The notes beneath the pieces are model-generated. The model was given only the letters and a program-made list of their open reading frames with translations. It made no database searches and had not been told where the DNA came from. From Cytophagales bacterium (GTDB lineage: Bacteria; Bacteroidota; Bacteroidia; Cytophagales; Cyclobacteriaceae): a DNA stretch of 51,340 nt. Positions within the stretch are counted from its first letter, which is position 1. The number at the start of each line of letters is the position of its first letter. Below are positions 1-51,340 of the stretch, piece after piece. The DNA is taken from positions 1 through 51,340 of the forward strand of contig JAKSDO010000183.1 of assembly GCA_022360055.1 (NCBI GenBank). Reading direction: 5' to 3'. The translations under genes were made by a program, and so were the position numbers.

Positions 1-453
1 GTATGAACAAATATAAATATTTGAACGCATAGTTATCAAGATTATAGACGGTTTGAAGAATTCGAGGATCGTGTTCGACCATTGGTTTCCAGGCAGGCAT
101 GATCCGATTCCCGGGGTTTGCACTTTTACAAAATATGGGCATCCGGATGATAAGAAACGCAAATGTTTAATGTCCCGGCTATTCCGTACGGGTCCGTATG
201 GGGATTCCCGGTTCGGAAAAGTACGGGAATTCACCGGTGCCGTTGAAAAAGAAGGCCGGCGAGGCAGCCCTTCTTCGCGTCGGATACACATTGAAAGATC
301 GACAGCGTGTCTTCGACTGCCCCTCCGTCGATCGTTGTCTTCCTCCTCTCCGGGTGATCCGATGATACGCCGAGCGTTTCCCGCGGATAACACGGAGAGG
401 TTGGAATTTTTCCGCCGGGTTACGGTCCTGGCCTAAGAAAAGAAAGGCTCCGG
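1..453. other. Gene-free stretch at window start
   Basis: I see no recognisable gene here. Open frames exist on both strands (for example 53-436 on plus and 179-457 on minus), but their translations are rich in Arg, Ser and Pro, overlap each other, and show no domain or signal peptide. The stretch may be decayed coding sequence, since a protein-end remnant lies immediately to its right. Confidence 0.5.
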
Positions 454-543
454 TCAATTATAGACGAACCAGGTAGTTGCCGTACAGTCCCTGTCGGTTC
501 TAAACCTGATCCAGCGCGCCTGAAACACCGCATCCAATCTCAT
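454..543 (-). pseudogene. 29-codon remnant of a lost gene's C-terminus
   Basis: A short frame starts at an ATG overlapping the stop of the upstream gene (ATGA at 540-543) and ends with TGA at 454-456. The translation contains ARWIRFRTDRDCTATTWFVYN-like text (the pieces ARWIRFRT and DRDCTATTWF are readable), which looks like the last beta strands of a secreted carbohydrate-active or sialidase-type protein. Its body is absent, so the likely reading is the 3' end of a neighbouring gene left by a deletion. A real 29-residue peptide is possible but less likely. No family name can be assigned. Confidence 0.4.
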
Positions 544-3179
544 TTCCTTATCAGCCAGGCTTCGGATACAATTGTTCCCCAGCCTCCCGAGTTTCGCCAC
601 TGTTCGACAGTGACCCTGTCTCCGTGTGCTACATCCGGAGCTTTCTCAAACCGAATGACCAATTCTCCATCGCCGGTTGCCTCTTGAGGGACATCGAACG
701 TAAAGAAATCACTCATTTGCAACGGTAATTCGACCTTATCCGCAATCAGATAATCATCCGCATAGATGGATTGAGATCGCTGATTCATGCGCATGGCATA
801 TCGCTCCTGGTACCAGGGACGTACCAGGGTAAAACGAATTTTGTAGGAAGCGGCAGGATCCAGATTGCGATAATGCAGCGTTACCCCCTGTTTTTCGTCC
901 TGTGTAAAATGCATGGATCGCTGGCTCGGTCTGTTCCCCTCGGAAAGCATCTGCTGTACATAGGGCTGCCCGTGGTCGTACGGGTATCCGAATATTACAT
1001 TCGGTGCTACATTGGCTGTGCCCAGGTTATCGTATTGACCACCCTCGCCGGGATTTTCATAATCAACAATCATCATAAGCAAGTCTCTGCGCTCTTTTTT
1101 TGAAGCTTCCGCAGCTCTTTGCAACTGGCGCTTCAACCAGCCCAAACCGATAAAATCATGTTTTAAATTGAAGTACCCATCATTTCGCACACCAAAAAGA
1201 CTGTCACTCGCCGCTCCGAGTTTACCTGCTTCCTCCCGCAGTCGCCTCATTTCTTCCGTTTCTTCCAAATCATCTTTCAACAGACTTAAAACCCCGAAAA
1301 CGGCATCTTTTGTCGCTCCTTGCTTCAATATCAGGCCGACCTGACCTTCAACTTCTTTCTGCAGATCCATTTGCCGCCCGACGGCCAGTTGCACATACCG
1401 GTCCAGTGCGCCTTTCTGCATATACATCCTCCACAACCAATTGTCTTTCATGATATTCTCAGGCATTATCTTACCCGCTTCCGCCACCAACCGATAATAA
1501 TCCGATATCCCCTCTTTCCCAGGCAGTGGTTTTCCCGGAATTTCCTCTAGATTTTCTTCCAACTGAAACAACGCTTCGGCCATAAAGGAACCGGCCTCTC
1601 TTCCAAACCAGGTCGCGCAATATTCGTCGACAACCTCTTCGACAGTCATTCGCGGCGACCACAACAACCGCTGCCACATCCATTGATTGAAATGGTCGTG
1701 GTGACCGCTGGAGTGTGTAATATCACCTACCGCATAGCGCATCAAATCATTGAAGACCCGGTGGTATTGCCTAGGCCATGCATAGAAAGTCAGACGATTG
1801 TAGACCATCGTCAGAAATTGGTCGGGCCTTCGTTCATAGATGTCGTGACTCCAGTGCGGCGGCAGATCTCCGTTGCGGTCGGCCCTGGGATACATCTGGA
1901 TGTAGGCGTGCTGCGCATATTTCCAATGGGTAATTTCGTTGAAGTACACCAGCTTGTGTCCGGGAGGCATTTGCCGGATAATTTCATACGGATACAATCC
2001 GTAGGGACCGAAACCCGGATAGCGGAACAGGTCCATCCTGTGCGTTTGCCGGTGACCGGGTTGCCAGGTTGTCGCGTCTGATCCCGGAGCATAGCCCCAT
2101 GCCCACAACCAGGTTCTCGGCTTCTCCCGGAGATAGGAGAAAATGGCGTTGTCATCATCATTGTCAAACTTCTGGTTGGTGAAATATACACGTGTATCCG
2201 GGTGGTACGTATGAATGATGTTGGCCATCTCTTCAACCAACGTGATGAACGGCATTCCGTAAGGATCGCATTTGTCGCACTCGCATCCGCCTCCGTCGCC
2301 GCCTTTAATTTTGATCAAATCAAATCGCGGACTATGCTTTACATAATCCTCGCACTTTTTCAGCAAGTGTTCGCGCGCCGCATCAACCGAAAGACACACA
2401 TAGCCTCTCCTTCCGATCGATTCGGCTGCCAACCATTCGGGATTGTCTACATCTCCCGCTGCATTGGCGCTGAATCCTCCCTGCGTCATCAATCCGTAAG
2501 ATCGGATAAAATCAAACACCGGTCCCGGCTGTGTGCTGAACACATTTGCCCCGGCCAAGGCATAATCCAAAATCACTCGCTGTGTCTCCTGCGCCGTCCA
2601 GTCCCTGACTTTTGCCAGTCGCTTGGCCACATGGCTCTGTCCGTATTGCGTACCGCGGATTTCAAAAGCCGGAGCTGTTCGAATGTCCAGTTCTTCAGGT
2701 AAAAGAATATGATCTTTTCGGGGTGTTGCTTGTCGCAAAATTTCACCAACCGCGTAGAGACATCCCCGGTCGTCAATTCCGGCGGCAACAAGCACATGAT
2801 GTTCAGTCCTGCGCAAAAGAAATCCTTCCGGCCCGGGGGCCAATTCCGTAAGCACGGGAATTCGATGCTTGTCAAATTGCTTTTTGATGTCCTCGTGATG
2901 ATCCGGCCTGCCGAGTAAAATGACAAGTTCGGAAGATGAATCCGGAACAGGACCGTCGGTCACGGCGGCGCTCACCTCACTTTTTTCGACAAGGCGATCC
3001 TTTAATAAAAGTGCCACCCGTTTTTCAACTTCATTCGCCTCCTCGCCGGTAATAATCGATATGGTTTTGAATTTGGAAGCACGCACTTCGAAGGCATAAC
3101 CGGAGAATTGAATCCCCAGGAAACCGATGCCGAGAAAGAGCAGAAAGATTTTTACACATCCGGTACTTTTATTCATCAT
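540..3179 (-). CDS. Secreted glycan-active protein with GH67/GH20-like N-terminal domain
   Basis: Residues 1-30 form a hydrophobic signal peptide; the second Met may be the true start. Residues about 38-165 resemble the alpha/beta domain that precedes catalytic barrels in GH67 alpha-glucuronidases and GH20 hexosaminidases, including the stretch AAGIDDRGCLYAVGEIL. A barrel-like region begins at APAFEIRGTQYG (169-180). It carries a glycine/cysteine-rich loop, GGDGGGCECDKC (293-304), whose CxCxxC spacing could bind a metal or form disulfides. The C-terminal 150 residues look like a beta-sandwich and end in SEAWLIRK. The divergently transcribed gene at 3344 has the same layout and a matching C-terminus, so the two are paralogues. 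Export and the sulfatase/GH2 neighbourhood point to polysaccharide breakdown, perhaps of a uronic-acid polymer. I cannot place it in a GH family, and the catalytic residues are not identified. Confidence 0.7.
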   Translation of the reverse strand: MMNKSTGCVKIFLLFLGIGFLGIQFSGYAFEVRASKFKTISIITGEEANEVEKRVALLLKDRLVEKSEVSAAVTDGPVPDSSSELVILLGRPDHHEDIKKQFDKHRIPVLTELAPGPEGFLLRRTEHHVLVAAGIDDRGCLYAVGEILRQATPRKDHILLPEELDIRTAPAFEIRGTQYGQSHVAKRLAKVRDWTAQETQRVILDYALAGANVFSTQPGPVFDFIRSYGLMTQGGFSANAAGDVDNPEWLAAESIGRRGYVCLSVDAAREHLLKKCEDYVKHSPRFDLIKIKGGDGGGCECDKCDPYGMPFITLVEEMANIIHTYHPDTRVYFTNQKFDNDDDNAIFSYLREKPRTWLWAWGYAPGSDATTWQPGHRQTHRMDLFRYPGFGPYGLYPYEIIRQMPPGHKLVYFNEITHWKYAQHAYIQMYPRADRNGDLPPHWSHDIYERRPDQFLTMVYNRLTFYAWPRQYHRVFNDLMRYAVGDITHSSGHHDHFNQWMWQRLLWSPRMTVEEVVDEYCATWFGREAGSFMAEALFQLEENLEEIPGKPLPGKEGISDYYRLVAEAGKIMPENIMKDNWLWRMYMQKGALDRYVQLAVGRQMDLQKEVEGQVGLILKQGATKDAVFGVLSLLKDDLEETEEMRRLREEAGKLGAASDSLFGVRNDGYFNLKHDFIGLGWLKRQLQRAAEASKKERRDLLMMIVDYENPGEGGQYDNLGTANVAPNVIFGYPYDHGQPYVQQMLSEGNRPSQRSMHFTQDEKQGVTLHYRNLDPAASYKIRFTLVRPWYQERYAMRMNQRSQSIYADDYLIADKVELPLQMSDFFTFDVPQEATGDGELVIRFEKAPDVAHGDRVTVEQWRNSGGWGTIVSEAWLIRK

Positions 3180-3343
3180 AATCTTTTGATATTTGGAATC
3201 TACATTTAAGACTTTAATCTCATAAAATCAGGCCATCCGATTCCTCTTCAAATTCAGTGATTCCCCGCAATCAGATAGCCCTATTATTCCCACCGGGCGT
3301 AATAATGGTGAAGTTTGTGATTTACTGAATCAAAACAGCTCCA
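3180..3343. promoter_or_regulatory. Divergent intergenic region between two paralogues
   Basis: These 164 bp separate the 5' ends of two oppositely transcribed paralogues and must hold the promoter of each. I searched both strands by eye for the Bacteroidota -7 motif TAnnTTTG and found no convincing match, so no promoter position is proposed. Confidence 0.35.
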
Positions 3344-5713
3344 ATGTCCGATCTTTTATATGAAATGTTCAAATCCATGGGAATTAAAAGCTTTGCACCG
3401 CTTACTGTTTTCTTGCTTACAATATCTATGGGCTATAGCGCTCCAATTGATATTTCAAAATCGGGTATAATCATTTCGCCCGATATCAAATCTACGGTTC
3501 AGGCTTCCGCCCTGGAAATTCTGCAGGAGGAAATCCAAAAACGCAATGGAGCAACATGGAAAAAAATTGATGCCTGGTCCCGTGCCAGGAAAACCGTTAT
3601 AGCTTTGACCCTTTCGACATCCGGGGAATTAGCAGGGGTGCGCGTGCCCGTTCGCCCGGATAAATCTCTCCCGGAATGGCAACCGGAGGGTTTCCGGCTG
3701 CTTTATGATCAAACCGGGGAAACGGATATTCTTTGGATCATTGGAGCGGATTCTCGGGCAGTAATTTTTGGAATCGGCAAATTGCTCAGAACTGCCAAAA
3801 TCGGGTCCGGACATGTGATCATAGACGATCAATTGGACGTAGCTTCCTCACCGGCCTATTCTTTGCGCGGCCACCAGATCGGATACCGGAATACGGCAAA
3901 TTCATATGATGCATGGAGTGTGGAACAATACGACCGGTACATCAGAGCGTTGGCACTATTTGGCACAAATGCCGTTGAGAATATCCCTCCGCTCAAAAAA
4001 GACCCCAGTCCGCATTTTAAAATTTCAAGGGAGGAGATGCATGTGAAGATGAGCGCGATCTGTGACAAATACGATATCGAATACTGGGTGTGGACGCCGG
4101 CGGTGGTCGATCTCACGGATGAGGGTCTCCGCACCAAAGAGCTTGACCTTCATGAAGCGAACTACAAAAAAGTACCTCGTCTGGACAATATTTTTTTTCC
4201 GGGAGGCGACCCCGGGCACAATCATCCGAGGGAAGTTATGCCGTTTCTCAAGGATTTACATTCCAGACTTGTAAAATATCATCCGGATGCCGGCATCTGG
4301 ATTTCGCTCCAGGGATTTAGCCAGGAACAGATCGATTATTTTTATCAATATCTAAAAGCGTACAAACCTGCCTGGCTTCGGGGTGTGGTATCCGGTCCCA
4401 GCAGCCCTTCGATTTCAGAGACCAGGTATCGATTACCCGAACAATACAAACACCGGCACTATCCCGACATCACCCACAATGTGCGCTGCGATTACCCGGC
4501 GCTCAATTTCGACCAGGCATTCGCGCTGACCATCGGCAGGGAAGGCATTAACCCTCAGCCGGTTTATTACGCTAAAATCCATGAAAAATATGCACCTTTC
4601 ACAGATGGATTTATCTCCTATTCCGACGGATGTCATGACGATGTGAATAAGGTGATCTGGAGCCAGCGGGCTTGGAATCCGCACAAAAGTGTTCGCGATA
4701 TCCTGATCGAATACAGCCGGTTTTTCTTCAATGCAAAGGTCGGGATTGCGGCGACCGAAGGCATACTCGGGCTGGAGAAAAATTGGGACGGATCGCTCAA
4801 AGACAATGGAAGCGTAGAGCCGACGTTGGCCTTTTGGCAAAATCTTGAGGATCAATATCCAAAACTATCCTCGAATTGGCGATGGCAGCTCTTGGTATTA
4901 AGGGCATATTATGACGCCTATATCCGGCGCAGGCTGATCAACGAAACCAAACTGGAATCCCAGGCCAACAAAGTACTGGAAAAAGCAGGATCTGCAGGGC
5001 TACAGGAAGCCATGAATAATGCCTTGGAAATTGTAAAAAAAGCTGATGCGGAGCCTATTGCCAACGACCTGAGAAAAACGATTGACGAATACTGTGAAAA
5101 GCTTTTCCGATCCTGTGGTTTGCAGACAAGTGTCGACAGATATAAGGCCAGTAATTCCCAGCGCGGCTGTATCCTGGACTTTGTCGATTATCCGCTCAAT
5201 AACCGGTGGTGGCTGGAAGATCAATTCAAGTTGATTGCACAGATGAAAACCGAAGAAGAAAAACTCGAGCGCATAAAGATTATTTATTCCTGGGAAAATC
5301 CGGGACCGGGCAGCTACTATGATAATGTATCGAATATTGCTCAAAGTCCGCGCGTGACTACGACGGTGTATGATGCGGTGGATTTCGGCTGGTGGGATTC
5401 GGGGTACTGCCGTTGGCGGCTTTCATCGCAGGTCTACCAGAACGATCCGGTCCTGGAATATGAGGATCTCGATCCGGACGCAAGGTACATCGTGCGGGTG
5501 GCAGGATATGGAGAAGCGTTGATCCGAATTGACGGACACCGGTTAGAACCGCTGGTTTATGACAAAGAACGCGAGGGATTTAAGGAATTTGTCGTACCGA
5601 AACAAGCCGTTGGGGACGGACAGATCCGGATCACATTTGACCGGCCCGAAGAATCCCACCTGCGGTGGAAGTATTATTCAAGTGTTTCGGATGTGTGGCT
5701 AATAAAAAGATAA
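3344..5713 (+). CDS. Secreted paralogue with GH67/GH20-like N-terminal domain
   Basis: The annotated start gives 789 residues. The Met at codon 12 (3377) places a clean signal peptide (IKSFAPLTVFLLTISMGYSA) at the N-terminus and is the more likely start. A GH67/GH20-type N-terminal domain (about 35-165) leads into a barrel-like region starting at SPAYSLRGHQIGYR. The loop FPGGDPGHNHP occupies the place of the cysteine-rich GGDGGGCECDKC loop of the divergent paralogue, so the cysteines are not conserved. ENPGPGSYYDN, followed by a beta-sandwich ending SVSDVWLIKR, matches the paralogue's C-terminus. The next gene starts 8 bp after the stop, so the two are probably cotranscribed. A role in cleaving an acidic or amino-sugar glycan is an inference from the fold; the reaction is unknown. 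Confidence 0.7.
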   Translation: MSDLLYEMFKSMGIKSFAPLTVFLLTISMGYSAPIDISKSGIIISPDIKSTVQASALEILQEEIQKRNGATWKKIDAWSRARKTVIALTLSTSGELAGVRVPVRPDKSLPEWQPEGFRLLYDQTGETDILWIIGADSRAVIFGIGKLLRTAKIGSGHVIIDDQLDVASSPAYSLRGHQIGYRNTANSYDAWSVEQYDRYIRALALFGTNAVENIPPLKKDPSPHFKISREEMHVKMSAICDKYDIEYWVWTPAVVDLTDEGLRTKELDLHEANYKKVPRLDNIFFPGGDPGHNHPREVMPFLKDLHSRLVKYHPDAGIWISLQGFSQEQIDYFYQYLKAYKPAWLRGVVSGPSSPSISETRYRLPEQYKHRHYPDITHNVRCDYPALNFDQAFALTIGREGINPQPVYYAKIHEKYAPFTDGFISYSDGCHDDVNKVIWSQRAWNPHKSVRDILIEYSRFFFNAKVGIAATEGILGLEKNWDGSLKDNGSVEPTLAFWQNLEDQYPKLSSNWRWQLLVLRAYYDAYIRRRLINETKLESQANKVLEKAGSAGLQEAMNNALEIVKKADAEPIANDLRKTIDEYCEKLFRSCGLQTSVDRYKASNSQRGCILDFVDYPLNNRWWLEDQFKLIAQMKTEEEKLERIKIIYSWENPGPGSYYDNVSNIAQSPRVTTTVYDAVDFGWWDSGYCRWRLSSQVYQNDPVLEYEDLDPDARYIVRVAGYGEALIRIDGHRLEPLVYDKEREGFKEFVVPKQAVGDGQIRITFDRPEESHLRWKYYSSVSDVWLIKR

Positions 5714-5720
5714 AGAAAAT

Positions 5721-8030
5721 ATGAACAGGCAGGCATTTAATTTTCTAATCGCCGGATTTTGCGCTTTTCTTTCCTGTGAATCGAAGAAAGAAGCTTCGCG
5801 ACAAACGTCCCAACCGGTTTACCTGGATACACCATATCTTCAGGACTATGCGATCAAGTATCATGCTGAAAGCGATGATCTGGAATTTAAAAAGGTTTTT
5901 ACGGATCGCAACGATGTGATCCAGGTATTGACTTCCGGAGGATTGTACAGGCCAAGCAACGGACATTTCCAATATCCCGGCTTATTAAAACCCGACAAGA
6001 CCTATCTTCCCATGGCGGATAAATTGCTTTCGGACATGTGTGTTTACCGGAGGCAGTTTGTATATCTGGATCATGAGGCCGTGTTCAGCAATGCATGGGC
6101 CGGAAAGCTATTTTCAAGACATGAATTCCCTTCTGCCGACATGGTCTGTGCAGGTTCCGATGCTGAGTTTATGATATCGGACGGCACCGGGCTCCGCTTG
6201 ATCGTGGATTCCGAAACCATTTGGGCCTCAAAATCAGACCTTGAATCCATACGGGATATTAAATATGATCAGGGGGATAAAACGTTTTTCATTTTATCCG
6301 AAGGGGCGATGCACGCATTTTCAAAAACGACAAAGCGCCTGGATAAGATCATCGGCGGAAGCGGATTCACATGTTTCGAATTATTGCCGGACAATTCCCT
6401 GGTTATCGGTTCAAATGATGGTTACCGAAAATATAGCCTTGCCGGAAGTCCAATGGGTGAGAAGATGACCAAACTTCCGTGGACCGAAATCACGGCAATC
6501 AAGTCGATCGACGGAAAGCTTTGGTTCGGTTCGACAAAAGGGGCCTTCATGCTCAAAGAAGACGGCAAATTCAACTATTATTACGGATTGCGCTGGCTTC
6601 CGGGCGAAAAAGTGATTCATATTTCCGGCGGACCGGAAAAATCGGTGTTGATCCTGACCGACAAAGGATTGGGACAGATCTGTTTCGAAGAAATGACTTT
6701 GGAGGATAAAGCCATGCGCTATGAGAAGCAGGTAAGGCAAAGGCAAATCCGCTATGGCATCAACAGCAATGTGACCCGGTTAAAAAATCACGATCTGTCG
6801 ACGGCGGAGAACCGCGTCGCGGACAGCGATAACCTTTGGACCGGAATGTATCTTGGAAGCCAGCTTTTCCGCTACCTGGCCACCGGGTCGGAGGAGGCGA
6901 GACAGAACTGCTACGAAGCGTTTGAAGCCATGGAACGTATGCACGAAATCAATGGAATCCCCGGGCTCTTCGGGAGATCTTTCGAACGCAGGGGCTACCA
7001 GGAATTCAAAAAAGAATTCCGCTCCTATGTGGAAAACTACTGGTACGAAGGATACCAGGGAACGGTAAGCTGGCGGCATGCGGATGATCCGGAATGGGAT
7101 TGGCGGGCTTCGGCCAGCAGCGACCAGACCGTAGGGCAGATCTTCTCCCTGATCCTGGTTGCGGAATACATGGACGACGAAGCCTGGAAACAGCGGGCGA
7201 TCCGGCTGTTGGACGGATTGATGGCCTATATTGTCGAAAATGATTTTTGCCTGATCGATTACAACGGGATGCCCTCGCTTTGGGGGAGATGGCATCCTGC
7301 GTACGTCAACCGGTTTGACACCATGATTGGCGACCGGAAGATCTGTTCTTCCAATATCATTGCATTCCTGCAGGCCGCCTATCGATTTACCGGCAAGGAA
7401 CTTTTTAAGGAAAAAGCCTTTTACCTTATGAACGAGCACGGATATCTTGAAAACCTCGCAAGGCCGGTATCGGAAATCGGTCACGCCCCAAAAGATGCCG
7501 ACGCATGGAGCAAGATGCTTTCCAACGGATGGAACCATTCCGACGACGAGATGTACTTCCTGGCCTACTGGGCCTTATACCCTTACGCGTTGAACGATAC
7601 GCTGAAAGCGATCTACAGAGAAGCCATCCGGGACCATTGGGAGCTCGAAAGGCCGGAGAAAAATTCACTGTGGAACTTTTGCTATGCCATGACGGGCGCC
7701 GCCGAATTTGATCTGGAGGAATCCATCTGGCACCTCAAGGAATTTCCACTGGATATGGTCCAATATGAAACCCGCAACAGCCACAGAAAAGATATTGAAT
7801 TTATGGAGCCGGGTTTCTGGGGACAAACCACCGGAGAAGTGCTTCCTCCGGATGAACGCCCGGAACTCAAACATAACCGCAGTCTGTTCAAGCTGGACGC
7901 CGGAGACCGGCAAAGCGAACTCAGCGCGGGAGATACCTTTTTGCTTCCGTACTGGATGGGCAGGTTCCTGGGAGTGATCAGCGGTCCGCAAAGAATCCGT
8001 CAACCAGGTTACTCCGGGCAACCTGGCTGA
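5721..8030 (+). CDS. Lipoprotein with propeller-like N-half and alpha/alpha-barrel-like C-half
   Basis: The N-terminus has a lipoprotein signal with a lipobox ending at Cys19 (AFLSC), so the protein is probably membrane anchored. Residues about 40-350 contain repeated short strands with motifs such as DGKLWFGSTKGAFML and PDNSLVIGSNDGYRKY, which resemble blades of a two-component-type or quinoprotein-like beta-propeller. From about residue 360 the sequence becomes helical and Trp/Tyr-rich (SDNLWTGMYLGSQLFRYL, SASSDQTVGQIFSLILVAEY, DEMYFLAYWALYPYAL). This is the style of (alpha/alpha)6 toroid enzymes such as unsaturated glucuronyl hydrolases or polysaccharide lyases. The gene follows its upstream neighbour by 8 bp. 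Its last codons overlap the 3' end of the convergent sulfatase by 22 bp, inside a hairpin. No family is assigned with confidence. Confidence 0.65.
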   Translation: MNRQAFNFLIAGFCAFLSCESKKEASRQTSQPVYLDTPYLQDYAIKYHAESDDLEFKKVFTDRNDVIQVLTSGGLYRPSNGHFQYPGLLKPDKTYLPMADKLLSDMCVYRRQFVYLDHEAVFSNAWAGKLFSRHEFPSADMVCAGSDAEFMISDGTGLRLIVDSETIWASKSDLESIRDIKYDQGDKTFFILSEGAMHAFSKTTKRLDKIIGGSGFTCFELLPDNSLVIGSNDGYRKYSLAGSPMGEKMTKLPWTEITAIKSIDGKLWFGSTKGAFMLKEDGKFNYYYGLRWLPGEKVIHISGGPEKSVLILTDKGLGQICFEEMTLEDKAMRYEKQVRQRQIRYGINSNVTRLKNHDLSTAENRVADSDNLWTGMYLGSQLFRYLATGSEEARQNCYEAFEAMERMHEINGIPGLFGRSFERRGYQEFKKEFRSYVENYWYEGYQGTVSWRHADDPEWDWRASASSDQTVGQIFSLILVAEYMDDEAWKQRAIRLLDGLMAYIVENDFCLIDYNGMPSLWGRWHPAYVNRFDTMIGDRKICSSNIIAFLQAAYRFTGKELFKEKAFYLMNEHGYLENLARPVSEIGHAPKDADAWSKMLSNGWNHSDDEMYFLAYWALYPYALNDTLKAIYREAIRDHWELERPEKNSLWNFCYAMTGAAEFDLEESIWHLKEFPLDMVQYETRNSHRKDIEFMEPGFWGQTTGEVLPPDERPELKHNRSLFKLDAGDRQSELSAGDTFLLPYWMGRFLGVISGPQRIRQPGYSGQPG

Positions 8031-8034
8031 CGGA
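7996..8034. terminator. Bidirectional hairpin spanning two convergent stop codons
   Basis: The 15-nt arms 7996-8010 and 8020-8034 are complementary except for one A/C position and enclose a 9-nt loop. The hairpin covers the stop codon of the plus-strand gene (8028-8030) and that of the minus-strand sulfatase (8009-8011). The final residues of both proteins are therefore encoded by the hairpin. The core CAGGTTACTCCG recurs in the hairpin at 38342-38380. No strong T-run follows on either side, so the terminator role is inferred from position. Confidence 0.55.
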
Positions 8035-9496
8035 AACCCGGATTCAACTCGGCAGGTACCGGGGCGGCGGTTTGTTGCTGCCACTTCTTCAGCTTGGCGT
8101 ACATTTCAGCTTTCTTTTTCGGTTTCACACTCCCCATTTCATTTCTTTCTCCGGGGTCGTTTTTAAGGTTGAACAATTCGGTTTTACCGGATTCAAAATA
8201 TTCGATCAGCTTCCAATCTCCTTCCCGGATGACTCCGCAGGGGGTGGATCTCCAATAGGGGGCATCGTGTGAATCATCGAAGGACCGGTCTGCCCGATAC
8301 ATCTGTAAATAGGCTGGAAAATGCCAGAATAACGCCCGGTCTAGCGCCTTTTTACGCCCGTCTAATATAGGAAGCAGACTTTCACCGTCCAGATCAGCAT
8401 CTATAGAAACATCAATAACCTCTGTCAAGGTGGGAAAAATGTCCATGCCCAGTATAGGTGCATGGCTTACCGCGCCCGCACGCACCACGCCTGGCCATTT
8501 CACGAAGAACGGCACTCGTATCCCTCCTTCATAATACATGCCCTTTCCTCCCCTTAGCGGTTCGGCCACCGAAGCGCGACCGTACGGGCCGTTGTCTGAA
8601 GTAAAGATCACCAGGGTATTGTCCGTAAGTTTCAATTCATCCAGGGTATTCATCACTTTTTGAACGCCCTGGTCCATCGCCTCGATCATAGCCGCATATT
8701 TGGCGTGGTCGTGGAATTCTCCAGGTTTTTTTTCCATATATTTCTCCACCAGGTCCTCCCTGGCCTGTAGAGGCGTATGGACCGAATAAAACGGAAAGTA
8801 AACGAAAAACGGGCGTTGGGCATTTTTCCTGATCCAGTCGGACACCTCGGTGGAAAGCCGGTCCGGCAAATGCTCTCCGGTGGGGCCATCCGGTAGCGCC
8901 GGGTTTTTATAAGGGGAAAAGTAAGAGCCGGGGGCTCCACGATGACCGCCGCCAAAATTCTCGTCGAACCCGTAAGGAATAGGGTCATCCGAAAGGTGCC
9001 ATTTCCCAGCTATGCAAGTAGTATAGCCATTTTCCTTCAAAACACCGGGGAGTGTCTTAAACTTCCTGTCTAAGACTGTGGTATTTTTAGTCGGAATCAG
9101 CTTCCGGTGAATCGACTTTCCGCGGTCGGAATTTTTCACGGTGTAGACGCCGTGCCTCGGGGTGTAAAGACCTGTGATGAGACAAGCCCTCGATGGTGCG
9201 CAGTTTGCTGCGTTCGCATAGGCATTGGTAAATGTTATGCCTTCACGGGCAATGCGATCAATTGCCGGGGATTCGTAAAAGTCCGAACCTTGTACCCCGA
9301 GGTCGGTCCACCCCAGGTCATCGGCATAAAAAAGTATGATATTAGGCAGTTCATCCCTTTTTTCACCAGGCTTGTTTACCTCTGCACCTGCCTTACCCCA
9401 TGTTACATCCGGAAGGCCAATCATAGTCCCATAAACCAATAAAGAAAACAATATGGCAACTAACCCCAAATACTTTTTTCGTTTCATCGATTCCAT
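8009..9496 (-). CDS. Secreted S1-family sulfatase
   Basis: The protein is a formylglycine-dependent sulfatase that would remove sulfate esters from a polysaccharide or oligosaccharide in the periplasm. An N-terminal hydrophobic segment (about 8-28) is a signal peptide. The metal-binding start PNIILFYADDLGWTDLG lies at 51-67. The maturation signature C-A-P-S-R starts at Cys99, the residue converted to formylglycine, and is followed by LITG. Later conserved sulfatase pieces are GKWHL and FTSDNGPYG, which carries the Asp/Asn metal ligands. Its 495 residues are normal for the family. It is the last of three sulfatase genes in a row, 37 bp downstream of the previous one. The 3' end overlaps the convergent gene. 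The exact S1 subfamily and sulfate position are not readable. No maturase gene is visible in the window. Confidence 0.9.
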   Translation of the reverse strand: MESMKRKKYLGLVAILFSLLVYGTMIGLPDVTWGKAGAEVNKPGEKRDELPNIILFYADDLGWTDLGVQGSDFYESPAIDRIAREGITFTNAYANAANCAPSRACLITGLYTPRHGVYTVKNSDRGKSIHRKLIPTKNTTVLDRKFKTLPGVLKENGYTTCIAGKWHLSDDPIPYGFDENFGGGHRGAPGSYFSPYKNPALPDGPTGEHLPDRLSTEVSDWIRKNAQRPFFVYFPFYSVHTPLQAREDLVEKYMEKKPGEFHDHAKYAAMIEAMDQGVQKVMNTLDELKLTDNTLVIFTSDNGPYGRASVAEPLRGGKGMYYEGGIRVPFFVKWPGVVRAGAVSHAPILGMDIFPTLTEVIDVSIDADLDGESLLPILDGRKKALDRALFWHFPAYLQMYRADRSFDDSHDAPYWRSTPCGVIREGDWKLIEYFESGKTELFNLKNDPGERNEMGSVKPKKKAEMYAKLKKWQQQTAAPVPAELNPGFRQPGCPE

Positions 9497-9533
9497 ATTT
9501 TTTTAACGCGTATCCCAATCCTGTCTATAATTA

Positions 9534-11009
9534 TCATTTATGATACGGGTGTTTCATCTTTGTGCCGGGCTCCCGGAACACCCAAGGCTCAAACCCTTTC
9601 AAATGCTTTTTCCACTCGGTCAAGGTTCTTGTCGGGTAATCTGCGGGCCATCCTCCCTGCCGAAATTCCTGCGACACCCCGGTATCACCGATCTGTTCGC
9701 GCCATTTTTCCAGCTCCGACAGCAACTCTTTTTTTATCCCTGCATACGTTTCATTGTCCGCCAGATTGTACAGTTCGTAAGGGTCATTTTGCACATCGTA
9801 CAGTTCATACTCCGGTTTGGTGGCCGCCATAAAACCGGCCTGTTCCGGAGAGAGCTGCCCTTGGAGGTTCATGACATTGAGCAAAGCCAGTACGGGATAG
9901 TTCTCCTCCTTGTACGTATTAAATTGACAATACGCCCGCTCCGGCATCAGATTGTGGATCAATTTGTATTTTGCAGACCTGATGGCCCGCATGGCATCAT
10001 GAGTACTATCCATTTTATCCCTGGCGGCAAAGATGTACTTACGGTCATTGATCTCATGCTCCAGCAGGTTTTTCCCATGCAAAGGGTGTGCTGACCTGGC
10101 CCCGGCCACATCCAGGATCGTTTTGGTGATATCGATGGTCATAACCATTGCATCCGACACCGTACCGGTTTTAATCTTACCCGGCCACCGCGCAATAATA
10201 GGGACCTGTATCCCGCCGTCATACAAAAACTGTTTGCCCCTGGGCATACATCGCCCGTTATCGCCAATGATGAATACCAGCGTATTGTCCGCAAGCCCTT
10301 CGCTTTCCAACCGGTCGAGCAGTTCACCGATTTGCCGGTCCACAATTTGAGCGGCTTCCAATCCGTTGGCCCAATCTCGTTTGGCCAGGTCTGTTTGCGG
10401 GTAATATGGAGGGAGCACCACCTCCGATATGTCTATGGGATCCAACATATCCCTTTTCCATCTCCTGTGTGTTCCTCCAAAAGTGACCTGGGCGAAGAAC
10501 GGTTGCCCCTCCTTCCGCTCACTCCAGTCCTTACCCTGGTATATATCTCCTTTATAGCTAAAATTCAGGTCTGTTTTCCGCGAAGGTTTCATGAAACAGG
10601 TAAAGTAACCTTCTTGTTGCAAAAGCCGAGTGAATGGTTTGATCCCATGCGGGAGCGGCGCTTTGTCAAATCCTGATTCCCCGTTCCTTGTCCTATGCTG
10701 ATGGGCGCCTATATAATTCTGGTGAAAGCCCGTCATCATAGCGGAACGCGAGGGCGAACACACAGACGATGTGGCGAAGGACCGGGTAAAACGTATACCC
10801 TGCGCCGCTATCTCGTCGATGTTGGGGGTGTTGATACCCGGTTCGCCATAACAAGAAAGTTGGTAACCCCAATCTTCCAACATTATCCATAGAATATTAG
10901 GTTTTGGAGACCGGCGGTCTTTCTCCTCCCCGGGGGAGCAGGAGCACATTACCAACGGCAATAAAAGAAATATAAACGAAATTTTCATGATCGTGTGATT
11001 TCTGTTCAT
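9534..11009 (-). CDS. Secreted S1 sulfatase, N-sulfoglucosamine-sulfohydrolase-like
   Basis: PNILWIMLEDWG starts the metal-binding core. The formylglycine signature is C-S-P-S-R from Cys84, followed by MMTGFHQNYIGAHQHRTRN. The GAHQHR stretch resembles the N-sulfoglucosamine sulfohydrolase-like branch (S1_8 type), although that branch also covers other substrates, so the specificity is tentative. Other conserved pieces are FIIGDNGRCMPRGK and a C-terminal YDVQNDPYELYNLADN. The start ATG overlaps the stop of the upstream sulfatase (ATGA, 11006-11009), suggesting translational coupling. The Met at codon 8 would give a tighter signal peptide, with a possible lipobox around Cys24 (MCSC). Confidence 0.85.
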   Translation of the reverse strand: MNRNHTIMKISFIFLLLPLVMCSCSPGEEKDRRSPKPNILWIMLEDWGYQLSCYGEPGINTPNIDEIAAQGIRFTRSFATSSVCSPSRSAMMTGFHQNYIGAHQHRTRNGESGFDKAPLPHGIKPFTRLLQQEGYFTCFMKPSRKTDLNFSYKGDIYQGKDWSERKEGQPFFAQVTFGGTHRRWKRDMLDPIDISEVVLPPYYPQTDLAKRDWANGLEAAQIVDRQIGELLDRLESEGLADNTLVFIIGDNGRCMPRGKQFLYDGGIQVPIIARWPGKIKTGTVSDAMVMTIDITKTILDVAGARSAHPLHGKNLLEHEINDRKYIFAARDKMDSTHDAMRAIRSAKYKLIHNLMPERAYCQFNTYKEENYPVLALLNVMNLQGQLSPEQAGFMAATKPEYELYDVQNDPYELYNLADNETYAGIKKELLSELEKWREQIGDTGVSQEFRQGGWPADYPTRTLTEWKKHLKGFEPWVFREPGTKMKHPYHK

Positions 11010-12562
11010 CTTTTTAGTCTTTCACGTTTCACCAGCGGAAACTCCGGGTGTTCCGTCCTCGCGGAGCCCATTAGCTTTTTAAGCTTTTTCGCCTCCGGAT
11101 GATCGTCGGTATACAGGTCGTTTGATTCGCCGGGATCATCTTTCAGGTTGTACAATTCATACTTCTTTCCTACAAAATGAACGAGTTTCCAATCCTCTTG
11201 CATCAACGCCTGGATCGGACCTTTTCTTTCATTGAATTCCCAGTAAAGGTATTTATGGTCAGCCTGTTCTTTTCCTGTCAGGGCGGGCAAATACGAAATA
11301 CCATCGGTGGAAGCAGAAGGCCTTGTCTCCAAGATATCACATACCGTTGGCAGGAAGTCCCAAAAAGCCGAAGCGTGATCACTCTTAGTGCCGGGCGCTA
11401 TTTCAGCCGGCCATCTGGCCGCAAAGGGCATTCTTATGCCCCCTTCGTACAGGTCTCTTTTTTTGCCCCGGTAAATTCCATTGCTGTTAAAAAACTCGTT
11501 TTTTAAGTTGTCATACTCATGTCCGTTATCGCTGGTAAAGATCACAAGTGTGTTTTCATCAATTCCCAATTCTTCCAGCTTTGATAAGATCAGACCGATA
11601 TCTTTATCCATCCTGGTTACCATCGAAGCATAGGTGACATGACCGTTTTCATCGTTGCGGTAATGCCCCATTTTCAACTTCCTAAGCGGCCAATTTTTTT
11701 GATAATACTCGGTCTTTTGCTCTTCCGGGATGGTAAGCTCGTAATGTGGTATGGTATAGGCCAAGTATAAGAAAAACGGGTTCTTGCTTTCTCGATCTAT
11801 AAAATCGAGGGCTTTTTGGGTAAATAGGTCCTGCGAATACCGGCCGATTTTGTCCATCATCACGTTGCCTTCGAGCCTTATGTGGTTATCATTCTCCCAA
11901 ATTTTTTCCGGGTAATAATGATGTGCCGGGCCGTGTCTGTTGAATCCATAAAAATAGTCGAAGCCCTGGTTATTAGGTTTACCTTCGCCCAGGTTCTCCG
12001 CCAATGCCCATTTTCCTACAATACCGGTCCGGTAACCTGCCTTTTTCAATTCCTTGGCCACGGTATTGTCTTCGCTTGAAATATCAACCGGTTTCCCGGA
12101 TTTCGTCCATTTTGGATTCCCCCGTACCGTACTACGGCCGGTATGTCGACCTGTCATCAAACTTGCCCGGGAAGGCCCACAGACTGCGGAGCCCGCATAG
12201 TGCCGGGTAAACACAATGCCTTCGGCCGCCAGCCGGTCCAGTACCGGGGTGTTGATCTTGTTCCCTCCGTTAAACCCAACATCGCCGTACCCCAGGTCAT
12301 CGGCCAGGATAAAAATGATGTTGGGCTTATCCGGATGCTCCTGGGAAGATCTGATAGAGGAGGCCCGGTTGCATGAGCTCATATATACCATGGTCATTGC
12401 AAGCAATACAAATCTCAAAGCCAATAGTTTTTCAGTATTCATTCTTATGTCCGGCAGCCTTCTTGCAAATATTTGCATCAGAGAAGGCCCGTCGGAACCG
12501 TGTGTTTTGCTATAAAATACTTGGAAAAGCTGTTTCAGATCGTTTTTCATTGAATCCATCAT
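11006..12562 (-). CDS. Lipoprotein S1 sulfatase (arylsulfatase-like)
   Basis: The metal-binding start PNIIFILADDLGYGDVG and the maturation signature C-G-P-S-R at Cys128, followed by LMTGRHTGR, identify a formylglycine sulfatase. The longest frame begins at 12562, but the Met at codon 41 (12442) begins a proper lipoprotein signal (MNTEKLLALRFVLLAMTMVY, then SSC). That start is preferred, and the first 40 codons are probably untranslated. The downstream motifs FTSDNGHEYDN and YNLKDDPGESNDL are conserved sulfatase features. It is the first gene of a three-sulfatase operon and overlaps the next by 4 bp. The neighbouring GH2 enzymes suggest it acts on a sulfated galactan-like or mixed glycan, but specificity is unproven. 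Confidence 0.88.
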   Translation of the reverse strand: MMDSMKNDLKQLFQVFYSKTHGSDGPSLMQIFARRLPDIRMNTEKLLALRFVLLAMTMVYMSSCNRASSIRSSQEHPDKPNIIFILADDLGYGDVGFNGGNKINTPVLDRLAAEGIVFTRHYAGSAVCGPSRASLMTGRHTGRSTVRGNPKWTKSGKPVDISSEDNTVAKELKKAGYRTGIVGKWALAENLGEGKPNNQGFDYFYGFNRHGPAHHYYPEKIWENDNHIRLEGNVMMDKIGRYSQDLFTQKALDFIDRESKNPFFLYLAYTIPHYELTIPEEQKTEYYQKNWPLRKLKMGHYRNDENGHVTYASMVTRMDKDIGLILSKLEELGIDENTLVIFTSDNGHEYDNLKNEFFNSNGIYRGKKRDLYEGGIRMPFAARWPAEIAPGTKSDHASAFWDFLPTVCDILETRPSASTDGISYLPALTGKEQADHKYLYWEFNERKGPIQALMQEDWKLVHFVGKKYELYNLKDDPGESNDLYTDDHPEAKKLKKLMGSARTEHPEFPLVKRERLKR

Positions 12563-12852
12563 TTAAATATGTACTGCAATTTTTCCGAAAAATATCACAT
12601 TATTCCCAGGGTGTGAACTACCTTGCCGCTCAATTCCTAAAATGCCCACGTTTTTGTGTGAGAATGACACGTCTTGCTCATCGCTTGATGGCTTCCCGGA
12701 CTGCCAGGAGCCTGATTTGACATGCATAGCTGCCCCGGAACCTACTCAGGAATACATACACGCGGGCACACGTGCTGGCCGGCCCTGTGGTAAAAGTATC
12801 GATGGTCTTATGTTGCGAAAGTGTGAGGCGAGCATCGGAGAATTTTTCCATC
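12563..12852. other. Gene-free leader region of the sulfatase operon
   Basis: Together with the tandem repeat and spacer to its right, this region makes a 573-bp gap between the divergent starts at 12562 and 13136. Two open frames cross it (12642-13052 on plus, 12678-12923 on minus), but much of each is the translated 18-bp repeat and neither shows a domain. It presumably holds the promoter of the three sulfatases; no motif is convincing. Confidence 0.4.
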
Positions 12853-12959
12853 ATTCCATCACTAACCACCATTCCATCATTAAACACCATTCTATCATTG
12901 AACATCATTCCATCATTAACCATTATTCTATCATGCTATCATTAACCATCATTCCATCA
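12853..12959. repeat. 18-bp tandem repeat array, about six units
   Basis: Copies of ATTCCATCATTAACCACC (with C/T and other substitutions) start at 12853, 12871, 12889, 12907 and 12925. After one partial 8-nt step another starts at 12951. The spacing is exactly 18 bp, so both strands stay open in one frame and encode a six-residue repeat. The array lies between two divergent genes. Confidence 0.85.
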
Positions 12960-13135
12960 TATTTCAGTTTCAAGGGGTGTTTTGTTAAAAAGAAGGTGGT
13001 ATTTCCCCAGGATTTACACTTATGTTTATGGGGTCTAGGCAGAAATGACTAGTTTTCTACCAATAAAATCCGGAGGTATCTGATCTTGGATTTGATCCCG
13101 GCAGTCATTTTTAACTATCCATAATTTAAGATCGC

Positions 13136-14086
13136 ATGCGGTTTCCGATACATATCACAATTATCACCCTATTTTCCTGCTTAGCACAGTATACATTATT
13201 GTATGCCCAGCAACCGGAAAAGTATTTCAAGATCAAGGTAGTGGATCGAGAAACAGGCCGGGGAGTGCCGCTGGTCGAACTCAAAACGGTTAACCATATT
13301 CGACATGTTACAGACAATAACGGTATTATAGCGTTTTATGAGCCGGGTCTTATGGGTCAGGAGGTTTACTTTCATGTCAAAAGCCATGGGTACGAGTATC
13401 CCAAAAGTGGATTGGGGTATCAAGGCCTAACATGCCGTATTAAAAGCGGGGACAGTGTTCGTATAGAGATCGATCGGACAAATATTGCCGAACGGATATA
13501 CCGGATCACCGGCCAAGGGCTTTATCACCACAGTGTTCTCTTGGGGGAGCCCACTCCTATCCGGGAGCCCACCGTCAATGGTCAAGTGACGGGTCAGGAT
13601 TGGGGGCATGCAATTCCGTATAAAAACAAGATCTACTGGTTTTGGGGCGATACCAATAAGGCGTCCCATCCTTTGGGTAATTTTTCGGTCTCCGGGGCTA
13701 CATCGTTGTGGCCCGATCAAGGCGGACTCGACCCAAACATCGGGATTACACTATCCATCAAAGATACGTTAGAAAATGTTTCCTATACTTTATCCATGCT
13801 TTCGAAAAATGACAAATTAAGCGGAACGTTCAAAGGATTCGAAAACAACTATTCCGGCGCTATTACCTGTAACAGCAATGATCATGTTAAAGATCTATTT
13901 TCATCCCCACACGTTGTCGGATTATATGAATATTATGACAACACTAAAAAGGAGTACTTTTACTCCACCAAACCTACGAAGACCGGGATGAAAAGGTCAG
14001 AAAAACCTATCTGCTATGTTTGGGAAAACCCTTCAACATCACTGGTACTGGATGACAAAGCAAAAAAGAGCGAGCTCAATCGCTGA
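13136..14086 (+). CDS. Secreted propeller-like protein, probably C-terminally truncated
   Basis: A signal peptide (1-25) is followed by a small beta-sandwich (about 32-120), of the carboxypeptidase-regulatory or Cna-B-like type (GRGVPLVELKTVN, HVTDNNGIIAFYEPG). From residue 125 the sequence TGQGLYHHSVLLGEP, the motif IYWFWGDTN and NFSVSGATS match the first blade of a secreted propeller family seen in polysaccharide-degrading Bacteroidota and Planctomycetes, which is usually much longer than 316 residues. After about residue 215 the similarity I expect is lost. The tail strings together short pieces (VVGLYEYYDN, CYVWENPS) and ends abruptly in a lysine-rich stretch. I read this as a gene decayed by internal or terminal deletions. 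It ends 10 bp from the convergent GH2 gene. Confidence 0.55.
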   Translation: MRFPIHITIITLFSCLAQYTLLYAQQPEKYFKIKVVDRETGRGVPLVELKTVNHIRHVTDNNGIIAFYEPGLMGQEVYFHVKSHGYEYPKSGLGYQGLTCRIKSGDSVRIEIDRTNIAERIYRITGQGLYHHSVLLGEPTPIREPTVNGQVTGQDWGHAIPYKNKIYWFWGDTNKASHPLGNFSVSGATSLWPDQGGLDPNIGITLSIKDTLENVSYTLSMLSKNDKLSGTFKGFENNYSGAITCNSNDHVKDLFSSPHVVGLYEYYDNTKKEYFYSTKPTKTGMKRSEKPICYVWENPSTSLVLDDKAKKSELNR

Positions 14087-14096
14087 ACACCACAGC

Positions 14097-16958
14097 TTAT
14101 TCGATCTCGACCTCAAATTTTTGGGTGTCCGGGTTCGGCGGCTGGTTCCAGTCGAAATACAGGTTGATCGAGCCTGTGCAGGTTCCATCGATGAAATTGA
14201 GCTGGCCCGAGGGCCCAAATTCATGGGATGCTCTCCATTTGGCGCCTACAGGAGAGATGTAATTAAAGATAAAGATCCCTTCCCGCATGGGATATTGCCA
14301 AGTAGCAAATTTTGGATCTTCTCCATTCACCGGAGTCGATACACCGAGTACCAATCCATCGGAAACCGCGGAAAGCCCCAAGGCATGGTTGTCTGCAAGC
14401 TTAAATATGCCCCAGTACCAAGGCGCAAAATACCCTTCAAAGGCCGGGGGATCATAGACCGCACCGGGAACATTTAATTTCCTTGGTTGGTCCCATACAT
14501 GCAAAACTCCTCCTTCTTCCCTGTTTTTCCATATTCTCGCCGGGCCTTCCCCAAGCCATCTTTTCCCTATAATATCTTCATTTTGAAGCTGTAGCCCGAT
14601 ACCTGCGTAATAATACGCTCCTTTTGGAAGGGTATAGGCATATTCGAGGTTTAAATATCCGCCTGGCATAACCGTCCACGCGAAGCGATCAAAACCTTTG
14701 CTATCAAGAGCTTCTATGACGATAGCACGGTCGTCTTTTTGCACCGTCACCTTACCTTTTGACAATACAGCCTGTACGGAATCGTCTTTAGACTTATACA
14801 CCAAAACAGGGGCAGCACCTATCGGGAATTTTCTATTTCCTACCATAACTTCCTCGATGCTGCCCGTTGTTCTGTTAAACTTAAAATGTGTACCTCCGGC
14901 TTTTACCACAAAAGGATCATTGGAATCTTGACTAAGCTGTTCCTGAGAAGTCCCTGCAAACCGGACGGCCAGATCAGTGTGTATTCCTAAAGGCCATGTC
15001 CAAGTATACACTTCATTTCCTCGGTGATCCCAGGCCTTTAACTGAAGCGCATCATAGTCTTTCCAGTTCCCAGGAAGCTCCAGGTTGACCTTCCCATTTG
15101 TCCCGGCAGGGATGTCACCTACCTCGATCGGGACCCGGTGTTTTCGATACCCGGTGGCCGCTTCATTCGGCCCTGTAAAATGGAGCAAGTTGCCTTCGAA
15201 CCGGCACTCTTGTAAATTTACAAAGACAAAGTCATTGGAAACATCCAGCCCTCCTTCAAAACCGGCATCCAATGTCTCGTTTTCTATTTGGATCGGCGAC
15301 CATATTTCTTTAACGGCATAATAGCTCCCTTCTTTTTCTCCGTAGGGTCCTACCAGGCCATCCGGCGCCTTGTTTTGTTGACAATCCAATCGAAAGCCCT
15401 GGTCGGTACGTACCACGCATTCGTCGAACAAGCTCCAGATCATAAGCCCTCCGCCTACTTTGGAAGCCTTAAAAGCCTCCCAGTAGTCTTTCAAACCTGC
15501 CGCGCCACCGCCATCATATAGAGCGTGGAGCGCTTCGTTAGGCAAAACGATATGCTCACCGTTCAAACGGTGGATGAGTTCATCATACGAAGGGTAAAAT
15601 CTTGTATCGATAATATCAAAGGGAGGGTCGTAATTTTCAAATATCTTTTCCTTTTTAGACGCATTCTTCAGCGGACGGCGTTTTTGAATATCCCACTGGA
15701 AAAAATATGGATCCAATCCGGGATTATGTGACCGGTGATTTCCATTGCTCCAAAAAATAATACTGGGATGGTTTACATCGCGTACCACCAATTCTTTGAC
15801 CAACTTTTTTCCCGTTTCGGTCTCTAAGGGACTGTGCCAACCGGGCAGTTCGCTCATGGCCAGCAGTCCCAACGAATCGCAAAGATCAAAAAAGTAAGTG
15901 TCGGGAGGATAATGACAGGGCCGTACGCAATTAAAATTCAGCGCTTTCAGCAACCTGAAGTTATCTTCCATATCCTTACGGGACAAGGCTCTTCCGCTTT
16001 CAGGCCGGAAACTGTGCATATTGGCTCCTTTTAGTAAAATCCGTTTGCCGTTCAGGTAAAACCCATCGTGATCGCGCACCTCGAAAGTTCGGAACCCAAA
16101 ATTCTGGGTATAAACATGTATGACCTTACCGGCTTGCTTTAATTCTACTACCAGCTTGTATAGGTCGGGAAACTCATGTGACCAGGGTTTGATATTGCAA
16201 AACGTGCTGCTCAACGTGATCACACGATCTCCTTTGTCTACCTCCGAACGCATGGTCTTACCGACGATCTCTCCTTTAGAAGAAACCACCCGCGCTTCTA
16301 TCCGCCTCTTGCCGGCAATACCATCGAGATAGATCGCTGCGCGAAACGCCCCCTCCATCTTGGCGTCAATCGCCACCCGATCCACATATTCCACTGGTAG
16401 AATATCGATGTATACGGGTCGATAAATCCCTCCAAAAAGCCAGTAATCCGCCTTTCTCTCCGATTTCTGGACGCTTGAATTGGCAGAGGATTTATGCACT
16501 TCGACCTCCAGGGTATTCGCGCCTTGCTTGACAGAGCCGGTTATTTCATAGTGGAATTGTGTAAAACCCCCTTGGTGAACGTCGCCGACACTTTCACCGT
16601 TGATCTTTACATGCGTATCTGTCATCGCGCCTTCAAATGTGAGGCGGTATCTTTTTCCAATGGTCTTATCCAAGTGAAAATTGGTCCTGTAGTAACCTAT
16701 CTCCGGATCCTGGGTATAGTTTTTATGATCTTTGCCGTAAGTGTAATATCCAAAACCGTGGAATTCCCAATTGGAGGGGACCGGTAGCTTGGTCCAATAC
16801 CCACTATTCCGGCCTGTTGACATCTTAAAATCCCACAGCCTGGCATCGTCGGCATCTGTGCCGGAAAGGAATAACCTGTCCCGGGCAAACAGCTCCGGCA
16901 TTCCTAAAAACAGTAATAAGCCGATTGTTATAATTTTATTCTTCATAATAAGACCCAT
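14097..16958 (-). CDS. GH2-family protein with His in place of the acid/base Glu
   Basis: The Met at codon 5 (16946) begins a standard signal peptide and is the likely start. The GH2 layout is clear: a jelly-roll sugar-binding domain (about 50-185, with NWEFHGFGYYTYG and DYWLFGGIYRPVYI), an immunoglobulin-like domain, and a TIM barrel from about 290 (GFYLNGKRILLKGANMHSF). In GH2 enzymes the acid/base residue is the Glu of an NE pair. Here the sequence is IIFWSNGNHRSHN with His408, codon CAC at 15735-15737. The expected nucleophile Glu475 (LPNEALHALYDGG) is kept. The protein may be catalytically weak, a binding protein, or use another residue. The upstream sulfatase ends 27 bp before its start. 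Native substrates of the related clade are unknown to me; a beta-linked galactose or uronic acid is plausible. Confidence 0.85.
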   Translation of the reverse strand: MGLIMKNKIITIGLLLFLGMPELFARDRLFLSGTDADDARLWDFKMSTGRNSGYWTKLPVPSNWEFHGFGYYTYGKDHKNYTQDPEIGYYRTNFHLDKTIGKRYRLTFEGAMTDTHVKINGESVGDVHQGGFTQFHYEITGSVKQGANTLEVEVHKSSANSSVQKSERKADYWLFGGIYRPVYIDILPVEYVDRVAIDAKMEGAFRAAIYLDGIAGKRRIEARVVSSKGEIVGKTMRSEVDKGDRVITLSSTFCNIKPWSHEFPDLYKLVVELKQAGKVIHVYTQNFGFRTFEVRDHDGFYLNGKRILLKGANMHSFRPESGRALSRKDMEDNFRLLKALNFNCVRPCHYPPDTYFFDLCDSLGLLAMSELPGWHSPLETETGKKLVKELVVRDVNHPSIIFWSNGNHRSHNPGLDPYFFQWDIQKRRPLKNASKKEKIFENYDPPFDIIDTRFYPSYDELIHRLNGEHIVLPNEALHALYDGGGAAGLKDYWEAFKASKVGGGLMIWSLFDECVVRTDQGFRLDCQQNKAPDGLVGPYGEKEGSYYAVKEIWSPIQIENETLDAGFEGGLDVSNDFVFVNLQECRFEGNLLHFTGPNEAATGYRKHRVPIEVGDIPAGTNGKVNLELPGNWKDYDALQLKAWDHRGNEVYTWTWPLGIHTDLAVRFAGTSQEQLSQDSNDPFVVKAGGTHFKFNRTTGSIEEVMVGNRKFPIGAAPVLVYKSKDDSVQAVLSKGKVTVQKDDRAIVIEALDSKGFDRFAWTVMPGGYLNLEYAYTLPKGAYYYAGIGLQLQNEDIIGKRWLGEGPARIWKNREEGGVLHVWDQPRKLNVPGAVYDPPAFEGYFAPWYWGIFKLADNHALGLSAVSDGLVLGVSTPVNGEDPKFATWQYPMREGIFIFNYISPVGAKWRASHEFGPSGQLNFIDGTCTGSINLYFDWNQPPNPDTQKFEVEIE

Positions 16959-16985
16959 AGCATATCCTTTTAAGATTTGTAAAAC

Positions 16986-18914
16986 CTAATCATCGTACAA
17001 CCACTGCAGCTCACTCAATGCCACGGATTCCGGGCCCTTATGCAGCGCATCGATCTGGAATTTGAGGTAAGCTGTTTTTACCTGTCCCGGAAATTTGACC
17101 AGCTTTGGCGATGTATCATTTCCAAAAGATCCTTTGGAGATCAATTCCCAGTTTGTACCGTCGTCAGAGGCGTAACAGCTATAGTTTTTGATGGCTGAAA
17201 TCTTTTTATCCTCCTTTTTAGGCAAAATCCGGAGACCTCGGATAACTTTTTTCTTCTCCAGCCCGGTAACCATGTAGTAAGGCGCTATAGCAGCGTCATT
17301 CCCTATCTTGCTCTGCCAGTAGGTATTGAGGTCCCCGTCAAAGGCTCTTGCAGCGTAGTGATTGATTTTGGCGCCATTGCTGTAAACGTTGACAATTCCA
17401 TCCGGCAAATCGTTTTTCTTGGGATAGCCTCCTGCAATAGGCTTCAATACACCATCACTGGTCCTGGGATCTGACATGTCGCTCCTCCACTGCCAGTAAC
17501 GATCGGTCAGCTCTTTGACGACTTCCGGGTATTCCGAAGCTAAATTTATTTTTTCTGCCTTGTCTTTTTCCAGGTCATAAAGCTGTATCCCTCCGCCATA
17601 CCGATAGGGCTCGGACCGCAACTGCCGGCCCTGTTCCGTCTTATAGTCCAGGTGGGTCCACCCGGTATTGTGCGCCAGCTTCCATTTCTTGTCCATGGCC
17701 ACCCATTGGTCTCGACCATTGGACCAGAAAAGCCGGTCATGGGCCGTTGTATCTTTTCCTTTCAATATTTCCAGCAAGCTCCTGCCATCCAGGTCCGCAG
17801 GCATTTCGATGCCGGCGAGTTCCAGCAGGGTAGGCATGATATCCATAGCAGAAACCAGTTGCTTCTTTTCCAGTTGGTCCAACCCCAGAGATGGAACATG
17901 CCATAACATCGGTACCCTTATCCCTCCTTCGCCAAACATGTATTTGTAGCCGCTTAAGGGTTGGTTATTGGCGTAAGTATTAATGGTTCCCCCGTTATCC
18001 GATACCAACACGATGACGGTATTCTCCAATTTGCCCGTGCGCTCCAGCGACTCCCATACCCGGCCTATCCCGTCGTCCAGCACATTCAATTGTAACAGGT
18101 ACCGTTTCCTCCCGTCCGGGTCTACTTCTCCCAGATGGCCCCACTTTTTATGCCATTGCGCATAGGTCTCCTGCCCGGGATCCCAGTAAGGAAATTGCTC
18201 CAAACCATATTTTTCCAGGTAGTCAGGATGACCGACATACGTGGGATGATGCACGGCATTATAAGAAAGATGGATGAAAAAGGGGCGCTCCTGGCGCTCG
18301 ATGAGATTGACCACCTCTCTTGAAAAAATATCAGTGGTGTAATCATCTTCAAAGGAAATTTTGGCCCTGTTTCTAATGAGCGCGCCGATATGAGCTTGTC
18401 TGGCATGCTTTGCCCCGTAAGCTTGTTCATCTTTTTCGCTTAGCCTTAAGTAATCCCACGTGTGGTCCATAAAACCCATGAAATACTCGTATCCGTGGTC
18501 CAGTGGATGTTCCACGGGGCCTCCATTCAGATGGGTTTTACCTATTTTGGCGGTATAATACCCATGTTCCTTCAGCAATTGCGGTAGTTTTTTCTCATCG
18601 CGGGGCAACCCTCCTTCTCCATACCAATAATTCCCCCAGCGCTGTTGATATTTACCGGTGATCAGTCCTGCCCGTGAAGGGCTGCATATCGGAGAAGTCG
18701 CGTAAGCGCGAGAAAAAAAAACGGATTGAGTGGCCAGGCGGTCCAGGTTAGGCGTTTTGACGTCGGGCGCCGCATTGGGCAAAAAACCCATATCCGCATA
18801 GCCAAGGTCATCGATCACAATTAAAACGATGTTGGGTTTCTCCCGGGCAGGCATTGCGCACCCTGCAAAAAATATGAAGACAAGAAGCCATAGTGACAAT
18901 TGTTGCATGATCAT
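16986..18914 (-). CDS. Lipoprotein sulfatase with C-terminal F5/8C-like domain
   Basis: The N-terminus is a lipoprotein signal with lipobox FAGC (Cys19). The S1 sulfatase core starts at PNIVLIVIDDLGYADMG. The formylglycine signature is C-S-P-S-R from Cys77, followed by LITGKYQQRWGNYWYG. VLVSDNGGTINTYANN supplies further metal ligands. From about residue 505 a second domain reads RAFDGDLNTYWQSK, then GLRILPKKEDKKISA and YASDDGTNWELISKG. This is the classic coagulation factor 5/8 type C (CBM32-like) jelly roll and may tether the enzyme to its glycan. The total of 642 residues fits sulfatase plus one such domain. It lies between two GH2 genes on the same strand and is probably cotranscribed with the one 27 bp downstream. 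Confidence 0.9.
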   Translation of the reverse strand: MIMQQLSLWLLVFIFFAGCAMPAREKPNIVLIVIDDLGYADMGFLPNAAPDVKTPNLDRLATQSVFFSRAYATSPICSPSRAGLITGKYQQRWGNYWYGEGGLPRDEKKLPQLLKEHGYYTAKIGKTHLNGGPVEHPLDHGYEYFMGFMDHTWDYLRLSEKDEQAYGAKHARQAHIGALIRNRAKISFEDDYTTDIFSREVVNLIERQERPFFIHLSYNAVHHPTYVGHPDYLEKYGLEQFPYWDPGQETYAQWHKKWGHLGEVDPDGRKRYLLQLNVLDDGIGRVWESLERTGKLENTVIVLVSDNGGTINTYANNQPLSGYKYMFGEGGIRVPMLWHVPSLGLDQLEKKQLVSAMDIMPTLLELAGIEMPADLDGRSLLEILKGKDTTAHDRLFWSNGRDQWVAMDKKWKLAHNTGWTHLDYKTEQGRQLRSEPYRYGGGIQLYDLEKDKAEKINLASEYPEVVKELTDRYWQWRSDMSDPRTSDGVLKPIAGGYPKKNDLPDGIVNVYSNGAKINHYAARAFDGDLNTYWQSKIGNDAAIAPYYMVTGLEKKKVIRGLRILPKKEDKKISAIKNYSCYASDDGTNWELISKGSFGNDTSPKLVKFPGQVKTAYLKFQIDALHKGPESVALSELQWLYDD

Positions 18915-19082
18915 GTGGGAACTGATTTCTTATACTTTGTACGTTTTTCAATTAAATTAAAGAAACTTGATGCTTTTGTGCCTTTGTTGCTCGAGAAACT
19001 GCTCTACAAAGACAGAATAGCGCCGAGTCACGCAAAGGAGGTATATCCATCCCTTGTTTTATCCGATTCACATTCTTTTTAA

Positions 19083-19208
19083 TCACCCCAATAAAGTGGC
19101 CAAGCCTAAATAAATAACCAGCAATACAAAGCAGGTTATTATTATGGACATAATGAATAAATAGCTGCCCAGCGCCTTTCGTTTCTTCTCCACATCTTGC
19201 CGGTTCAT
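19083..19208 (-). CDS. 41-residue single-pass membrane protein, or displaced tail of the GH2 gene
   Basis: An ATG at 19206-19208 opens a 41-codon frame ending at TGA (19083-19085). The product starts with a basic, charged segment (MNRQDVEKKRKALG) followed by one hydrophobic helix (about residues 16-40: SYLFIMSIIITCFVLLVIYL). The same frame remains open upstream for a further 37 codons, back to 19319, inside the end of the upstream GH2 gene. Two readings are possible: an independent small inner-membrane protein in the operon, or the C-terminal tail of the GH2 product separated by a one-base shift. I favour a small gene, with limited confidence. Confidence 0.45.
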   Translation of the reverse strand: MNRQDVEKKRKALGSYLFIMSIIITCFVLLVIYLGLATLLG

Positions 19209-19302
19209 ACTGTTTTTACTTGTAAACTTCCCGTTTCTGCCTGGCCGGTCTTTCAGGAAAAGTGATTTCGAAAGAAACCCGTCTAAACTTCCTTGCGCGG
19301 CC

Positions 19303-21801
19303 TTAAAAAGTTTTTTCTCCTACTATTGCAGTTCCTTTCTCAGCAGGTTTGACCCTTATCTTTATTTCTCCTCCCTTTAGCCCTTCCGAGGTCGCTTTTA
19401 ATGTGAATTCGCCTGCTACTTCCGTGGCTTGAACAATGGCTAAACATTTTCCATTGAACGCCTTCCTGTAATTGACCTTATTTGGACTGAGATCTAAAAT
19501 ATCTCCGTTTTCCACCCCAATAAGCCTCCCGGGCCCTTTGATCTCAAAATTCACATGGTTGCCCGCGTCCGGTACCATTTCTCCATGTTGATCCACAATC
19601 GCGATTTCAGCGTGCACTACATCTTTTTGGTTGGCGCTGAGCATATGCTTGTCCATATTGATATCGACAGCATACGGATCACCTGCGGTCCTGTACGTTT
19701 TTGTCGCCATGATCTTACCCCCTGTTTTTGCCACGACTTTTAACGCTCCGCTTGTATAGGGCACTTTCCATATGATGCGCAATTCATCGGTCATTGGCTT
19801 TTCTCCCAACGACTTCCCGTTTAAAAACAGCTCTGCAGATGTGCAATTGGTATATACCACCACAGGGATCTCCACCCCTTCTTTCCCCGGATGCGTCCAA
19901 TGGGGCAGTACGTGTACCATTGGTTTGTCTGACCAAATGCTTTGATACAAATAATAGCTATCGGTAGGGAACCCTGCCAGATCGATGACTCCGAAGCTCA
20001 TGGTCCTGGCAGGCCATGCAAAGGATTCTCCCAAGTAATCGAAACCTGTCCATCGAAAAGCTCCTATAAAATAAGGCAGGTCTTTCGTCTCTCTCCAATA
20101 ATCGCTTATATTCATTCGAACAATGGAATTGTCATATGACGAATGGTACAAGGGATCAATATCCTCGAACAGTTCTTCTTCGGTAAGGTCCTCAACGAGA
20201 AAAATTCTATCGGCAATTCCGCTGAACGGTTTACCTTTTTCCCAAGGGGCCGGATAGTCCCTGCGCCTATATTGTGTTTTGGTGCGATAGATGCCCCGGG
20301 TTTGCAAGCTGTGGGTGATCTCCGTACCTACGATCGGTTTCGTCGGATTTTTCTCGTGGAATTGCTTCAACCTATTTTTATACTCTCCGTGGCCATTGAA
20401 CCCGGCCAGATCGATAGCAGGGCCGTGGTATCCCCTCCCCTGTGTTATGGGGCGGGTGTCGTCCAGATCACGAACAAAGTCGACCAGTTTTTGCTGCATT
20501 GCATTGGTATATCCTTTTACCTCATTGCCTATGCTCCAAATGATCACACTGGGATGGTTGCGGTCCCTTTTAATGAAAGCTTCCAGGTCCTTTTTCCACC
20601 ACTCTTCAAAATACAAGCCGTAGTCATAGACCGCCTTTTCCTTTTTCCACCCGTCGAATGCTTCGTTCATGACCAGGAAGCCCATTGAATCGCACATCGC
20701 ATAAAACTCCGGCGCAAACGGGTTGTGCGAGGTCCTTATGGCGTTGCACCCCATATCCTTGAGTATTTTGAGTCTGCGATGCAATACATCAACAGGAACG
20801 GCAGCTCCCACGGGACCTCCGTCGTGATGGTTGCAAACTCCTTTTAGTATCGTTTTGACGCCGTTGAGCAAAAATCCATGCTCAGCGCTGAAATCGAGGG
20901 TACGCACTCCGAAGGTTGAGCCGTATTCGTCCCAGGTCTTTCCTTTTGATGTGATCTTTACGGTCATTAGGTATAAATTCGGATTATCCGGTGACCATAA
21001 ACGAGGGTTGGGCAAGTCGAGTGTAGTTTTTATTTGGTTTTTGCCTGGAGCTAAGGTCACAATTGTCGACCGATCAACATATTGTCTTCCACCTGGATCG
21101 CTTATGTTGTATGAGACATAGGCATTATCGATCTTATGAGTTTCATTCATGATCTCCAGATCAGCAGTAACAATGGCTGACTTCTCATCTACGCCGGGCG
21201 TACGAATAAAAAGGCCACCTTCGGGAACGTAAACTTTCTCTGTAGAGGTGATCCTGACGTTGCGATAGATCCCTGACCCCGTATACCACCTTCCGCTTGG
21301 CGCCTTGGAATGATCTACCCTCACGGCTAATACGTTCTTTCCCATTCGCAGGTAGGGGGTGAGGTCATACGAAAAGCTGATGTATCCATTAGGCCTGTGG
21401 CCAAGCTCCTCCCCATTGATCCAAACCGTGGAATTACAGTAGACACCGTCAAATTCTACGATGACTTTTTTATTTTTCCAGGCTGGTATCCAATCAAAAT
21501 ACTTGCGATACCACCCTGTTCCCGTAGGCAGGAACCCTCCTGCCCTGCCGGCGGGGTGGATGCTGTCATACTTCCCTTCAATACTCCAGTCATGGGGAAC
21601 GTTCAAGACCCTCCAGTCCCCGTCCTGATAATCCATCTCAGACGCCCCGGAAAAATCCCCCAATCGAAACTTCCATCCCAGGTTAAAATCATAAGAGTTA
21701 CGACCTTGGTGCTCGGCTGAGGGTCTAAAAGAACAACAGGTAAAACTGCAGGCCAAAGCTGTTGACAGGTAAACATATAAGCTGGTTTTCATCATATTCA
21801 A
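19303..21801 (-). CDS. GH2 family glycoside hydrolase (beta-galactosidase-like)
   Basis: This is a canonical exo-acting GH2 retaining glycosidase. Residues 1-23 carry a lipoprotein-like signal (LACSFTCCS). The sugar-binding domain includes VPHDWSIEGKYD and GGFLPTGTGWYRK. The immunoglobulin-like domain follows, and the barrel begins near HGFLLNGVKTILKGVCNHHD. The acid/base is Glu427 in IIWSIGNEVKGY and the nucleophile is Glu494 in KPIVGTEITHS. C-terminal DUF4982-like and Ig-like domains (TNCTSAELFLNGKSLGEKP; VDINMDKHMLSANQKDVVHA) complete the usual 800-residue layout. Beta-galactosidase is the commonest activity; beta-glucuronidase or beta-mannosidase cannot be excluded. It lies downstream of the hybrid sensor and upstream of a sulfatase, fitting removal of terminal sugars after desulfation. 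The final codons sit in an A6/T5 homopolymer pair where a one-base change would extend the protein. Confidence 0.92.
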   Translation of the reverse strand: MNMMKTSLYVYLSTALACSFTCCSFRPSAEHQGRNSYDFNLGWKFRLGDFSGASEMDYQDGDWRVLNVPHDWSIEGKYDSIHPAGRAGGFLPTGTGWYRKYFDWIPAWKNKKVIVEFDGVYCNSTVWINGEELGHRPNGYISFSYDLTPYLRMGKNVLAVRVDHSKAPSGRWYTGSGIYRNVRITSTEKVYVPEGGLFIRTPGVDEKSAIVTADLEIMNETHKIDNAYVSYNISDPGGRQYVDRSTIVTLAPGKNQIKTTLDLPNPRLWSPDNPNLYLMTVKITSKGKTWDEYGSTFGVRTLDFSAEHGFLLNGVKTILKGVCNHHDGGPVGAAVPVDVLHRRLKILKDMGCNAIRTSHNPFAPEFYAMCDSMGFLVMNEAFDGWKKEKAVYDYGLYFEEWWKKDLEAFIKRDRNHPSVIIWSIGNEVKGYTNAMQQKLVDFVRDLDDTRPITQGRGYHGPAIDLAGFNGHGEYKNRLKQFHEKNPTKPIVGTEITHSLQTRGIYRTKTQYRRRDYPAPWEKGKPFSGIADRIFLVEDLTEEELFEDIDPLYHSSYDNSIVRMNISDYWRETKDLPYFIGAFRWTGFDYLGESFAWPARTMSFGVIDLAGFPTDSYYLYQSIWSDKPMVHVLPHWTHPGKEGVEIPVVVYTNCTSAELFLNGKSLGEKPMTDELRIIWKVPYTSGALKVVAKTGGKIMATKTYRTAGDPYAVDINMDKHMLSANQKDVVHAEIAIVDQHGEMVPDAGNHVNFEIKGPGRLIGVENGDILDLSPNKVNYRKAFNGKCLAIVQATEVAGEFTLKATSEGLKGGEIKIRVKPAEKGTAIVGEKTF

Positions 21802-22108
21802 AATCGTTGTTTAAGTATTTGACCTAAAGGAACATGAAATTCCAGTGAAGAGAGGGGGGGATTTTCAGACGTGTTAAGGGGCAAATCCTCTAACTTGGTT
21901 CACCGTGATGTTTTTATTACAATATCCCCGAAAAACCACAGATCATCAACGCACCTAAAAAGCAAATTTCGTTGGTCTGCATAGCAAAGTCTCAAAAATA
22001 GTCCGCAAGCAGGCGTTGTGGAGGGACCAGCCGGGTTTTTGATGCGCGGTCTATTGGAGGGTCTATGGCCTTAAACAGCGTATACCTGATAAGCAGGCAT
22101 TGAAAACG
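21802..22108. other. Intergenic region between HTCS gene and GH2 gene
   Basis: This 307-bp gap lies upstream of the GH2/sulfatase genes and should contain their promoter and the binding site of the adjacent AraC-type regulator. I looked on the minus strand for TAnnTTTG and for long direct or inverted repeats and found none that stands out. Confidence 0.4.
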
Positions 22109-25100
22109 TTATGAATTCGAATCTTTCCCGCTGGTTTCAACATCCTTTGCCTGGTAATCACTGGGATTGCACCCATACTGCTCTTTGAACTTCTCCCTGA
22201 AATACTTCAGGTCATTGATCCCCACACTGAAAGCCACTTCTGAAACGTTCAGTTCACCCTTGTTTAGCAGCTTTGCAGCCCTTCTCAACCGGATGTCGCG
22301 GATAAACTGGACGGCTGACCGCCCGGTGAGTTCTTTGATCCTTTTATAACAGGCCGATTGGCTCATCCCCATTGCTCTTACCATCATCTGGACGGAAAAA
22401 TCATCATTGACGAGGTTATCGATCACGAGGTTGGTGATGTCGTCCAGGAATTTTTGCTCGGCATTGGGCAGGCTTGCAGTAGCGTTGGATCTTAAGTTGA
22501 TGTGGGCTTTGTAATAGATTTTAAAGTTTTCCCTGGTCGCAAGGATGCTGGTAATTTTTGCAAGCAATACCTTGATATTAAAGGGTTTGTGAATGTAATC
22601 GTGTGCCCCGGCACCTACGCCCTCCAACTCGTAGACCATGGCGGTCCTAGCCGTAAGCAGAATGACGGGAATGAAGGAAAGGTCCGGGTCTTTCTTGATC
22701 AGGGACAGCATTTCCAGGCCATCCATCTCGGGCATCATGACGTCGCTGATAATAAAATCCGGTAAATGCCGCCTGGCTTTTTCAAGACCCTGCCTGCCGT
22801 TTAAAGCCGTGATCACCTTATAGGTACGTTCGAGGTGACTGTTGAGATAGGTGAGCACGTCTTTGTTGTCCTCTACGATCAATATACACCGTTTCATACC
22901 GGGTTGTATTTCCGAGGACACGATTTGTTCTCCAGGGCCGGGGACATCGTAATGCGCACGATGATCGCTGTCTTTAAAGTCCTCCAGCAATGAAGATGCA
23001 TCGAAATGCGCACTTCCAAAAGGTATTTTCAGGGTAAAGCCAGAACCTTTCCCCTTTGCACTCTTCACCTTAATTTCTCCTTTATGGAGGTCCACAATTC
23101 CCTTCACCAGGGAAAGGCCGATGCCTGTGCCATGAATGGAAAGTGTGTCAAGATCTTTAACTTGGTAGAAGTGGTCAAAGATCTTGCCGACATCCCCTTT
23201 GGACATGCCTATTCCATTATCCCGGATGGTAATCTCAAGATAGTTGTTAGACAGCTTGGTTTTACTTTTCACTTTTTCAAAAACGGCATCTTTAGTGTCT
23301 TTGCCCACAGGTCGGAGGAGCACATCCACTTTTCCTCCGGCCTTGGTGTATTTAAAGGCGTTGGAGATTAAGTTGGTGAGGACGATCTCAAACTTATCCC
23401 TATCAAAAGTCAGCTTGACCGGATTCCTGGCTACTTCAAAAGTGTAGGCAATCCCTCTTTCTTTTGCGGCATGCCGGAAAACCAGAAAGATCTCTTGGGC
23501 AAACTTCACGATATTGCCTTCCGCGGCCTGGAGCGTCATCTTGCCGCTATCCATTTTTCCAAAGTTCAACAACTGGTTTGTCAGCGCCAGCAAGCGATCC
23601 ACATTTTTCCGGATAAGGTTCAATTTTTCCAAAAAGCCGCAGACACCCGGGCCGTCAACGATGATCTCCTCCAGTGGACCATGGATGAGCGTAAGGGGAG
23701 TGCGGATCTCGTGGGATATGTTTGTAAAGAATTTTATCTTCTGGTGGTTCAAATCTTTCTCTTTTTCGGCCAGCAGCAATTCGTGCTTTAATGCGGATTG
23801 TCTCCGCATTAAAAAACCATAAATATAGAGCAGTACAAAAATGATGAACGCGTAGATTATAAATGCCCACCACGCGGCCCACCAGGGAGGTAAGATCGTG
23901 ATGATCAGACTCCGGATGTCGCTCCACTTACCGTCGCTGTTGGATACCCGGGTATTGAACCGGTATGTCCCTGCCTTAAGGTTAGAAAAAGTAATGTGAC
24001 GCTGATCCGCCTCATGGTAGGTCCAGTCCTGGCTGTAACCTTCGAGTTTATAAGCGTACTTATTCTGACCGGGATTGCTGTAGTGCAATCCGAGCAGATC
24101 GATGGTAAATTGATTTTCAGAGGCTTTGAGCGTAATCTCGGGTAGATAATTTAATTTTTTTGGTAACAAGATCCGGTTGTTGACCCTTTCCCCAACGGTT
24201 ACACGGCGATTGAAGATCTTCAGGTCATCGAAAATGACTTTTGGGGTGTGAAGGTTGGCTGTGATCTCTTGAGGATCAAAGTAGTTTAAACCGTTGATCC
24301 CACCAAAGTAAAGCAGCCCCTGCTGATTTTTAAACGCAGCACCGATTTTGAAAGAATTGGATTGCAAGCCATCATTTACATCATAGGCCACAATGCTGTT
24401 TCTTATGGGATCGAACTGCACCAAGCCTTTCCCCCCTATCCATAGGTTCCCGTCATTATCGACGAGTATGGATTCGACATCATTATCGGCAAGCCCGTCT
24501 TTCTCCGTAAAATGTTGGAAGAGGACACCTTCGTCCGTTTCCACAAGCTTGTTCAATCCCCCTCCAATAGTCCCCACCCAGAGTTCATGTCCACTAGTCC
24601 TCAAAATTGGCCATACGTAGTTAGAGCTTATGGATGACGGATCCTTCCTGTCAAATTGATACTGCTCTACGGAGACTTGTGAGATCTCGGGACACGACAA
24701 TTTTAGCAGTCCGGCATCCCTGGTACCAACCCAGGTAACATCAGGCTGCACAGGGTCCGGGTATACATAGGTCAGATTATTCGTAGGTAAGTAGTTGTCT
24801 CTATTGAGGTATGCAAGTACCTTTTTTGTTCTTGCGTCCATAAGTGTCATCCCATGTCTAAAGGTAACGATCCATAGTCTTCCGAAACTATCTTCGTCAA
24901 TGCCTATAACCTCGTTGCTGGATAGCCCGCGCTCTTGCCACCTGTTAAATTTTTGCATGGATCCATTTTCTTCTAAGCACCGAAGTCCATTGAACCGTGT
25001 ACCGACCCAAAACTGACCGGACCGATCTTTATATAATGCAGAGATATGTCTCCCCTTCTCGTAATAGGAGATCTCCCCGCTGATGCACGACCTGGCAAGA

Positions 25101-26191
25101 CCGTTGCGGGTGCCGATCCAAAGGTTGCCTTCATCTTCATATATTGCAGTGATGTAATTATCAGGCACAGCTGTATTTTCACTGTTGATGGTCTTAAATG
25201 GCTTTGACCTTAAGTCGGCAAAATGTACCCCGCCACCCGAAGTCCCGATCCATAAAATGTCGAAAGCACCAATCAAAAGATCATTTATCCTATTGGTAAT
25301 CAAATGATTACAGGCCGTATAAAGATACGAATCCGCATACTTTCCACTTTGCGCTTGTAGTCGCAAAACACCGCCGTTGAAAAACCCCACCCAAATATCG
25401 CGATTGTAGTCTATTGCAATGTCGCTAATAAACTTGTCCTCCCAATGAAACAATTTTTCCCAACCTTTCTTCCCTGCCATTTTATACAATCCCTGGTCCG
25501 AAGCTACAATCAGCGTATCATCCAGTACGTTCATCGAATAAGCTGACCTAAAGGGACCGGTCACCCGGCTTATTTTGCCATTCTGAGGGTTCAGTTCCCA
25601 TAGTCCGCTCCGCCTGGTGCCGATCCAGATCCTTGAATCGAATGCCAAGATCTCCGAAATAGTAAATTCCAAAGGCATGAAAAAACCGACAGTTTGATAG
25701 TGGTCATCACGCCACTCCAGTTTATTGAGACTTCCCCGGTTGGTTAGGTACCATAGATTTCCCTCTTCATCTTCCATAATCTGTTTTACCCACTCGCTGT
25801 AATTTTTGCCTTTGCCCAGTGGCACATCATAAAAATAACCTGTCGCGGGTTCGTAGTAGGATAAAGAACTTTTCTGCGTAGCGATCCATATCCTATTCCG
25901 CGAGTCGCAAAACAAGTTCTTGATCCTATTGCTGGGCAGGCTTAAACTATCTTCAAAGTCATGTTTAAAGACTTTAAAAGTGTAACCGTCGTAACGGTTC
26001 AGTCCATTATTTGTGCCCAGCCATATGATGCCGGAAGTGTCCTGCACTACGGCCACCACATCACTGTGGGTAAGCCCCTCATTAACAGACAGTTGATTGA
26101 AACTATATTGAGAAAGAGCAGTAATGACGATTGCATTCAAACATAATAACAGTACCACACGAGAGATCATCGTTCTACAATTTGTCAACAC
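22109..26191 (-). CDS. Hybrid two-component system sensor/regulator (HTCS)
   Basis: This single protein carries a whole two-component pathway. After a signal/anchor segment, about 14 propeller-type repeats (motifs such as GIIWLGTNNGLNRYD and GNLWIGTRNGLARS) form two periplasmic propellers up to about residue 700. They are followed by a Y_Y_Y-type domain and a membrane helix (about 770-792). The histidine kinase has its phospho-acceptor His in NISHEIRTPL (about 827), an N box in NLISNAFKYT and a G box in GTGIGLSLVKG. The receiver domain starts near residue 1099 with phospho-acceptor Asp near 1149 (IISDVMMPEMDG). A C-terminal AraC-type helix-turn-helix covers about 1246-1350. Such proteins bind oligosaccharides and activate the linked utilisation genes. 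Its start lies 12 bp from the structured repeat at 26204-26388, which therefore falls in its leader or promoter. Confidence 0.95.
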   Translation of the reverse strand: MLTNCRTMISRVVLLLCLNAIVITALSQYSFNQLSVNEGLTHSDVVAVVQDTSGIIWLGTNNGLNRYDGYTFKVFKHDFEDSLSLPSNRIKNLFCDSRNRIWIATQKSSLSYYEPATGYFYDVPLGKGKNYSEWVKQIMEDEEGNLWYLTNRGSLNKLEWRDDHYQTVGFFMPLEFTISEILAFDSRIWIGTRRSGLWELNPQNGKISRVTGPFRSAYSMNVLDDTLIVASDQGLYKMAGKKGWEKLFHWEDKFISDIAIDYNRDIWVGFFNGGVLRLQAQSGKYADSYLYTACNHLITNRINDLLIGAFDILWIGTSGGGVHFADLRSKPFKTINSENTAVPDNYITAIYEDEGNLWIGTRNGLARSCISGEISYYEKGRHISALYKDRSGQFWVGTRFNGLRCLEENGSMQKFNRWQERGLSSNEVIGIDEDSFGRLWIVTFRHGMTLMDARTKKVLAYLNRDNYLPTNNLTYVYPDPVQPDVTWVGTRDAGLLKLSCPEISQVSVEQYQFDRKDPSSISSNYVWPILRTSGHELWVGTIGGGLNKLVETDEGVLFQHFTEKDGLADNDVESILVDNDGNLWIGGKGLVQFDPIRNSIVAYDVNDGLQSNSFKIGAAFKNQQGLLYFGGINGLNYFDPQEITANLHTPKVIFDDLKIFNRRVTVGERVNNRILLPKKLNYLPEITLKASENQFTIDLLGLHYSNPGQNKYAYKLEGYSQDWTYHEADQRHITFSNLKAGTYRFNTRVSNSDGKWSDIRSLIITILPPWWAAWWAFIIYAFIIFVLLYIYGFLMRRQSALKHELLLAEKEKDLNHQKIKFFTNISHEIRTPLTLIHGPLEEIIVDGPGVCGFLEKLNLIRKNVDRLLALTNQLLNFGKMDSGKMTLQAAEGNIVKFAQEIFLVFRHAAKERGIAYTFEVARNPVKLTFDRDKFEIVLTNLISNAFKYTKAGGKVDVLLRPVGKDTKDAVFEKVKSKTKLSNNYLEITIRDNGIGMSKGDVGKIFDHFYQVKDLDTLSIHGTGIGLSLVKGIVDLHKGEIKVKSAKGKGSGFTLKIPFGSAHFDASSLLEDFKDSDHRAHYDVPGPGEQIVSSEIQPGMKRCILIVEDNKDVLTYLNSHLERTYKVITALNGRQGLEKARRHLPDFIISDVMMPEMDGLEMLSLIKKDPDLSFIPVILLTARTAMVYELEGVGAGAHDYIHKPFNIKVLLAKITSILATRENFKIYYKAHINLRSNATASLPNAEQKFLDDITNLVIDNLVNDDFSVQMMVRAMGMSQSACYKRIKELTGRSAVQFIRDIRLRRAAKLLNKGELNVSEVAFSVGINDLKYFREKFKEQYGCNPSDYQAKDVETSGKDSNS

Positions 26192-26203
26192 TATCTTCGA
26201 ATT

Positions 26204-26388
26204 AGCCTGAAAAATTCATAATTTTTCGCCCGAAGGGCCGATCATTACTTTTATGCTCAAACAAGGAACCTTTTCATGGAAGCACGCATTTTTTTGTTCT
26301 CCAAATTTGAGGAATCAATAAAAGTAATGACCGGGGTTATCCCGATGCACATTTGATTATGATTCAACCTTTTACAGATATATTACTC
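26204..26388 (-). repeat. Structured 185-bp repeat, copy A (inverted relative to copy B)
   Basis: By hand alignment, 26204-26388 matches the reverse complement of 37890-38074 at about 90% identity. It contains near-perfect inverted arms, 26238-26254 and 26318-26334, with one mismatch in 17. Read in the direction of the HTCS gene, a short stem closes on a TTCG loop (GCCCTTCGGGC). It occupies the region just upstream of the HTCS start, so it may act as its leader or promoter. Confidence 0.8.
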
Positions 26389-26466
26389 TTTTGAAAATGT
26401 TTCATTGTGAATAAATCGGGTTAATTGTCTTTAACAACTCCATTCCTTTCATCCGTTTATATTTTT

Positions 26467-26637
26467 TTAAGTTGCTGACGCACAGATCAATATAATCATC
26501 TCGTGCGTGTCCTGAATTTGCTCCGGTCCTATCGGTTTTATAAAGTCATGTTGTTGATACGGATCGTAAAGCTCGTTTTTGATCCCGGGTTGGTACCCAT
26601 TAAAATTCCATTGGGATAAGATGATTTCGGGACTAAA
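26467..26637 (-). pseudogene. Fragment of an unidentified gene's C-terminus
   Basis: A minus-strand frame is open from 26637 to the TAA at 26467-26469 and encodes about 56 residues. It includes WNFNGYQPGIKNELYDPYQQ and IKPIGPEQIQDTHEMIILI. The composition is protein-like and unlike the surrounding non-coding DNA, but there is no start codon near its beginning and a stop lies directly upstream. I read it as the 3' end of a gene otherwise lost from the gap between the DUF1735-like gene and the HTCS gene. The family is not recognised. Confidence 0.45.
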
Positions 26638-26737
26638 TTACACCTGTATTTATTATCTACTCAAAAAGCGGGACCTTCAAAGCTTTGTTCTTAAACGAAT
26701 TAAAAACCTACCCTGTACATAAATCAAGCGATGTTCT

Positions 26738-26799
26738 TTAGTTCAGCAAGTTGCCACAGTATTTTGATCCGGGAAAAAGAGCCGCTTTTTAAAAGACTG
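26738..26799 (+). repeat. Dispersed direct repeat, left copy
   Basis: TTAGTTCAGCAAGTTGCC at the left, and TTGATCCGGGAAAAAGAGCC with the following CTTTTT at the right, recur in the same orientation at 38242-38309. A stem of AAAAAG with CTTTTT around a 5-nt loop is possible. Each copy lies 3' of a minus-strand operon end (26851 and 38392). Confidence 0.75.
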
Positions 26800-26850
26800 T
26801 TTTATTTATCGCACCTCCCGGGCGCTCGACAAATATTTATTCCGGGACAA

Positions 26851-27768
26851 TCAGATATCGAACTGGTTGACTCCATCCACTACCCTGTTCCTGAAATCAA
26901 GGGTATCCCTGGCCGTATGAATAATTCCATTCAACTCAAAACTATAGTTCAGTATGATCTCCCTTTTCGTCAGGTTAAACCTGGACCCACCATCGTCAAT
27001 AACCGGTACGGCGTCAGGCGCGCTCACAATGTCGATGGAATTATCTTTTTTAACAGCAATCTTCATTTGATCATTTTTCCCCCTGGATACGCCGATGCCA
27101 TGTACCACCAGTGTATCCGGCGCATACATTGTAAGCGCTACCACATCGTCAATTCCACCGGGATAAATAATTGGGTCGAGGGGATCGCCGTTTTCCGTTC
27201 TTGTGATCCTCCCGTGCTGGACATAGTAGCCAAACAACTGGTTGATGTATGAGAACGAAATAGTTGTAGTGGTCAGCTCAGCCAGTATGGAATCAGCCCC
27301 TATTACTTCCTCTAACCGAAAGCTCAACGCATAGTGGTGACCCAGCGACTGTGCGTCAGAAAGAAACAGCGCTGAGTCTGCCCGCACGTACACAAAGCCC
27401 TGCACTTTACCCGCAGGAATGGTGATCGTATTGGCAGCAGGTGTTCCGTCAGAGTTCTCCAGTGTGTAGTAGTTATCAGGTAGAACTGTATAACCTGCAC
27501 CGGTTGTAACGTCCGGATGTACGGAAAATAGGACCTCTACGTCCCTATCGTTCGACAGTCTCCCGCCAAGCACTACCCCAACGCCGATTCGCATACCCTC
27601 ACCCATGATAAAGGTCCTTGCTATTTCCGCTTTAGGCAAATAAACTGCGGTATACTCAAATTCATTTTTGACAAAATCATCATAACCACATGAAGATAAC
27701 AGTGATGTAACCACAACGGCGAGGGCCATCACAACGGTTGTTTTTTTATTGTAAAGCATATCTCTCAT
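26851..27768 (-). CDS. DUF1735-like surface lipoprotein of a SusCD locus
   Basis: A lipoprotein signal ends at LLSSC (Cys27). The following 130 residues match the DUF1735 beta-sandwich found in glycan-binding lipoproteins next to SusC/SusD genes. Readable pieces are TAVYLPKAEIARTFIMGEG, RDVEVLFSVHP, YTVLPDNYYTLE, and TITIPAGKVQGFVYV. The C-terminal half is probably a DUF4361-type or other binding domain. At 305 residues it has the usual length. It is the last gene of the operon, 18 bp after a susD-like gene, so it is probably an extra cell-surface binding protein for the same glycan. Its ligand is unknown. Confidence 0.8.
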   Translation of the reverse strand: MRDMLYNKKTTVVMALAVVVTSLLSSCGYDDFVKNEFEYTAVYLPKAEIARTFIMGEGMRIGVGVVLGGRLSNDRDVEVLFSVHPDVTTGAGYTVLPDNYYTLENSDGTPAANTITIPAGKVQGFVYVRADSALFLSDAQSLGHHYALSFRLEEVIGADSILAELTTTTISFSYINQLFGYYVQHGRITRTENGDPLDPIIYPGGIDDVVALTMYAPDTLVVHGIGVSRGKNDQMKIAVKKDNSIDIVSAPDAVPVIDDGGSRFNLTKREIILNYSFELNGIIHTARDTLDFRNRVVDGVNQFDI

Positions 27769-27786
27769 TTCTTAAATTCACACGGA

Positions 27787-29529
27787 CTACCAACCCTGGT
27801 TTTGTTCAAGGTTACTATTCAATAAAAGTTCCTCATAAGGCAGGGGCAAATAGTAGTTCTTTTCTTCAAAGACCCTGTCCTCCACGTCGATCTCTTCGTA
27901 GCTAAACGTGCCGTCCTCATTTTTGACGACCTTCATCCCTCTCACATGGTCCATGGCATCAATAGTTTTCCATCTCCTTAGATCATGGAAGCGCTCCCCG
28001 GAAAAGCATAGCTCGATGCGCCTTTCGTCTCTTGCCAGCTCCCTGAAGTGATCCCTTGACAGAGAAACGGCAGCAAGATAGGGGTCCGGGGATATTCCGG
28101 CACGCTGGCGGACCATGGCCAGCGCTTCCTGGGCAGAGAAGGTCAACCCCGGAGGTATGACATCGGGCTGACCGTAGGCCTCATTGGCCGCCTCGGCATA
28201 GATCAGGTAGATTTCCGCAAGGCCCAACTGCACGTATACTTTGGGCAGAATGGTCACCGGTTCATTTACAGAAGGATCAAATTCCAGATCGTTCAGGAAC
28301 TTTTTGAGGTAATAACCGGTCCGGGTTCCTATATTGGGAATGAAACCCCCAAAGTAGTCGCTGCCGCCTTCAAATATTTCCAATGGATCATAATTTTGAC
28401 AACCCGGAGCGCTGTCAAAACACTGATCATTATTGAAGAAAATAAACCTGTTAAACCTCAGGTCCCTGTTTATATATGGATTGTCCGGGTCGAAGCCACT
28501 TTCCGGAGCGCTTACAGGGTAACCGTTGGCCGCGGGAAAAGCATCGATCAGGTTTTGCGAAGGATTAACCTCACCTTTACCATAGAGCGTAGGTGGATAG
28601 AGGCGACGCTCCAAACTATTATTTTGTCTCCAACCTCGCAATCGCCATATATGATCGGGATCATCTTCCCTCTTAAAGTCATAGGGTTGAAGAGCTTTTA
28701 AACCGCCGTTTTGCAGGATCACCTCATGTGCTAATTCAGCGGCCCTTTCCCATTTACTGGCATCGTTGGTGGGGTTGAAAGCAGGACTTGCGGCAAAAAG
28801 CGCTATCTTGGCCTTGAGCGCACTCGCCGCCAAGCCGCTTGCTCTCCCGGTTTCAATTTCACCGTATCCGGGATTGCTGCTACCCCCTCCCGAATACACT
28901 GTCGGGAGGTGTTGTATTGCCGTATCAAGATCTGTGAAGATCTGGTCTACGCACTGTTCAAAGGATGCCCGTGAAAGGAAGGCATACTCATTGTGATCCA
29001 AAATTCGATTGACGATAGGAAATCCCAACATCTCTCCGGTAGCAGCCGATGGTCCGCCGTAGGTCAGTAACAGTTCCCATTGTGCCCAGGCTTTCAGAAA
29101 ATGGGCCTCTCCAAAATAGCGCCATATGGTCCTTACATTTTCAAGGGAATCCTGAGGAGCAGGTTTAAAAGGCAACCCTTTGTCGTGGACCTCTTCTATG
29201 TATAGCAATATTTGTCTAATATTGTGGTAAGAGCGCTGCCATACATTGCCAAACGGGTTGGATGTAGGCCCCCAGAAACCGGTGGCCAAAGGATTCGAAA
29301 TATTCCTGTGAACGGCATTGTCCGTAAGATATTCAATATCAAAGTCCCTGAAATAGTTAAAGGCATAGTCCGAATAGATATCGTTGATAAGACCGCGCGA
29401 TTGTTCCCTGAACGTAACGATCTCTTCTTTTTTAAGTTGCTGGATCTCATCTTCCAGAAAGTCCTGACAACCGAGAACCGACATGCTTGCAAGAAGAAAT
29501 ACGCCGAGTTTTGTATAGGTTGATTTCAT
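27787..29529 (-). CDS. SusD/RagB-family outer-membrane lipoprotein
   Basis: This lipoprotein (signal and lipobox SVLGC, Cys21) would sit as a lid on the SusC channel and bind the glycan. The helical TPR-like core is visible in AHFLKAWAQWELLLTYGG and SGLAASALKAKIALFAASPA. The conserved C-terminal stretch is AEIYLIYAEAANEAYG, followed by VRQRAGI and ERRIELCFSGERFHDLRRWK, which is diagnostic of the SusD family. It ends in NLEQNQGW, close to the usual terminal NPGW/QNPGY. Its length of 580 is normal. It pairs with the SusC gene whose stop lies 26 bp upstream. Confidence 0.95.
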   Translation of the reverse strand: MKSTYTKLGVFLLASMSVLGCQDFLEDEIQQLKKEEIVTFREQSRGLINDIYSDYAFNYFRDFDIEYLTDNAVHRNISNPLATGFWGPTSNPFGNVWQRSYHNIRQILLYIEEVHDKGLPFKPAPQDSLENVRTIWRYFGEAHFLKAWAQWELLLTYGGPSAATGEMLGFPIVNRILDHNEYAFLSRASFEQCVDQIFTDLDTAIQHLPTVYSGGGSSNPGYGEIETGRASGLAASALKAKIALFAASPAFNPTNDASKWERAAELAHEVILQNGGLKALQPYDFKREDDPDHIWRLRGWRQNNSLERRLYPPTLYGKGEVNPSQNLIDAFPAANGYPVSAPESGFDPDNPYINRDLRFNRFIFFNNDQCFDSAPGCQNYDPLEIFEGGSDYFGGFIPNIGTRTGYYLKKFLNDLEFDPSVNEPVTILPKVYVQLGLAEIYLIYAEAANEAYGQPDVIPPGLTFSAQEALAMVRQRAGISPDPYLAAVSLSRDHFRELARDERRIELCFSGERFHDLRRWKTIDAMDHVRGMKVVKNEDGTFSYEEIDVEDRVFEEKNYYLPLPYEELLLNSNLEQNQGW

Positions 29530-29555
29530 TGTTATTACTGAGTTTAACCGTTTCT

Positions 29556-32528
29556 TTAAAAATTGACTGAAGCGCCTATGGTATAATTCCTCATCATAGG
29601 ATATTCAAAAATTCCGGACCTCATGTCTTCCGGGTCAAGATCATTGAGTTTACTGAACACAGCGAGGTTACTTCCCCGGAGGAATACTTTCACCCGGTCC
29701 AACTTTATGCCCGAGATCAGCTCTTTGGGAAGTAGGTATCCCAGTTCGACCAGAGAAATCCTGAAATAATCCCCATTCACCAGCCAATAATCCGAGGTCC
29801 GGTAATTGTTTTGACTGATCTCTGAACTGAGCCTGGGATTGGCGTTTCCATTGGGAAGATCACTGTTTACGCTGCCATAATACTGTCCCAATCCTGCGTG
29901 CCTGTAATAGGCACTGTTCAACAAGTTGATGTCAAAACCTGCTACTCCGCTCCCTACGACATCGATGTTAAAACCTCTATAGCTTGCTCCCAGGTTGATC
30001 CCGTAATTGATTCTCGGGGTATGATTCCCGATCTCGACCTGGTCCCGGACATCAATTACATTGTCCCCGTTTTGGTCGACGTACCTAACATCGCCTACCT
30101 GTACCCGGCCAAATTGCGGCAATGCATCTCCGATGTTTTCGGCGGTAAAAAGACCATCGCTTTCCAACCCCATGATCATGTCCCCCGGGCGTCCTTGCCT
30201 CAGCCGGTACTCGTCAGGATGTTGCACTTCCGCGATCTTTTTGTTGACGATCTTGTGGTAGCCAAGATTTACGCCGGCATAGTAATTGAAACCACCCGAC
30301 CGGCTATCGTAAGTAAGGGCGGCGTTGAAGCCTATATTCCGGCGCTGCGTATAGTTGATGTAAGGCAGAAAAGCATTCTCTCCCAAGGCATCTGAAAACA
30401 ACTGGCCGGCCTGTATTACCTGTCCGTCGATATCAATATTAAAGTAATTTGCTGTCAGCGAAAGTTTATCCAGCATGCGCATATCTAACCCGGCAAAAAA
30501 CTGGTGGTAGGTCACCCAATCAATATCACGGTTAGCGGTTTGCACAAGCCTGTAACCAAATTCATTTTGCACCGTTTGGCCGACTCCGGTGTAAAGCGTA
30601 CTGCTGTTCCTTCCCCCGGCCCAATTCTCCAAATAGTAAAATGTAGAAGGCGTGTACTCGGTACCTATGATGCCGTAAGAACCCCGAACCTTCAGTAGAT
30701 CAATGACCGGGCTATTCTTTAAAAAGCTTTCCTCCGAGGCTGCCCATGCCATACCAAAGGTTGGAAACAACTTAGACCGCTTGTCTCCCAAGAACTTGGA
30801 ACTGCTACTCGAATTCAGATTGGAATACAGAATGTATTTCCCCCGGTAGGCATAAGAAGCGTTTAGATTAAATGTCAGGTTTCGGATATCCGGCTGACCT
30901 GCGTTGCGTGTAGGCAAGTAATACAGCAAGTGATTAAAATTTAAGTTGAGATCACTCATGCCAAATGATCTCACCAAGCCAAGGTTCCCACCGTAGGTAA
31001 AGGTACGGGATACGCCGGAGCTCGTTCTGCCCACAGAAAGTTGCCTGGTCTCCAATTTGTATACTTTCAACGCCAGCGAGTCGGCACCATTTTGGCCTTC
31101 AAGCGCTTCTACGGTATATAGTGGAGGCTGATTGTTGGTCTGCAACGATTGAGCGTTGAACGTCCTGAGCAGTACATAGGTCTGGTAACTCAACCCGGGA
31201 ACAGATTCGCTAAAATCAAGGTCAAAACCAAAATCAAAGATCATGTTGGCGTCATAATCGGTTCTGGTACCCCCGACTTTCAATTCCGAAAGTACGTTAT
31301 TTTCAAACTGGTTACTTACGATATAAGCCGTATCTCCAACGACAAGCGGAAAGGCATTGGCCGGTGTGCCGGATATCCAGCCAAACATTTGATCAGCGCC
31401 CATCACAGGGCGCTCGTTCTGCCCGAACTGACCATAAACGCTGGCATTGGTCGTAATGAGATCACTGAGCCGGGTCCTAATTTTAGTCCTGAAAGTGATG
31501 TTCTGACCATCGATCCGTTTGCCTGCATTTTCCAGTCCTTTCCAGTCGTCATAGCCTAGAAATGCGCTGTACATGGTACTCCCGGTTCCCCCGAACAACC
31601 CGAGAGAAGCGTTGTTGGAAGGGGCTGAATTTCTTACAAACTTCCCCCAACGGTCTACATTCGGATAGAGGATAGGGTCCGAGCCGCTGCGGTAGGCATC
31701 CAGCGCTTTCTGGCTGTAGATATCCCCTAAACCGTCGTTGTTGGAAGCGCGATTAATGACTGTTGCATATTCGAAAGCATCCAAAAGTCTTGGCAGTCGT
31801 GTGGGTTCATTGATCCCATACTGGTAGTCTACTTCTACCACGGCTTTTTCGGTGTTGCCACTTTTGGTGACCACATAGATAAGCCCATTGTCTCCCAGTA
31901 TGCCCATCAAAGAGTTAAAGGTAGCATCGCTGAGCACGATTACTTCCTCTACTTCTCGCAGGTCTACTTGCAGTCCGCGGGGCTGCCCGTCAATTAGTAC
32001 GAAGGGCTTGCCCCCGTTCAGGGTAAAAGAATAATTTCCTTCGCTGCTGGGTGTATTGGTACCCCTGGTAATCCGCAGGCCCGGCACCCGGCCTCGCAGC
32101 GCTTCGGGCAGGTTATTTCCCGGGGTTTTTCTTAGCTCATCTCCTGAAATGATAAATACAGAACCACTGGTTTGGCTGAGGTTGAACGTGCCAAAAGGCG
32201 TTTTCAGAAGCCTATCTGGCGCTTGGGTCACCACCACTACAGTATCCGTCGTTCCAACGCTATTTAATCCTGCTACGGCGGCGCCGGGTTCTCTTATTGC
32301 TAAATTTGCTCCGGACCAATGATCATGAGACCGGACGGAAAACCCCGGGTCATCTACCTGATCTTCCTGTCCAAAAGCATTATGCGTATTACAGAGGTCG
32401 AACAAGTATAAAAACAAAAGGCATGCAAAGGCTTTGATCTTCGTAATCGTTAATTCCATTTTAAAATCTATTAATTTTCTTCCATCTGATGCGTGTCTGC
32501 GCTCCGGCATCACATCGTCTTCTACCAT
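29556..32528 (-). CDS. SusC-family TonB-dependent glycan transporter, without carboxypeptidase-like domain
   Basis: The Met at codon 24 (32459) begins the signal peptide (MELTITKIKAFACLLFLYLF) and is the likely start; the longer frame overlaps the upstream susD-like gene. Residues about 110-220 are the plug (SGSVFIISGDELRKTPGNNL, LRGRVPGLRITRG). The strictly SusC-type consensus DASATAIYGSRGANG is diverged here to SDATFNSLMGILGDNGLIYV. The 22-stranded barrel follows and ends YTIGASVNF. Unlike the other two SusC proteins of this window it lacks the N-terminal carboxypeptidase-regulatory-like domain. It pairs with the SusD gene downstream. Divergent plug sequence and adjacent duplicated pair suggest specialisation for a different oligosaccharide. 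Confidence 0.93.
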   Translation of the reverse strand: MVEDDVMPERRHASDGRKLIDFKMELTITKIKAFACLLFLYLFDLCNTHNAFGQEDQVDDPGFSVRSHDHWSGANLAIREPGAAVAGLNSVGTTDTVVVVTQAPDRLLKTPFGTFNLSQTSGSVFIISGDELRKTPGNNLPEALRGRVPGLRITRGTNTPSSEGNYSFTLNGGKPFVLIDGQPRGLQVDLREVEEVIVLSDATFNSLMGILGDNGLIYVVTKSGNTEKAVVEVDYQYGINEPTRLPRLLDAFEYATVINRASNNDGLGDIYSQKALDAYRSGSDPILYPNVDRWGKFVRNSAPSNNASLGLFGGTGSTMYSAFLGYDDWKGLENAGKRIDGQNITFRTKIRTRLSDLITTNASVYGQFGQNERPVMGADQMFGWISGTPANAFPLVVGDTAYIVSNQFENNVLSELKVGGTRTDYDANMIFDFGFDLDFSESVPGLSYQTYVLLRTFNAQSLQTNNQPPLYTVEALEGQNGADSLALKVYKLETRQLSVGRTSSGVSRTFTYGGNLGLVRSFGMSDLNLNFNHLLYYLPTRNAGQPDIRNLTFNLNASYAYRGKYILYSNLNSSSSSKFLGDKRSKLFPTFGMAWAASEESFLKNSPVIDLLKVRGSYGIIGTEYTPSTFYYLENWAGGRNSSTLYTGVGQTVQNEFGYRLVQTANRDIDWVTYHQFFAGLDMRMLDKLSLTANYFNIDIDGQVIQAGQLFSDALGENAFLPYINYTQRRNIGFNAALTYDSRSGGFNYYAGVNLGYHKIVNKKIAEVQHPDEYRLRQGRPGDMIMGLESDGLFTAENIGDALPQFGRVQVGDVRYVDQNGDNVIDVRDQVEIGNHTPRINYGINLGASYRGFNIDVVGSGVAGFDINLLNSAYYRHAGLGQYYGSVNSDLPNGNANPRLSSEISQNNYRTSDYWLVNGDYFRISLVELGYLLPKELISGIKLDRVKVFLRGSNLAVFSKLNDLDPEDMRSGIFEYPMMRNYTIGASVNF

Positions 32529-34432
32529 CCCGGTGTTTGATTATAGGAAGGCACTGCTGCCACATCACGTACAGGTACCGGCCACCAATAATGCACTTCA
32601 TTAAAGGTTTTCCTCAAATTAGGTTGATCCTCCTCGGTAAAACTAAACCCGGTAGGATAGGTATCGGACGGGCCTCCCTGCCACCGCATGACAAGGTACT
32701 CGACCTTTTTATACGCTTCCAGATGGGCTATTTTCCACCTGCGAAGGTCGTCGTACCGGTGCCCTTCAAAGCAGAGCTCTACCGCGCGTTCGTTCCTGAT
32801 CCTTTCCCGCAAAGATGCCGCAGAACCGGTGTACATGGCGTTTACATCCGGCATGCCTATACGGTTGCGCACCCTGTTTACGGCTTCGAGGGCCGTTAAC
32901 GCAGCCCCGGGAGCGGATCCGTTCGGTCCGTAAGCTTCATTCGAAGCTTCGGCATAGTTGAGATAGATCTCTGCCAGCCTGAAATGAATGTTATTCACAT
33001 AGAAGTCAAACTCGCCCTTGCTTCCGGACTGCCAAAATGCACCGTTGGGCACCCATTTTCGTATCTTGAGGCCGGTGAAGTTCATCACCCGCCATAATAA
33101 TGCCGCCGGTGTGGCAGGATTGTGCAGGCCCCGGCCTCTCTTTCCCTTTTTGTTCACCAGGGCCAAATCTGTAAACCCGGTTTTGTTAATGGCCCCAACG
33201 GTGTGCTGCCAGGGTACACCGTCAAACAGTATGGCATTGTAAAATCGAGGGTCCCTGTTTACAAAAGGGTTTTGAGGATCATAAGAGGGATCATCTTTTA
33301 TGGCCAGACCATTTTTGGTCTCGAAGTTTGTGATAAAGTTTGCCAAAGCGCCAATGCCCATGGGTTGGGTATTGCCTTTCATGATGTCGTAACCGACGGT
33401 AAGGCTCAACCGCGGGGTAGGGTTCACTCCACCAGTATGATCGAACTTAAAGTTCGGTTCGTTAAAAATGACCTCGATAGGAATATCTTTGGTGGCGCCC
33501 GGCCCCACAAACATGCTTCGGTAAGGCCTGAGTTGATCCGGCTCGGAAACGAAGAGATCTGCGCCGCCCGGCCCCACGTCCATATTTATGGCATCGCTGG
33601 CATCGATCAACTGGTAAAGGCCGGTGGTATTGGCGTGATCGATCATTTCCCAGGCAGCCACAGCGGCAGTTTCCCATGGCTCCGGGCTGCCCGATACGTT
33701 TACCAGGGGGCTGGCGGCAAACAAAGTGATCCTGGACCTAAGGGCCATAGCCGCTCCTTTGGTAGGGCGCCCCAGGCCGCCGGGATGCCAGGAAGTCGGG
33801 AGCAGTTCAATGGCTCTGTCCAGATCGGCCATCATATCTGAAACATTGTTTTCGTAAGTGTCCCTTTCCCGGTCGAATGAAGCATTCAGATCGAGGTTGG
33901 TCTTAAGATAAGGCAAGCCTCCATGACGCTTGGTCATGAGGTGGTAGAAAAAGGCCCGGAGAAAATAGGCCTGGCCGAGCAAGGCATCGATATCCTCTTT
34001 ACCGGCGTCCCGTATCTTATCGATATGTTCGATAGTACTGTTCACCGTTCTTATTCCCCTCCAACTTCGATAATACCTGTCTACAAAGTGGGGCGTAGTA
34101 AATTTGCCGCCAGGCCGGTTCATCAGGCTGAGATAATCGCCCTGGGCATAAAGGTTATATACGTCGGGAATGTTCCTGTTCATCCGTGCCGGCTGACCTT
34201 CTCCACCCATAGTCATGGCCGGCAGCGCATCAGCATTACCGTCCCTGGCGCTGGTTTCAGCGATCAGGTGGGTATATGCCCCATCCAAAAAGTCGTTCGC
34301 CAATTGGATGTTTGAAAACACATCTTCTTCTTGCAGTCCTTCGAATTCCTGTACTTTATCCAAGTAATCTTCACAACCGGACAAGCCCAAAAAAGCTAAA
34401 AACATTGCGATAAAACTGATCTTCTTCATCAT
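32522..34432 (-). CDS. SusD/RagB-family outer-membrane lipoprotein
   Basis: The lipoprotein signal ends at LGLSGC (Cys20). SusD features are QAYFLRAFFYHLMTKRHGG, GAAMALRSRITLFAASPL, and a C-terminal LAEIYLNYAEASNEAYG, VNRVRNRIGM and ERAVELCFEGHRYDDLRRWK. The end reads VPSYNQTPGW, the family-typical terminus. It follows the SusC gene at 34449 by 16 bp, and its 3' end touches the next SusC gene, so the four transport genes are probably one transcript. Its 636 residues place it among the larger SusD proteins, consistent with a bulky ligand. Confidence 0.95.
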   Translation of the reverse strand: MMKKISFIAMFLAFLGLSGCEDYLDKVQEFEGLQEEDVFSNIQLANDFLDGAYTHLIAETSARDGNADALPAMTMGGEGQPARMNRNIPDVYNLYAQGDYLSLMNRPGGKFTTPHFVDRYYRSWRGIRTVNSTIEHIDKIRDAGKEDIDALLGQAYFLRAFFYHLMTKRHGGLPYLKTNLDLNASFDRERDTYENNVSDMMADLDRAIELLPTSWHPGGLGRPTKGAAMALRSRITLFAASPLVNVSGSPEPWETAAVAAWEMIDHANTTGLYQLIDASDAINMDVGPGGADLFVSEPDQLRPYRSMFVGPGATKDIPIEVIFNEPNFKFDHTGGVNPTPRLSLTVGYDIMKGNTQPMGIGALANFITNFETKNGLAIKDDPSYDPQNPFVNRDPRFYNAILFDGVPWQHTVGAINKTGFTDLALVNKKGKRGRGLHNPATPAALLWRVMNFTGLKIRKWVPNGAFWQSGSKGEFDFYVNNIHFRLAEIYLNYAEASNEAYGPNGSAPGAALTALEAVNRVRNRIGMPDVNAMYTGSAASLRERIRNERAVELCFEGHRYDDLRRWKIAHLEAYKKVEYLVMRWQGGPSDTYPTGFSFTEEDQPNLRKTFNEVHYWWPVPVRDVAAVPSYNQTPGW

Positions 34433-34448
34433 GAATAAAATTTAAAGT

Positions 34449-37400
34449 TTAGAAACCCACCCTTATGCCAAAGTTGACCCTTCTTACCACTGGGTACAGC
34501 CCTCCTCGAAACTGTCCCTCGGGATCCCCAAAGTCGATATCGGAAATGGTGATCAAATTATTGCCATTGACGTAGAGGCGCAGGCTGCTGATGTTTTTGA
34601 ACCGTTTGGTTTTGAAGTCGTAGCTTATATTGGCATTCCTCAACTTGAGAAAATCGAAATTCATGATCCTGGAAGTATGAGGCGCAAATAAATTCGGGTT
34701 ATTCGTAACATGCAGTGCAGGATATGCCGCATCGGGATTGCTTGGGGTCCAGTAATCGAGGTGTTCCGGGCGTCCTGCAGCTTCGCCTTCGGGCAAGGCA
34801 TACGCCAAAGAAGATATGATCAACCCTTCATATCCGATAACTCCGTTGAACATTGCGCTGACTGAAAAACCTTTATATGAGGCGGATAACCGAATACTGT
34901 AGCTGTTTTTAGGCGCCCTGGGCAGATCAAACCTCACCTGGTCCTCATTGGCATTGCCAATGACGGTGCCGTTGGCATTGTAATCTATGTAGCGGTAATC
35001 GCCCAAACCCGGCTTACCGGCGAACTCGGGATAATTGACCACCTCATCGATATTTTGGAAATAACCGTCTGTCTGCAGGAGCGGAACCGCTCCGCCGGGC
35101 TTACCGGCTACCCTCGAATATTCCGGTGTTTCCGCTCCATCCGCAACGCTCCTGACAATGCGGTTCTCATTGAATCCGTAAAATCCGCCAACAGAATATT
35201 TGAACCCGCCGGAAGTCGTATTCCTATAGGTCAATTCCAACTCCCACCCATGTCTTTTCGTTTCATCCAGGTTGGCGAAGGGCAATGGCGCGACAGAGCC
35301 CACATAACTCGGGACAGCACCGGACGGACGCCGGATCAAATTTTTCCTTCGATCTTCAAAAAACTCGAGGTTTCCCGAGATCTTATCATCAAAAAAGCCG
35401 AATTCGACCCCAAGGTTTTGCTTGGCTACGGTAGCCCAGGTCAATGTAGGATTGCCTATCTGATCTTCGAAGATCACCCTGAGGGGATTAGTGAGGTCTT
35501 CTCCAAAAAAATACCGGTTGTTACTGCCAACGTCATAAAAGCTGAGGTACTGCCAACGTGCGTTATCAAGTCCAGACTTTTGCCCGGTTTGCCCGTAAGA
35601 GTATCTTATTTTGAAGTTACTCAAGACATCGAAGCTTTGCCTGATAAAAGACTCATTAGCGAGGTTATAACCCAGGGCAAACGACGGGAAGAACATAAAC
35701 CTGTATCCTTCGGCAAAGGTTTCGTCTCCATTATAGGATCCATTGATCTCAACAAAATACCGGTAGTCGTAGTTATACGTGGCTCGTCCTACCCAATCCT
35801 CATTGAACAAAGGGAAATTGGTGCCCTGGATTCTTTTCAGCCGGGCAAACAATGCCATAGCGGAAACATTGTGCTTGTCAAATTTATTCTTGTAGCGGAG
35901 CTGGACCTGATAATAGGTATTTTCCTGGGAATTGTTCAGGTTCTCACTGGTTAAATTGTGCTCATAGGGTCGTTCGTAATTCCGCCCTTCGAAAGAAAAC
36001 CAACTACCGTCTCGTTCCAGGGTATAAGTATCGATGCGGGGATGCTGCACTCCATTCCAGGCTATGCCTTCGGCGCTTCGATAATTGGTGATCAAATTAT
36101 ACCTGCCTAACAGTTTAAGTCCTTTCGTCAGAAAATCAAGGTTTTGTTGCAGCTCAAAATCTGCGTTAAAGACGGTATGATATCTCTTGGTCAACCCTGC
36201 CGTATTAAGGTCGGCAAACAAGTTTGCTCCTGACCCGAACCTAGGCTCTGCCAAACCGGGATAGAGTTCATCAGGGTACTCTTCCATCACTTCGGCGGGA
36301 TAAAGGGGTACTACACCTCCGGGCGCCGAAAGGTAGGCCCCGCCAAATACCCTCTTGAAATTGTTTTGGTTATTGCCCGATATACGGGGTTGGTTTTGAG
36401 CTTCATAACGGCTGTGAATACTGCTCTTGAGCGTAGTGGTTTTTGTGAGCTCAAAGTCAAGATTAGCCCTGAAGGAGTATCTTTTAAAGTCAAATTCAGG
36501 GTCATAATTAAAGAACTTAGCAGTTCTTACAATGTCTCCTTCCTGAAGAAAACCGGCGGAAGCATAATATTTTACAAACTTATTGCCTCCCCTTAAACCG
36601 ACATTATGATTGTGGCTGGCTACGGATTTTTTGAGCAACAGGTCAAACCAATCTGTATCGGGATAAATATAGGGCAGGTCCCCCTCCCTCCAGTGAGCCA
36701 GGTCCTGCTCGCTGGAATATCCGGCGCCATAGGCCTGGTCGTTCAGGATCCCCGCATTCAGGGCCGATTGTGCCTCACAGGCGCCGAGGACTTCCGGCGT
36801 GAGCACAGGGGATTTAATGGTGTATTCACTGTTCCAGGTTATTTTGGGCCTTCCTTCCGTTCCCCTCTTGGTGGTAATGATGATCACCCCGTTGGCTCCT
36901 CGCATACCGTAGACCGCCGTGGCAGCCCCATCCTTTAATATGCTAATGTTTTCAACGTCCCGGTGATCGATGTTGGAAAATCCACCGACGATCTCCACCC
37001 CGTCCACCAGTATAAGCGGATTTGCCATTCCTCGAACAAATATATCCCCATCCTCGCCACCGGGCTTCCCGGATTCGATCACAACATTCAAGCCAGGTGA
37101 CATACCGCTTAAAGCATTGATGAGGTTCGGCGAACCTACTTCTTGAAGCTGTTCACCATCAACTTTATCAATCGCACTCAAGACACTGGCTTTCTCCTGC
37201 TCTCCATAGCCTACCACCACGATTTCTTTTAAGCTCAGTATACTGGGCGTCATGGACACGTCTATCGTAGCTCTGCCGTTTACTGGAACTTCTTCAACGA
37301 CATAGCCCACAAAAGAAAAGATAAGTGTGGCTCCCTCGTTCACCCTTACACTGTACCTTCCTTCAACGTCTGAGATGTTTCCATTCTGAGTGCCTTTTTC

Positions 37401-37523
37401 AATGATAGTAACACCCGGCAGAGGCTCGTCGTCTTCGCCTTTTACCACTCCGCTCACGATAGTTTGCGCCGTGGAGTAATATGAAATGGCAACAAAAAGC
37501 AGTAGTACGTTAAAATGCTTCAT
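34449..37523 (-). CDS. SusC-family TonB-dependent glycan transporter
   Basis: A signal peptide (about 1-19) is followed by a carboxypeptidase-regulatory-like domain (VSGVVKGEDDEPLPGVTIIE, IFSFVGYVVEEVPVNG). The conserved link LKEIVVVGYGEQEK leads into the plug, with ISILKDGAATAVYGMRGANG and VIIITTKRG. The barrel ends VNFGIRVGF with a C-terminal aromatic. At 1024 residues it is standard. There is no STN domain, so regulation by an anti-sigma factor is not expected, and the HTCS across the block is the likely regulator. It is the first gene of the five-gene transport operon; its promoter should lie in 37524-37889. Confidence 0.95.
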   Translation of the reverse strand: MKHFNVLLLFVAISYYSTAQTIVSGVVKGEDDEPLPGVTIIEKGTQNGNISDVEGRYSVRVNEGATLIFSFVGYVVEEVPVNGRATIDVSMTPSILSLKEIVVVGYGEQEKASVLSAIDKVDGEQLQEVGSPNLINALSGMSPGLNVVIESGKPGGEDGDIFVRGMANPLILVDGVEIVGGFSNIDHRDVENISILKDGAATAVYGMRGANGVIIITTKRGTEGRPKITWNSEYTIKSPVLTPEVLGACEAQSALNAGILNDQAYGAGYSSEQDLAHWREGDLPYIYPDTDWFDLLLKKSVASHNHNVGLRGGNKFVKYYASAGFLQEGDIVRTAKFFNYDPEFDFKRYSFRANLDFELTKTTTLKSSIHSRYEAQNQPRISGNNQNNFKRVFGGAYLSAPGGVVPLYPAEVMEEYPDELYPGLAEPRFGSGANLFADLNTAGLTKRYHTVFNADFELQQNLDFLTKGLKLLGRYNLITNYRSAEGIAWNGVQHPRIDTYTLERDGSWFSFEGRNYERPYEHNLTSENLNNSQENTYYQVQLRYKNKFDKHNVSAMALFARLKRIQGTNFPLFNEDWVGRATYNYDYRYFVEINGSYNGDETFAEGYRFMFFPSFALGYNLANESFIRQSFDVLSNFKIRYSYGQTGQKSGLDNARWQYLSFYDVGSNNRYFFGEDLTNPLRVIFEDQIGNPTLTWATVAKQNLGVEFGFFDDKISGNLEFFEDRRKNLIRRPSGAVPSYVGSVAPLPFANLDETKRHGWELELTYRNTTSGGFKYSVGGFYGFNENRIVRSVADGAETPEYSRVAGKPGGAVPLLQTDGYFQNIDEVVNYPEFAGKPGLGDYRYIDYNANGTVIGNANEDQVRFDLPRAPKNSYSIRLSASYKGFSVSAMFNGVIGYEGLIISSLAYALPEGEAAGRPEHLDYWTPSNPDAAYPALHVTNNPNLFAPHTSRIMNFDFLKLRNANISYDFKTKRFKNISSLRLYVNGNNLITISDIDFGDPEGQFRGGLYPVVRRVNFGIRVGF

Positions 37524-37889
37524 ATACCTAAAATTTTAATGTAGATTATCCTGTTTTCCTTACAATAGATATGATCATACCTGCTCATAAATTTTAGTGC
37601 AATTTCATACAAATATTCCCGTTGCTAAATGGGCAAATTCACTTTACGCGAGGGGTAATCTCGTAATACAATACCTGTCAGACAGTTAGGATGAAAAACT
37701 TTACCAACGAAGCTGTCCCGTTTACAGGATTGTTCAGAATGTCGTTCGTTTTCCGCAGTTCGTTGCCGGGCTTCGGCAGATCTTGGGAACCTGGCTAAAA
37801 GGGATCTGGTTGGCCAATAGACAAATGTAGATGAAGTGCTACAAGCTTGAAATGTCATCTTCAAACTTATCGAGTGATCTAATCCGATA
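37524..37889. other. Upstream region of the SusC/D operon
   Basis: This 366-bp stretch precedes the first SusC gene of the block. A minus-strand open frame (37625-37864) has no recognisable domain and an unlikely composition, so I do not call it. A CAAATGTA on plus (TACATTTG on minus, near 37815) fits the TAnnTTTG pattern. It is about 300 bp from the start codon and has no good -33 partner. Confidence 0.4.
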
Positions 37890-38074
37890 GAATACTATAT
37901 CTGTAAAAGATCGAATCATCATCAAATATGCATCGGGATAACCCCGATCATTACTTTTATTGATTCCTCAAATTTGAGCAACAAAAAAATGCGTGCTCCC
38001 AGGAACAGGTTCCTTGTTTGAGCATAAAAGTAATGATCGGCCCGGAGGGCGAAAGATTATGAATTTTTCGGGTT
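37890..38074 (+). repeat. Structured repeat, copy B
   Basis: This is the inverted partner of 26204-26388. Perfect 17-bp arms, 37944-37960 and 38024-38040, flank about 63 nt. The left end has GGGATAACCCCGAT. The right end reads ATCGGCCCGGAGGGCGAAAG and continues to ATGAATTTTTCGGGTTA. Conserved ends and arms are shared with copy C just downstream. Confidence 0.8.
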
Positions 38075-38089
38075 AAATGCCATAGAGTA

Positions 38090-38240
38090 GGGTTAATCCC
38101 GATAAGGCATAAAACATGATCGCTCAAATTTTGGGAATCCCGAATGGGATGCTTTGTAAACAGACGGATATTTATGTTCTATTTTTGAGCATTTTATGCT
38201 TTATCGGCCCGGAGGGCGAGAAATTCTATGAATTTTCCGG
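38090..38240 (+). repeat. Structured repeat, copy C (same architecture, different stem)
   Basis: The left end GGGTTAATCCCGAT and right end ATCGGCCCGGAGGGCGAGAA followed by ATGAATTTTCCGG match copy B. The long arms (38099-38114 with 38192-38207) have a different sequence from B but are still complementary at 15 of 16 positions, with a G-T wobble at the other. CTCAAA/TTTGAG motifs next to the arms are also kept. Confidence 0.75.
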
Positions 38241-38241
38241 A

Positions 38242-38309
38242 TTAGTTCAGCAGGTTGCCGTACCGAACGTATGTTGATCCGGGAAAAAGAGCCGCTTTTT
38301 GAAAGACTG
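38242..38309 (+). repeat. Dispersed direct repeat, right copy
   Basis: This copy matches 26738-26799 in the same orientation, with a 6-nt length difference in the middle. It directly follows structured repeat copy C. Confidence 0.75.
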
Positions 38310-38341
38310 GAAAATTCATAATTATTCCTGCGGCAAAACAG

Positions 38342-38380
38342 ATAATCAATCAGGTTACTCCGAGTAACCTGATTGATTAT
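38342..38380. terminator. Perfect 19-bp inverted repeat at the operon end
   Basis: The arms 38342-38360 and 38362-38380 are fully complementary around a single central base. The hairpin lies 12 bp after the stop of the minus-strand susD-like gene (38392). On the minus strand a short T-rich run (TGTTTTGCC) follows, so it probably terminates the sigma/FecR-linked operon. Its apex CAGGTTACTCCG is shared with the hairpin at 7996-8034. Confidence 0.75.
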
Positions 38381-38391
38381 TAGAGTGGTTA

Positions 38392-40257
38392 TTAATATCC
38401 ATCATTCTGAGAGATCGACGGGATCGAACGGTCAATCTCATGCTGAGGGATCGGCCTCAGGTAGTGATATTCCTTTATATCGCCAACTTGTGAGGTCCAT
38501 GGATTCATTAATTCCGTTCGCTCCTCCAACTTGCCGGTTCTCTTAAGGTCATACCATCTCGAGTATTCCCCCAGAAGTTCCCGGGCCCGCTCATCCAGGA
38601 TCATATCAATATCGAGATTTCCGTTGGCCCGGTAAGATTCGGCCTCCAGGGAGCCCAGGTTCGCCGGTTCCCTGGCTTTCAATGGGTCCGATCCGGCATC
38701 GACGCCCAAAGCCCTGTCGACGATTGTATTGTAATAAACCTCGGCGCCGCCCAGCGAACCGCTTGACGCGCCTTTCAAGATGGCTTCGGCCGCTATTAAA
38801 TAAGCCTCGGCCGATCTGAACAAAGCGAAGTCAAAAGTTCCTTCGGCATCTGCATACGGTATCCCCGGCTGCCAGAATTTCCACATCAGCGGTGTTTTAT
38901 ACCTCCCGTGATAGGGCGACAAATCGATTATACCAATCTCATCGTTATTGATGACGGCATATCTTTTTGATCCTCCGACATCCATACCTTTTTCCGTCGG
39001 ACCGGCAGGATCATTCCACGGTCGGAATAATAATACGGTATCCCCCTTGGCTATATTTATCTTAGTATCGGGATCGGCCTCATTCGGGACAAAATCATTC
39101 ACATCCGAAAGTGCATACTGGGCATCTACAAAATTAAGATGATAACGCGTATCGATATCGGGATCAAACAATCTGTACATCGCCGGCGTGGTAATAAATT
39201 TGGTGAGATGCCTGTTGTAGTCGCTTGTTCTACCCAGCTCACCGGGAATGTCTTCGGCATTCCCGCCAAAAACAGAATGATAATCATTTCCGGGTTGTGC
39301 CGAGTTATTCGAAGGATCTCCGCCATATGAATTTACATCCTCACTGAATTGAACCGCAAAGACAATTTCAGGATTTTTATCGTTTTGCTCCGGGAAAGTT
39401 TCCTCCAACGGATTTTCCGAATGCAAGGGGAAAAGATTCCTGTACTCCGGTTCAAGCGGGTAGGCGCTAATTACCTGATCGGCATATTGCACCGCCCGAT
39501 CAAAATCGGCAGCCGTACCTCCCAGGGAATTATTAAAATTCCATCCTCTGGTCAAGTACACTCTTGCCAATAAAAACTGAGCTGCTCCTTTTGTCGCGCG
39601 GCCATAGTCCGTAGATCCCTGTGTCGGAAGAACAGCGACCGCTTCTTCAAGATCTTTGATGATCTGATTATAAACTTCCGCAGCTGGAATTTTAGTTACC
39701 TCTCTTGTCGCAGTTGTAACTTCTTGAAGCGGCATTGGGATATCGCCCCATTGCTGAACCGCGTAGAAATATGCAAACGCGCGCAAAAATTTCGCTTCGG
39801 CAACCCGTATTGCTTTTATGTCCTCATCCATATCGACCACATCGACCTGGCGCGTAATGGCGGTGTTTGAGCGGCCGATTTGCCTATAAAGCAAATCCCA
39901 CAAAGCTTCGAGATCTCCCAGAGATGAATTCAGGCGGATATCATAGGCATTTAAAGGATGTCCCTGATCGCCATTTGCAGCTTCATTCCAACCGATATAG
40001 GTAAACATATCCGTCCCCTGCAAAACCAGATTTCGGGCCTGGTGAATATCCCTTAGAAGTGTATAATTAGACTTTATAAGATCTTCGAAACCGGCCTCTG
40101 TAGCATAATAAGCATCCGCAGTTTGGATAGAGATGGGTTCCTCTTCCAAAAAATCGCTACAACTCGTGCTGATCAACAACAACATTAATGTAGCGGCTAT
40201 ATATCCTTTATTATTTATTTTCATGACAATTAATTTTATACCTAAGATTTTGACCAA
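38392..40257 (-). CDS. SusD/RagB-family outer-membrane lipoprotein
   Basis: The Met at codon 12 (40224) starts a clean lipoprotein signal ending LISTSC and is preferred. SusD features include EAKFLRAFAYFYAVQQWGD, GAAQFLLARVYLTRG, SAEAYLIAAEAILKG and ILDERARELLGEYSRWYDLK, ending in IPSISQNDGY. The end GY with polar residues before it is typical. Its partner SusC gene stops at 40258, directly upstream. It belongs to the locus controlled by the sigma/anti-sigma pair, so its ligand may differ from that of the HTCS-linked block. No glycoside hydrolase accompanies it. Confidence 0.95.
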   Translation of the reverse strand: MVKILGIKLIVMKINNKGYIAATLMLLLISTSCSDFLEEEPISIQTADAYYATEAGFEDLIKSNYTLLRDIHQARNLVLQGTDMFTYIGWNEAANGDQGHPLNAYDIRLNSSLGDLEALWDLLYRQIGRSNTAITRQVDVVDMDEDIKAIRVAEAKFLRAFAYFYAVQQWGDIPMPLQEVTTATREVTKIPAAEVYNQIIKDLEEAVAVLPTQGSTDYGRATKGAAQFLLARVYLTRGWNFNNSLGGTAADFDRAVQYADQVISAYPLEPEYRNLFPLHSENPLEETFPEQNDKNPEIVFAVQFSEDVNSYGGDPSNNSAQPGNDYHSVFGGNAEDIPGELGRTSDYNRHLTKFITTPAMYRLFDPDIDTRYHLNFVDAQYALSDVNDFVPNEADPDTKINIAKGDTVLLFRPWNDPAGPTEKGMDVGGSKRYAVINNDEIGIIDLSPYHGRYKTPLMWKFWQPGIPYADAEGTFDFALFRSAEAYLIAAEAILKGASSGSLGGAEVYYNTIVDRALGVDAGSDPLKAREPANLGSLEAESYRANGNLDIDMILDERARELLGEYSRWYDLKRTGKLEERTELMNPWTSQVGDIKEYHYLRPIPQHEIDRSIPSISQNDGY

Positions 40258-43200
40258 TTAGAAAGAGAAATTCAGACCAAACAGATACGTAGATGACGAA
40301 ACATCGTCATTATAAAGTCCGGTATTATACTCCGGATCCATTCCGTCGAAATCGTGGAATAAAAACGGATTCAGAATCTGGGCATACACCCTGAAATTGT
40401 TAAATCCGATACGATCAATCACTGTCCCCGGCAAGGTATACCCCAAGGTAATATCGGATATCCGGATAAAACTCGCATCCTGATATTGAATCGCTTCTCG
40501 ATACGGATTAGGCACTCCGGGGCCGTAGTAATCGTTTGTCGGATTCTCTCTCGTCCAATAATTGAGATTCAAAGCATTATACCTGCCTGTTCCGACTTCA
40601 CCCATAGTACCCTTGAGCATATCGTTCCTGAACTGCGCGCCCTGACTGGTGTAGAGCAAAAATGAAAAATCGAAACTGCCTAAGGTCAATTTATTTGTCA
40701 TGCCCATAATCCATTTCGGTTGTCGTGATCCCAGCACTACGCGATCGTCCTCTCCGGCCGCTGATGAGATCTTTCCATCATTGTTTTGATCGACCACCTT
40801 TACCGACCCGGGCACCTGGCCGTATTCCGCTGCTTCGGTTTCTTCATCGAGCTGCCATATACCGTCAAACTCATAATAGTAATTCGATTTTAACGGCTCG
40901 CCCACAAACAAACCCGTACTTATATCGGCCTGGATTCCATCACTACCGATTGATACGACTTCATTCCTGTTTGTTGAAAAATTGATATTTGTCGTCCAAC
41001 TGAATCTGTCGTTTGCAATGTTGACCGTATTGAGGGTGAGTTCAACACCTTTGTTGGAAACCTCCCCCACGTTTGTCACAACTTCTCTAAATCCTGTTGA
41101 GGCCGGAATTTGCTCCTTGTAAATTAAATCGACCGTTTTTCTGTCGTAAATTTCAAACGAAGCGGATATTCTGTTATCAAAAAAACCCATGTCAATGCCG
41201 ACGTTCAGTTCCTGGCTCTTTTCCCATATGAGATTCTTGTCGGCCAGATTTTCAGGTGCAAATCCAATTGCCGGCGATCCGCCAAAATCATAAGGGGTAC
41301 TAATCAATCTAGCCTGGGTACTGTATGGGGCTACGGCGCTATTTCCAACGAAGCCATAGCTCACTCTCAGCTTTAAATCTGAAACAGCGCCAAGATTCTC
41401 CATAAAATCCTCATCGCCAAGTCTCCACGCAACTGCGGCTGACGGGAAAAACTGCCATTTATTGCCATCACTCAATTGAGAGGCTCCGTCCCATCTTCCG
41501 GTAAGCGTCAACAGATACTTATCCCGGAACCCATAGATAAAGCGTCCCATAAAGGAGAGCAATGATCGCTCAATCAGATTTGTTTCCAATGCCTTGACCG
41601 TGTAATTCGAGCTCATTCCATACCAAAGCGAATTATAAGGAAGATCGTCTACCCGGCTTCTAAGCGTTTCGGTTCTCTCGTAAAATGAACTTTGAACCCC
41701 CGTAATGGTAAAATCATGTTCGTTTAGCGACTTCTGATATGTAATGATGTTATCGAGCGTCACATTGGATATCTGATCGGTATTTCGCTCGGTGCGGGGA
41801 AGCCGCGTTGTCTTCTGAGATTTTGTGATCGTGCCCCGGTACTGTCCCTGCCGGCCATTAAATACCCCGGTAGAAAGCGACGACTTTATTGACAGCCCCT
41901 TAATTGGCGTAATATCGATATACGCATTTCCGAAAAAAGTATTTGATCTGGTCTCATCCTGGAAATTGTCCGGATCGGCCTCAACCAATGGATTCAGGAC
42001 CTGTTTATCGTTGATCCCCATCCACACCGCATAGTCTTTAAAGGCAAAGTCTTTGTTCTCGTCGGGATTGAGCACATCATCAAAGTAAATTACGCCGGTA
42101 GGTCGCGCGCGATAGGCGCTTCGAATCGCTTCATTTGACCCTATTTCGGTTTTATCGACACTGTAGTTTGCCGTGAATCCGATTTTTATATAATCATTAA
42201 GTTTGCTGTCCATGCTTCCCTTAATGTTGTACCGCTGGTATTTCGTATGGAGCAGATTACCTCCTTCATTCAAATAACCTGCAGAAAAGTGATAGGTGGT
42301 GTTTTCGCTGCCCCCGCCAACGGACAGCGAGTGATTGGTTTGTAAACTCGATTCAGTGACCGCATCGATCCAATCCGTACTTCTGCCGGACTCATAGATA
42401 TCCAGTTCCGTGGTGGTGAATGTCCTTGCGGTCCCTCCATTCAGCTCTCTGTCGATGACGCTTGCCTTATAAAACTGCTGTGCATTTTGCATGTCGGGCA
42501 GATGGTTTGGCGTTTTCACACCGACATAACCATTGTAATCTACCGTGGGCTTGCCAGTGGCACCACGCTTAGTTGAAATGATGATCACGCCGTTCGCGCC
42601 TCTCGAACCGTAAATCGCGGTTGCCGAGGCATCTTTGAGTATATCCATCGATTCAATATCCGCCGGATTAAGCGCGTTGAGATCACCGCCCATTACGCCG
42701 TCAATAACCACCAGAGGCTCATTGCTGAAATCTATCGAATTAAGCCCACGGATATTTATGTCATATCCGGACCCGGGCTTGCCATTTGCTCTGGTTACGT
42801 TTACCCCTGCCACCTGGCCCTGGATTGCTTTGGCGGTCTGGACCGGGTTTGCCCGTACGATATCATCCGTTTCCACCGAACCAATTGCTCCGGTGACATC
42901 CCTCTTTTCAACTTCGCCGTAACCGATTACGACTATTTCTTCAAGCGAGGTAATATCCGGAACCATGACCAGGTCAATAACGCTCTTGGATCCGATCAAC
43001 ACTTCTTCGGAGATGTATCCAACGGAGCTGAATACCAGGGTACCGTCTTCGGGGGCATTCAACCTGTAGTTGCCGTCAAGGTCCGTGACTGTTCCGAGTG
43101 AGGTTCCTTTGACAATTACATTCACACCGGGCAAACCTTCCCCGTCATCCTCGCTAGTAACTTTACCGGTGATCTCGATGTCGTCAATGATTATTTCCAA

Positions 43201-43659
43201 TGCGGGCCCCTCGGCGGGTTTATCCGACAATTTGTCTACATTAATATTTCTATTGACCTGCCTGAATTTCAGGTTCGCCTCTTTTGAAATCTCCAGCAAT
43301 ACATCCGCCACCGATTTGTGCTTTCCCGAAATTGAAAATTTCTTCAAGGATTTTATATCCTTTTTTTCATAATTGAAAATGAAATCTGTCTGAGCTTCAA
43401 TGCTTCGAAAGGTCTCCAGAATGTCTGCATTATGAAGCCGGATGTCGATATACACTTCACGAACGCTTTTGTTTTCCTGGGCAACGGTTTCCGAAGCTAA
43501 CAACAGGGTAAACGTCAATGACTGCAAAACAAAACCAACAAATGCATATTTTGACAGCATTATAATTAGTTGTAATAGTTTAATTTTCATAATTTTAAAA
43601 TGTTTATTGAAAAATAAATTTTTAAGACTCAGATAGCTTTTGAAAATCCCACAATTCAA
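40258..43659 (-). CDS. SusC-family TonB-dependent transporter with STN signalling domain
   Basis: The Met at codon 24 (43590) starts the signal peptide and is the likely start. Residues about 70-145 form an STN (secretin/TonB N-terminal) domain (VYIDIRLHNADILETFRSIE, FIFNYEKKDIKSL, KSVADVLLEI), the part that contacts a FecR-type anti-sigma factor in the periplasm. A carboxypeptidase-regulatory-like domain follows (ITGKVTSEDDGEGLPGVNVI, VGYISEEVLIG). Then come LEEIVVIGYGEVEKRDVTGA and the plug with DASATAIYGSRGANG, and a barrel ending LFGLNFSF. Ligand passage would signal through the adjacent FecR to the sigma factor, switching on its own operon. The length of 1133 is as expected with STN present. 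Confidence 0.95.
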   Translation of the reverse strand: MNCGIFKSYLSLKNLFFNKHFKIMKIKLLQLIIMLSKYAFVGFVLQSLTFTLLLASETVAQENKSVREVYIDIRLHNADILETFRSIEAQTDFIFNYEKKDIKSLKKFSISGKHKSVADVLLEISKEANLKFRQVNRNINVDKLSDKPAEGPALEIIIDDIEITGKVTSEDDGEGLPGVNVIVKGTSLGTVTDLDGNYRLNAPEDGTLVFSSVGYISEEVLIGSKSVIDLVMVPDITSLEEIVVIGYGEVEKRDVTGAIGSVETDDIVRANPVQTAKAIQGQVAGVNVTRANGKPGSGYDINIRGLNSIDFSNEPLVVIDGVMGGDLNALNPADIESMDILKDASATAIYGSRGANGVIIISTKRGATGKPTVDYNGYVGVKTPNHLPDMQNAQQFYKASVIDRELNGGTARTFTTTELDIYESGRSTDWIDAVTESSLQTNHSLSVGGGSENTTYHFSAGYLNEGGNLLHTKYQRYNIKGSMDSKLNDYIKIGFTANYSVDKTEIGSNEAIRSAYRARPTGVIYFDDVLNPDENKDFAFKDYAVWMGINDKQVLNPLVEADPDNFQDETRSNTFFGNAYIDITPIKGLSIKSSLSTGVFNGRQGQYRGTITKSQKTTRLPRTERNTDQISNVTLDNIITYQKSLNEHDFTITGVQSSFYERTETLRSRVDDLPYNSLWYGMSSNYTVKALETNLIERSLLSFMGRFIYGFRDKYLLTLTGRWDGASQLSDGNKWQFFPSAAVAWRLGDEDFMENLGAVSDLKLRVSYGFVGNSAVAPYSTQARLISTPYDFGGSPAIGFAPENLADKNLIWEKSQELNVGIDMGFFDNRISASFEIYDRKTVDLIYKEQIPASTGFREVVTNVGEVSNKGVELTLNTVNIANDRFSWTTNINFSTNRNEVVSIGSDGIQADISTGLFVGEPLKSNYYYEFDGIWQLDEETEAAEYGQVPGSVKVVDQNNDGKISSAAGEDDRVVLGSRQPKWIMGMTNKLTLGSFDFSFLLYTSQGAQFRNDMLKGTMGEVGTGRYNALNLNYWTRENPTNDYYGPGVPNPYREAIQYQDASFIRISDITLGYTLPGTVIDRIGFNNFRVYAQILNPFLFHDFDGMDPEYNTGLYNDDVSSSTYLFGLNFSF

Positions 43660-43673
43660 TTGGTTATCTGAGT
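43627..43673. promoter_or_regulatory. Inverted repeat between FecR and SusC genes
   Basis: ACTCAGATA (43627-43635) and TATCTGAGT (43665-43673) are perfect 9-bp arms, and CAATTCAATTG sits between them as a smaller palindrome. The element lies downstream of the anti-sigma gene and upstream of the transporter start. It could be an attenuator, a processing site or an operator, and the choice is not decided by sequence. Confidence 0.5.
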
Positions 43674-43726
43674 TTCCTTTTTAAGGATTAACCTTCTGTC
43701 TAAGATGTATTCATTTTTTCGGATTT

Positions 43727-44758
43727 TTAGTTAAAGTTTATAATTACATTTTTCTGATTTATGGAGTATGAGAACTCTTCGCTAAAGGATATACTCTTCA
43801 ACACATTTTCCAGAATGGCATTGTCAAACGCCCCATTATATGTCCACGCTTCCGGTTTTGGGTTTCTGACCTCGATTTTCACACCATACCACCTGCTCAA
43901 TGTCTGAACGATTTCGTCCAGGTCGGCATCTTTGAAAACAATGACCCCGTCCTTCCAGGCAGACAATTTGTCCGGATCAATTTTTTTCTTTACCACCTGC
44001 GCGTCCGCTTTGTGAAACTCAACCGCCTCCCCCGGCTCCAGGTATACCGAAGATCGACCGGGACTACCCTCCACATCTACTTTTACCTTTCCTCTCTTTA
44101 AAGCGACCTGAATGGATCTGTCTCCCTTAAAGGACTTCACATTAAAAGATGTTCCGAGCACCGTTGTGGTGAGATCGCCGGCCCTTACAATAAACGGGTG
44201 ATTACTTTTCTTTATAACCTCAAAAAATGCCTCGCCTTCCAGCTCGATTTCTCTCACATCCTCGGAAAAAAACTCCGGAAAAGAAATCCTGCTTTCGGCG
44301 TTCAGCCACACTTCCGAACCGTCCGGAAGGTAAATTTTTGACTTTTGCCCCGACGGATTTTGTTTGGCGATATACGCGATTTCCTTACTTTCGCCCACAT
44401 CCGAATTAATGTTGCTGGAAATGAAATACAACAGCGTGACAAAAATAATCAGCGAAGCTGCAATCCTGGTAATTAATGATATGCTTATCCTGCGCCTTGC
44501 CGGCTCCCCGACCTTTGGATTTGATATTTCAAACTCCTGATGATCATCAATTTTATTTAAAATATTTCTAAAAACCGATTCGGAATTCGGTGCATCAAAC
44601 TTTATCCTGGAAGCCTGCCAGGATTTTTTATGGAGCTTAAACTCATTTTGGTTTTCTTCAGAACTATTCAACCATTCAAAAAAGAGCTTGCTTTCCTCCT
44701 CAGAAATATCTCCGGATAAATACTTACCTATGATCTCATGAATATTCATTCCCTTCAT
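43727..44758 (-). CDS. FecR-family anti-sigma factor
   Basis: This inner-membrane regulator would hold the adjacent sigma factor inactive until the STN domain of the transporter signals. Residues 1-90 are cytoplasmic with a zinc-finger-less sigma-binding segment (GKYLSGDISEEESKLFFEWL). One membrane helix spans about 93-115 (ISLITRIAASLIIFVTLLYF). The periplasmic FecR domain contains SKIYLPDGSEVWLNAESRIS, EIELEGEAFFEV, FIVRAGDLTTTVLGTSFNV and the C-terminal DUF4974 part with LSRWYGVKIEV. At 343 residues it is typical for Bacteroidota. It lies 70 bp downstream of the sigma gene and upstream of the STN transporter, the classical order. Confidence 0.95.
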   Translation of the reverse strand: MKGMNIHEIIGKYLSGDISEEESKLFFEWLNSSEENQNEFKLHKKSWQASRIKFDAPNSESVFRNILNKIDDHQEFEISNPKVGEPARRRISISLITRIAASLIIFVTLLYFISSNINSDVGESKEIAYIAKQNPSGQKSKIYLPDGSEVWLNAESRISFPEFFSEDVREIELEGEAFFEVIKKSNHPFIVRAGDLTTTVLGTSFNVKSFKGDRSIQVALKRGKVKVDVEGSPGRSSVYLEPGEAVEFHKADAQVVKKKIDPDKLSAWKDGVIVFKDADLDEIVQTLSRWYGVKIEVRNPKPEAWTYNGAFDNAILENVLKSISFSEEFSYSINQKNVIINFN

Positions 44759-44828
44759 CCACTAATTTGATATTATACTGAATAGAGGACACAAGGGAAT
44801 CCGGATACCCTATCTCTACGGATTAAAA

Positions 44829-45386
44829 TTATTCCTGATATTTTTCAAATGCCAGTTTGATCCTCTTGAGGGCCTTTCCCACATGCATCTCGACTGTTTT
44901 AATCGAAATATCCATAGTATCCGCCACCTCCTTATATTTCATGTCATCGTCCTTAACCAGGGAATAGATCAACCGGCATTTTGACGGCAGGTCCTGAATG
45001 GCTGAATTGAGTACGTCGATAAATTCTTTGGACAACAATTGCTTTTCGGGATTCACTGCTTCTATATAGATGCCTGCATCCTGGTCTTCGAGGCTAAACA
45101 TTTTTTTTTGCTTGCTGTCTCTAATTGCATTTAATGCCTGTCTTTTTACCGCTACATACAAGTAGGTATTTACATTCTCGACGGAGGACAATCCGGCCCT
45201 GTTTTTCCATAATTTTATGAATACTTCCGATACAACATCCTGGGCAAGAAACAAGTCGTTTACGAAGAATTTTGCCACTTCAACCAATCTCCCATAGAAA
45301 TGATCAAAAAGCTCCTTTAATGCTTTCTCATCATCGCCCTTCGAGATTTTCTGCAGTAATAGTTGATATTTTCCCTTCTCGACCAC
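44829..45386 (-). CDS. ECF sigma-70 factor
   Basis: This 185-residue sigma factor has a region 2 (LFDHFYGRLVEVAKFFVNDL, AQDVVSEVFIKLWKNR) and a region 4 (LPSKCRLIYSLVKDDDMKYK, VADTMDISIKTVEMHVGKAL). The two are joined by a short linker, the ECF (FecI/RpoE-like) two-domain form. It would direct RNA polymerase to the promoter of the FecR/SusC/SusD genes, and perhaps others, when the transporter is loaded. It starts the operon and a possible housekeeping-type promoter lies upstream. It has no anti-sigma gene of its own other than the adjacent FecR. Confidence 0.95.
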   Translation of the reverse strand: MVEKGKYQLLLQKISKGDDEKALKELFDHFYGRLVEVAKFFVNDLFLAQDVVSEVFIKLWKNRAGLSSVENVNTYLYVAVKRQALNAIRDSKQKKMFSLEDQDAGIYIEAVNPEKQLLSKEFIDVLNSAIQDLPSKCRLIYSLVKDDDMKYKEVADTMDISIKTVEMHVGKALKRIKLAFEKYQE

Positions 45387-45444
45387 GATGTAACAAGTAT
45401 AGAAATTTATTTTTAAGAAAGGAGTAATTTATCATTTTCTTCGG

Positions 45445-45452
45445 CAAATTTA
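45445..45452 (-). promoter_or_regulatory. Candidate Bacteroidota -7 element for the sigma gene
   Basis: On the minus strand the bases read TAAATTTG, an exact TAnnTTTG match, 59 bp before the ATG at 45386. No good -33 TTTG lies at 19-21 bp; only a weak TTC is present. The match could be accidental. Confidence 0.35.
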
Positions 45453-45454
45453 TT

Positions 45455-45488
45455 TTAACCGGAAAAGTTCGGTGAATCTTCCGGTTAA
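45455..45488. promoter_or_regulatory. 10-bp inverted repeat beside the sigma promoter
   Basis: TTAACCGGAA (45455-45464) and TTCCGGTTAA (45479-45488) are exact reverse complements separated by 14 nt. They lie just upstream of the candidate -7 element, across the expected -33 region of the sigma gene. A transcription-factor site or a small hairpin would both fit. Confidence 0.45.
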
Positions 45489-45628
45489 GCATTTTTTGTA
45501 CTCCGGAAAAACCGACTGTTCAAGGTATCTGAAGTGGATGCTCCAAAGCCACTCCATGGTCTGTAAGATTTTTTGAGATGGCAGGCAGCTTGATTTTACA
45601 GTGCCGGTCAACCGGCGCACCAAACTGT

Positions 45629-45725
45629 AGCGGAAGTTACTTCCGCGGCTTTTACAACGCCGGCTCCATACCGGAAAGTGTTGCCGGCTTTGAACCGGAG
45701 AACCGGAACCAAGTCCCAATTCAGA
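45629..45725 (+). repeat. 97-bp direct repeat, left of hicBA
   Basis: It begins AGCGGAAGTTACTTCCGCGG and matches 46321-46417 at all but two of 97 positions by eye. The left end is a near-perfect palindrome of GCGGAAGT arms. Confidence 0.9.
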
Positions 45726-45822
45726 GAAGAAGATCATCCATTTAAAGTATTTATCGATTAACCCTGTCTTAACCTTAATAGTTATAGTTTCATTTTTCGG
45801 TTAAATGTTTTAATGGTAGCAC

Positions 45823-45840
45823 ATTAAATGTATATTTAAT
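45823..45840 (+). promoter_or_regulatory. Candidate operator or promoter palindrome of hicBA
   Basis: ATTAAAT and ATTTAAT are exact reverse complements around GTAT, ending 19 bp before the hicB ATG. Autoregulation is common in toxin-antitoxin operons, but this HicB lacks an obvious DNA-binding domain, so the role is inferred from position only. Confidence 0.4.
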
Positions 45841-45859
45841 TATTGAAATTGAGTAGATT

Positions 45860-46078
45860 ATGAAGTACGTTGTAGTAATTGAAAAAACAGAAACAGGTTA
45901 TAGTGCTTATGTTCCAGACCTGCCAGGTTGCATTTCAGTTGGTGATACCAAGGAAGAAATAGAACAAAACATACAGGAAGCTATTTTATTTCATTTGGAA
46001 GGAATGAAAGAAGATGGGCTAAGTATTCCAGCTCCTAATACCGAAGCCTTGACCTTGCTGATACCAAATGTTGCATGA
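45860..46078 (+). CDS. hicB: HicB-like antitoxin
   Basis: This 72-residue protein is the partial RNase H-like HicB fold (MKYVVVIEKTETGYSAYVPD, LPGCISVGDTKEEIEQNIQE, AILFHLEGMKEDG). It lacks the extra helix-turn-helix or ribbon-helix-helix domain seen in longer HicB proteins. HicB neutralises the mRNA-cleaving HicA. Here hicB comes first and overlaps hicA by 4 bp (ATGA at 46075-46078), the reverse of the classic order but frequent in bacteria. The pair sits inside a segment flanked by near-identical 97-bp repeats, far from any related operon. Confidence 0.9.
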   Translation: MKYVVVIEKTETGYSAYVPDLPGCISVGDTKEEIEQNIQEAILFHLEGMKEDGLSIPAPNTEALTLLIPNVA

Positions 46079-46263
46079 AGGTTAAGGAGATAATAAAACT
46101 AATTGAGTCAAATGGATGGTATTTTGTTGGTCAAAAGGGTAGCCATAGGCAATACAAACATAAAGACAGGGCTGGCCGTGTAACAGTACCAGATCATGGA
46201 AAGAACAATGATTTGGCAAAGGGTACGGAGAACAGCATTTTAAAGCAGGCAGGATTAAAGTAA
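46075..46263 (+). CDS. hicA: HicA-like mRNA interferase toxin
   Basis: This 62-residue protein has the HicA dsRBD-like fold: MKVKEIIKLIESNGWYFVGQ, then KGSHRQYKH containing the catalytic His of the GSHRQ motif. RVTVPDHGKNNDLAKGTENS and the closing ILKQAGL follow. It would cleave mRNA when free of HicB and so slow growth or stabilise the locus. The start codon overlaps the stop of hicB, indicating coupled translation. The start is fixed by this overlap. The length matches the family. Confidence 0.92.
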   Translation: MKVKEIIKLIESNGWYFVGQKGSHRQYKHKDRAGRVTVPDHGKNNDLAKGTENSILKQAGLK

Positions 46264-46320
46264 GGCATCAAAAAACGCTTAAATGATGCTACACCTCAAT
46301 ACTGAAGCCTTCAACACGGA

Positions 46321-46417
46321 AGCGGAAGTTACTTCCGCGGCTTTTACAACGCCGGCTCCATACCGGAAAGTGTTGTCGGCTTTGAACCGGAGAACCGGAA
46401 CCAAATCCCAATTCAGA
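46321..46417 (+). repeat. 97-bp direct repeat, right of hicBA
   Basis: This copy differs from 45629-45725 only at two positions seen by eye (C/T in the GTTGNCGG part and G/A in CCAAN). It starts 57 bp after the hicA stop. Confidence 0.9.
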
Positions 46418-46455
46418 ATTCAGAGATGAGGCTTCAGAGACGAGTGTCATGCTCA

Positions 46456-46532
46456 CGGAAGTAACTTCCGCGACCTTGATGATGTAACTTCCGGAGCCTG
46501 CATGCTCAACACTGTAACGGAAGTAACTTCCG
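46456..46532. repeat. Extra copies of the CGGAAGTAACTTCCG palindrome
   Basis: Palindromes CGGAAGTAACTTCCG occur at 46456-46470 and 46518-46532, with a half copy (GTAACTTCCGGA) near 46483. With those at 45630 and 46322 there are five copies of the motif in 900 bp, all around hicBA. The gap 46264-46586 otherwise holds no gene. Confidence 0.75.
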
Positions 46533-46586
46533 CTACAAGCATCGCTCGCCGGATGAAGGTTTTAGTACGTTGGGAAGCAGTCTTTT

Positions 46587-47891
46587 TTACCAACAGATGC
46601 CTTCCAGGTTTTTATTGCGATGATTTTCAGAGATTCGCACCAAATCGATAAAACATTTATCCGAATGCCTTTCCCATATATCGGCATAAATATCTCTTTT
46701 TTGAGTAATCACGACTACTTCCGATGCATTTATTACCTGTTCAAAATTTCCGGTTATGATTTCCGAAAGGTGCGGGATGCGCTTTTCGATAAAATCTTTG
46801 TTGGTCCCTGTGATCTTGGCCATATTTACATTTTCATCATGTATTTTAACCGTAAATCCTTTTCCGATCAGCTTTTCTACGAGCTCTACTGCCGGACTCA
46901 ATCTCAGGTCGTCGGTACCGGCTTTAAAACTCAGGCCTAAAACGCCAACTTTCCTGGAACCCTTTTCCGTAATCATAGTATATGCATGATCGATCTGAAG
47001 CGCGTTGGAGCGTTCGATCGAACTCAATACCGGAACTTCCAGATAATTGTCGTGCGCAATCGTCCTCAATCCTTTCAAGTCTTTCGGAAGGCAGGACCCC
47101 CCGTAAGCAAAACCAGGCATTAAATAATACGGTGAAATATTCAATTGACGGTCTTTACAAAACAACTTCATGACTTTATGGGAATCGATCCCGATTTTTT
47201 TACAGATATTTCCAACTTCGTTCCCAAAAACAACCTTTAGCGCATGAAAAGAATTACTCACATACTTTATAATTTCAGCAATTTCAACATCTGTAACTTC
47301 GATTGGAGCGTCCAGTTCCCGGTACAAACTTGATACTTTGGCAATTGCGGCTTCATTGTCGGAACCTATCACCGTAAACGAAGGATTGTAATAATCATAG
47401 ACAGCCGTGCCTTCTCTTAAAAACTCGGGGTTAGAAACAACTGCAAAATCCACATTCCTCTCCTTTCCGGATTTTTGCTCAATGATCTCGCCGATCTTTT
47501 GATTTGTTCCCGGCAATACGGTACTTCTGACTACCACAACATGGAAATCGTCCTTTTTAATCAGAGACTCCCCGATCTCGGAAGCCACCTTAAAAATGTA
47601 ATTCAGATTTAAATGCCCATTTGAAGAGGAAGGGGTCCCAACGCAGATTATGGAAATCTCAGAAGACCGGATGGCGAAATCGCAGTCCCTGGTTGCACAT
47701 ATACGGCCCATGTCAAACGCTTCCATTATAATGTCTTTTATGCCCTTTTCGATAATAGTCGGTTTTCCGGAATTTATCTGGTTGATTTTGTTATCGTTTA
47801 CGTCAACACCGATCAGGTTATGGCCGTTTTTTGCAAGACATCCGAGCGATACACATCCCACGTATCCAAGGCCGAATATGGAAATGTTCAT
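46587..47891 (-). CDS. algD: GDP-mannose 6-dehydrogenase
   Basis: The enzyme oxidises GDP-mannose to GDP-mannuronate with two NAD+ per turnover. The Rossmann motif is GLGYVG (7-12). The active site has the thiohemiacetal Cys267 in FAYGGSCLPKD, preceded by FCKDRQLNISPYYLMPG and VSNPEFLREGTA. The C-terminus reads LEGICW, as in the Pseudomonas AlgD protein. The extended AlgD-like match supports GDP-mannose over UDP-glucose dehydrogenase. At 434 residues the length is right. It lies in an exopolysaccharide cluster, its start overlapping the next upstream gene by 4 bp (47888-47891), so mannuronate or a related uronic acid is probably incorporated into a surface polymer. Confidence 0.9.
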   Translation of the reverse strand: MNISIFGLGYVGCVSLGCLAKNGHNLIGVDVNDNKINQINSGKPTIIEKGIKDIIMEAFDMGRICATRDCDFAIRSSEISIICVGTPSSSNGHLNLNYIFKVASEIGESLIKKDDFHVVVVRSTVLPGTNQKIGEIIEQKSGKERNVDFAVVSNPEFLREGTAVYDYYNPSFTVIGSDNEAAIAKVSSLYRELDAPIEVTDVEIAEIIKYVSNSFHALKVVFGNEVGNICKKIGIDSHKVMKLFCKDRQLNISPYYLMPGFAYGGSCLPKDLKGLRTIAHDNYLEVPVLSSIERSNALQIDHAYTMITEKGSRKVGVLGLSFKAGTDDLRLSPAVELVEKLIGKGFTVKIHDENVNMAKITGTNKDFIEKRIPHLSEIITGNFEQVINASEVVVITQKRDIYADIWERHSDKCFIDLVRISENHRNKNLEGICW

Positions 47892-48907
47892 GACTGTAGT
47901 TTTAGTTGTTTTATGAGGTTGAGTATTAATTCCGTAACATCATCCCATTCTTTCAATAGCCTGTACCTGAATTCATTCTGTGATTGAACCCTGACCTTAC
48001 CGCTAAATAACCGATCAAGAAATGGCAGCAATTCCCCGGCACTCTTCTTAAACAACATGCCCTTTTCCAGCAAAATCCTATTGGCAGGCATGTCTCTATT
48101 ACCCAAGTAAATGGAAGGCACACCGAGCATTGCCCCTTCTCTCGCCATACTATCCCCGGACGACATCACGAGCTTTGAGTAGTACATCAGGGAATGTATG
48201 TCTTTGACCGGTTCGTTTAAAATTTTCCAGGAATCGGGATATTGATTCTTCAAACTTTTATCTTCAAGGGAGAGTAATACCTGAATCTTGTCTCCCAGCA
48301 TCTCCGACATTTTTAAAACAATGTTTTTTTCCTGTAGCAAATAATTACTTGTATTTGTAGATACTTCCCTGATAAAAAAGTATTCCCCGGCTTCCAGATC
48401 GTATTCCTTTAAGGCATTTCGGTCGTGTTTAAAATAGGCGGGAGAAAGATAAGCCCACTCTTTAAGGGCATTGAACTTGCTCACATTGTCGTACCCATTA
48501 GCAAAAGGAGGAAGATAAAAGGCATCGGCAGAGACCCTTACAAGTTGTAAGACCCCTTTGCGAGGATCATCCAAAACAGAAAAATTGGGGATCCCCAACA
48601 ATTTAGCCACCACATTTGCCTGATAGTGGGCAGTACCGACCACATCATATCTGTTTTTTTTGAATAATTTGCGCAAAGCCCACATTCTGGGAAGTATAAT
48701 TCGCATTCCCATTGAAAGAGGACCTTTGTTATGCCTGTAATCTCCAAAGGTATGAAGGGTAAATTCCGGACATTCATATTGAATAATATCTTTCAGCTTT
48801 CCCCTGTTTACACATCCCAGCTCTACCTGATCGGGTCCCAGTTGGTGAATTGCATTTCTGAAAAAGTTGTATTGCGGTATGTGGTAGATGTCGAAGAACA
48901 ATTTCAT
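47888..48907 (-). CDS. DUF354-type protein, likely glycosyltransferase-like
   Basis: The sequence matches the DUF354 family of GT-B-like proteins found in exopolysaccharide clusters of bacteria and archaea. Readable are MKLFFDIYHIPQYNFFRNAI, a central VLDDPRKGVLQLVRVSADAF, YLSPAYF, FIREVS and the C-terminal phosphate-binding style loop SSGDSMAREGAMLGVPSIYL. The function in the family is unproven; a sugar-transferase or epimerase-like role in polymer assembly is plausible. Its stop overlaps the algD start by 4 bp, a strong sign of cotranscription. Confidence 0.8.
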   Translation of the reverse strand: MKLFFDIYHIPQYNFFRNAIHQLGPDQVELGCVNRGKLKDIIQYECPEFTLHTFGDYRHNKGPLSMGMRIILPRMWALRKLFKKNRYDVVGTAHYQANVVAKLLGIPNFSVLDDPRKGVLQLVRVSADAFYLPPFANGYDNVSKFNALKEWAYLSPAYFKHDRNALKEYDLEAGEYFFIREVSTNTSNYLLQEKNIVLKMSEMLGDKIQVLLSLEDKSLKNQYPDSWKILNEPVKDIHSLMYYSKLVMSSGDSMAREGAMLGVPSIYLGNRDMPANRILLEKGMLFKKSAGELLPFLDRLFSGKVRVQSQNEFRYRLLKEWDDVTELILNLIKQLKLQS

Positions 48908-48932
48908 TTGATCAATATTGATTCATGCCCGG

Positions 48933-49655
48933 TTATTTCCTTTTTATGTAGTTCCAGTAGAAGCTGCGCGCAATATGCGCGATGTCATAGTTTATTTTCA
49001 TCCGGCGGGATACCTGAGGCGGTTGTTCACTGTGCGGAAATGTATAGTTCATTTTATCCAGGTATACTCCGAAAATTTTGTTCAGGGTACTTTCGATATC
49101 CCCTTTGGACAATAGGTTCGGTAATGAAGCATCCTTTGCAGTTTTATTGATGACGGGCAGCGCTCTAACCCTCGGTATTCCTAATTTTCTCAAAACCGCA
49201 TGGAAATCTTCGTTAAGATTTTCAAAACGAATTACGGCATCAAACCGGTCATGCTCCAGTGTTGCCCAGTCGTCATAAGGAATAATAGAATAAAATTTTT
49301 GTAAATAACCGAGAAATGATGCGTTTGTCCGCTTTACAAAATCATATTGACGGTAAAAATAGAACGCTTGTAAGCTTTTGAATCTCCTTTTTTTGAATCT
49401 TGAGAATTGGCGGGCATGATCATTTTTGATTTTATGGAATAAACTGTAGGTTCTGTCGATCGGATTACGTATACATGAGAATACGAAGTACGACCTTTCT
49501 CGCTCGGAAGCATTTCGGTAAAAGGTTCGATATCGGGTATGTTTGGAATAAATCGGGCGTCCGGAATAGTTTTCGATCAACTCATTACTTATTGCGGTAG
49601 TCCCGGTGCGCGGTAGTTCGACAAACAGGTATTGATACTTATCGCTGATTATCAT
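48933..49655 (-). CDS. Sulfotransferase
   Basis: It would transfer sulfate from PAPS to a sugar hydroxyl. The PAPS 5'-phosphate loop reads ELPRTGTTAIS (13-23) and the 3'-phosphate region is VFSCIRNPIDRTYSLFHKI (58-76), the usual two motifs. Its length of 240 suits the smaller Sulfotransfer_2/3-type proteins. It lies 25 bp upstream of the DUF354 gene in the same direction, within an exopolysaccharide cluster, so the product may be a sulfated surface polysaccharide. That the cell encodes this next to several sulfatases is worth noting. The acceptor is unknown. Confidence 0.85.
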   Translation of the reverse strand: MIISDKYQYLFVELPRTGTTAISNELIENYSGRPIYSKHTRYRTFYRNASERERSYFVFSCIRNPIDRTYSLFHKIKNDHARQFSRFKKRRFKSLQAFYFYRQYDFVKRTNASFLGYLQKFYSIIPYDDWATLEHDRFDAVIRFENLNEDFHAVLRKLGIPRVRALPVINKTAKDASLPNLLSKGDIESTLNKIFGVYLDKMNYTFPHSEQPPQVSRRMKINYDIAHIARSFYWNYIKRK

Positions 49656-49840
49656 TGTTAATAATTAACGAATTTGAAGCATTTATTTATTCCCATGAGC
49701 CGTTGGCAAACAGGTGGTTGCGGATGTGACAAAAACATATATCATTATAACATTTAATTCGAATTAATGCAAATTATATCATTGGTAATCAGTTTTTTAT
49801 ATCAACATTTTTCATCGTTCAACATCGAAGAAACTTCAAC

Positions 49841-49879
49841 TAACCCGAAAAATTCATGGAATTTCTCGCCCTCCGGGCT
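49841..49879 (-). repeat. Partial copy (D) of the structured repeat's right end
   Basis: On the minus strand it reads GCCCGGAGGGCGAGAAATTC, then ATGAATTTTTCGGGTTA. This matches the right ends of copies B and C over about 38 nt. The long arms and the left end are not visible. It lies 3' of the GT4 gene in the 261-bp gap 49656-49916. Confidence 0.75.
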
Positions 49880-49916
49880 CACCAATTCCGAGGGATAGAA
49901 AACTCATGCGATCACT

Positions 49917-50855
49917 TTAATCGGTGCGTTTACCTAACAGCATTTCATATTCGTCGATCAGGCTTTTCGTTATGTGATTTCGTTCATACCCGGAGATGAT
50001 CCTTTGTCTTCCCGAGGTTTTTCCAACGGATATGGCATTCAATATTGCATTTGAGATCTCTTTGGGATCGTTATTGCAAATCAAACACCCCTCCGTATCG
50101 TCTATGATCTCTTTGACATCTCCTACATTTGTACTCACTATCGGACAATTACACGCCATGGCCTCCTTTATAAATTGAGGGGATCCTTCCGACCTTGACG
50201 TCAAGAGCGCCACGTCAACTGAATTCAAAAGCAATGCAACTTCGTCTCTGGTGAAATTTTTTAATTCCAAAAGCACATAATCCTCACCGAGGTGTTCCAC
50301 AGCCTCCTTTGCCAGGGCCGGATTTTTGACTTCCCGGTCAAACGAAGCGGAGAAGAGCACATATTTCACATCTGAATTAAAGGATATATTACAGGTGTGA
50401 AACAATTCCTTCCTGCTCTGTTCACGGTCCATTGGTTTGAATATTTTCGTATCTACGCCGCAGGGCAAAACTGAATAGTTGCGGGCTTTCATTTTTAAAG
50501 ACATTCTTTTCGAAACAAAAATGACCTTTTGGGCAAACAGGGCGGCTAATCTTGAAAAAAAACGGTTTTTCCGCTTGTTGACATCGGTTCCATGTAGCGT
50601 AATAATAACGGGTAATCCGAATTGGAAAGAAGCAAACAACCCGGATAATCCGAAGTGTGCATGAACCAGATCATAGGAAGAATTTTTCAGAAGATTGTAA
50701 TACCTTGGAATATTCTTAAGATATCCCAACACGCCCTTACCTTTAATCAAAAACAGATCGACGCGGATACCTTCATGCTCCAGATGATCCTTTTGATCAG
50801 TGATAAACGGCACTACATTTTTGTGATTCCCGCTGCATACAAACAAAACTTTCAT
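49917..50855 (-). CDS. GT4-family glycosyltransferase
   Basis: This GT-B enzyme transfers a sugar from a nucleotide donor to a growing polysaccharide. N-terminal features are MKVLFVCSGNHKNV, LVHAHFGLSG and VIITLHGTDVNKRK. The C-terminal donor-binding half has SEGSPQFIKEAMACNCPIVS, the conserved EGxPxxxxEA motif of GT4, followed by VGDVKEIIDD. Its length of 312 is somewhat short for the family. It belongs to the exopolysaccharide cluster, upstream of the sulfotransferase with a 261-bp gap. Donor and acceptor sugars are unknown. Confidence 0.9.
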   Translation of the reverse strand: MKVLFVCSGNHKNVVPFITDQKDHLEHEGIRVDLFLIKGKGVLGYLKNIPRYYNLLKNSSYDLVHAHFGLSGLFASFQFGLPVIITLHGTDVNKRKNRFFSRLAALFAQKVIFVSKRMSLKMKARNYSVLPCGVDTKIFKPMDREQSRKELFHTCNISFNSDVKYVLFSASFDREVKNPALAKEAVEHLGEDYVLLELKNFTRDEVALLLNSVDVALLTSRSEGSPQFIKEAMACNCPIVSTNVGDVKEIIDDTEGCLICNNDPKEISNAILNAISVGKTSGRQRIISGYERNHITKSLIDEYEMLLGKRTD

Positions 50856-50902
50856 CGGAGAGCAATTAGGTGGTTGATTGTGAGTCGCATGAACAGATGG
50901 TA

Positions 50903-51340
50903 TTATTGAAATATAACTTCTTTCCTGTATTTTATGATCTTCGCCGGATTTCCGCCAACAATGGCAAAATCGGGTACATTTTTAGTGACGACGGCCCCAG
51001 AACCAATTATGGAACCGGTCCCTATCCTGGAAACTCTCGGGAGGATAATCGCCCTGGTACCAATCCAAACATCATCTCCGATTTCCTGAATAGGTGAAAT
51101 TGTAGTCCCTTGCCGGTTCATCGGTACTTCCAGGTCGGAGAAATTATGCGACTGATTTAAAATGATTACATCTTCCGCCATCATCACGTTTTTTCCGATT
51201 TTGATATTGGACGGCACCCTGCAACGCTTTCCTAATCCCGAATTGTCACCGATCTCAATATTTTTACCGTTTCCAAAATGTGCCAAATTCTCAACATTCA
51301 CATTGCTGCCGGTCTTTTTGAAAATTCCTTTTACAATAAA
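50903..51340 (-). CDS. Hexapeptide-repeat acyltransferase, 5' end outside window
   Basis: The visible 3' part is a left-handed beta-helix O-acyltransferase (LbH/maltose-O-acetyltransferase type). The hexapeptide repeats are visible in [29 protein letters not shown], then [20 protein letters not shown] and [14 protein letters not shown], ending [20 protein letters not shown]. The histidine in LNQSHNFSD is the likely catalytic His. The GTG at 51299-51301 can be read as a start. However, the frame continues open to the window edge (upstream residues FKKTGSN fit the family's usual N-terminus), so the gene is probably partial. It would acetylate a sugar of the exopolysaccharide. Confidence 0.85.

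Follow-up and report, generated by a model that had tools for sequence, protein, structure and literature searches.

A repeat family built of hairpin chains in a Cytophagales genome, probably of MITE-like elements with a duplicated YTAR target

Introduction

The window analysed here, a whole stretch of 51,340 nucleotides from a Cytophagales bacterium, contains three copies (A, B and C) and a fragment of a repeat with conserved ends, in which the arms of a long stem differ between copies and still pair. An earlier note on this DNA took the changed but paired stem to mark an element that is selected, or copied, in folded single-stranded form, and named a MITE- or REP-like mobile element, an integron-attC-like site and a structured RNA as options. 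The locus raises the question of which of these the repeat is and what its stem pattern tells about its history.

Copy number and anatomy of the repeat family

We searched the genome that holds the window (7.55 Mb in 300 contigs, the home genome below) and obtained at least 46 matches with copy B and at least 43 with copy C as the query, both being lower bounds with 40 first-look candidates scored per query. When end patterns were searched at up to 3 mismatches, the 20-bp right-end pattern gave 59 matches against 1 with its reversed control, and the 27-bp left-end pattern gave 36 against 0. A, B and C are members of a true repeat family, beyond chance. The earlier note would have given up its family if no other copies had been found; dozens were present in the home genome, and copies A, B and C and the fragment lie where the note had placed them. 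Contig ends coincide with repeats in G000 (C7, C13, C38, C193 and C296) and in several contigs of the relative G084, so the copies are probably under-counted.

Alignment of the copies revealed that the element is longer than first drawn. Full-length elements measure about 205-260 bp, have no evident coding content and follow the plan CCCGG-hairpin-hairpin-GGG TTAA CCCC-long stem-GCCC/GGGC hairpin-AT-rich hairpin-CGGG, with a hairpin set a few bases in from either tip. The terminal inverted repeats are short, consisting by eye of CCCG/CGGG and a loosely matching ATTCAT block. From left to right, a B-type element consists of TTAA, the hairpin CCCGATTTATTCCCAATAAATC, about 50 bp, CATCGGGATAACCCCGAT, a 17-bp stem, GCCCTTCGGGC, GAAAAATTATGAATTTTTC, GGG and TTAA, and the CTCAAA/TTTGAG pieces that had been seen beside the arms form an inner helix inside the stem. 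The C-type ends on the right like the B-type but differs from it in its left part (CCCGGATGATTCATC...) and in its stem arms.

Copies in the window

Copy A is a full-length B-type element at 26206-26420 on the minus strand (nhmmer, B model 2-222, 237 bits); its location had been recognised correctly, and its left end is 32 bp beyond the point first given. It runs from the left end CCCGATTTATTC, read inward from 26420, through the stem, whose arms contain one G.T wobble, and the GCCCTTCGGGC hairpin to the right end TTTTTCAGG, which reaches 26206. TTAA stands at its left end (26421-26424) and TTAG on the plus strand, CTAA in the orientation of the element, at its right end (26202-26205), so that the right tetramer is one base off the left one. 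Copy A is adjoined at 26441-26544 by another repeat, about 100 bp long and more common, TTTCATCCGTTTATAT...GACACAC...GTGTGTC...CCGGTCCTACCGGTTTCAT; it is sometimes found in tandem and gave 33 matches in 0.82 Mb sampled, and none of the PF01797 or PF01609 loci scanned matched it significantly.

Copy B (37883-38072, plus strand) was seen from an alignment of 21 copies to be a B-type element whose first hairpin is gone by internal deletion, TCCGAT being joined to AGAATA. Its arms CCGATCATTACTTTTAT (37944-37960) and ATAAAAGTAATGATCGG (38024-38040) do form the perfect 17-bp stem described before, and its flanks mismatch, with CTAA on the left (37879-37882) and TTAA on the right. The loop contains, behind an A-run, a ten-codon mini-ORF (MRAPRNRFLV, 37989-38021) with similar versions in several B copies, which could be due to chance.

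The TTAA at 38073-38076 joins B to copy C, as comparison with loci L064 and L013 indicated. Copy C (38077-38241, plus strand, ending in CCGGA; nhmmer, C model 71-241, 189.5 bits) is indeed a piece of the repeat, but it is just the 3' part of an element of the second subfamily and no whole copy. Its arms CCGATAAGGCATAAAA (38099-38114) and TTTTATGCTTTATCGG (38192-38207) match at 15 of 16 positions, as had been counted, the sixteenth being G.T, and TTAG follows at 38242-38245. The fragment proved to be a solo right end at 49840-49878 on the minus strand (nhmmer, C model 200-241), comprising the GCCC/GGGC hairpin, the AT-rich hairpin and CGGG, with CTAA outside it on the plus strand.

Nested composites and separate modules

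At seven loci of the family (L010, L011, L012, L013, L014, L017 and L021), B stands directly behind the left part of C, always at the same TTAA-like site, and in L010 and L013 C sequence is also kept after B. The junction in L013 reads GATTTTAA-[B]-TTAAATGCC, while the same spot in L064, which lacks B, reads CATTGATTTTAAATGCC; C copies without B run uninterrupted in L051, L054, L058 and L064. The composite is thus B inserted into C at TTAA, and it is present at several sites. Since B followed by the 3' part of C matches these composites elsewhere in the genome, the B-C pair of the window appears to be left over from one.

Smaller units with TTAA-type flanks were also observed, namely the first hairpin alone (L278), the first two hairpins (L258 and L261) and solo right-end palindromes at 9 distinct loci; these units could also stem from deletion. 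An extra GCCTGCCTTGCCGCAGGCAGG-type hairpin lies between the GCCC/GGGC and right-end hairpins in L017, L023, L024, L038 and L042, with variants in L018 and L029. Further hairpin modules lie at module boundaries, either type occurring in two genera, of the GTCTGATGACTCCG type in L223, L234 and L244 (G094) and L226 (G009), and of the GCTCATGACGATTTTGTCAGAGTC type in L249, L255 and L277 (G094) and L254 (G108). By eye, an open frame (DPEGEKFHEFFGLN) can be read through the right end in L168 (437-481; G000 C278), as though an element end had turned into coding sequence.

Target-site duplication

Copies carry a 4-bp YTAR target duplication, mostly TTAA, and it is clearest in G084, whose 3.5-Mb genome contains 115 left-end and 151 right-end pattern matches. 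When 100 of these left ends and 100 of the right ends were paired at a spacing of 60-330 bp, the matches listed formed 38 pairs: 27 TTAA/TTAA, 4 CTAA/CTAA, 3 TTAG/TTAG and 4 unmatched, and CTAA, TTAG and TTAA all conform to YTAR. Among the same matches listed, the 11 pairs with a non-TTAA flank show an identical tetramer on both sides in 7 cases and a mismatch in 4, the right-end pattern having tolerated no more than one deviation from YTAR or the end sequence, so that strongly different right flanks would be missed; 7 matched non-TTAA pairs were reached in 0 of 100,000 shuffles. We then fetched 20 G084 loci, chosen mostly for a non-TTAA left flank. The same tetramer was present on the right in 8 of them (L280, L281, L286, L287, L288, L293, L294 and L298), two were mismatched (L295 and L296), two were doubtful fuzzy cases and 8 had no right end.

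In the home genome, TTAA flanks 15 of 39 copies at both ends, and only one of the other 24 has an identical tetramer on both sides; shared non-TTAA bases numbered 7 against 2.0 expected, a value reached in 176 of 100,000 shuffles (p about 0.002). The duplication signal is weaker here than in G084, as expected for old, mutated flanks.

The duplication bears on two of the options. REP- or BIME-like repeats, moved single-stranded by a Y1 transposase (TnpA-REP, IS200/IS605-like) that recognises terminal hairpins, would fit the hairpin near each tip, the solo palindromes at 9 distinct loci and the mosaic modules, and the home genome does hold 4 PF01797 matches. The accessible text of PMC6006769 adds that atypical secondary structures, which recur at other places in the genome, flank the Y1 proteins of subclass 2.6, mostly from Bacteroidetes. 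Against this, the matched CTAA/CTAA and TTAG/TTAG flanks are a target duplication, and element ends were found at none of the four PF01797 loci of the home genome. To our knowledge, IS200/IS605 (REP-type) insertion makes no such duplication, which contradicts the REP-like option, and we consider this explanation unlikely. Integron-attC-like folded recombination sites would likewise have conserved ends and arms that are variable yet self-complementary, but copies are dispersed over many contigs, and a 4-bp target duplication is, as far as we know, unexpected from attC recombination; this option is contradicted in the same way and has hardly any probability left. The MITE option is supported by the family being multicopy, intergenic, conserved at its ends and flanked by a 4-bp YTAR duplication.

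Stem pairing and covariation

Covariation within the B copies alone is weak. In 21 of them, 5 of 42 pairs were changed on both sides against a shuffled mean of 2.1 (reached in 16 of 500 shuffles), and 5 of 42 on the other strand (10 of 500). A set of 13 sequences, comprising 10 B copies, one G003 copy and two old copies of the home genome, had 8 of 34 pairs changed on both sides against 1.9 in shuffles (0 of 500), and its covariation score was 0.132 against at most 0.077 for every slid version. Across 18 representatives of subfamilies and lineages, the pairing of the arms with their own partners summed to -265 kcal/mol against -108 kcal/mol when shuffled (0 of 20,000), and the own partner was strictly the best in 12 of 18; these arms had been chosen by eye at conserved anchors, a procedure that favours the result, and two that were cut wrongly were kept. 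Stem sequences differ among lineages, each being complementary to its own partner, while in older C-like copies the main stem folds less clearly by inspection. The covarying stem that the earlier note described therefore holds across subfamilies and genera, but hardly within B. Its further step, to selection or copying in the form of a folded single strand, is not warranted by this: even with no selection, hairpin-templated correction at replication could produce such a pattern.

Covariation across lineages and stable predicted folds are also what a structured RNA, such as a cis-regulator, terminator or sRNA, would show. However, the two strands pair about equally in the B alignment (93.2 and 92.5% of cells), with no G-U preference for either strand in the B-copy alignments, and a target duplication is present. 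Rfam models gave no match at gathering score in the window, six matches in the B-C stretch at E up to 10, all under gathering scores, and a single tRNA and nothing else at 12 loci of relatives.

We merged 57 elements of at least 40 bits in sampled stretches and called ORFs of at least 100 aa without annotation; none of the 57 overlaps a called long ORF by more than 30%. Of 55 elements classed by their neighbours, 30 lie between co-directional, 17 between convergent and 8 between divergent genes, all orientation classes being represented; gaps of at least 150 bp in four contigs number 106, 31 and 46 in these classes. Divergent gaps hold fewer elements than their share, which is what avoidance of promoters would produce. 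With no fixed gene orientation and no Rfam match at gathering score, the gene-linked RNA option is left unsupported, and we regard it as very improbable.

Search for an autonomous partner

A transposase gene with these ends was not found in the families searched, PF01609 and PF01797. Two Y1-transposase proteins, at G000 C265:21651 and C59:7437 (frames of 194 and 182 aa), have flanks without the repeats studied. PF01609 has 7 matches in the home genome and 5, 0, 4 and 3 in G003, G084, G094 and G108; none of the 7 home loci carries element ends, and no element end was detected at the 12 loci of G003, G094 and G108, which were scanned for the left end. G084 has 151 right-end matches but no PF01609 match, so the element would be moved by another family, unless its partner has been lost or is missing from the assembly. 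Tracing unpaired left ends over about 1.5-2 kb led to no transposase with element ends. Four distant end pairs exist in G084 (C125, C206, C24 and C128); ORFs between or beside the ends in C125, C206 and C24 were ordinary genes by Pfam (patatin-like, GDP-mannose dehydratase, cytochrome c). Five ORFs beside unpaired left ends (L392, L393, L395 twice and L400) were not transposases, and a DDE remnant near a C-like piece in L188 has no element ends.

Spread among Bacteroidota

By BLAST, B matched 3 of 59 genomes, the home genome included and all of the same genus, and C matched the home genome only among 7 genomes of the genus. The covariance-model search that the earlier note had recommended extended this range. 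Model R1 matched 8 of 146 genomes, namely the home genome, G002, G003 and G005 of the same genus, and G009, G084, G094 and G108 of other genera, with G009 and G002 resting on one weak match each. The exact right-end pattern hit 74 stretches in the GTDB species collection, from Bacteroidota-labelled and a few other records. Forty-two of these come from one Cyclobacteriaceae MAG (JALSJF01, G084), which is in the same family as the home genome and would thus place the latter in the Cyclobacteriaceae, and the other 32 are labelled Cyclobacteriaceae, Marivirga, Lutibacter, Fluviicola, Bacteroidales, Draconibacterium orientale, Bacteroidetes/Bacteroidota, Chlorobiota and Acetofilamentum. By eye, many of the 74 have the same plan with other stem sequences, and some are solo right ends. 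Viral contigs gave no match to one right-end pattern, and plasmids none to one G084 copy.

Comparison with known systems and proposed mechanism

Bacterial IS MITEs are described, in the accessible text of PMC4596501 and PMC10969869, as small, multicopy, intergenic sequences that have no transposase gene and carry terminal inverted repeats and a target duplication. The family shares the small size, at about 205-260 bp too short for a transposase, the copy number, the intergenic position and the target duplication, clear in G084 and weak in the home genome. It differs in its conserved multi-hairpin interior with lineage-specific covarying stems in several Bacteroidota groups, in composites and single modules that occur as separate copies, and in that a parental IS was not found among PF01609 and PF01797. 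IS5 insertions target YTAR according to the portion consulted of PMC10359306, and the G084 pairs have this target too, but no PF01609 locus scanned carries the ends and G084 lacks a PF01609 match. REP/BIME repeats (TnpA-REP) are similarly palindromic, mosaic and intergenic, but the family is inserted with a 4-bp duplication and no Y1 gene of the home genome is flanked by its ends.

Two examples are close by description. Cardinium is a genus of Bacteroidota. Its MITECca01, in the accessible text of PMC9769881, is about 240 bp long, mostly intergenic and present in 169 copies, much like the family; unlike it, MITECca01 has been traced to a parental IS982-family element and is reported as lineage-specific. 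BrickBuilt of Porphyromonas gingivalis is likewise, in the accessible text of PMC4596501, a modular MITE of a Bacteroidetes genome, with IS5-like ends; the ends printed there (CCGAAAGGTCTC) are unlike those of the family, and it has a minisatellite and flanking duplications of differing length. The repeat family itself was not met in the literature searched, in which subscription papers were thinly covered.

Because the elements are non-autonomous and were inserted with a 4-bp YTAR duplication, we read them as MITEs. Judged from their sequences, they are very probably mobile MITE-like elements, and movement by a DDE enzyme in trans is probable. The likely explanation overall is that they are MITE-like non-autonomous DNA transposons, chains of hairpin modules with a duplicated YTAR target. 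We propose that a chain bounded by CCCGG...CGGG-type ends would be inserted at a 4-bp YTAR site after a DDE-type transposase, acting in trans, makes a 4-bp staggered cut and the target is duplicated. The enzyme may come from an IS not found here and may recognise the short ends with the adjacent hairpins. Stems may have stayed complementary as only foldable copies moved or were tolerated; alternatively, hairpin-templated repair may keep correcting them.

MITEs are usually viewed as short-lived offspring of one IS. A more tentative thought, which we hold to be rather doubtful, is that the family is a Bacteroidota-wide lineage of parasitic DNA whose identity is its fold and not its sequence: a five-hairpin, two-domain element that might outlive any parental IS, be served by whichever YTAR transposase is present, and keep its foldability as the machinery of replication or transposition acts on a folded single strand.

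What is unusual in this family is its conserved hairpin chain, and the best reading is that of a new, modular, structure-keeping MITE group. The window would hold copies of a small, gene-less, hairpin-chain DNA parasite copied into intergenic gaps, for which scans of the window and 12 loci of relatives gave no Rfam family and which can be abundant, as the 151 right-end matches in the 3.5-Mb G084 genome illustrate. A constant hairpin plan with stems fully changed between genera would offer a natural test of the role of DNA folding beyond the end sequence.
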